Of a stretch of DNA of 30,814 nt, positions 1 to 30,814 are shown piece after piece. How positions within the stretch are numbered: position 1 is the stretch's first letter; every line of letters begins with the position of its first letter. Source of the stretch: a virus; the IMG/VR virus record IMGVR_UViG_3300027659_000137, positions 1 through 30,814 of that record; one strand, given 5' to 3'. Position numbers and translations under genes: made by a program. The notes below the pieces were generated by a model. That model did no database searches. It worked only from the letters and a program-made list of their open reading frames with translations, and was not told the DNA's origin.

Positions 1-1232
1 ATCATATTATGCAAGATTCTCCAACTGATTACTCTGTTCATAGAGAGCACAATGGTAAGACTAAACATATCGATACTTACGGATCGCTACATCGTGCCAA
101 GTCTGTATTGGACAATGAAGTTAAAGAGGAAACTGATCCTGCTAAAGAAAGAGTGAAAGCCCAGTTGGCTCTTAAACACGCTAAAGAAAAAGAAACTCTT
201 GCTACTAAACATACACAAGAGAAAGAAAACATCAATGAACTGTCAACTGATCTATTAGCAAGATATAAGACAGCTTCTGCTGCATCTGCTAAAGCAGCTG
301 ATGCATCTGGTAATTATAAAAAGGGAGACAAGCGTTTCTCTGGAATTAACAAAGCTACCAGTAAACAATTTGACAACGATCTAAAGAAACATGGCCAAAT
401 GAAAGAAGGCTATGGAGAAGATGATGTCTCTAGTCATGGCGGAACTGTTATCTACAAAAAGGGTAATCAACATCACCTTAGTAATGTAGCAAATAAAACT
501 GGCACTCATGTTAAGACTATGTCTGGGCATGAAGTTCCTTACAAACATATCGTATCTACAGATGCATCTGATTGGAAACACTTTAGAGATAAACCAAGTG
601 GTCTATCAGAAGAACATGTGATTGAAGAAACTGACATTTGTCCAGATTGTAAAGAAGATCCATGCGTGTGTGATGTTGGTGTAGATAAAACTTCTTACAA
701 TAAACCATTTGATCCATTCTTCAAAGAAGATTTTACTGAAGAAGAAATTGAAGAAATGATAAACTCTGTCACAGACGAAGACATCGAAGATCTCTACGAA
801 GAAGACGAACTTATTTTAGTTTATGATGACGATGGTGAAGAAATTCCACCACTAGAAGAAGAAGCCAAATATGATCTAATGGAAGTTCTTTCTCGTGTAG
901 AAAGAATGAAAGGTAAGATCCGTCTGCGTAAGACTTCTGCAAAACGAGGTCGTTCAACTAAGATTGCGTTGAAACGATTTTCAAACCCAGCAACTATTAA
1001 TAAACGAGCAAGAAGATTGGCGATTAAACTAATGAAGAAACGCATGCTTCGTGGTCGTGATTATGCTAAAGTTTCTGTTGGCGAAAAAGAACGAATTGAA
1101 AAAACAATGGCAAAGAGAAAAGATATTATTTCTCGTGTTGCTCAAAGATTAGTTTCTCGTGTTCGTACAGTAGAAAAAGCTAGAATGTCTCATGGTAAAG
1201 TTACTAAAGGGAGTACTCCAAGTGTATTTTAA
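1..1232 (+). CDS. Modular charged phage protein, probably virion-associated (5' end outside window)
   Basis: The first Met in the window is at 9, but the frame is open to the left edge and no ribosome site is visible, so the gene probably begins upstream. From the Met at 9: residues about 45-75 are a Lys/Glu helix; about 75-125 are a helical module beginning NELS that resembles a module in the gene at 2292; a Cys cluster (CPDCKEDPCVC, about 212-222) could bind metal; a very acidic stretch follows; the C-terminal 110 residues are strongly basic with many RR/KR pairs. This layout resembles internal-head or structural proteins of marine T4-like phages, but I do not recognise a named family. It is followed by an 11-nt overlap with the next gene if that gene starts at GTG 1222. 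Function is inference; the reading frame is certain. Confidence 0.75.
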   Translation, partial: HIMQDSPTDYSVHREHNGKTKHIDTYGSLHRAKSVLDNEVKEETDPAKERVKAQLALKHAKEKETLATKHTQEKENINELSTDLLARYKTASAASAKAADASGNYKKGDKRFSGINKATSKQFDNDLKKHGQMKEGYGEDDVSSHGGTVIYKKGNQHHLSNVANKTGTHVKTMSGHEVPYKHIVSTDASDWKHFRDKPSGLSEEHVIEETDICPDCKEDPCVCDVGVDKTSYNKPFDPFFKEDFTEEEIEEMINSVTDEDIEDLYEEDELILVYDDDGEEIPPLEEEAKYDLMEVLSRVERMKGKIRLRKTSAKRGRSTKIALKRFSNPATINKRARRLAIKLMKKRMLRGRDYAKVSVGEKERIEKTMAKRKDIISRVAQRLVSRVRTVEKARMSHGKVTKGSTPSVF

Positions 1233-1842
1233 ATCTTTTGCAGATCATTTATCTGAAACCTGTAACTGCTGGAAAGGTTACAAGCGCAAACCTGGAACTG
1301 CTCCATGCGCTGAAGGTTCCTGCATTAAAGAAGGTAAGCGTGGACTGTGGGATAACATCCATGCTAAACAAAAACGAATCAAAGCTGGTTCTGGTGAATC
1401 AATGCGCAAACCTGGAAGCGAAGGTGCTCCAACTAATGCAGCACTAAAGGCATCACAAACCGAAGAAGTTGAAGCCCAGTTTGATCTTATCGAAGAACTT
1501 GTTATGGATCTTGCTAGTCAACATAATATTGACCCAGAAGTTATTTGGGAAAAGTTTGAAGCAATCGATGACGAAGAACTGTATGAAGCTGCAGTTGATG
1601 CCAAAGGACATAAGTCTTCTACTGGTGGTCTGACTCAAAAGGGTCGTGATGCATACAATGCTAAAGGTGCTAATTTACAAGCACCAGTAACTACTCCACC
1701 ATCTAAATTAAAAGCTGGTAGTAAAGCAGCAAATCGTAGAAAGTCTTTCTGTGCTAGAATGGGTGGCATGGAAGGTCCAATGAAGAAACCAAATGGCGAG
1801 CCAAGTCGTAAGGCACTCGCACTTAGAAAGTGGAACTGTTAA
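1222..1842 (+). CDS. DUF6321-like small basic phage protein
   Basis: I place the start at GTG 1222, giving MYFKSFADHLSE; AAAGGGAG at 1206-1213 sits 8 nt upstream. The in-frame ATG at 1192 has no such site and would overlap the previous gene by 41 nt. The 206-residue product has three parts. An N-terminal Cys-containing segment includes CNCWKGYKRKPGTAPC and the stretch GLWDNIHAKQKRIKAGSGE. An acidic helix lies in the middle. A C-terminal block (SKAANRRKSFCARMGGM, then RKALALRKWNC) matches what I remember of DUF6321, a short basic domain scattered among phages and giant viruses. No enzymatic motif is visible. Its position between structural-type genes suggests a virion or DNA-packaging-associated role, but that is inference. 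The Dps-like gene starts directly after the stop. Confidence 0.8.
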   Translation: MYFKSFADHLSETCNCWKGYKRKPGTAPCAEGSCIKEGKRGLWDNIHAKQKRIKAGSGESMRKPGSEGAPTNAALKASQTEEVEAQFDLIEELVMDLASQHNIDPEVIWEKFEAIDDEELYEAAVDAKGHKSSTGGLTQKGRDAYNAKGANLQAPVTTPPSKLKAGSKAANRRKSFCARMGGMEGPMKKPNGEPSRKALALRKWNC

Positions 1843-2289
1843 ATGGACGATACTGTACAAGAAGCAAGAGTCTGCCTAAGCAATACATTTTTGATGTATT
1901 TTAAGGCACACTCCTATCACTGGAATGTGGAAGGTAAAGACTTCCCTCAACTACACGAATTCTTCGGCAATCTATACGAAGAACTATATGGTGCAGTCGA
2001 TACATTTGCAGAAGAAATCCGTGCTCTACAAGAGTATGCTCCAAGAAACCTAGACGAGATTTATGTTCATAAGTCGATCGATGCAGGTAATGTTGGACAC
2101 ACTCCAGAGACAATGCTGGCTGATTTACTTGCAGCGAACAACGAAAGCATTGTTCGCCTAAATAAGTTATTCGATCTACTATCTGTTGCAAAAGAGCAAG
2201 GTTTTGCTGATTTTGTAGCTTCTAGATTAGATGCACATAAGAAACACGGATGGATGCTAAGATCTATCTTAAAAACTACTGGGGAATAA
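1843..2289 (+). CDS. dps: Dps-like ferritin (DNA protection during starvation family)
   Basis: 148 residues, the usual size of the Dps core. The signature HWNVEGKDFPQLHEFF followed by DTFAEEIRAL is the Dps ferroxidase region. Aligned with E. coli Dps (H51, H63, D67, D78, E82), the counterparts are H26, H38, G42, D53 and E57, so one of five iron ligands appears to be replaced by glycine. Dps proteins form 12-subunit cages that oxidise Fe(II) with peroxide and often coat DNA; no long basic N-terminal tail for DNA binding is visible here. The ATG begins immediately after the upstream TAA, and the next gene starts 2 nt after this stop, so it is cotranscribed with head-type genes. A role in protecting phage DNA or removing iron/peroxide is inference. 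Family assignment is firm. Confidence 0.92.
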   Translation: MDDTVQEARVCLSNTFLMYFKAHSYHWNVEGKDFPQLHEFFGNLYEELYGAVDTFAEEIRALQEYAPRNLDEIYVHKSIDAGNVGHTPETMLADLLAANNESIVRLNKLFDLLSVAKEQGFADFVASRLDAHKKHGWMLRSILKTTGE

Positions 2290-2291
2290 GA

Positions 2292-4067
2292 ATGGAATAC
2301 AAATCATTTATGGAAGCGTTGAAGGGTAAACAGCATAAGATCGATAAGAATAAGAATGGTCAAATCGATGCCCATGATTTCAAACTTCTTCGTAAGGAAG
2401 AAACAGAAGAGTTAGAAGAAGCATCAGTCAAATCTGAGAAACATAGCTGGGGTAAGATGATGACTGTTCATCATGGAGCCAGTCATTCATATCCTTTACA
2501 TCCAGAACATCAAGAAGCAATTAGAAATTTAAAACATGGTGAACAAACTTCTTTTAAAGATGAGACTGGTGCTAAAGTAAATGTTCATCGTGATGTTCAA
2601 GATGTTCACTTCACTTCTAACAAGACATCTACCAAGACTACAGTTCCTCATAGTCATTTTAGCGAAGAAGTTGAAGACCTAGATGAAATTGCTCGTATGA
2701 AAACTAAACTTTCTTCTTTAGATGCAGTTAGTCATATGTCAGTTGCTCGTCAAAAATTAACTAACCTAATGAAGTCTGGTAAAGCCAGAGGTGCTTTGAT
2801 CGCTAATAAAAGAAGAACTCTAAACATGGGTGAAGAAGTCGAACAGATTGACGAACTGTCAAAGAGCACTCTTGGTTCTTACGCTAAGAAAGCATCCCGT
2901 GATGCTGTAATTACTCGTAAAATTGGCGCAGACTTTGAACGCAAGGCAGATGCAGCAAGAAGTCCAGGTATGCAAGCTGCCAACACCGAACTATCCAGCA
3001 AATATAAACAAAAATCTTGGAAGCGCAGAGATGGTCTTGAAAAAGCAGTTGATCGTTTAACCAAAGAAGAAGTTGAACAAATCGAAGAACGCAACAAAGA
3101 AAATGCTATGATGCGTAAAACTATGGATGCATCTCGTGGTGCTCGTTATAAATTAAACAATCCAGTACCTGATGCTGATCCAAAACATAAAACTGCTAGA
3201 GATCATAATGTAGCAATTGGTCGTGCCTTGCGTAATGAAGACAAAATGACCACACAAAAAGATAAAAATGGTAAACTAGTCTCTTTCAAATACGAAGGTG
3301 ATTGGAAGAAATCTACTGAGAAAAAAGAAGGTTCTGGTAAAGCAGCAAACCTTGCTGGACAAGCAATGCAGAAAATGGCAAAAGCCAATGAACAAGCACC
3401 TGTTGCTCCAGTTCCAGATCGTAAATATATCAAGGGTACTCCAGAAAACTTGGCATTAAAAGCATCACGCAAACCAATTAATGGTATGCCAACCAATAAA
3501 ATTAAAGAAGAAAAAGACGAAGAAGAGTATGGTTACGAAGGTGACATGGCTCTAAATCAATTGGCAACACTAACAAGATGTGCTGATATGATTAAAGAAA
3601 TTCTAAAGCCAGACACTGACATGCCAGAATGGGTTCAGTCTAAGATTACTCTTGCCACTGACTATATCCAAACTGCAGCTGACTACATGCACTCTGAAAT
3701 GAATGAAGACAAATCTGTTGATGTAGACAAAGTTAATGCAGCTGGTCACAAACCACACGAAGAAAAGTTTGAGACATTTAAAAAGTCAAAGAAAGTCAAA
3801 GAATCTTTCGATGACGAAGGTAATTTAATCTCTAACAAAGTTTCGTACAAAGAGTTTATGTTAGAGTACACTCCAGGTCCAGGTGGAGTTACTCAAGTTA
3901 AAGGTCGTTCTTATGGAGCAAGTTATGTTGACCCAGAAGGCGCAGATGATTATGATGATAAAAAACCAATGAAACCAGCAACTGAAAAGCGTGGTCGTGG
4001 TCGCCCAGCTGGAGCACAATCAGGTGCTCGTAAGAATTTGGGTAATTCTAAACTACATTCAAAATAA
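2292..4067 (+). CDS. Large modular EF-hand-containing phage protein, probable internal head or structural protein
   Basis: I choose ATG 2292 (MEYKSFMEALKGK); the longer frame from 2250 would overlap the dps 3' end by 40 nt. The N-terminus has a canonical EF-hand loop at residues 18-29 (D18, N20, N22, G23, D26, D29), as in several T4-like phage head-associated proteins. A small module with many His residues follows (about 47-124). Three near-identical acidic linkers then appear (EEVEDLDE at 125-132, EEVEQIDE at 181-188, EEVEQIEE at 259-266), each containing (L/I)-x-E, the T4 prohead-protease recognition pattern. The module after the second linker starts DELSKSTLGSY and resembles residues 75-125 of the first gene. 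The C-terminus is basic (KRGRGRPAG). The 591-residue length and repeats indicate a structural protein; the exact role is unknown. Confidence 0.8.
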   Translation: MEYKSFMEALKGKQHKIDKNKNGQIDAHDFKLLRKEETEELEEASVKSEKHSWGKMMTVHHGASHSYPLHPEHQEAIRNLKHGEQTSFKDETGAKVNVHRDVQDVHFTSNKTSTKTTVPHSHFSEEVEDLDEIARMKTKLSSLDAVSHMSVARQKLTNLMKSGKARGALIANKRRTLNMGEEVEQIDELSKSTLGSYAKKASRDAVITRKIGADFERKADAARSPGMQAANTELSSKYKQKSWKRRDGLEKAVDRLTKEEVEQIEERNKENAMMRKTMDASRGARYKLNNPVPDADPKHKTARDHNVAIGRALRNEDKMTTQKDKNGKLVSFKYEGDWKKSTEKKEGSGKAANLAGQAMQKMAKANEQAPVAPVPDRKYIKGTPENLALKASRKPINGMPTNKIKEEKDEEEYGYEGDMALNQLATLTRCADMIKEILKPDTDMPEWVQSKITLATDYIQTAADYMHSEMNEDKSVDVDKVNAAGHKPHEEKFETFKKSKKVKESFDDEGNLISNKVSYKEFMLEYTPGPGGVTQVKGRSYGASYVDPEGADDYDDKKPMKPATEKRGRGRPAGAQSGARKNLGNSKLHSK

Positions 4068-4096
4068 ATTAAAGTCCAATTCAAGGAGAACTAAAA

Positions 4097-4861
4097 ATGG
4101 CACTATGGTCAAATATAGACGAAGCAGCAGGTAAACCAAAGTTTTTATCTGATGCTGAAAAAGCAATTACATTCGGTATGGATACTACCGAAATCACAGC
4201 AGGTGGCGACAATGTAACTTCAGTTGCAGTTGCTACTGGCGGTGCTCGTTACTTAGAAGCACCATCAGTTACCTTCTCTGGTGGCGCAGGATCTTCTGCT
4301 GCAGCTACTGCTACTATCTCTGGTGGCGCAGTCACTGCAGTAACTGTTACTAACACTGGCACTGCTTATACTTCAGCACCAACTGTTACGATCGCAATCC
4401 CAAGACGCACTATTCCTGCAGCATCAATTACTCTTGCTACTGATACTATCGCTTATACAGGGCATGGTCTAAATACTGGTGATATGGTTACATATTTCCA
4501 TGGTGGTGGCACTGCTGCAACTGGTCTAACAAATGGTGTAACTTACTTTGTTATCTCTTCTGGTTTAACTGCAGATGCATTTAAAGTTTCTGCCACTGAT
4601 GGTGGAACAACTGTTGACATTACTGGTCAAGGTACTAATGCTCAATACTTTCAACTTGCTACTGCAGTGGCAACTATCCAAGCAACTGCAGTTTCTGATC
4701 TAGGTTTTGGTGCTGGTGGTATTGCTGCTACTCACGCTGGTTGGGTAAAACGCATTGTTGGTACTGGCGGTCGTGCTGGTCGTATTACTACTGAAACAAT
4801 AGTTGCCATGGGTTCTATGGGTTCTGATGCTTCTGACGATACAGTCCTTCCAGACGCATAA
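4097..4861 (+). CDS. Beta-rich virion structural protein of marine T4-like phages
   Basis: A strong ribosome site, AAGGAGA at about 4083, precedes the ATG. The 254-residue product is rich in Gly, Ala, Thr and Val with almost no Cys. The N-terminus MALWSNIDEAAGKP and the C-terminus (GWVKRIVGTGGRAGRITTE, then SDDTVLPDA) match my memory of a conserved structural protein family in T4-like cyanophages. Between them are repeated beta-sandwich-like units with the pattern Y-x(3)-P-x-VT, seen at ARYLEAPSVTFSGG and TAYTSAPTVTIA. Such proteins are found in head or neck fractions, but this cannot be assigned to a specific virion site from sequence alone. A terminator follows at 4877, so it is the last gene of the left transcription unit. 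Confidence 0.8.
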   Translation: MALWSNIDEAAGKPKFLSDAEKAITFGMDTTEITAGGDNVTSVAVATGGARYLEAPSVTFSGGAGSSAAATATISGGAVTAVTVTNTGTAYTSAPTVTIAIPRRTIPAASITLATDTIAYTGHGLNTGDMVTYFHGGGTAATGLTNGVTYFVISSGLTADAFKVSATDGGTTVDITGQGTNAQYFQLATAVATIQATAVSDLGFGAGGIAATHAGWVKRIVGTGGRAGRITTETIVAMGSMGSDASDDTVLPDA

Positions 4862-4867
4862 TAAATA
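4860..4867 (+). promoter_or_regulatory. Candidate T4-type late promoter (AATAAATA)
   Basis: AATAAATA matches the T4 late consensus TATAAATA at 7 of 8 positions and overlaps the end of the upstream gene. Predicted initiation near 4873 would put the hairpin at 4877-4899 at the 5' end of the transcript for the genes at 4916 and 5296. Short motif; moderate support only. Confidence 0.4.
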
Positions 4868-4876
4868 CATGATGTA

Positions 4877-4906
4877 AGAGGGAGAGTTGTTCTCCCTCTC
4901 TTTTTT
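4877..4906 (+). terminator. Rho-independent terminator
   Basis: AGGGAGA-rich stem: 4877-4885 pairs with 4891-4899 (9 bp) around a 5-nt loop GTTGT, followed by CTTTTTT. It separates the structural unit from the unit at 4916. Confidence 0.85.
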
Positions 4907-4915
4907 GAAGATAAT

Positions 4916-5296
4916 ATGGTTAGTGAAAAACTAAATGAAGGTAACTTTCTTGTATACGCAATGCACCACTACGATAATCCGCAGTGTCATAGCCTACAAG
5001 AATTTGAAGAAGACATAAAGAAGTTCTTATATCTTAAGAAGTTACTTTCCAGATATAAAAACTATGATGAACTGAGAGAGCGATTAATCCTCAATCATAT
5101 TATTGTACTTTATAACATCTTCGGTGAGTCAGCAACAAGAATGCTGTTCTATAAGATTGATGCATCATGTTGGGATGTGCTAGTAACATTTCTAGTATAC
5201 CTCGACAGAATGCCAGCAGAGTTACCAGAATATGGTATCATTTTGTCTGATATAGTCTTGGATGAAACGATTATATCAACACTTAGGAAAATTTAA
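4916..5296 (+). CDS. Conserved T4-like phage protein (DUF7207-like)
   Basis: 126 residues, mostly helical. The segments NFLVYAMHHYDNPQC, FLYLKKLLSRYKNYDELRERLILNHIIVLYNIFG and LVTFLVYLDRMP match a small conserved protein found in cyanophage and pelagiphage T4-likes that I recall under DUF7207. No catalytic motif, signal peptide or membrane segment is visible. It starts just after the terminator and its stop overlaps the next start in TAATG, so the two genes are translationally coupled. In related phages the same pair sits together among virion genes. Function unknown. Confidence 0.8.
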   Translation: MVSEKLNEGNFLVYAMHHYDNPQCHSLQEFEEDIKKFLYLKKLLSRYKNYDELRERLILNHIIVLYNIFGESATRMLFYKIDASCWDVLVTFLVYLDRMPAELPEYGIILSDIVLDETIISTLRKI

Positions 5297-5832
5297 TGAG
5301 TCGCATAGTAGACAATTTAATTGCATATCGAATCCTTAAAATGTTAGTCACTAACTTTGAGGATACAGAAGCATTCAAACTAGGTATCATTGATGCCAAG
5401 GGTAAGAATCTTCGTAGGGCAAATACTCTTAGCACTGGTGAAGAGAGAGATGCATACACTTACTTAAATCGTTTAGTGTTTAATGTGAAGAAACTTATTA
5501 ATAGACTTCCAGGTGGTGAGAGCAAAATGAAATCTCTAGTTGCTGCACTTTGGTTAGTTAAAGAACACTATGAGTCTGGCAATCGATCAACAGCATTAAT
5601 GCAAGAAAAGTTTGACTCTATCATGAAGATGATGGATAATAGAGTGTCTCTTGTTGAAGAAGAAATTATTGTTAAGAAGTTCCTTGAAGAAGACGGTATT
5701 GCTAATGTCACAGGTGCTGCAGTTTCTACCAACGAACCAAAGATCGGTTCGAAAGAAATTAAGAAGTACAAAGCTGGTCAAGCATCCACTATCGCAGGAA
5801 TGATTCGTCGCCCGAAACCAGTGGGAGTTTAA
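5296..5832 (+). CDS. Conserved T4-like phage protein, coupled to the upstream gene
   Basis: 178 residues with a helical N-terminal domain (RIVDNLIAYRILKMLVTNFEDTEA is its start) and a more polar C-terminal tail (residues about 135-178) containing ANVTGAAVSTNEP and a basic, Gly/Pro-rich end. It resembles a conserved uncharacterised protein next to the DUF7207-like gene in marine T4-like phages. No enzymatic motif is seen. Start at 5296 is fixed by the 1-nt overlap with the previous stop. Its constant neighbour suggests the two work together, but that is inference. Confidence 0.75.
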   Translation: MSRIVDNLIAYRILKMLVTNFEDTEAFKLGIIDAKGKNLRRANTLSTGEERDAYTYLNRLVFNVKKLINRLPGGESKMKSLVAALWLVKEHYESGNRSTALMQEKFDSIMKMMDNRVSLVEEEIIVKKFLEEDGIANVTGAAVSTNEPKIGSKEIKKYKAGQASTIAGMIRRPKPVGV

Positions 5833-5835
5833 CTA

Positions 5836-6282
5836 ATGTGGATGTTGTCATTTGTACCTGATGCTCTTTTATATACTGTAGTTATTGGTATTTTGTTTAC
5901 TGGCATAGCACTCTATATTATTAGTTTTGTTACAAGATTTATACCACCATTGATACCGTATTCTGGTATCGCTAGAATACTGGGAACTATCCTTACTGTT
6001 GTAGGGATTTATTTTTTTGGTAGTTACTCCACTGAAATAGAATGGAGAGCAAGGGTAGCAGAATTAGAAGAACAAGTTAAAGTTTCTGAAGCAAAATCAA
6101 AAGAAATAAATATTCAGATACAAAAAGTATATGTTGATAGAGTTAAAGTAGTAAAACAAACTCAAATTGTAATACAAGAAAAAATTAAAGAAGTAGAAAT
6201 TAAAATTGATTCTGAGTGTAGTAAAGTTGCACCTGAAGCAGTCGATATACTAAATGAAGCAGCTGCAGGAGTGAAGAAATGA
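5836..6282 (+). CDS. Rz: Inner-membrane spanin (Rz-like), two transmembrane segments
   Basis: 148 residues. Two hydrophobic segments (about 11-33 and 45-63) are followed by a long periplasmic-type coiled coil (about 65-130, rich in Glu/Lys/Val/Ile) and a Cys near the end (C132) that could form a disulfide. Its stop overlaps the start of an obvious lipoprotein gene in ATGA, which is the standard arrangement of i-spanin and o-spanin. Spanins join inner and outer membranes in the last step of Gram-negative lysis. Classical Rz has one membrane segment; two here is a variation common in marine phages. Assignment rests mainly on architecture and neighbour, not on a strong sequence match. Confidence 0.75.
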   Translation: MWMLSFVPDALLYTVVIGILFTGIALYIISFVTRFIPPLIPYSGIARILGTILTVVGIYFFGSYSTEIEWRARVAELEEQVKVSEAKSKEINIQIQKVYVDRVKVVKQTQIVIQEKIKEVEIKIDSECSKVAPEAVDILNEAAAGVKK

Positions 6283-6551
6283 AAAAACTCCTACTTGTTG
6301 TTATATTATTAATGATGACTGGTTGCGCTATGTTTAGTCCAACACCAGTTAAAAGAAATTTCCCAGCAGTTCCAAGTGAACTAATGGAATCATGCCCTGA
6401 CTTGAAGAAAACTGAACCTACTGAAAAGTTAAGTGAAGTGTTGAAAGTTGTGGTAGACAATTATGGCCAATATCACGAATGTAAAATTAAGGTAGATACT
6501 TGGGTTGAGTGGTATAACATGCAAAAAAATATTTTTGAGAGCGTAAAATAA
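6279..6551 (+). CDS. Rz1: Outer-membrane spanin lipoprotein (Rz1-like)
   Basis: 90 residues. A lipoprotein signal MKKLLLVVILLMMTGC gives a lipobox with acylated C16. The mature 75 residues contain C39 and C68 and end in a helical segment (YGQYHECKIKVDTWVEWYNM) that I recognise from Rz1-like proteins of marine T4-likes. It overlaps the i-spanin gene by 4 nt (ATGA) and is followed directly by a coiled-coil membrane protein. Together these form the outer-membrane half of the spanin complex that completes host lysis. Confidence 0.82.
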   Translation: MKKLLLVVILLMMTGCAMFSPTPVKRNFPAVPSELMESCPDLKKTEPTEKLSEVLKVVVDNYGQYHECKIKVDTWVEWYNMQKNIFESVK

Positions 6552-6908
6552 ATGGACTCACCAGAAAGACTCGCTAAATTGGAAGCACAAGTAGAAACCA
6601 TAAAAGAGGATGTCAAAGAATTGAAATCCGATATCAAAGAGGTTCATTCTAGAGTTACCACAAGTAACAGAGAAATCGTTGACAAGATTGACGATATGCA
6701 AACACGCATTGAGCATAAGATGCAAGCCAATGCTCAAATTTCACAAAACCAACACGAAGAAATTCGCAAAGATGTTGTTGAAGATTTGGAAAAGATGAAT
6801 CATCGAGTATCTGCTCTTGAGCAGTGGAAGTGGTATGTAATAGGTGGTGCAGGAACTGTAGGTTTTATCATTGGACACATCAGCGAGATTGCAAAGTATC
6901 TAAAATAA
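6552..6908 (+). CDS. XhlA-like coiled coil with C-terminal membrane anchor, putative lysis protein
   Basis: 118 residues. Heptad-rich charged helix over residues 5-88, then one hydrophobic segment (WKWYVIGGAGTVGFIIGHI, about 93-111) and a short tail. This is the layout of haemolysin XhlA-family phage proteins, which are associated with holins. It begins immediately after the spanin stop codon, so the three genes at 5836-6908 read as one lysis cassette. No endolysin is visible in the window. A structural coiled coil is an alternative, but the operon context favours lysis. Confidence 0.65.
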   Translation: MDSPERLAKLEAQVETIKEDVKELKSDIKEVHSRVTTSNREIVDKIDDMQTRIEHKMQANAQISQNQHEEIRKDVVEDLEKMNHRVSALEQWKWYVIGGAGTVGFIIGHISEIAKYLK

Positions 6909-6911
6909 AAC

Positions 6912-6940
6912 TTGCTTTGTAATGGTAAGTAGGGTATAAT
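6912..6940 (+). promoter_or_regulatory. Sigma70-type promoter for the primase/RNR unit
   Basis: TTGCTT (6912-6917), 17-bp spacer, TATAAT (6935-6940). The ATG of the primase lies at 6966 with TGGAG at 6954-6958, so this transcript has a normal leader. The -10 sits inside a 24-bp near-perfect palindrome. Confidence 0.8.
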
Positions 6941-6951
6941 TATACTCTACT
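6928..6951. repeat. 24-bp near-perfect palindrome covering the -10 element
   Basis: Twelve-base arms 6928-6939 and 6940-6951 are complementary at 11 of 12 positions (only G6933/T6946 fails, and it could wobble in RNA). The central 12 bp GTATAATTATAC are perfectly symmetric. A dimeric repressor operator overlapping the promoter is the simplest reading; a 5' RNA hairpin is the alternative. Confidence 0.7.
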
Positions 6952-6965
6952 AGTGGAGATTTGTA

Positions 6966-7997
6966 ATGTTATACATTGATGCAAAGTATGCCCAAATACT
7001 GGGTGGTCGCTTGCGAAACTTCAAACAAAAGAAAGACTATCTCTGGAACTATTCGTGTCCAGTTTGTGGGGATAGCACATCCAATAAATTAAAGGCACGA
7101 GGTTACATCTATCGTGCAAAGGCAGATCTATTTGTAAAGTGTCACAATTGTGGTTACGGCACGAACATCGGCAATCTAATTAAGTATGTTGATACAAAAC
7201 TCTATGATGAGTATGTGCTTGAACGATATAAGTCTGGTGCGACCAGATACAATGACCACAAAGACATTGCTGAAACACAAGTAGTTATTGAGACAATACC
7301 AGAAGATCTTCTGGAAGATGATATTCTTTCATCTCTCTCAAGACTAGATAAACTACCACTGACACATCCTGCTGTTCAGTATGTAGTTAAAAGAAAGATT
7401 CCAAAGGACAAGTGGAGTCTCCTGTACTTTGCTCCAAAGTTTAAATCATACACTAATTCAGTGATTGCTAAATTCCAAGAGCCAATACAAGACGAACACC
7501 CAAGGATGATTATTCCATTCTTTACTAATGCTGGCAAGTGTTTTGCTTATCAGGCTAGAGCGTATGGAAATGAAGAGCCTAAGTATTATACCATCAAGGT
7601 GGATGAGACTCAGGAAAAGATTTATGGACTTGAAAGGATTGATTATGCTAAAAGGATACTTGTGGTCGAAGGACCAATTGACTCGCTTTTTCTACCAAAC
7701 GCAGTGGCTGTTTCAGGAGCAAGTTTTGATACCCCTACTATTCGGAGTATTCTTGCTAATGCCACTATTATAATGGACAATGAACCAAGAAATAAAGACA
7801 TTGTCAAACAGTTGGAGAAGTATATCAATCTAGGTTATTCTGTTTGTATGTTCCCAGAACACATAGAACAGAAAGATGTGAATGAAATGATTTTACATGG
7901 CGGAATGACTGCCGATGAAATCGCAGAAGTCATAAATACAAACACCTACTTTGGTATGGAAGCAAAATTGAAATTTAGTACATGGAAGAAAATATGA
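6966..7997 (+). CDS. 61: DNA primase, T4 gp61 type
   Basis: 343 residues, matching the T4 gp61 size. The N-terminus carries a zinc ribbon, CPVC (C31, C34) and CHNC (C59, C62). The middle contains the toprim-type catalytic core: ILVVEGPIDSLF with acidic E235, and IIMDNE with D271. It makes the RNA primers for lagging-strand synthesis together with a gp41-type helicase, which is not in this window. It is first in an operon behind its own promoter, and its stop overlaps the likely thyX start in ATGA. Identification is based on zinc ribbon, toprim motifs, length and T4-like context. Confidence 0.9.
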   Translation: MLYIDAKYAQILGGRLRNFKQKKDYLWNYSCPVCGDSTSNKLKARGYIYRAKADLFVKCHNCGYGTNIGNLIKYVDTKLYDEYVLERYKSGATRYNDHKDIAETQVVIETIPEDLLEDDILSSLSRLDKLPLTHPAVQYVVKRKIPKDKWSLLYFAPKFKSYTNSVIAKFQEPIQDEHPRMIIPFFTNAGKCFAYQARAYGNEEPKYYTIKVDETQEKIYGLERIDYAKRILVVEGPIDSLFLPNAVAVSGASFDTPTIRSILANATIIMDNEPRNKDIVKQLEKYINLGYSVCMFPEHIEQKDVNEMILHGGMTADEIAEVINTNTYFGMEAKLKFSTWKKI

Positions 7998-8662
7998 ATG
8001 TTAGGATGGTAAGTTATAGTAAACCCTCAGAGGAAATGTTTCAAGAAGGTTTAGTAGATGTGCAAGAGTTAGTTGCCTTTTGTGCACGAGTTAGCAATCC
8101 CAGCAACCAAATCAACACAGATACATCAGAGAAGTTAATTAAGTATTTAATTAAGCATCAACACTGGTCACCACTAGAGATGGTTAGTGCTTGTTTAGAA
8201 ATTGAAACAACTCGTGATATAGCAAGACAAATCTTGCGTCACCGCTCTTTCTCGTTCCAAGAATTCAGTCAGCGATATGCTGATCCAACAAAAGACTTAT
8301 CTTTCGTTCTTAGGGAAGCCCGACTTCAAGATACGAAGAATCGTCAAAATAGTGTTGAGAATACGAATCTGGCATTGGCTACTTGGTGGGAAGAAAGACA
8401 AAAGCGAGTGATTAGAGAAGCTGAAGAAGCGTATGCTTGGGCAATCGAAAATGGTATTGCCAAAGAGCAAGCAAGAGCAGTACTCCCAGAAGGACTAACT
8501 GTTTCTCGTTTATACATGAATGGTACATTGCGTAGCTGGATTCATTTTATCGAACTCCGATCTGCAAATGGTACACAAAAGGAACATCAAGAAGTCGCAC
8601 GACAATGTGCAAAGGTTATTGCTGAAGTATTTCCTTTAGCAAATGAATTGGTAAAACTATAA
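7994..8662 (+). CDS. thyX: Flavin-dependent thymidylate synthase ThyX
   Basis: The ThyX signature RHRxxSxxExSxRY is present at residues 82-95 (RHRSFSFQEFSQRY), with the usual Asn replaced by Gln. ThyX methylates dUMP to dTMP using FAD, NADPH and methylene-tetrahydrofolate. I prefer ATG 7994 (222 aa) over ATG 7982: GGAAG at 7984-7988 lies 5 nt upstream and the start overlaps the primase stop as ATGA. Together with dCMP deaminase (27829) and RNR it supplies dTTP for phage replication. Many marine phages carry thyX where T4 has the unrelated td gene. Confidence 0.95.
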   Translation: MNVRMVSYSKPSEEMFQEGLVDVQELVAFCARVSNPSNQINTDTSEKLIKYLIKHQHWSPLEMVSACLEIETTRDIARQILRHRSFSFQEFSQRYADPTKDLSFVLREARLQDTKNRQNSVENTNLALATWWEERQKRVIREAEEAYAWAIENGIAKEQARAVLPEGLTVSRLYMNGTLRSWIHFIELRSANGTQKEHQEVARQCAKVIAEVFPLANELVKL

Positions 8663-8679
8663 TAATATTGGGGCAATAA

Positions 8680-10476
8680 ATGGAAATGGTGCATGGCATA
8701 AAGGTTGACTACAACCGAGATAGTTTGTTTGACGAATTAGGTAGAATTAGATTAAAAGAAAGTTACATGAAGGATGACGAGGTTAGTCCTCAAGAAAGGT
8801 TTGCTTATGTTTCGAGTGTTTTTGGAAGTAATCCTGACCATGCTCAGCGTTTGTATAATTACTCCTCTAATCATTGGCTCAGCTATTCTACTCCAATTCT
8901 TTCTTTTGGTCGTAGTAAGCGTGGCTTACCCATTAGTTGCTTTCTTAACTATATTGAAGACACAGCGGAGGGTCTAGTTGATAATCTTAGCGAAACTAAT
9001 TGGCTTAGTATGCTTGGGGGTGGTGTTGGCATCGGTTTTGGTATTCGTTCAGCAGACGATAAATCTACTGGTGTCATGCCTCACCTCAAAATGTATGACG
9101 CAAGTTCATTGGCATATCGCCAAGGTCGTACTCGCAGAGGTAGTTATGCTGCTTATTTGTCTATTGACCATCCAGATATTATCAACTTTCTAGAGATGCG
9201 CAAGCCGACAGGCGACCAGAACATGCGTACTCTAAACATGCATCATGGGATTAATATTCCAGATACATTCATGGAAATCATTGAACAGTGCATGATTGAT
9301 CCAGAGTTTGATGACTCTTGGAAATTAGTGGATCCTGCTTCTAATGAAGTTCGTGAAACTGTATCCGCAAAAGAATTATGGCAACGAATCCTTGAGATGC
9401 GTATGATGACAGGTGAACCATACTTGCATTTTATCGATGAATCAAATCGTCAGATGCCACAACACTTGAAAGATCTTGGTTTAAAGATTAATCAATCAAA
9501 TCTTTGCTCTGAGATTATTCTACCAACAAATGAGAAACGAACAGCAGTGTGTTGTTTGTCATCACTAAACTTAGAGTATTATGATGATTGGAAAGACGAA
9601 CCACAATTCCTTCGTGATGTTGCAGAAATGCTTGACAATGTTCTTCAGTATTTTATTGATCATGCTCCTTCCACAATTAAGCGTGCAAAGTACTCAGCAA
9701 CTCGTGAAAGAAGTATTGGTATTGGTGCGTTAGGTTGGCATGCATATCTACAAAAGAATAACCTACCATGGGAATCATCATTAGCAGTTGGTAGAAACAA
9801 AAACATCTTTAAAACAATAAGAGAGAAATTAGATGCAGCTAATAAAATACTGGGATTGGAAAGAGGTGAAGCACCTGATGCTGTGGGTACTGGGAATCGC
9901 TTTAGTCATCTTATGGCTATTGCTCCCAATGCTTCTTCTTCCATTCTTATGGGCAATACTAGCCCTTCTATTGAACCTTATCGTGCCAATGCTTATCGTC
10001 AGGATACTCTTTCGGGTTCTCACCTAAACAAGAATAGGTATCTAGATGAAATCATCCAAAAAGAATCAGTCAATCATAAAGAGGGTTGGACAGACGAAGT
10101 CTGGTCTAGCATTATTGCGAACGATGGTTCAGTTCAGCACTTGGATTGGATGGAAGACTGGACAAAAGATGTTTTCAAGACTTCTATGGAAATCGACCAG
10201 CGTTGGGTCGTTCAACACGCTGCCGACAGGCAACAATATATCGATCAAGCACAATCGTTGAATGTATTCTTTAGACCAGATAGTCACATCAAGTATATTC
10301 ATGCGGTGCACTTCCAAGCATGGAAGTCTGGATTGAAGACTATGTACTACTGCCGTAGTGATAAGATAGCCAAAGCAGACAAGGTATCAAAACGAATTGA
10401 ACGAGACATTATTAAAGAAATCGACTTAACCGCATTAACTACCGAGGATGGCGCATGCATGGCATGTGAAGGATAA
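8680..10476 (+). CDS. nrdA: Class I ribonucleotide reductase large subunit, lacking an ATP cone
   Basis: 598 residues against about 760 for E. coli NrdA. The N-terminal ATP-cone regulatory domain is missing: catalytic-domain sequence begins near residue 55. Active-site residues are all visible: C87 (ISCFLN), N274, C276 and E278 (NLCSEI), C291 (AVCCLSS), the PNASSS loop, the radical-transfer pair Y556-Y557, and the C-terminal redox pair C593-x-x-C596. It reduces ribonucleoside diphosphates to deoxy forms with NrdB (11386). Loss of the cone should remove overall dATP feedback inhibition (known family behaviour; inference here). A small membrane protein gene and a GATase1-like gene separate it from nrdB. 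Confidence 0.95.
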   Translation: MEMVHGIKVDYNRDSLFDELGRIRLKESYMKDDEVSPQERFAYVSSVFGSNPDHAQRLYNYSSNHWLSYSTPILSFGRSKRGLPISCFLNYIEDTAEGLVDNLSETNWLSMLGGGVGIGFGIRSADDKSTGVMPHLKMYDASSLAYRQGRTRRGSYAAYLSIDHPDIINFLEMRKPTGDQNMRTLNMHHGINIPDTFMEIIEQCMIDPEFDDSWKLVDPASNEVRETVSAKELWQRILEMRMMTGEPYLHFIDESNRQMPQHLKDLGLKINQSNLCSEIILPTNEKRTAVCCLSSLNLEYYDDWKDEPQFLRDVAEMLDNVLQYFIDHAPSTIKRAKYSATRERSIGIGALGWHAYLQKNNLPWESSLAVGRNKNIFKTIREKLDAANKILGLERGEAPDAVGTGNRFSHLMAIAPNASSSILMGNTSPSIEPYRANAYRQDTLSGSHLNKNRYLDEIIQKESVNHKEGWTDEVWSSIIANDGSVQHLDWMEDWTKDVFKTSMEIDQRWVVQHAADRQQYIDQAQSLNVFFRPDSHIKYIHAVHFQAWKSGLKTMYYCRSDKIAKADKVSKRIERDIIKEIDLTALTTEDGACMACEG

Positions 10477-10478
10477 TT

Positions 10479-10727
10479 ATGTTGGAATATATTACAACAT
10501 TTTTTGCAATTTTTTTACTTGATATTGTTTACACATACTACTTAAGATGTGTGGCAAATGAGTATGTATTGGGTGCGAGTTTTTGGAGTGTTGCCTGTTA
10601 TATTTTAGGAAGTGTAGCAGTTATAAACTATACAACTAATCATTGGTTAATCATTCCAGCAATGGCGGGTGCGTTTTGTGGAACATATGTTGGTATGATT
10701 TTAAGAAAGCGAAAAGTGTCAGTATGA
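10479..10727 (+). CDS. Small integral membrane protein
   Basis: 82 residues with about three hydrophobic segments (roughly 3-22, 33-52, 55-75) and a positively charged tail (RKRK). The N-terminal stretch FFAIFLLDIVYTYYLRCVANE recurs in small membrane proteins of phages and bacteria that I cannot name. It begins 2 nt after the nrdA stop and its own stop overlaps the next start (ATGA), so it belongs to the RNR operon. Function unknown. Confidence 0.7.
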   Translation: MLEYITTFFAIFLLDIVYTYYLRCVANEYVLGASFWSVACYILGSVAVINYTTNHWLIIPAMAGAFCGTYVGMILRKRKVSV

Positions 10728-11371
10728 AAACTATAGCCCTGTTTCAAGATGACCGCACCAAAAGTGCAATATCAATGAGTGATGGGTTTCTTCATGTGCT
10801 GTCTCCACATTATAATATTAAAATCTTTAAAAAAGAACAATGTACACCAGAAACATTTAATGGTGTAGATATGTTAATATTTCCTGGTGGTGCAATTGGT
10901 GGTGCAGATGATTATTTTCATATGTTCCCGAGAAAGAATGCAAATGCTGTGGCAGATTATGTTGCCAATGGTGGTGCGTATCTAGGTGTTTGTGTTGGTG
11001 CATATTGGGCTGGACCATCTTACTTTGATATATTAAAAGGTGCTGAGCCTGTTCAGTACATAAAGAGACCAACTGCAGATATTATGAGAAGTTATAATAT
11101 CGCTGCTCATTGTGTATGGCAAGGTGAAGAAGAACGAATATTCTTTCGTGATGGATGCACTTTTGTAGGCGATCTTAGCCATTCAGAAATTGTCAGTACA
11201 TATTTCAATAAAGAACCAATGTGTATTAGGCAAGGCAAAATTGGTGTGATGGGTGCTTGCTTAGATTCTTTAGAGTGGTGGTATGATAACAAAACTCTAA
11301 AACAATATTGGCATGAAGGTAGACACCACGCACTATTATTAGAATTTGTAAATAAATTAATAGAAACATAA
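10724..11371 (+). CDS. BPL_N / class I glutamine amidotransferase-like protein
   Basis: I start at ATG 10724, which overlaps the previous stop in ATGA; the frame is open back to 10643 but that would overlap the membrane-protein gene by 85 nt. 215 residues. DMLIFPGGAIGG (49-60) followed by the nucleophile elbow GAYLGVCVGAYWAG (C90) is the pattern of the biotin-protein-ligase N-terminal domain family within the GATase1 superfamily. A His or Glu partner later in the chain cannot be fixed by eye. The substrate is unknown. It lies between nrdA and nrdB, which suggests a link to nucleotide metabolism, though other accessory genes also insert there. Confidence 0.75.
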   Translation: MKTIALFQDDRTKSAISMSDGFLHVLSPHYNIKIFKKEQCTPETFNGVDMLIFPGGAIGGADDYFHMFPRKNANAVADYVANGGAYLGVCVGAYWAGPSYFDILKGAEPVQYIKRPTADIMRSYNIAAHCVWQGEEERIFFRDGCTFVGDLSHSEIVSTYFNKEPMCIRQGKIGVMGACLDSLEWWYDNKTLKQYWHEGRHHALLLEFVNKLIET

Positions 11372-11385
11372 ATGGAAAAGAACGA

Positions 11386-12375
11386 ATGATTACAAAAACA
11401 AAATCAAGACTAACAGATCAAAGAACATACTTCAAACCATTCAACTATCCATGGGCATATGATGCTTGGTTGAAACACGAACAAGCACATTGGTTGCATT
11501 CAGAAGTACCAATGGCAGAAGATGTAAAAGATTGGAAAAAGAAACTAACTGCTGAGGAAAAACTATTCCTCACAAACATCTTTAGATTCTTCACTCAAGG
11601 AGACATTGATGTGGCTGGTGGATATGTTAATAATTATCTGCCATACTTTCCACAACCTGAAGTAAGAATGATGTTGATGGGTTTTGCAGCAAGAGAAGCA
11701 TTACATATTGCTGCTTACTCACATTTAATTGAAACTCTTGGTATGCCAGAATCTACATACAATGAGTTTCTTGAATATCAAGAGATGAGAGATAAACATG
11801 ACTATGTACTTGACCTTTCTAGTCGCAATGGTACTATCGCTAGTACTGCTGAGCATATTGCTGTTTTCAGTGCCTTTACTGAAGGTATGCAGTTGTTTAG
11901 TTCTTTTATCATGCTTCTTAATTTTCCACGCCACGGCATGATGAAAGGTATGGGGCAAATTGTTACATGGTCTATTGCTGATGAAACAATTCATGCGGAA
12001 TCAATGATTAAATTGTTCCGTGAGTATATCAAAGAAAATCCTGAGATCTGGAATGATGAACTAAAGGGTAAGATATACACAATCGCTGAGAAGATGGTAG
12101 AGTTAGAAGATAAGTTTATTGATCTTTGCTATCAAGGTGCAGACATGCGTGAGTTATCTGCAGCAGATGTTAAACAGTACATTCGTTACATTGCAGATCG
12201 TCGTCTAATCTCTCTTGGCATGAAAGGTATCTTTAAAGTTAAAAAGAATCCACTTCCATGGGTTGAAGAAATGATTAACGCACCAGTACATGGTAACTTC
12301 TTTGAGAATCGTGTTACTGATTATGCAAAGGGTGCATTGTCTGGCACATGGGGTGATGTTTGGGGGAAAGCATAA
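11386..12375 (+). CDS. nrdB: Class I ribonucleotide reductase small subunit
   Basis: 329 residues, ferritin-like fold. Metal ligands line up with E. coli NrdB: D73, E104, H107, E166, E200 and H203. The radical tyrosine is kept as Y111 (H107-I-A-A-Y111), so it looks like a tyrosyl-radical enzyme, not a Tyr-less variant. It generates and stores the radical used by NrdA. A 5-codon reading frame (ATG 11372 to TGA 11389) overlaps this start in ATGA and could couple translation, but this is weak. The 3' end runs 1 nt short of the next start. Confidence 0.95.
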   Translation: MITKTKSRLTDQRTYFKPFNYPWAYDAWLKHEQAHWLHSEVPMAEDVKDWKKKLTAEEKLFLTNIFRFFTQGDIDVAGGYVNNYLPYFPQPEVRMMLMGFAAREALHIAAYSHLIETLGMPESTYNEFLEYQEMRDKHDYVLDLSSRNGTIASTAEHIAVFSAFTEGMQLFSSFIMLLNFPRHGMMKGMGQIVTWSIADETIHAESMIKLFREYIKENPEIWNDELKGKIYTIAEKMVELEDKFIDLCYQGADMRELSAADVKQYIRYIADRRLISLGMKGIFKVKKNPLPWVEEMINAPVHGNFFENRVTDYAKGALSGTWGDVWGKA

Positions 12376-12376
12376 A

Positions 12377-13012
12377 ATGATTTCTGGGTGGTTTACTCCA
12401 AGTAATTTTGATATTCTACAAAACAGATTACCAAATGATTTATTTTTGCAATTGAAACAGGAATGTATCGAGGCTGAGAAAACTAGATACAACGATGGAT
12501 CCTTAGTAGAAATGGCATCAGGATTATCTGGTACAGGAACTGCTAAACATTATCTTATTAAAAATAATGAAAATTTAAAAAAATATGTTTTAGGTTTATC
12601 TGAGTTGTATATACAGCAGAATACTGATTTTGTCAAAAAACATAAAACCAACTGCCATAAAACACAATCTATTGCACTTGATCCATGGATAAATGTGCAA
12701 GAGCGAGGTGAATATATACCAAGTCATGATCATGATGGAGTTTTATCATATAGTATCTGGATGACTATACCGTATAATATTGAGGAAGAACTAACCAATT
12801 CAAAATTTGCATCAACATTCCAATTTTCATATCTTTCTATAGTTGGTGACCAATTACATCATACTATTGCAGTTGATAAAAGCATGGAAGGAACTCTTAT
12901 AATGTTCCCCGCAAATTTAAAACATTGTGTGTATCCATTTTATACAACAGAAAATCGTAGAATTTCTATTTCTGGAAATATAGCATTGGACGCATTAAAG
13001 GAAACCATTTAA
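12377..13012 (+). CDS. 2OG-Fe(II) oxygenase-like protein
   Basis: Start at ATG 12377 (MISGWFTPSNFDIL), preceded by the GGGGGAAAG of the nrdB end; the longer frame from 12290 lies inside nrdB. 211 residues. A double-stranded beta-helix signature is visible: HDHDG at 117-121 (candidate metal ligands H117, H119 or D120), EGTLIMFPANLKHCVYPFYT with H183, and NRRISISGNI with R194/R195 as possible 2-oxoglutarate binder. Similar proteins are frequent in T4-like cyanophages and annotated as putative 2OG-Fe(II) oxygenases. The substrate is unknown. A second, different oxygenase is at 28254. Confidence 0.75.
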   Translation: MISGWFTPSNFDILQNRLPNDLFLQLKQECIEAEKTRYNDGSLVEMASGLSGTGTAKHYLIKNNENLKKYVLGLSELYIQQNTDFVKKHKTNCHKTQSIALDPWINVQERGEYIPSHDHDGVLSYSIWMTIPYNIEEELTNSKFASTFQFSYLSIVGDQLHHTIAVDKSMEGTLIMFPANLKHCVYPFYTTENRRISISGNIALDALKETI

Positions 13013-13013
13013 A

Positions 13014-13160
13014 ATGACAACGAAGATTTTTGAGTGTAATGAATGTCAGGCAAGAGGTAAGATTATCCTCAAGTCAGAAGAACGACTAGAGGATATCGTT
13101 TACTGCCCTATTTGCTCTGCCGATATTTACGAAGAAGACGACTACGAAGAGGAAGAATAA
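13014..13160 (+). CDS. 48-aa zinc-ribbon protein
   Basis: ATG 13014 lies one base after the previous stop. The product has two CxxC knuckles (C8/C11 and C31/C34), enough for a one-zinc ribbon, and a very acidic tail (EEDDYEEEE). Small ribbons like this are common among T4-like phage proteins and may bind RNA polymerase or nucleic acid, but no function can be assigned. A candidate late promoter overlaps its stop codon. Confidence 0.75.
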   Translation: MTTKIFECNECQARGKIILKSEERLEDIVYCPICSADIYEEDDYEEEE

Positions 13161-13163
13161 ATA
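13156..13163 (+). promoter_or_regulatory. Candidate T4-type late promoter (AATAAATA)
   Basis: AATAAATA matches 7 of 8 positions of TATAAATA, overlaps the stop of the zinc-ribbon gene and lies 25 nt upstream of the ATG at 13189. A short stem (13163-13168 with 13173-13178, loop TTAT) follows immediately. Moderate support. Confidence 0.4.
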
Positions 13164-13188
13164 GTAGTTTATACTACTGATTATTCTA

Positions 13189-13614
13189 ATGTGGCTTTAT
13201 AATAACGAAATTATTGAGGAACTACCTGATGCTTGTGTTGGCTTTGTTTATTTAATTACGAACAAAGCCAACAGTCGTATGTATGTTGGCAAAAAGTTAT
13301 CTAAGTTTGCCAAGACCACATACAAAATGGTAAAGCAGAAAAACGGAATCAAGAAACGAAAGAAGATCCGTAGTAAAATAGACTCTGATTGGATGGAGTA
13401 CTATGGTTCTAGTATAGAACTAAATAAAGATGTAGAGTCTCTCGGCAAAGACAACTTTGTTCGTGAGATTCTTTTCTTTTGTAAATCCAAAGCTGAATGT
13501 TCTTACATAGAAGCACGAGAACAGTTTGCACGAAAGGTGTTGGAGTCAGACGACTACTACAATGGGCAGATTTCTGTCCGAGTCCATGGCTCTCATATTA
13601 AAAACAAACTATGA
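13189..13614 (+). CDS. SegE-like GIY-YIG nuclease-fold protein
   Basis: 141 residues. A GIY-YIG module is recognisable: VYLITNKANSRMYVGKK (about 20-36) carries the two beta-strand motifs, followed by a basic segment (KKRKKIRSK), DSDWMEYYGSS, and the helix with the expected catalytic Glu in YIEAREQFARK. The closest remembered family is the SegE-like GIY-YIG domain widespread in T4-like phages. Some members are homing endonucleases; others are stable phage genes without mobility. No intron or insertion scar is visible, so mobility is unproven. Its stop overlaps the next start (ATGA). Confidence 0.82.
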   Translation: MWLYNNEIIEELPDACVGFVYLITNKANSRMYVGKKLSKFAKTTYKMVKQKNGIKKRKKIRSKIDSDWMEYYGSSIELNKDVESLGKDNFVREILFFCKSKAECSYIEAREQFARKVLESDDYYNGQISVRVHGSHIKNKL

Positions 13615-14774
13615 CATATTTACTTTTTGCAGTTGCGCTATCATTGTCCGCTCTAGCAGCATATTATGCTGTGATGGGTCTTATCGCAATCTTTGCTGCA
13701 GCTGTAGTACCGATTGCTCTTATGGGTTCGTTGCTTGAAGCATCTAAACTCGTAGTTGCATCATGGCTCTATCGAAATTGGAAAGAAATTCCAAAATTGA
13801 TGAAGTCATACTTTGTAGTTGCCCTAGTTGTCTTAATGATGTTGACATCAATGGGCATTTTTGGATTCTTATCAAAGGCACATTTAGATCAAGCAATTCC
13901 CACGGGAGATGTTCAGTCTAAGTTAGCATTGATTGATGAGAAAATTAAAACAGAAAAGGAAAATATCAATGCAAATCGTAAAGAACTTACTCAACTCGAT
14001 GCTCAAGTTGATCAGACCATCGCAAGAACAGACGATACCAAAGGAACAGAGCGAGCCATTACCGTCCGTAGAAGTCAGCAAAAAGACAGAGCCAGAATCC
14101 TCAACGAAATCGGTGCAGCGCAAGCCAAGATCGCCAAACTCAACGAAGAGCGTACCCCAATCGCCAGCGAAGTCCGTAAAGTCGAAGCAGAAGTTGGACC
14201 AATAAAGTACATTGCTGCATTGATATATGGTGACGAAAGTTCAAACGATACGAACATGCTTGAGAAGGCAGTTCGTATTGTCACCATACTCATCGTTATT
14301 GTATTTGACCCATTGGCAGTACTACTATTAATCGCAGCAAACTGGAATCTTAAACACACTGGTGGAAGAAAGTGGAATGAATTCTTTGACAAACCACCTG
14401 TTGAAGATTTTCCAGAACCAACAGAGATTAGACTTAATGACGAAATAAAAGTCAGTGAGCCATCGACAACTCCTGTCTTCACTCAAATGACAGAGCATTT
14501 ATCAAAAGAACAACTAGAAACTACTATTGTTCCAGAAGAAATAAAAAAAGAAGTAAATGATTTACTGGAATCTGAAATTCCAGAAATTGAAGTAGACGAA
14601 CCAACTAAGGATTGGGAACCAGAACTCTATAATCGAAAACAAGTTGGTCGATATATGGAAGAAACTGGTCAAAAACCTCTGAAAACACAATCGTTCTTGA
14701 ACAAAGTCCAGAGTGTGTTCTCATCTCCAGGTGTAAAAACCATCGAAAAAGAAGTAGAAGACCTGCAAAAATAG
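13611..14774 (+). CDS. Membrane protein with large coiled coil, conserved in T4-like phages
   Basis: 387 residues. Two long hydrophobic stretches lie at the N-terminus (about 1-45) and about 67-88, then an extended coiled coil (about 100-205), a third membrane segment (about 218-245), and an acidic, Pro/Glu-rich C-terminal tail of about 140 residues. MGSLLEASKLVVASWLYRNWK is a conserved loop I recognise from uncharacterised membrane proteins of cyanophage and Vibrio T4-likes. With three segments the coiled coil and tail face opposite sides. It opens a block of eight consecutive membrane or exported proteins. Function unknown. Confidence 0.8.
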   Translation: MTYLLFAVALSLSALAAYYAVMGLIAIFAAAVVPIALMGSLLEASKLVVASWLYRNWKEIPKLMKSYFVVALVVLMMLTSMGIFGFLSKAHLDQAIPTGDVQSKLALIDEKIKTEKENINANRKELTQLDAQVDQTIARTDDTKGTERAITVRRSQQKDRARILNEIGAAQAKIAKLNEERTPIASEVRKVEAEVGPIKYIAALIYGDESSNDTNMLEKAVRIVTILIVIVFDPLAVLLLIAANWNLKHTGGRKWNEFFDKPPVEDFPEPTEIRLNDEIKVSEPSTTPVFTQMTEHLSKEQLETTIVPEEIKKEVNDLLESEIPEIEVDEPTKDWEPELYNRKQVGRYMEETGQKPLKTQSFLNKVQSVFSSPGVKTIEKEVEDLQK

Positions 14775-14781
14775 CCTCACA

Positions 14782-14810
14782 TTGTTGCAAATCCTAAATA
14801 GATTTATAAT
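14782..14810 (+). promoter_or_regulatory. Sigma70-type promoter upstream of the membrane-protein block
   Basis: TTGTTG (14782-14787), 17-bp spacer, TATAAT (14805-14810); the gene at 14840 begins 29 nt downstream. A partial late-like element CCTAAATA (14793-14800, 6 of 8) overlaps the spacer. Confidence 0.6.
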
Positions 14811-14839
14811 AACAATAAATCTTTGGGTGAACCATATGT

Positions 14840-15085
14840 ATGGGCAGCTATGTTTGGTCAATTGTAATCATTAGTGCTGGAATAATAAATCCAGTCATAC
14901 AAAATGTTGGGAATTTTAAAGATGAAGCAGCTTGTAAAAGTAGTCTAGCTGATCTTAAATCTCAACTGCCACTTGCATTCAAAACTTTTTGCGTTCAATA
15001 CCCAGAACCACCACAAAAAGCAGTAGCAGCACCAGTTCCACCTCAACCATCTTCTAGTGTAAGTTCTAAGGATGCGAGAAAGTAA
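14840..15085 (+). CDS. Small secreted or membrane-anchored protein
   Basis: 81 residues. The N-terminus MGSYVWSIVIISAGIINPVIQ is hydrophobic and could be an uncleaved signal anchor. The middle has two Cys (C32 and C51) that could pair in the periplasm, and the tail is Pro/Ala/Ser-rich. A competing ATG at 14836 is out of frame. The stop overlaps the next start (TAATG). No family recognised. Confidence 0.6.
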   Translation: MGSYVWSIVIISAGIINPVIQNVGNFKDEAACKSSLADLKSQLPLAFKTFCVQYPEPPQKAVAAPVPPQPSSSVSSKDARK

Positions 15086-15666
15086 TGGATCCGATTACTA
15101 TTGGGCTGGCTTTTGTCGCAGCCCAAGAAGCTGTAAAACATATTAAGCAAGCTGTTGCTTTAGGTAAAGACATTCATGGTCTAGTTGGACAGTTTAGTAA
15201 ATTCTTTGAATCCGCAGACGCTGTTCATATCGCAAGCACAAAAGCGAGAGTTTCTAGTGTTGGAAAAAGTGATGCGCAGATAGGTCGTCAAGCACTTGAG
15301 TTTGCTATACATAGCAATAAACTTCGTGAAGACGAGCGTGCACTTAAAGACATGATACTGTGGGAGTTGGGCAAGCCACAGATCTGGGAAGATATGATCA
15401 GAGAGCGCACTCGTTTGTTGAAAGAGAGACTAGCAGCAGAGCGTGCAATTGAAGAAGAGAAACATAAACATAAGCAAAAGATGGCAGATTTGTTTATGTA
15501 TGGGATGGTATTTGTTGGTAGTGCAGTAATATTATTTTCTGTACTCTTTGGTGGAATCTCATTGTATAGCGTCATTCAAGAAAAAAATGAATATGAGGCT
15601 AAGGTTGCTCAAAGAATAAAAACTGTTCGAATGCAGCAGCAAGCAAGAGAAAAAGAAAACAGATAA
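15085..15666 (+). CDS. Single-TM coiled-coil protein, paralogue A (MDPITIG family)
   Basis: 193 residues. N-terminal amphipathic region MDPITIGLAFVAAQEAV, helical body, a long charged coiled coil (about 110-140), one membrane segment (about 137-160, MYGMVFVGSAVILFSVLF), and a basic C-terminal helix. It shares its opening (MDP-I/L-T), a KDI-x-G motif near residue 30, a G-x-x-AL motif mid-protein and the membrane position with the next gene, so the two look like tandem paralogues. Similar proteins are known in T4-like cyanophages but uncharacterised. Coupled on both sides by TAATG overlaps. Confidence 0.75.
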   Translation: MDPITIGLAFVAAQEAVKHIKQAVALGKDIHGLVGQFSKFFESADAVHIASTKARVSSVGKSDAQIGRQALEFAIHSNKLREDERALKDMILWELGKPQIWEDMIRERTRLLKERLAAERAIEEEKHKHKQKMADLFMYGMVFVGSAVILFSVLFGGISLYSVIQEKNEYEAKVAQRIKTVRMQQQAREKENR

Positions 15667-16436
15667 TGGATCCCCTAACACTCTTTGCTCTAGCAAATGG
15701 CGCAGTATCTGCAATCAAAGCTGGATGTAAATTATACAAAGATATCAAAGGTGCAGCTGGTGATGTCAAGGATGTGCTCAAAGATTTAGATGAGCAGTTC
15801 CATGGTATGTATGCAGGGAAGGGAAAGACACCACCACCTGCAGCAATCAAACAACTTAATGAAGAAAAAGCCAGAGTAAAAGATTTAAACAAAAAAGACC
15901 ATAGTGATGTTTATTTTGAGTTGGGTCAGCATCTTGGTGCTTTCTTTGATAATCAAGCAAAATGTATAGCAGTATTCGAAGCTGAAGAAAAAAGATCTTA
16001 TCAATTATACACTGGTGATGCTTCTGTTGGTAGTCGTGCTCTACAAAGAGTACTGATGAAGAAAAAACTAGAGCAGATGGAAGTTGAATTACGAGAAGTA
16101 ATGATATATCAAAGTCCACCTGAGTTGGGTGCGCTATGGACAGAAGTGCTACAACAGTCTAAGATAATAAATGCAAGACAGTCGTTTGCTCTTAAGAAAC
16201 AAATTGAAGCGCAACATAAAGAAGATATTAAACAAGCTAGGTTTATGAGAGAGTTGTATATATGGACTTGGTGGATAGGTGGATTTATAGCAATACTACT
16301 ATTAACCTTTGTTTTAATGGTATTTGTTGCTGAAGATAGAATGAAAAAGTATCCTCAGTTGGGATATGAATTATTTCCAAAGACTGAGAAACAAAGAAAA
16401 GAAGAAGCACAACCTAAACAATATATTGGAAGATAA
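15666..16436 (+). CDS. Single-TM coiled-coil protein, paralogue B (MDPLTLF family)
   Basis: 256 residues. Begins MDPLTLFALANGAVSAIKAG, with a KDIKG motif, then a Pro/Lys-rich insert (GKGKTPPPAAIK) absent from paralogue A. A helical region with GDASVGSRAL matches the GKSDAQIGRQAL segment of paralogue A. One membrane segment lies at about 203-224 and the tail is basic (about 230-256). Both genes even share TAATGGATCC at the start junction. The soluble coiled coil precedes the membrane anchor, so the bulk is probably cytoplasmic. Function unknown. Confidence 0.75.
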   Translation: MDPLTLFALANGAVSAIKAGCKLYKDIKGAAGDVKDVLKDLDEQFHGMYAGKGKTPPPAAIKQLNEEKARVKDLNKKDHSDVYFELGQHLGAFFDNQAKCIAVFEAEEKRSYQLYTGDASVGSRALQRVLMKKKLEQMEVELREVMIYQSPPELGALWTEVLQQSKIINARQSFALKKQIEAQHKEDIKQARFMRELYIWTWWIGGFIAILLLTFVLMVFVAEDRMKKYPQLGYELFPKTEKQRKEEAQPKQYIGR

Positions 16437-16437
16437 A

Positions 16438-16869
16438 ATGCTTGAAACAGCAAAAACTGCTTCAGCTACGCTAAAAGAAGCACAGAAAATAGGTAAGGAA
16501 TTTGGTTCTATTGTTTCCGATCAACAAGCTGATATGGAAGCCACTGTACAGAAAGAACACAAGGCTCGTGTTACAGCAAAGTTAGCAGAGGCTGCTCGTA
16601 AAGCATCACTAGAAGTTAGAGCACTTGATAAATTTGAATCTAAATTTAGACATGAACAAGAGATTGCAAAATTAAAAGCTGATACAATTCGTAAGTACGG
16701 TAAAGATGCTTGGGCTAAAGTCGAAACAGAAAAAAATATAATGGAAAAAGAGCGTCAAGAAGAGTTAACAGCAATGGATAGAGATAGACATAAACAAATT
16801 GATCTTTTTTGTTGGTGTCTTACTGCAGCAGCATTAATAACTTATTTTTTAAAATTATATAAAATATGA
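16438..16869 (+). CDS. Coiled-coil protein with C-terminal membrane anchor
   Basis: Start at ATG 16438, one base after the previous stop; the longer frame from 16366 lies inside paralogue B. 143 residues: almost wholly helical and charged for residues 1-122, then one hydrophobic segment (FCWCLTAAALITYFLKLY, about 124-141). The layout is the same as the two preceding proteins (soluble coiled coil, then anchor), and it may be a third divergent relative, but direct sequence similarity is weak. Its stop overlaps the start of a 29-aa membrane peptide (ATGA). Confidence 0.75.
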   Translation: MLETAKTASATLKEAQKIGKEFGSIVSDQQADMEATVQKEHKARVTAKLAEAARKASLEVRALDKFESKFRHEQEIAKLKADTIRKYGKDAWAKVETEKNIMEKERQEELTAMDRDRHKQIDLFCWCLTAAALITYFLKLYKI

Positions 16870-16955
16870 GACTGGCACAAATCGTTTTAATTATAACTAT
16901 TACAGTTATCACATTTTTGATATGGGCAGAACATCAAATTAAAGTTATTCACTAA
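16866..16955 (+). CDS. 29-aa single-pass membrane peptide
   Basis: ATG 16866 overlaps the previous stop in ATGA; the product is MRLAQIVLIITITVITFLIW followed by AEHQIKVIH. It is a positively started, fully hydrophobic helix with a short polar end. Coupling on the left and an AAGGAT ribosome site for the next gene overlapping its stop support real translation. It could be a regulatory or holin-like micropeptide; no family recognised. Confidence 0.55.
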   Translation: MRLAQIVLIITITVITFLIWAEHQIKVIH

Positions 16956-16963
16956 GGATTGTT

Positions 16964-17263
16964 ATGAAAGCATTAGGATTATTACTGTTTACTTTTTCGC
17001 TGGCTACTCAGGCACAACCACAGGTTGCTGTGCCACAGCCATTTACATACAACTATCAAGTAACCTGTGGTCCAGTTATGCCACTAATAGAATTTCTTTC
17101 TAAGACTCAAAGAGAAGAATTAACTTGGTCGGGATCAGATATAACAGATGGTTCAGTATATTCTTTATGGCAAGATAAACAAGGTAATTGGACATTGCTA
17201 AAAAAGAATACAGAAATTGCATGCGTCATAGGTTCTGGTACTTCTGGCACAAAAACTATATGA
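16964..17263 (+). CDS. Small exported protein with signal peptide
   Basis: 99 residues. MKALGLLLFTFSLATQAQ is a classic cleavable Sec signal with likely cleavage after A17. The mature part has two Cys (C35 and C86) likely to form a disulfide in the periplasm, plus a beta-rich stretch SVYSLWQDKQGNWTLLKK. Ribosome site AAGGAT at 16954. No family recognised. It sits inside the block of membrane proteins, so a periplasmic partner role is plausible. Confidence 0.7.
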   Translation: MKALGLLLFTFSLATQAQPQVAVPQPFTYNYQVTCGPVMPLIEFLSKTQREELTWSGSDITDGSVYSLWQDKQGNWTLLKKNTEIACVIGSGTSGTKTI

Positions 17264-17289
17264 TACGATAAAATTAATAAGGAGATCAA

Positions 17290-17826
17290 ATGGCAGAAGA
17301 AAAACAACTATCTCGTTCAGAGCGAGAAGCACAAATTAAAGACAAAGCAGGTATTGTTATTTGTATTTTAGCAGCATTGCTGGCAATCAACACTTTGGTT
17401 GGTGGTTCTAATTCTAGTAAAATTCTAAATAACACAATAGAAGCGAACAACACATGGGCATTTTTTCAAGCCAAGTCTATTAAGCAATCACTTGCTGAAG
17501 GGCAACTAGAAAATGCTAAGGATCCTAAAAAGATTAGAGAATTAGCAGCAAAAATTGAACGCTATGAATCTGATCCTAAAACAGGTGAAGGTAAAGTAGA
17601 ATTGATGGCAAAGGCAAGAGCATTGGAAGATGAGAGATCAGTTGCTAGAGCAAAATCTCCTTGGTATACCTATGCTGGTTCTTTGTTTCAAATCGCAATT
17701 GTTTTACTAACAGCATCAATCTTAGCAGTAAATACTAGATTGTATTCTGCCAGTAAGATAGTCGGTATTATTGCTGCGATAATGATGTCGCAAGCATTAT
17801 GGTTGTGGATTCCAATAATACTATAA
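17290..17826 (+). CDS. DUF4337-like membrane protein
   Basis: 178 residues, with a strong AAGGAG site at 17279-17284. One membrane segment near the N-terminus (about 22-40), then the conserved element NNTWAFFQAKSIKQSL typical of DUF4337, a charged helix (about 70-118), and two further membrane segments (about 125-147 and 155-177). DUF4337 proteins are found in many Gram-negative bacteria and have no known function. The phage copy is of full length. It is followed 15 nt later by the holin-like gene. Confidence 0.8.
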   Translation: MAEEKQLSRSEREAQIKDKAGIVICILAALLAINTLVGGSNSSKILNNTIEANNTWAFFQAKSIKQSLAEGQLENAKDPKKIRELAAKIERYESDPKTGEGKVELMAKARALEDERSVARAKSPWYTYAGSLFQIAIVLLTASILAVNTRLYSASKIVGIIAAIMMSQALWLWIPIIL

Positions 17827-17841
17827 TAAATGGAGTTTTAA

Positions 17842-18249
17842 ATGACAACAGAAGTTAAAAAAGACGAAGACTGGATGCAGAAGAAATGGCGTCCAGCCAT
17901 GGGTTGGATGTACATGATTATTTGTACATTAGATATGGCTATATTTCCAGTGCTATGGAGTTTGTTACAAGTATTTACTCATCAAACAGTCACTCAATGG
18001 AGTCCGCTAACACTACAAGGTGCTGGCTTATTTCACTTAGCAATGGGTGCAGTTCTTGGTATTGCAGCATGGGGTCGTACTCAAGAAAAGGTTGCTGGAG
18101 CAGCAAGTAATGTTACATCATCAGTCGCACCAACACTTATGACACCAACACCAGTTCCAATGGCTCCAAGACCGATGCCATTAGCTGTAGCACCAGTTGT
18201 TGAATTATTACCAGACGATCCACCAACACGCAATACTAGAAACGACTGA
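17842..18249 (+). CDS. Holin-like protein (3-TM, gene-transfer-agent holin family)
   Basis: 135 residues. KKWRPAMGWMYMIICTLDMA and TLQGAGLFHLAMGAVLGIAA are the hallmark segments of the GTA_holin_3TM family; the membrane portion spans residues about 18-80. The tail is Pro/Val/Met-rich and disordered. Holins set lysis timing by permeabilising the inner membrane. This one is 11 kb from the spanin cassette, next to a nuclease gene. Ribosome site ATGGAG upstream. Confidence 0.8.
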   Translation: MTTEVKKDEDWMQKKWRPAMGWMYMIICTLDMAIFPVLWSLLQVFTHQTVTQWSPLTLQGAGLFHLAMGAVLGIAAWGRTQEKVAGAASNVTSSVAPTLMTPTPVPMAPRPMPLAVAPVVELLPDDPPTRNTRND

Positions 18250-18256
18250 GGATATT

Positions 18257-18682
18257 ATGTATCAATATAAATGTAAGATTATTAAAGTTCTTGATGGTGA
18301 TACAGTTGACATCGATTTAGATTTAGGTTTCAAAATTATTCTTGCTAATCAAAGAGTGCGTATGGCTGGAGTTGATACCCCAGAATCAAGAACTACTATT
18401 GCAGAAGAAAAGGTTCGTGGGCAACTTTCTAAGAAGAAATTAGCAGAGAAACTACCTGTGGGTTCTTGGCAAATTATTGAAACACAAAAACCTGACAGCA
18501 ACGATGATAAGTTTGGTAGAATTCTTGGTGTCTTTATTCTTGAAGATGGTACTCGTGTCAATGATTGGTTAATCCAAAACAACTACGCAGTGCCATACAA
18601 AGGTGAGAACAAAGAATTGACTCAAGCAGAGCATCAGGCTAACAAGAAAATATTAATCGAGCGTGGCGAATTGAAACCATAA
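18257..18682 (+). CDS. Staphylococcal-nuclease-like (SNase/TNase) enzyme
   Basis: Start at ATG 18257 with GAGGA at 18248-18252; the extension back to 18197 runs inside the holin gene. 141 residues, the size of the SNase core. All catalytic positions are kept: D13 and D15 (DGDT), R35, D40 and E43 (RMAGVDTPE), and R88 (KFGRILG). It is a Ca-dependent DNA/RNA endonuclease fold. No signal peptide is present, so it should act in the cytoplasm, for example in host DNA degradation (inference). Similar genes occur in pelagiphages and roseophages. The stop overlaps the next start (TAATG). Confidence 0.92.
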   Translation: MYQYKCKIIKVLDGDTVDIDLDLGFKIILANQRVRMAGVDTPESRTTIAEEKVRGQLSKKKLAEKLPVGSWQIIETQKPDSNDDKFGRILGVFILEDGTRVNDWLIQNNYAVPYKGENKELTQAEHQANKKILIERGELKP

Positions 18683-19479
18683 TGAAATACCGTACCATTT
18701 TTATAAGTGATGTTCACTTAGGTACTCGTGATTGTCAAGCAAACAAATTAAATAACTTTTTAAAACATAACACCTGCGAGACTTTATATCTCGTAGGTGA
18801 TATAATTGATGCTTGGAAAATCCAACAGAACAAGTGGCGATGGAAACAAAGCCACACTAATGTTGTCCGCAGAATACTTGGTCATGCCAAGCGTGGAACG
18901 AGGGTAATTTATGTTGCAGGTAATCATGATGAATTCTTAAGACCGATGATCCCCTATGGATTCTCTTTCGGTCTGATTGAAATACAAAATCAAACAGAAC
19001 ATATCGGTGTAGATGGTAAACGATACCTAGTTACACATGGAGATCTATTCGATGGTATTACTAGACTAGCACCATGGATATCATTCTTAGGAGATAAAGC
19101 ATATGACATTGTTCTTAGCCTCAACAGTAAATTTAATTGGATTCGTCGTCGCATGGGTTTTGGGTACTTTAGCCTTAGCAAGTTTCTTAAGCACAAGGTC
19201 AAAAAAGCAGTAGACTTTATGTTTCAGTTTGAGAAAAATCTTGCAGGGTATTGTAAGAAGCGTGGTTATGATGGCGTCATATGTGGACACATACACCACG
19301 CAGAAATCAAAGAGATTGATGGCGTGATATATATGAATGATGGTGATTGGGTAGAATCTTGCACTGCTCTTGTTGAGCACCATGATGGACGCTGGGAAAT
19401 AGTAACATGGACAAAGGAGACAGACAATGAAAGTGAAAGAGATAGTGAAGAAGATGTATCTAGCATGCGTCAATCATGA
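18682..19479 (+). CDS. LpxH-like calcineurin-type metallophosphoesterase
   Basis: 265 residues. All five metallophosphoesterase blocks are present: DVH (D10, H12), GDIID (D40, D43), GNHDE (N81, H82), THGD (H119), GHIHH (H203, H205). The arrangement and spacing fit UDP-2,3-diacylglucosamine pyrophosphatase LpxH/LpxH2, which acts in lipid A synthesis. The tail after about residue 245 is a low-complexity acidic/Ser stretch that overlaps the 43-aa gene. Adjacent to a GT2 glycosyltransferase, which fits envelope modification. Cleavage of another UDP-sugar or nucleotide cannot be excluded. No signal or membrane segment is obvious. Confidence 0.85.
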   Translation: MKYRTIFISDVHLGTRDCQANKLNNFLKHNTCETLYLVGDIIDAWKIQQNKWRWKQSHTNVVRRILGHAKRGTRVIYVAGNHDEFLRPMIPYGFSFGLIEIQNQTEHIGVDGKRYLVTHGDLFDGITRLAPWISFLGDKAYDIVLSLNSKFNWIRRRMGFGYFSLSKFLKHKVKKAVDFMFQFEKNLAGYCKKRGYDGVICGHIHHAEIKEIDGVIYMNDGDWVESCTALVEHHDGRWEIVTWTKETDNESERDSEEDVSSMRQS

Positions 19480-19558
19480 TAGAGTAAAAGAAAAGAAACT
19501 GTGGTTGAAAGCGTTGAAGAAATCACTAAAGCATAAACGCACAAATGTCATTAAGTAA
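19427..19558 (+). CDS. 43-aa basic protein nested between the LpxH-like and GT genes
   Basis: ATG 19427 has an excellent site (AAAGGAGA, 19413-19420) 6-7 nt upstream. The product MKVKEIVKKMYLACVNHDRV plus a Lys-rich helix (KKLWLKALKKSLKHKRTNVIK in part) is highly basic. It overlaps the phosphoesterase 3' end by 53 nt and the glycosyltransferase start by 14 nt in different frames. Similar tiny Lys-rich proteins recur in T4-like phages. Function unknown; the ribosome site makes expression likely. Confidence 0.7.
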   Translation: MKVKEIVKKMYLACVNHDRVKEKKLWLKALKKSLKHKRTNVIK

Positions 19559-20255
19559 TAAAATAACAATTGTAGTTCCTTGTAAAAACGAAGAGAACTA
19601 CATTGCGCATTTGTTAATGCATCTGCGCCAGCAAGAGATAGGTAATACCAGAATTATCATTGCTGACTGCTCTACTGACAATACAAGAGAAGTCATTCAA
19701 ACAATGAAGGGTGAGTTGAATGTTGAAGTCATTGAAGGTGGTCCAGTCTCTATCGCTAAAAACAATGGAGCAAAAATAGTAACAACACCATACATTTTAT
19801 TCATTGATGCTGATGTTCGTTTCTTCAGCGACACAGTTATTCGTGATGCAGTTGATCAGTTAGAAACTAATAACTTAGATCTTGTTGGATTATATGCAAA
19901 GTGTTATGATGATGACTTCCGTGCACAAATTGGGTTTATGATGTTCAACTGTATCAACAGAATCATGCAATATAAAGTTCCATTCGCTGTTGGTGCTTTT
20001 ATGCTAACTCGCAGAGATAAATTCGAAGAGTTTGGTGGATTTGCTGAGAAGTATGGAACAAGCGAAGATTTCTTTTTGTCTAAAAAGTACGATCCCAAGA
20101 AATTCAAGTTGATGAATCATTATTTTGGACAAGATAGTAGAAGGTTTCAAAAGATGGGGTATTTTGGTATGGCATGGTATCTTATTCAAAACTTTTGGAA
20201 CAGAAATAACGATGCATATTGGAACAGGATAGACTACTCTAAGTACTGGAAATAG
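19545..20255 (+). CDS. Family 2 glycosyltransferase
   Basis: 236 residues with a GT-A fold signature: ITIVVPCKNEENYI (7-20), IIIADCSTDNTREV (37-50), AKNNGAKIVTTPYILFIDADV with the metal-binding DAD at 88-90, and GGFAEKYGTSEDFFLSKK in the acceptor region. It transfers a sugar from a nucleotide sugar to an unknown acceptor. The N-terminal ATG overlaps the 43-aa gene. No membrane segment is obvious beyond hydrophobic patches. The LpxH-like neighbour suggests lipid A or surface glycan modification (inference). A terminator follows directly. Confidence 0.9.
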   Translation: MSLSNKITIVVPCKNEENYIAHLLMHLRQQEIGNTRIIIADCSTDNTREVIQTMKGELNVEVIEGGPVSIAKNNGAKIVTTPYILFIDADVRFFSDTVIRDAVDQLETNNLDLVGLYAKCYDDDFRAQIGFMMFNCINRIMQYKVPFAVGAFMLTRRDKFEEFGGFAEKYGTSEDFFLSKKYDPKKFKLMNHYFGQDSRRFQKMGYFGMAWYLIQNFWNRNNDAYWNRIDYSKYWK

Positions 20256-20319
20256 ATAACCCCACGACCTGTAGGGTTATTACCCCTCCGTAAACCCCTG
20301 TAGATGCAGGGGTTTTTTA
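20256..20319 (+). terminator. Tandem hairpins with T-tract terminator
   Basis: First hairpin: ATAACCC (20256-20262) with GGGTTAT (20274-20280). Second: 20292-20300 with 20307-20315 (9 bp, AAACCCCTG arm, loop TAGATG) followed by TTTTTAT. The second is a standard rho-independent terminator and ends the 13-20 kb unit. Confidence 0.88.
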
Positions 20320-20333
20320 TTTGCAGAAAATGC

Positions 20334-20362
20334 TTGTCTTTAATTGCAATATACTGTATAAT
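20334..20362 (+). promoter_or_regulatory. Sigma70-type promoter, predicted leaderless start
   Basis: TTGTCT (20334-20339), 17-bp spacer, TATAAT (20357-20362), then exactly 6 nt to ATG 20369. Shares TGCTTGTCTTTAATTGC with the promoter at 23194. Confidence 0.82.
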
Positions 20363-20368
20363 AGTTGT

Positions 20369-20641
20369 ATGAAAAATGAAAATACAATTAAAAAGTTTGG
20401 TGCTCTTAGTGGTTGGCTTGGAATGGTACTGATTCATGGTGCTACTCTCCCAACGACTCTTGGAGTGATTTTAGGTTATTCAAACAATGTTCCACCTGTT
20501 AGCATGGTGATTCTTGTTTGGTCTGGTTTGATGTTGTTCTTGTTTAGAGCAATCGTGCAAAAAGATACGCTGTATATCGTATCGAATGCAGTCGGTTTCT
20601 TCTTCAACAGCATCTTGTTGGCTTTGATAGTTTTTAAATAA
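20369..20641 (+). CDS. Small three-TM membrane protein, likely leaderless mRNA
   Basis: The frame is open from 20321, but upstream codons lie within the promoter, so the start is ATG 20369. 90 residues with three hydrophobic segments (about 12-32, 43-62, 70-88). Motifs LSGWLGMVLIHGATLPTT and LYIVSNAVGFFFNSILL recur in small phage membrane proteins; size and topology recall SemiSWEET-like transporters but I see no decisive motif. Transcription is predicted to begin at the A of the ATG, so no ribosome site is possible. First gene of a cluster of small genes. Confidence 0.7.
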   Translation: MKNENTIKKFGALSGWLGMVLIHGATLPTTLGVILGYSNNVPPVSMVILVWSGLMLFLFRAIVQKDTLYIVSNAVGFFFNSILLALIVFK

Positions 20642-20650
20642 GGATTGATT

Positions 20651-20860
20651 ATGAAATATCGTGTGATTGTGAATGGTGTATCTTTTTATACGACTGGTGC
20701 AGCCATTAAGCGTGGAGTTGGTGATTCAGTTAGTGTGAATGTAGTTGTCCGTCAGTTGTTTGAAAATATGTTTAATGCAATCGGCATTGCATCAACGATG
20801 ACAGTCTACGACCACAAGATGAATCGTGTTTCTTATGATGTACGAATTTCAAAGGTATAA
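20651..20860 (+). CDS. Small conserved phage protein (MKYRVIVNG)
   Basis: I choose ATG 20651 over TTG 20645 because AAGGATT at 20640-20646 is then correctly spaced. 69 residues, beta-rich at the start (MKYRVIVNGVSFYTTGAAIK) and end (MTVYDHKMNRVSYDVRIS). It resembles a small hypothetical protein of T4-like cyanophages. No motif for function. Confidence 0.65.
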   Translation: MKYRVIVNGVSFYTTGAAIKRGVGDSVSVNVVVRQLFENMFNAIGIASTMTVYDHKMNRVSYDVRISKV

Positions 20861-20863
20861 ATT

Positions 20864-21079
20864 ATGAGTAAAATGGCTGAACTAGCAATGGAAATTGATG
20901 ACTTAATTGAACAAGGTATGTCTGCTAAGTTTATCGCAATTAAACTTAACATTCCAATTCAAATGGTACAAGACGCATTTGAACAGCGTGAAAATTTAGA
21001 ACTTGAAAAACAATACGAATACTTGTCGTATGCCGATGAAGTGGCAAACGATGATGCTCAATATTATGGAGAACAATAA
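20864..21079 (+). CDS. Small helical phage protein with HTH-like segment
   Basis: 71 residues. MAELAMEIDDLIEQGMSAKFIAIKLNIPIQMVQDAF reads as a short helix-turn-helix-like unit (QGMSAKFIAIKLNIPIQMV, about 17-35), followed by an acidic tail with several Tyr. A DNA-binding regulator is possible but unproven. Its stop overlaps the next start (TAATG). Confidence 0.65.
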   Translation: MSKMAELAMEIDDLIEQGMSAKFIAIKLNIPIQMVQDAFEQRENLELEKQYEYLSYADEVANDDAQYYGEQ

Positions 21080-21321
21080 TGATTAGAATGACTTATAAAG
21101 AAGCACAAGCACTGACTTCAATGTTTGACAAGAGCCATGGATCATTCTTTGATCGTGGTTCAGCTGACTCTTACTACCATCGTGCTCGTGACCCACATCG
21201 TGGTGGAGTTGGTGGTGGATCTGGTCCAAGAATAGAAGCAACTGAACCAGATGAATTAGAAGCATACCATGCTGGTTACGATTACAATGAGCAATACGGT
21301 GATAAGAAAGATTGGGGTTAA
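21079..21321 (+). CDS. Small conserved phage protein (SFFDRGSADSYY)
   Basis: 80 residues. The motif GSFFDRGSADSYYHRARDPH (about 21-40), then a Gly-rich hinge, then EAYHAGYDYNEQYGDKKDWG, matches a short family seen in many phages and some bacteria. No Cys, no hydrophobic segment. Function unknown. Translationally coupled to the previous gene. Confidence 0.72.
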   Translation: MIRMTYKEAQALTSMFDKSHGSFFDRGSADSYYHRARDPHRGGVGGGSGPRIEATEPDELEAYHAGYDYNEQYGDKKDWG

Positions 21322-21349
21322 ACCCAGTGGTCTTTGTGGAGGGATATCC

Positions 21350-21409
21350 GTGGCAGACCTTAAACAGCCAAAACAGCAGCAGTCTATTTTTACTGGCTAT
21401 AGACTATAA
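21350..21409 (+). CDS. Possible 19-aa micro-ORF with strong ribosome site
   Basis: GTG 21350 is preceded by GGAGGG (21338-21343) at 6-nt spacing, one of the best ribosome sites in the window, and encodes MADLKQPKQQQSIFTGYRL. The 120-nt gap between flanking genes has no other candidate. Too short for family recognition; the ribosome site is the only evidence. Confidence 0.35.
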   Translation: MADLKQPKQQQSIFTGYRL

Positions 21410-21441
21410 AGAAAAACCAGTACTAATTTTGAAAGGTAGTT

Positions 21442-21591
21442 ATGAATGATGAATTGAGAGCATTGGTTATTAAAGCAGGTGCACCAGCACCCCTGCTTAA
21501 TGAATTTTGGTTTAATATTTTCTGTGAGCAATTCGCAAATGTGTTGTTGACTGAAGCTGAGAAACAAGTTTTTGGAGAAACATGTGAATAA
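21442..21591 (+). CDS. 49-aa phage protein
   Basis: ATG 21442 with GAAAGG upstream. The product begins MNDELRALVIKAGAPAPLLN and contains EFWFNIFCEQFANVLLTEAEK, a helical pattern of small phage proteins often annotated as hypothetical. It ends 8 nt past the start of the next gene. No function visible. Confidence 0.65.
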   Translation: MNDELRALVIKAGAPAPLLNEFWFNIFCEQFANVLLTEAEKQVFGETCE

Positions 21592-21883
21592 GTTTGTGGT
21601 GAATAGAATGAAGTCGGCACGACAGGAAGAGATAATGCTTATCTGTCAAGAAGAGTGTGCTGAAGTTGCGCAAGCGATAAGTAAGGTGTTTCGATTCGGA
21701 GTTGATGGTGAGCACTTGGGTGCTACGAATCGAGAACGACTCGAAGAAGAAATTGGTGATTTGCTTTGCATGATTGAAATGATGACTGAAGAAGAAATCA
21801 TCGATGCCAATGTAGTTGCAAGAGCAGCACAAGCCAAGCGAGCAAAATTAGCCAAATGGTCGAACATTAAGGAAATGGTATGA
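21584..21883 (+). CDS. MazG-like nucleotide pyrophosphohydrolase
   Basis: I choose GTG 21584: GGAG at 21574-21577 is 6 nt upstream. TTG 21572 and ATG 21608 are in-frame alternatives. 99 residues. The all-alpha NTP pyrophosphatase signature is present: EECAEVAQAISKVFRFG, then RLEEEIGDLLCMIEM, giving the EExxE...EExxD metal ligands. MazG-like enzymes hydrolyse (d)NTPs and can affect ppGpp. Phage copies likely adjust host nucleotide pools (inference). Coupled to the next gene by ATGA. Confidence 0.82.
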   Translation: MNKFVVNRMKSARQEEIMLICQEECAEVAQAISKVFRFGVDGEHLGATNRERLEEEIGDLLCMIEMMTEEEIIDANVVARAAQAKRAKLAKWSNIKEMV

Positions 21884-22101
21884 TTCAAATAGAAAACCTG
21901 ACTGAGTATCAAGTGGAGATGTTAGACCATATGTGGTCTTTAGATTCAGTTGAAGAATACGAGGAATGGTATGATCTATTGGATGAGGAAGACCAGCAAC
22001 TTGCAGATAGTTTGCAACAAATGATTATTCTCGCAGAGATGGATAATCTGATGGGCGACTGCAAAGATGCAAAACAACTATTAAAGAAATTTGCCTTGTA
22101 A
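21880..22101 (+). CDS. Small acidic phage protein
   Basis: 73 residues, acidic and helical (EEYEEWYDLLDEEDQQLADS in the middle). It resembles a conserved hypothetical protein of T4-like cyanophages. ATGA overlap on the left. The -35 of the next promoter (22091) lies inside its last codons, so promoter and coding sequence overlap. Confidence 0.65.
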   Translation: MIQIENLTEYQVEMLDHMWSLDSVEEYEEWYDLLDEEDQQLADSLQQMIILAEMDNLMGDCKDAKQLLKKFAL

Positions 22102-22119
22102 GAGAAAGACATGTATAAT
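22091..22119 (+). promoter_or_regulatory. Sigma70-type promoter, predicted leaderless start
   Basis: TTGCCT (22091-22096), 17-bp spacer, TATAAT (22114-22119), then exactly 6 nt to ATG 22126. Same geometry as at 20334 and 29615. Confidence 0.72.
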
Positions 22120-22125
22120 AGAACA

Positions 22126-22248
22126 ATGAAACCTAGAAATCCAATAGCAAAGGATTTACGCACTCCAAAATATCGTATGAGAAAAGTGGAGAGCAAGGTT
22201 CAGTACATTCGTCAACCTAAGCACAGAAAGGCAACAGATGAACTATGA
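22126..22248 (+). CDS. 40-aa DUF7230-like basic protein, likely leaderless mRNA
   Basis: ATG 22126 directly follows a promoter -10. The product MKPRNPIAKDLRTPKYRMRK and a further 20 residues match the RNP-(I/V)-AK-x-LR motif of a tiny basic family (DUF7230, from memory) frequent in phages. Overlaps the next gene by 11 nt. No ribosome site is possible if transcription starts at the ATG. Function unknown. Confidence 0.75.
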   Translation: MKPRNPIAKDLRTPKYRMRKVESKVQYIRQPKHRKATDEL

Positions 22249-22480
22249 GTATGAATTAGTTCGGGAAGGTTTGCGCAGGGTAATTACTGTTAAGTCACAT
22301 CCATGGGATTTAGTGGAGTTTTCAATCAAGCAAACTTCACATAAAGAAGATGGAAAGATTTTAACAGACCATGGGCATACTACATTTTATGATACCAAAG
22401 AATTTATATCATTTTTTGGTCCAATGATTGAAGATTTGAAAAAGGAAATTGATAATGCAAACAGTGTTCAAAACGGATAA
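22238..22480 (+). CDS. Small phage protein
   Basis: 80 residues starting inside the DUF7230-like gene. Beta-rich N-terminal half (VITVKSHPWDLVEFSIKQ), then FYDTKEFISFFGPMIEDLKKE. Recognised only as a conserved hypothetical of marine T4-likes. It overlaps the next start by 26 nt, so translation is coupled. Confidence 0.65.
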   Translation: MNYEYELVREGLRRVITVKSHPWDLVEFSIKQTSHKEDGKILTDHGHTTFYDTKEFISFFGPMIEDLKKEIDNANSVQNG

Positions 22481-22751
22481 AGAGTTTGACGAATTTAAAA
22501 CATGGACTCTTGGAGTACTACACGATGAAAACATCAAAGACTTGTGCGTTACTTTTACCAAAAAAGATGGTACACTTAGAGATATGCGATGCACTCTCGT
22601 TGAAGGACGAATTCCAACAGACAAACACCCCAAAACCGAAGGGGCAAGTAGCAAGGATTCTGGATCCGCAGTTCGTGCCTTCGATACAGAAAAACAAGAA
22701 TGGAGATCCTTCCGATGGGACTCCGTAACCAAAGTGAGTTTTGATCTATGA
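22455..22751 (+). CDS. Sm/SH3-like barrel protein (WYL_2 / DUF2693 type)
   Basis: ATG 22455, with AAAAAGG upstream; TTG 22449 is the alternative. 98 residues. LCVTFTKKDGTLRDMRCTL, a variable loop, then RAFDTEKQEWRSFRWDSV is the pattern of the phage SH3-like family formerly DUF2693. Such proteins are assumed to bind nucleic acid or proteins; no catalysis expected. Next gene overlaps its stop (ATGA). Confidence 0.8.
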   Translation: MQTVFKTDKEFDEFKTWTLGVLHDENIKDLCVTFTKKDGTLRDMRCTLVEGRIPTDKHPKTEGASSKDSGSAVRAFDTEKQEWRSFRWDSVTKVSFDL

Positions 22752-22939
22752 AAATCTTATTCGTATTAATAGCAATATTGGTGTTGTTAGTTTTATTCCC
22801 ACTAGCAACTATTTGGTCTTTAAATACATTATTCCCTGTATTGGCGATTCCAGTTACATTTGAAACATGGGTGGCAACAGTCATTCTTGGTGGCGTAATT
22901 GGTGGAACTAATGGAGTATCATTTGGGAGCAAGAAATGA
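22748..22939 (+). CDS. Small two-TM membrane protein
   Basis: 63 residues: hydrophobic segments at about 2-24 and 36-55, with LFPLATIWSLNTLFP between them, a motif common to small phage membrane proteins. ATGA overlaps on both sides. Function unknown. Confidence 0.7.
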   Translation: MKILFVLIAILVLLVLFPLATIWSLNTLFPVLAIPVTFETWVATVILGGVIGGTNGVSFGSKK

Positions 22940-23190
22940 ACTACGCATTAACACCTGAACAGAAAAAAGATTTACAAGGTGCTATTCAAGAGATTAGCAA
23001 CTCAATGATTCGTACTGAGGCAGAACGAGATTTAATTCGTGAGATCGTTAAAGAACAATCTGATACATTGCAAATTCCCAAGAAAGTTATTTCCAAGATT
23101 GCAAAGACATATCATAAGCAGAATCTTGCACAGGAAGTTGCAGACCACGAGGACTTCGTGGAACTATACGAGAAAATTACTTCAAAATAG
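22936..23190 (+). CDS. dsbA: DsbA-like dsDNA-binding protein (T4 late transcription type)
   Basis: 84 residues against 89 in T4 DsbA. The C-terminal part (ISKIAKTYHKQNLAQEVADH, then FVELYEKITSK) matches T4 DsbA's ALYHKDN...VVELYDTVFSK. T4 DsbA binds double-stranded DNA, including late-promoter regions. Its presence supports T4-style late transcription in this phage. A promoter follows immediately. Confidence 0.75.
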   Translation: MNYALTPEQKKDLQGAIQEISNSMIRTEAERDLIREIVKEQSDTLQIPKKVISKIAKTYHKQNLAQEVADHEDFVELYEKITSK

Positions 23191-23193
23191 TGC

Positions 23194-23222
23194 TTGTCTT
23201 TAATTGCGAATTGTAGTATAAT
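23194..23222 (+). promoter_or_regulatory. Sigma70-type promoter with leader
   Basis: TTGTCT (23194-23199), 17-bp spacer, TATAAT (23217-23222); ATG 23252 follows 29 nt later with GGAGG in the leader. The 17-nt block TGCTTGTCTTTAATTGC is identical to the one at 20331. Confidence 0.82.
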
Positions 23223-23251
23223 AGATATTATATTATGGAGGTTACAAACCT

Positions 23252-24364
23252 ATGGCTGTGAATACTGCAAAGCGTCGTGCAAAGAATAATGCAATTCTGT
23301 TGTCACAAAAGAAGTTCGAACCAACACTCGACCAACTGGACTTTACGACCAGTCTGAGTCGTGCGTTGACATACTACTCTGTCAACACTGGTGCAAAAGA
23401 ACAGAAGATGTTTACGATTGAGTTCTTCACAAAGAAAGAACCCAAGATTGCTAAACAACTCAAGAAACTCCCTGACTACAAATTTACCACATTTGGTTCA
23501 CTATGTCGTCTCATGTCAAATGAGCAGACAGACTTGAAACAATTGAATGATGCTAGTCCATTCTTTACTAACACATTGAAAGTGTTGTTAGAGGATGCAA
23601 AGAAAATTGTTGAACAGATTGAAGTCGAAAAACTACCTACTAATGTCATTTCCATTCAACAGCGAATGGAAGAGAAAGCCCATGACCTTGCTGCTGAAAT
23701 AGATGGAGCAATCGATGAATTTACTCAAACGAAGAAGTCTGACTTCTCGACAAAGAATTATCTACTATCAAACGAAGTGGCAGCACCAATTGCAAAGCGA
23801 ATCGGAGAGTTCTATGTTGGACAGTTGGAAGAGATTCGTGAAGCCATCCAAGGTGATGACGAACAACTTGTCGAAGGATACTCGCATTTTACAAAACGAG
23901 AACTAAAGAAGTTTGCTGAGTTCTTGGAAGGCATCATCGCTGATTGTAGTCAGCAAGTGCAGACTGCCAAAGCGAATCGTGCACCAAGAAAGCGTAAGCC
24001 ACAACCAGCTGGTAAGGTGGTTGCCAAGATGAAGTACATGAAAGAATTTGCTGACTTGAATCTTAAGTCAATCAAACCAGAGACGATTGTTGGATCGTCT
24101 GAAGTATGGGTATACAACACGAAGTATCGTAAGATAACTGTTTACAAAGCAATCAATGATGTGCTTACAGTTAAGGGTACTACAATTATCGGATTCGATG
24201 TGAAAGAATCCAAAACACAGATGTTGCGTAAGCCAGATGTATTCTTTAAGGGATTAACATTGGGCAAGCGACCATTGAATGGTGCAATGAAACCATTAAC
24301 CACTACGGTAACTGTGCCGAATGGTCGTGTCAATGAAGAATGTATTTTGCTGGGAGCATTTTAA
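23252..24364 (+). CDS. Conserved T4-like phage protein upstream of RNase H
   Basis: 370 residues with a GGAGG site. The N-terminus is basic (MAVNTAKRRAKNNAILL); the middle is helical and acidic; a basic linker (RAPRKRKPQ, about 245) leads to a C-terminal beta-rich domain (IVGSSEVWVYNTKYRKITVY, then GFDVKESKTQMLRKP, ending NEECILLGAF). I recognise this C-terminal domain from an uncharacterised protein of T4-like cyanophages that also neighbours replication genes. No enzyme motif is seen. A DNA-binding replication or structural factor is possible. Confidence 0.78.
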   Translation: MAVNTAKRRAKNNAILLSQKKFEPTLDQLDFTTSLSRALTYYSVNTGAKEQKMFTIEFFTKKEPKIAKQLKKLPDYKFTTFGSLCRLMSNEQTDLKQLNDASPFFTNTLKVLLEDAKKIVEQIEVEKLPTNVISIQQRMEEKAHDLAAEIDGAIDEFTQTKKSDFSTKNYLLSNEVAAPIAKRIGEFYVGQLEEIREAIQGDDEQLVEGYSHFTKRELKKFAEFLEGIIADCSQQVQTAKANRAPRKRKPQPAGKVVAKMKYMKEFADLNLKSIKPETIVGSSEVWVYNTKYRKITVYKAINDVLTVKGTTIIGFDVKESKTQMLRKPDVFFKGLTLGKRPLNGAMKPLTTTVTVPNGRVNEECILLGAF

Positions 24365-24365
24365 T

Positions 24366-25259
24366 ATGATATTAGTTGATTATAGTCAGGTGGCACTTGC
24401 AGCCATCCTTACTTTCCAGCGTGAGTTGAAAGGTAGTGAAGCAGAGGTAAAGAATCTTATTCGTCATGTTACCTTGTCCACTCTTAAATCATACAAGAAG
24501 AAGTATGGTAAAGATTACGGAGAGTTAGTCATCTGTTGCGATGGTCGTAAGTACTGGCGTAAGGAATACTTTGAGTTCTACAAAGGTATGCGTAAGAGCA
24601 ATCGAGATAAATCAGATCTGGATTGGAAGTTGATCTTTGATACACTATCAGAGATGCGTACTGATCTTGCCACACACTTTCCTTATCGTGTACTTCATGT
24701 GGATCGTGCAGAAGCAGATGATATCATTGCAGTCATGACAAAGTACTTACAAGAGAATCTTCTAGTGCAACAAGGACTAGTTGAAGATCCACAGAAGGTA
24801 TTGATTCTGTCCTCTGATAAAGACTTCAAGCAGTTGCAGTTGTTCAACAATGTGAAGCAGTGGTCTCCAATGCAGAAGAAATACATTACTGCATCACATA
24901 AAGAAATCATTGAGCATAAGATTGAGCATATCGTTAAGGGTGATACTGGTGATGGTGTGCCAAACATCCTAAGCAAAGACGATGTGTTTATGAAAGGTGA
25001 ACGACAAAAGCCAATGAGTGCCAAACGACTACAAGAGTTCTTTGACAATGGATTCATTGCTTGCAAGAACGATGAAGAACGACGCAATTGGCAACGCAAT
25101 AGTGTACTGGTTGACTTTGATCATATTCCGCCTGATGTTTCAGAAGACATCATCAAAGCGTACATAAATACACAACCGAGTGGTGATAAGATGACTATCA
25201 TGAATTATTTGATTGAACATCGTTGCCGTTTACTATTAGACGAACTAGAGGATTTTTAA
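24366..25259 (+). CDS. rnh: RNase H / 5'-3' exonuclease, T4 type
   Basis: Start at ATG 24366, 1 nt after the upstream stop; the longer frame from 24321 lies within that gene. 297 residues (T4 RNase H is 305). FEN-family acidic residues are visible: D5 (VDYS), D59 (CDGRKYWR), E116/D118/D119 (EADD), D151/D153 (SSDKD) and D193/D196 (GDTGDG), the last lying in the helix-hairpin-helix. It removes RNA primers and adjacent DNA during lagging-strand synthesis. Stop overlaps the next start (TAATG). Confidence 0.93.
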   Translation: MILVDYSQVALAAILTFQRELKGSEAEVKNLIRHVTLSTLKSYKKKYGKDYGELVICCDGRKYWRKEYFEFYKGMRKSNRDKSDLDWKLIFDTLSEMRTDLATHFPYRVLHVDRAEADDIIAVMTKYLQENLLVQQGLVEDPQKVLILSSDKDFKQLQLFNNVKQWSPMQKKYITASHKEIIEHKIEHIVKGDTGDGVPNILSKDDVFMKGERQKPMSAKRLQEFFDNGFIACKNDEERRNWQRNSVLVDFDHIPPDVSEDIIKAYINTQPSGDKMTIMNYLIEHRCRLLLDELEDF

Positions 25260-25690
25260 TGAAACAATATGTGACCGAGATTCTTAAAGAGATCAATGAT
25301 GATCCTAAGACAATTGAGAAACACAAAGATGAATTTCTACTAAAGGTATTGTTTGCTCACAACTTCTTACCATCACACAAGATGCTATTACCTGAAGGTG
25401 AGCCACCATTTAAACCTGCTGACCAACCAGTTGGAATGTGTGACACAAACTTGTTTCTTGAAGCAAAGAAAATGTATGTGTTCATGCGTCAAGACTTAAA
25501 GCCAATCAAACGAGAAGGATTGTTTATTGGTCTGTTAGAAGGTATCCATCCTACTGAAGCTGCAATTCTTATTGCAGTTAAAGACCAGAAGTTGCAGAAG
25601 ATGTATCCAAAGATTACATGGAAACTTGTATCAGATGCTGGAATCATTCCTGCCATTGCTCAATGGAAAGAGAAACTTGCAACAAAATAA
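25259..25690 (+). CDS. DUF6433-like T4-like phage protein
   Basis: 143 residues from ATG 25259, fixed by the TAATG overlap. MLLPEGEPPFKP, MYVFMRQDLKPIKREGLFIG and LLEGIHPTEAAILIAVKDQK match a phage family I recall as DUF6433. No catalytic motif. It follows RNase H in related phages too, which suggests replication linkage. Confidence 0.78.
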   Translation: MKQYVTEILKEINDDPKTIEKHKDEFLLKVLFAHNFLPSHKMLLPEGEPPFKPADQPVGMCDTNLFLEAKKMYVFMRQDLKPIKREGLFIGLLEGIHPTEAAILIAVKDQKLQKMYPKITWKLVSDAGIIPAIAQWKEKLATK

Positions 25691-25693
25691 TGC

Positions 25694-25722
25694 TTGACAT
25701 GCAAGATGGTTTGTAGTATAAT
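25694..25722 (+). promoter_or_regulatory. Consensus sigma70-type promoter
   Basis: TTGACA (25694-25699), 17-bp spacer, TATAAT (25717-25722): both hexamers perfect. ATG 25758 is 35 nt downstream with TGGAGTG in the leader. Confidence 0.88.
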
Positions 25723-25757
25723 AGATTAACTGAAACATATTATGAATGGAGTGAAGT

Positions 25758-26477
25758 ATGCCGAATTGGTGTTATAACAGTGCAACCCTGCACCACGATA
25801 GTAAAGAAGTGATTGATGGCTTTGAGCAAGAACTTTTAAAAGAAGATGCTCAACCATTTAATCATCTACGACCACGACCAGCATCTGAGGAAGAAAACTG
25901 GTATGATTGGAATATAAACAACTGGGGTTGCAAGTGGGATGTTTCCATGATGGATTGGGAACGAGAAGATGACAACACCATTGTTATGCACTTTGACTCT
26001 GCTTGGTCTCCTCCAACTACACTGTATGAATACTTAGAGACAGAAGGCTGGACTGTTCGTGCGTTGTATCATGAACCTGGAATGGGATTCGCTGGTCGTT
26101 TTGAAGATGGATTCGATGACTACTACAACTACGATCTATCAGATCGTGCTTCAGTTGAAGAATTGCCTGAAGACATTTTGGATTATACCAATGTTCTTGA
26201 AGAAGTCGATCGTTGGGAAGAAGATGCATTTGAAGAAGAACTAAATGAATTGGAACGAACAGATTGGTTTGGTGTTGCAACTAATCCAGACAAAATCGGT
26301 CGTTATGAAGTAACAACTACTCAATACGAACACCCACAGTATTGTAACTGGGATGGTAAGACATGGAGTCGCTGGGAAGGTGACGAAGTTGAAGTTGTTA
26401 AGTGGAGAGGTCTTGCAGAAGAGTATTGGGATGCAGCTGCAGCATTAGACAAGATCATCGAGGATTCGAAAGCATAA
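25758..26477 (+). CDS. Api92-like / DUF1281 family protein (YubB ferredoxin-like)
   Basis: 239 residues. MPNWCYNSATL, then NNWGCKWDV, FDSAWSPPT and GWTVRALYHEPGMGFAG are the signature of Api92-like proteins (DUF1281), with a ferredoxin-like fold, found on plasmids and phages. No Fe-S cysteines are present despite the fold name. The C-terminal half (about 120-239) is very acidic. Function unknown; directly behind a consensus promoter, so likely early and strongly expressed. Confidence 0.85.
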   Translation: MPNWCYNSATLHHDSKEVIDGFEQELLKEDAQPFNHLRPRPASEEENWYDWNINNWGCKWDVSMMDWEREDDNTIVMHFDSAWSPPTTLYEYLETEGWTVRALYHEPGMGFAGRFEDGFDDYYNYDLSDRASVEELPEDILDYTNVLEEVDRWEEDAFEEELNELERTDWFGVATNPDKIGRYEVTTTQYEHPQYCNWDGKTWSRWEGDEVEVVKWRGLAEEYWDAAAALDKIIEDSKA

Positions 26478-26478
26478 A

Positions 26479-27177
26479 GTGAAAACACTTGCTATATTAT
26501 GTTTGGCTGTTTGCACTAATGTTTACGCTGATGTTTCTTTTGGAACAGGTGAAGACAGAGACTGTAATATAGCCAGAGCATCAGCTATTAGCGATGCGCT
26601 TGAGAATTATGCTGTTAAAGAATTTGAAGTAAAGAAGCAGTATGTTTGTAAGGAAAGAAATGCTGAGGGGATCGAATGTCAGTACATAAAAAAGACTGAA
26701 ATCGAATCTGCTGGTACTTTGCGGAAAGTTCTTAATGAAACAGTTAAGGACAGACGAGATAGTTGTGTTGTTGAAGTAAAGATTGAAGTTGAACAAGGTC
26801 GTCAACTGGCAGGAGATATCCTCAATGCTCAAGAGATCGCCCTTGATGGTAAACTCTATCGATTCGATGTCATAACTAAAGAGCCATTGTATGTTTACTT
26901 GTTTAGCGTTTACGGTGACAAGATGCATATGATGTATCCTTACGATGGAATTAAGAGCAATCTTATTGATGGTAGGCTGACCTTACCCAGAGGATGGCAT
27001 GCAGTTGTCCCCGATGGTATCAATGAAAGTAAAGAAACATTGATGGCAGTTTTTACCAAACATAAGATTACTTTTAGAAGCAGTATGACGAGAGATGAGA
27101 TTTATCGACAGATATCGTCAGTGCCGATTTATTCTAGGCGAGTAGTTTATCACAATTTTGTAATTAGGAGAATTTGA
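26479..27177 (+). CDS. Exported DUF4384-like protein
   Basis: GTG start 1 nt after the previous stop. 232 residues. MKTLAILCLAVCTNVYA is a cleavable signal peptide. The mature N-terminal half contains Cys residues (C29, C57, C67 and C95). The C-terminal half (EPLYVYLFSVYGDKMHMMYP, then LPRGWHAVVPD, ETLMAVFTKHK) resembles DUF4384, a periplasmic domain of unknown function. The next gene, 1 nt away, is an LPP20-like lipoprotein; DUF4384 and LPP20 proteins co-occur in bacterial envelopes. Likely a two-protein envelope unit (inference). Confidence 0.75.
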   Translation: MKTLAILCLAVCTNVYADVSFGTGEDRDCNIARASAISDALENYAVKEFEVKKQYVCKERNAEGIECQYIKKTEIESAGTLRKVLNETVKDRRDSCVVEVKIEVEQGRQLAGDILNAQEIALDGKLYRFDVITKEPLYVYLFSVYGDKMHMMYPYDGIKSNLIDGRLTLPRGWHAVVPDGINESKETLMAVFTKHKITFRSSMTRDEIYRQISSVPIYSRRVVYHNFVIRRI

Positions 27178-27178
27178 A

Positions 27179-27832
27179 ATGAAATATATTATGACATGCA
27201 CTCTTGCATCTTTGATAGTCTTATCTGGTTGTTCAACCTTCAAGGCAGATCCCAACAAGACAGTTGAGGTTCCAGCCAATAAAATAGACAACATTCCCCA
27301 GTGGTATCTTGCAAAAGATCCAGATGACAATAAGTTCATCGTGGTGACTGCCACAGACACTTCAAAAGATATGCAGTTTGCAATTGACAAGGCAACTATC
27401 AATGCCAAGATTCAGATCGCTGAACGACTGAAGACAGATGTAAATTCTGTTACTCGTGAGTCTACTCTTGAGAGTGGACAAACAGTTGAACGAGAAATTG
27501 ATCGTGTATCAAAGGTTCAAGTGAAACAAGCGATTGGATTCTTCAAACGAGAGAATGTTGCTGTCTTCAAAGAGGGTGATGTGTATCGTGCATATGTGCA
27601 GTTTAAGATCGCAACAGAAGATGCTCAACGACTAACTCGACCAGCAAATAATGGTAGGACTCGTGATGATCGATTTAAGAATCTGGATGAAGAGCCAGCA
27701 CCAGCAGTAGTGTCTGCAGTGCAACCACGAGGAATTGAATTGTTACCTGTAGAGAATGAAGAGTACAAGAAACGCAGAGAAGAAGCACTACAGAAACCTG
27801 GAGCAGTTGTTGGACAAACAACAATACGATGA
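27179..27832 (+). CDS. LPP20-like outer-membrane lipoprotein
   Basis: 217 residues. Lipoprotein signal with lipobox LSGC (acylated C19). NIPQWYLAKDPDDNKFIVV, then DMQFAIDKATINAKIQIAER, is the pattern of the LPP20 family (P-x-W-[YF] followed by repeated Ala-rich helix), which includes flagellar FlgP. The C-terminal 60 residues are basic and Pro/Glu-rich, probably disordered. It likely sits in the outer membrane facing the periplasm, with the DUF4384-like protein as partner. ATGA overlap to dCMP deaminase. Confidence 0.78.
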   Translation: MKYIMTCTLASLIVLSGCSTFKADPNKTVEVPANKIDNIPQWYLAKDPDDNKFIVVTATDTSKDMQFAIDKATINAKIQIAERLKTDVNSVTRESTLESGQTVEREIDRVSKVQVKQAIGFFKRENVAVFKEGDVYRAYVQFKIATEDAQRLTRPANNGRTRDDRFKNLDEEPAPAVVSAVQPRGIELLPVENEEYKKRREEALQKPGAVVGQTTIR

Positions 27833-28257
27833 AACAAAAATGGGTTGATGCTTTCATGGACACTGCGGAGAGATTCGCCCAGTTGTCCAGTGCAGTTAGA
27901 TTGCAGGTCGGTGCGGTTGTCGTGAAAGACAATCGCATCATCTCTATTGGATATAATGGAATGCCCTCTGGTTGGACAAACGAATGTGAGAACATCGTGC
28001 AACATTCAGATGACACAGTAACTACAGTAACGAAAGATGAGGTTATTCATGCTGAAGCAAACGCAATTATCAAATTGGCTCGTGATGGTGAATCAGGCAA
28101 TGGCTCCAGTTTATTCTGCACTCATGCTCCTTGTATTCATTGCGCTAAGTTGATACATGGAGCAGGTATAAATACAGTGTACTACCGAAACTCTTATCGT
28201 GATGAATTCGGAATAGATTTTTTAAACAAATGTAAAATTGAGGTGAATAAAGTATGA
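27829..28257 (+). CDS. cd: dCMP deaminase
   Basis: 142 residues. Zinc site HAE (H74, E76) and PCIHC (C102, C105) in the order expected for cytidine/deoxycytidylate deaminases; GYNGMPSGW (41-49) is the dCMP-type substrate motif. It converts dCMP to dUMP, feeding ThyX. Slightly shorter than T4 Cd (193 aa). ATGA overlap on both sides. Confidence 0.93.
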   Translation: MKQKWVDAFMDTAERFAQLSSAVRLQVGAVVVKDNRIISIGYNGMPSGWTNECENIVQHSDDTVTTVTKDEVIHAEANAIIKLARDGESGNGSSLFCTHAPCIHCAKLIHGAGINTVYYRNSYRDEFGIDFLNKCKIEVNKV

Positions 28258-28931
28258 GTGAAGAGCAACAAAAAGCAACTGGAGAAACTAATTACCTAGT
28301 TAATGCAGGTATAACTGCACTGTTTCCTACACCACTAATTACTGGAGAGTTGGAAGACACATCCATTTGTGATAAGTTAGAAAAACGAATCTTGGAAATG
28401 CGAGATAATAAACAAGGTAATTTTGAAGCAGGTAATTTTGTTACAAGCGATGACTTACACAGTCCAGAAATGGGAGAGCCTTTTATTGAATTTGGTAAGA
28501 TTGTTCTTGCTGAGACTCAAAACTTTTTAGATTTTCTCGGTGTTAAAAGAGATGCACACTACATCAGTGGTATGTGGGCAAATGTAACTAATCCAAATCA
28601 CAGACATCCAGTGCACCTGCACCCAAATAGTCTTGTGTCTGGTTTATTGTATGTTAAAACACCAGAGAAATGTGGTTCAACTGCATTTGTCGATCCCAGA
28701 CCAGCTGCAAGAGTTTTTGAACCATCGTATGATCGTATGTTTGAATACAATGCTGGATTGTTTAGATTCCCACCAAAGCGAGGCACATTGTTGATGTGGC
28801 CAAGCTGGATGTACCATGGTGTGGACAAAGGATTTACTGAAGACGAAACCGCAGATAGAATTAGCATAGCATTTAATGTTATGATTCTTGGAAAAATTGA
28901 TACACCTACAGCTAGATTGGAATTAAATTAA
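28254..28931 (+). CDS. 2OG-Fe(II) oxygenase (2OG-FeII_Oxy_5 type)
   Basis: 225 residues. HRHPVHLHPNSLVSGLLYVKTP holds candidate metal ligands (HxH), and MWPSWMYHGVDKG with ADRISIAFNVM holds the distal His and an Arg for 2-oxoglutarate. This matches the TIGR02466/2OG-FeII_Oxy_5 family found in many cyanophages. Substrate unknown. Coupled by TAATG to the peroxiredoxin gene. Confidence 0.85.
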   Translation: MSEEQQKATGETNYLVNAGITALFPTPLITGELEDTSICDKLEKRILEMRDNKQGNFEAGNFVTSDDLHSPEMGEPFIEFGKIVLAETQNFLDFLGVKRDAHYISGMWANVTNPNHRHPVHLHPNSLVSGLLYVKTPEKCGSTAFVDPRPAARVFEPSYDRMFEYNAGLFRFPPKRGTLLMWPSWMYHGVDKGFTEDETADRISIAFNVMILGKIDTPTARLELN

Positions 28932-29509
28932 TGGCACATAATATTGAAATGCAAAAGGGTCACACCCGAATTATTGGAAATAACTTTCCTAAATGGATCA
29001 GACAAGACCAGCATCCTGCTGCAGTTCCTGGAAAAGACGAACCAGAAATGGCATCTTTTTTAGTTCCTGGAAAGTGGAAAGTTGTTTACTTCTATCCAAA
29101 AGACTTTACATTCGTATGTCCAACTGAAATCGTTGACTTTGATAATCTCGTACCAGAGTTTGAGAAGTTAAACGCAGTAGTGTTTGGTGTGTCACCAGAC
29201 AATGAGTATGTTAAATTAGCATGGAAGAAATCCAATCCACTATTGACTAATCTAAAGCATACTCTGATTGCAGATGCAAATAATGAGTTAGCATTTGATA
29301 TGGGTATCATTAATGAAGATGGTGTTCCATTTAGAGCAACATACATTATTGATCCAGATGAAACTATTCAACATGTCAGCATGAATAATGATTCTGTTGG
29401 TCGCAATGCTGCAGAGATTCTTCGAATCCTTGATGCATGTCAACAAGGTGGTAAGGGAATGATGTGTCCTGCAGCCAGACAAGTTGGTGGTGAAACTATT
29501 TCAAAATAA
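28931..29509 (+). CDS. ahpC: 2-Cys peroxiredoxin (AhpC/TSA family)
   Basis: 192 residues. Peroxidatic site P56-x(3)-T60-x-x-C63 in FYPKDFTFVCPTE; R135 (FRATYIID) completes it. Resolving Cys is probably C179 in MCPA; C170 is an extra Cys. Reduces peroxides with electrons from host thioredoxin- or AhpF-like partners, none encoded here. Cytoplasmic, no signal. A phage peroxiredoxin is uncommon; with the Dps-like protein it suggests defence against oxidative stress. Followed by the regulatory segment at 29510. Confidence 0.93.
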   Translation: MAHNIEMQKGHTRIIGNNFPKWIRQDQHPAAVPGKDEPEMASFLVPGKWKVVYFYPKDFTFVCPTEIVDFDNLVPEFEKLNAVVFGVSPDNEYVKLAWKKSNPLLTNLKHTLIADANNELAFDMGIINEDGVPFRATYIIDPDETIQHVSMNNDSVGRNAAEILRILDACQQGGKGMMCPAARQVGGETISK

Positions 29510-29520
29510 ATTGAAAATAG

Positions 29521-29549
29521 TTGACTTTAATTCAATTCTGAAGTAAAAT
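29521..29549 (+). promoter_or_regulatory. Second sigma70-like promoter
   Basis: TTGACT (29521-29526), 17-bp spacer, TAAAAT (29544-29549). Shares CTTTAATT with the promoter family at 20334/23194. Lies between short inverted arms AATTGAA (29509) and TTCAATT (29531). Confidence 0.55.
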
Positions 29550-29553
29550 TCGT

Positions 29554-29561
29554 TATAAATA
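29554..29561 (+). promoter_or_regulatory. Perfect T4-type late promoter element TATAAATA
   Basis: Exact 8/8 match to the T4 late consensus. Predicted start near 29567 coincides with the left arm of the inverted repeat at 29566. Confidence 0.65.
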
Positions 29562-29565
29562 GATT

Positions 29566-29612
29566 ACTGTCTGAGACAAAACCCTGCAAGATGTAAGGTT
29601 ATCTCAGACAGT
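29566..29612. repeat. 11-bp inverted repeat between late and early promoter elements
   Basis: ACTGTCTGAGA (29566-29576) pairs perfectly with TCTCAGACAGT (29602-29612); AACC/GGTT can extend it inside. No T-tract follows; the -35 at 29615 starts 2 nt later. Could be a 5' stabilising hairpin of a late transcript or an operator. Confidence 0.7.
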
Positions 29613-29614
29613 GC

Positions 29615-29643
29615 TTGACAAATAATCAAAGGTGTAGTATAAT
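29615..29643 (+). promoter_or_regulatory. Consensus sigma70 promoter, predicted leaderless start
   Basis: TTGACA (29615-29620), 17-bp spacer, TATAAT (29638-29643), then exactly 6 nt to ATG 29650. Both hexamers perfect. Confidence 0.88.
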
Positions 29644-29649
29644 TCAATC

Positions 29650-29775
29650 ATGAAATCGAAAATCATATCCAAACCGATGCAGAGACATCTACCACTCTTA
29701 AGTGGCTGGACATGCTCACGCACATCATTTGGATATAATGCGATTGAGGATAATGAGGGTTTGGATAAGAAGTAA
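29650..29775 (+). CDS. 41-aa protein with own promoter and terminator
   Basis: ATG 29650 at the predicted transcription start. The product begins MKSKIISKPMQRHLPLLSGW and continues TCSRTSFGYNAIEDNEGLDKK. It has no relatives I recognise and no hydrophobic segment. Consensus promoter, predicted leaderless start and a clean terminator make an isolated expression cassette, which argues for real expression; a small RNA instead of a protein is an alternative. Confidence 0.6.
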   Translation: MKSKIISKPMQRHLPLLSGWTCSRTSFGYNAIEDNEGLDKK

Positions 29776-29796
29776 CTGACACCAGTCTACTTACCC

Positions 29797-29832
29797 AAAC
29801 CCTCTGAGATGAAAGTCCAGAGGGTTTTTTGT
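29797..29832 (+). terminator. Rho-independent terminator
   Basis: AAACCCTCTG (29797-29806) pairs with CAGAGGGTTT (29818-29827), 10 bp, 11-nt loop, then T-rich tail. Ends the 41-aa gene transcript before the tRNA array. Confidence 0.9.
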
Positions 29833-29883
29833 TTTATAGCCATCGTGCTAGTAACATTGTTCTTTTACAATTCAGGATTCTGT

Positions 29884-29957
29884 TGGGGGTTAGTGTAGCG
29901 GTAACACTACAGACTTTGACTCTGTCATCACTGGTTCGATCCCAGTACCCTCTGCCA
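29884..29957 (+). tRNA. tRNA-Gln (TTG)
   Basis: 74 nt with encoded CCA. Anticodon stem ACAGA/TCTGT, loop CTTTGAC gives TTG. T-arm ACTGG-TTCGATC-CCAGT. The first acceptor pair is U1-U72, a mismatch; Gln tRNAs often have a weak U1-A72 pair here. Confidence 0.93.
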
Positions 29958-30029
29958 TAGATAAACACATTGAAGATAAGCAGGAACTTGTGTACACGAG
30001 GTCGCCTCGTTTAGTGTGTTTTTCTATGG
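29955..30029. repeat. Hairpin spacer 1 between tRNA-Gln and tRNA-Lys
   Basis: CCATAGATAAACACA (29955-29969) pairs with TGTGTTTTTCTATGG (30015-30029) at 14 of 15 positions, extendable to 20 positions (to 29974/30010) with two G-U pairs. The loop holds a second hairpin, CGAGG-TCG-CCTCG (29997-30009), and the palindrome GTGTACAC. The stem uses the CCA end of one tRNA and the first GG of the next. Confidence 0.8.
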
Positions 30030-30101
30030 GAGTATAACTTAATGGTAAAGTAGTAGGCTTTTAACCTATTAATCAGAGTTCAATTCTCTGTGCTCCTACC
30101 A
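30028..30101 (+). tRNA. tRNA-Lys (TTT)
   Basis: 74 nt with CCA. Anticodon stem GTAGG/CCTAT, loop CTTTTAA gives TTT. T-arm CAGAG-TTCAATT-CTCTG. Acceptor stem GGGAGTA/TGCTCCT has wobble pairs at both ends. Confidence 0.93.
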
Positions 30102-30169
30102 TATAAAAACACATTAGTTCCCCGCAGGGATAATTGACAACAGGTTCATGCTAGTGTGTTTCTATATGG
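30099..30169. repeat. Hairpin spacer 2 between tRNA-Lys and tRNA-His
   Basis: CCATATAAAAACACATTAG (30099-30117) pairs with CTAGTGTGTTTCTATATGG (30151-30169): 17 Watson-Crick pairs, one G-U, one mismatch. The arms are clearly related to spacer 1 (shared AAACACATT and AGTGTGTTT). The loop contains CCCCGCAGGG, itself able to fold. Confidence 0.8.
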
Positions 30170-30242
30170 TGTCGTTAGTTTAGTGGTAAAACTACGGGTT
30201 GTGATTCCGTCATCATGAGTTCAATTCTCATACGATACCCCA
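30168..30242 (+). tRNA. tRNA-His (GTG)
   Basis: 75 nt including the genomically encoded G-1 (30168) opposite C73, as in bacterial tRNA-His. Anticodon loop TTGTGAT gives GTG; CCA encoded. Confidence 0.93.
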
Positions 30243-30250
30243 ATTTTTAT

Positions 30251-30326
30251 GCCGATATAGCTCAGTTGGTAGAGCACTTGTTTGAAGCACAAGGTGTGGG
30301 TGGTTCGATCCCATCTATCGGCACCA
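30251..30326 (+). tRNA. tRNA-Phe (GAA)
   Basis: 76 nt with CCA. Acceptor GCCGATA/TATCGGC; anticodon stem CTTGT/ACAAG, loop TTGAAGC gives GAA. Position 37 is G where most bacterial tRNA-Phe have A, so identity is slightly less certain. Confidence 0.82.
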
Positions 30327-30331
30327 AATAT

Positions 30332-30406
30332 TCCCGATTAGCTCAGCGGTAGAGCACTCGCTTGATAAGCGATAGGTCAGTGATTCGAATTCACTATTGG
30401 GAACCA
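30332..30406 (+). tRNA. tRNA-Ile (GAT)
   Basis: 75 nt with CCA. Acceptor TCCCGAT/ATTGGGA; anticodon loop TTGATAA gives GAT; T-arm AGTGA-TTCGAAT-TCACT. Confidence 0.92.
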
Positions 30407-30413
30407 AAGTTAC

Positions 30414-30505
30414 GGAAGATAATGCAGCGGGGTTGGTCCTGCGACCAGCCTTGAAAACTGGGTTCTGAGAAATCGGATGGGGTTCGACTCCTCTGTCTTC
30501 CGCCA
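30414..30505 (+). tRNA. tRNA-Ser (TGA)
   Basis: 92 nt with CCA and a long variable arm, typical of Ser. Acceptor GGAAGAT/GTCTTCC; anticodon loop CTTGAAA gives TGA. Confidence 0.92.
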
Positions 30506-30513
30506 TATTATGT

Positions 30514-30588
30514 GCCTCGTTATTTCAGTGGTAGAATGTCTCTTTTACACGGAGAAGGTCGGCAGTTCGAATCTGTCACGAGGTACCA
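30514..30588 (+). tRNA. tRNA-Val (TAC)
   Basis: 75 nt with CCA. Acceptor GCCTCGT/ACGAGGT; anticodon stem TCTCT/GGAGA, loop TTTACAC gives TAC. Confidence 0.92.
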
Positions 30589-30594
30589 AGTTTT

Positions 30595-30669
30595 GCGTCT
30601 TTAGTAAAATGGATATTACAGTAGGCTACGAACCTACGAGTGGGAGTTCGATTCTCTCAGGACGCACCA
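30595..30669 (+). tRNA. tRNA-Arg (ACG)
   Basis: 75 nt with CCA. Acceptor GCGTCTT/AGGACGC; anticodon stem GTAGG/CCTAC, loop CTACGAA gives ACG. A34 would need inosine modification by the host TadA. Confidence 0.92.
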
Positions 30670-30675
30670 AGATTA

Positions 30676-30765
30676 GGAAGATGGGCAGGACGGTAATGCA
30701 GCAGTTTGCTAAACTGTAGATTCACGGAAGTGGGTCATAGGGTTCGATTCCCTAATCTTCCACCA
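30676..30765 (+). tRNA. tRNA-Ser (GCT)
   Basis: 90 nt with CCA and long variable arm. Acceptor GGAAGAT/ATCTTCC; anticodon loop TTGCTAA gives GCT. Same acceptor 5' strand as the other Ser tRNA. Confidence 0.92.
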
Positions 30766-30770
30766 GTATT

Positions 30771-30814
30771 GGGCTGATAGCTTAATGGTAAAGCAGTCGA
30801 CTCATAATCGATCG
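30771..30814 (+). tRNA. tRNA with CAT anticodon (Met or Ile2), cut by window end
   Basis: 5' half only: GGGCTGA acceptor, D-arm GCTT/AAGC, anticodon stem GTCGA/TCGAT, loop CTCATAA gives CAT. Elongator Met and lysidine-type Ile cannot be told apart without the rest. Confidence 0.8.

Follow-up and report, generated by a model that had tools for sequence, protein, structure and literature searches.

A phage Dps-family mini-ferritin with glycine at position 42 and its virus-only clade in late and packaging gene clusters

The dps gene and its surroundings

The stretch of DNA considered here, called the window throughout (IMG/VR record IMGVR_UViG_3300027659_000137, 30,814 nucleotides), carries a dps gene closely packed between other genes of the same strand. 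The features needed for what follows are listed in their order along the window.

9..1232, + strand: gene for a charged protein, the second upstream neighbour of dps, cut by the window start; kept in related loci
1222..1842, + strand: upstream neighbour, with a C-terminal DUF6321 domain (PF19846); likely GTG start at 1222, the listed reading frame starting at 1192
1843..2289, + strand: dps, Dps-family mini-ferritin of 148 amino acids with ligand positions H26, H38, D53, and E57, and with Gly42
1966..1968, + strand: GGC codon of Gly42, corresponding to D in E. coli Dps and to E or M in most of the sampled bacterial relatives
2292..4067, + strand: downstream neighbour, beginning with MEYKSFMEALKGKQH... 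and containing an EF-hand-like stretch, DKNKNGQID; conserved in related loci
4097..4861, + strand: putative virion protein, with weak, partial-length PHROG matches; conserved in related loci

The product of dps is a Dps-like protein, as a preliminary description of the sequence had proposed. Indeed, Pfam PF00210 (Ferritin) matches residues 12-145 (E=1e-20), PHROG 3636 (“DNA binding protein”) matches with E=2e-26, and the top match in a PDB search is 8ff9, the Pseudomonas aeruginosa Dps PA0962 (E=2.8e-20, residues 11-144), for which a profile search of the PDB gives E=6e-38. The AF2 model (pLDDT 95.3, pTM 0.90) has helices at residues 3-28, 34-61, 70-76, 88-115, and 119-146, that is, the Dps-typical layout of four long helices with a short one between the second and the third.

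The upstream neighbour ends at 1842, leaving no gap before dps, and the downstream gap is 2 nt if the next gene starts at ATG 2292. This is most likely its start, the listed one at 2250 overlapping dps, and with it the gaps of 0 and 2 nt reported earlier hold. Read from GTG 1222, the upstream neighbour begins with MYFKSFADHLSE..., which resembles the T4 capsid-targeting sequence, and its orthologues in three related loci (L007, L009, and L112) have the same kind of N-terminus. The protein encoded at 4097..4861 matches PHROGs of head-closure, baseplate, and virion structural proteins, weakly and over part of its length only. No major capsid, portal, or terminase gene was recognisable among the window proteins scanned. 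Downstream of dps, the window also encodes a class Ia ribonucleotide reductase (NrdA and NrdB), two 2OG-Fe(II) oxygenases of PHROG 81 (12290-13012 and 28254-28931), and a cluster of eight tRNAs (Gln, Lys, His, Phe, Ile, Val, Arg, and Ser; 29884-30765).

The iron site and position 42

In the window Dps, the family motif reads H26-x11-H38-x3-G42-x10-D53-x3-E57. H26, H38, D53, and E57 correspond to the inter-subunit ligands H51, H63, D78, and E82 of E. coli Dps, and glycine, rather than Asp or Glu, occupies the position of E. coli D67. The alignment therefore confirms what had been read from the sequence, namely G42 at the D67 position with the rest of the motif kept. In the Dps proteins of E. 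coli and Listeria, this position is acidic and counts among the described ligands. Both proteins (E. coli, 1f30; Listeria innocua, 1qgh) have the Dps fold in common with the window Dps and agree with it at four of the five classical ligand positions, but have Asp at the fifth.

From the glycine, it had been suggested that an iron ligand is replaced and full ferroxidase activity possibly lost. This reading is weakened by PA0962, whose site works with the four ligands kept here. In iron-soaked PA0962 crystals, two irons per site are held by H37, H49, D64, and E68 only, water completes the coordination sphere, and the protein oxidises Fe2+ using H2O2, not O2 (PMC10002758). The four residues align with H26, H38, D53, and E57 of the window Dps, and the counterpart of Gly42, by count on the alignment, is Glu53, which lies outside the ligand set. 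PA0962 (PDB 8ff9-8ffd) also has the Trp beside the first His and the columns of Tyr19 and Tyr45 in common with the window Dps; it differs in its non-ligand Glu in place of Gly42, in having Tyr27 where the window Dps has Phe16, and in coming from a stress gene of a bacterium and grouping with the bacterial sequences in the tree presented below. Since PA0962 uses just the four conserved ligands and the counterpart of Gly42 is not one of them, a retained H2O2-dependent ferroxidase would, by analogy, be the default expectation. Judging from its sequence, the window Dps most likely functions as a mini-ferritin that uses H2O2; given the acidic ligand of E. coli and Listeria Dps, its second iron site may bind iron more weakly.

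The same position was then followed in 131 distinct viral relatives from IMG/VR and in 79 distinct sequences from bacterial assemblies, the latter still including two phage contigs (L152 and L153); both samples are biased toward sequences matching the search patterns. H26, H38, D53, and E57 do not vary in either set. Position 42, on the other hand, is G in 106 viral sequences, Q in 8, A in 5, S in 4, E in 4, N in 3, and K in 1, so that it is non-acidic in 127/131, and in the bacterial-assembly set it is E in 39, M in 35, S in 2, G in 2, and D in 1. With viral and bacterial-assembly relatives varying in this way, position 42 is free to be non-acidic; as far as these alignments tell, this portion of the Dps family does not require an acid there. 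The Met-type proteins (motif HxxFMxQYTE, 35/79; bacterial-assembly set L154-L231) come from Caulobacter relatives, Betaproteobacteria, Bdellovibrio, and others. W27, beside the first His, is kept in 132/133 sequences; Tyr19 and Tyr45 are kept too.

A compensating acid for Gly42 was also sought. Apart from position 58, no new column-specific acid appears near the site in the viral clade. Position 58 is Arg in 76/77 bacterial sequences and Glu, Gln, His, or Asn in the viral clade; it adjoins the ligand E57 in sequence and is not considered a probable replacement ligand. E47 is common in ordinary Dps as well.

These data bear on the first interpretation offered for the gene, a ferroxidase-impaired Dps serving as a structural or DNA-condensing protein. 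The alignment proposed as a check upheld one part of it, the absence of an acid at position 42, which is also the state of nearly all the viral sequences. The other part, the loss of a working ligand, was not supported: the position is variable and the remaining four are invariant, which would be unexpected for a dispensable site, and PA0962 does not use the corresponding residue as a ligand. Moreover, an acid here is no universal feature of Dps, being absent from 39/79 bacterial-assembly relatives, about half of the set carrying Met, Ser, or Gly. DNA condensation, for its part, finds no support. The DNA-binding N-terminal tail of E. coli Dps is rich in Lys; the window Dps, beginning with MDDTVQEARVCLSN..., has no basic (Lys/Arg-rich) tail before helix A, and its subunit is acidic (pI 5.2, charge about -9.6 at pH 7.5). 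A basic N-terminal extension was sought in the viral clade and none was found; some 25 residues separate the start of the reading frames (for example, MEELVT...) from the HWN motif, and the net charges range from -3 to -15. We consider an impaired, structural or DNA-condensing Dps improbable.

A virus-only clade in late and packaging gene clusters

In a tree of 211 sequences, rooted at the midpoint only, a branch with an SH-aLRT support of 100 sets the viral Dps apart. Two sequences from metagenome-assembled genomes (MAGs), L152 and L153, fall inside the viral clade, one of them with Asp at position 42. The L152 contig has a major head protein gene upstream of dps, and the L153 contig a virion protein gene and DUF6321; because of these head or virion genes, both are taken as phage contigs. 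The L153 and L152 contigs had been binned into Bacteroidetes and Gammaproteobacteria MAGs. By parsimony, the inferred ancestral state at position 42 of the 132-sequence phage clade is Gly, from which at least 18 changes followed, and Gly42 of the window Dps is therefore not a lone oddity.

The genomic context is also conserved. Loci of the window type, with w denoting the genes around dps, keep the arrangement w1-w2-(extra gene)-dps-w4-w5-w6-w7 down to about 50% Dps identity. In a second T4-like lineage, dps lies between the terminase genes (L038, L039, L043, L048, L127, L136, and others). There, the PHROG order in L127 is head-tail adaptor, head closure, tail sheath stabiliser, TerS, DPS, TerL, sheath, tube, and portal, the block of this lineage also being given as adaptor-Hc2-sheath stabiliser-TerS-DPS-TerL-sheath-tube-portal. 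In this locus (L127:3828-6296) and in like loci, dps splits the genes of the small and large terminase subunits, which are normally adjacent. The statement that the window gene is packed between head-type genes was thus right in kind, the surroundings being a late or virion block in many related phages.

The T4 late promoter core, TAAATA, occurs at most 40 nt upstream of dps in 31/125 loci, vs. 2.5% of random windows. However, it also precedes 19% of the other long open reading frames of the same loci and, being nearly as frequent there, marks the region rather than dps itself. The window has no such site immediately before dps. The window dps is probably transcribed with late virion and packaging genes. 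In general terms, these sequences form a virus-only, tail-less, mostly Gly42 Dps clade located in late and packaging clusters; no paper treating phage Dps as an auxiliary gene came up in the literature searched.

Other phages encode Dps of a different type. The proteins of Privateer, LAh_8, and BUCT695 resemble the window Dps in being phage-encoded and, for those scanned, in belonging to PHROG 3636. Those of the Grimontviridae (Privateer, vB_CsaP_009, pSal-SNUABM-01, and BUCT695), however, have Asp at the D67 position and an Arg/Lys-rich N-terminal stretch. The Dps of Aeromonas phage LAh_8 likewise has Asp at this position, and in LAh_8 as in the Grimontviridae the gene lies in replication or nucleotide clusters, with genes for thioredoxin, thymidylate synthase, or ribonucleotide reductase nearby. 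Because the Grimontviridae proteins differ in N-terminus, D67 position, and gene context, there are at least two kinds of phage Dps. The Dps of Synechococcus phage S-SRM01 has Gly at position 42 and no basic tail, like the window Dps, but the two are only 27% identical and its gene lies between hypothetical genes near a porin gene, outside any structural cluster.

Possible virion association and proposed role of the phage Dps

The N-termini of the neighbouring proteins were compared with the T4 capsid-targeting sequence. In many loci, the upstream neighbours of dps have similar beginnings, for example MYFKSFADHLSE, MLSFKEFISE, MKTFMTFLEE, or MLLRELFE. With a loose N-terminal pattern ending in [LI]xE, the frequency is 0.32-0.54 at gene positions -1 to -5 from dps, 0.08-0.17 at positions +4 to +8, and 0.04-0.12 in inner windows of the neighbouring proteins (-4 to +4). 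In the terminase lineage, part of the signal at -1 is the N-terminus of the small terminase, MKKLNEKLSE, which is not known to be a targeting sequence. The window Dps has no such N-terminus, and Dps itself shows one in 13/128 loci (0.10), which is the background level. The window proteins at 1222-1842 and 2292-4067 and the upstream genes in L001-L151 look unrelated to one another and have short N-termini in common ([FY]xxF[LI]xE) that are like the T4 targeting sequence. These shared N-termini suggest that aquatic T4-like phages may have a large cargo set of internal head proteins.

In T4, the internal proteins carry a capsid-targeting sequence, which is removed by the prohead protease (PMC9026906, PMC3012670). 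The T4 internal head proteins (IPI-III and Alt) resemble the neighbours of dps in their N-termini and differ in this respect from Dps. From these sequence patterns, the window-type dps block is probably a block of internal head proteins, but Dps has no targeting sequence.

The Dps could be associated with the virion, forming a cage in or on the head together with internal-type proteins and shielding packaged or injected DNA from Fenton damage. The frequency of targeting-like N-termini in the upstream neighbours (about 0.3-0.5 vs. about 0.05-0.17 elsewhere) and, in several lineages, the placement of dps next to genes for the head or the terminase are in favour of this. So are two phage preparations: mass spectrometry of purified virions of the Proteus phage Privateer revealed its Dps (PMC7881722), and SU10 Dps was detected in a concentrated phage preparation (6 peptides, 35.8% coverage; PMC4281155). 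However, Privateer Dps is of the other type, with its Asp, basic N-terminal tail, and replication cluster; SU10 Dps differs as well, being a middle gene product, and the SU10 preparation also contained early proteins (PMC4281155). The background-level frequency of the head-targeting pattern in Dps itself also argues against packaging. Virion association, which is compatible both with an active ferroxidase and with a role in the cytosol late in infection, is ranked second, as a possibility we consider rather unlikely; the cytosolic late-infection role is ranked first and regarded as probable.

Another proposal takes the enzymes of the window into account. Dps would act as an iron buffer, supplying iron to, or withholding it from, the class Ia ribonucleotide reductase and the two downstream 2OG-Fe(II) oxygenases. 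The presence of NrdA, NrdB, and both oxygenases in the same window fits this proposal, as does the location of other phage dps genes near ribonucleotide reductase genes. Nevertheless, the terminase-flanked lineage has dps without such neighbours, and Dps is not known from many T4-like phages that encode these enzymes, which makes an iron buffer unlikely.

Our preferred interpretation is that the window encodes a genuine phage Dps, and we think it reasonably probable that this is an active mini-ferritin guarding phage DNA late in infection. Twelve subunits would form the cage, with iron sites at each dimer interface to which one subunit contributes H26 and H38 and its partner D53 and E57. Fe2+ would be oxidised with H2O2 at these sites and then stored, Gly42 replacing a residue that is no ligand in PA0962, the closest solved relative. 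Late in infection, free Fe2+ and H2O2 would in this way be kept from damaging phage DNA awaiting packaging. In a bolder version, which we regard as quite unlikely, the virus-only clade would have turned into an antioxidant cage associated with the head of T4-like phages, produced along with the terminase and the internal head proteins, iron-loaded, carried in the virion, and codelivered with the DNA, its ferroxidase site, reshaped around Gly42, handling peroxide unlike that of cellular Dps.

A single odd residue thereby becomes a testable statement on a whole virus-only family, one without the fifth acidic position or a basic tail and located in late virion and packaging operons. Should these proteins be produced late or enter the particle, the chemistry of iron and peroxide would belong to phage assembly or to survival outside the cell. 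If true, this would also bear on where the iron associated with phage particles sits.
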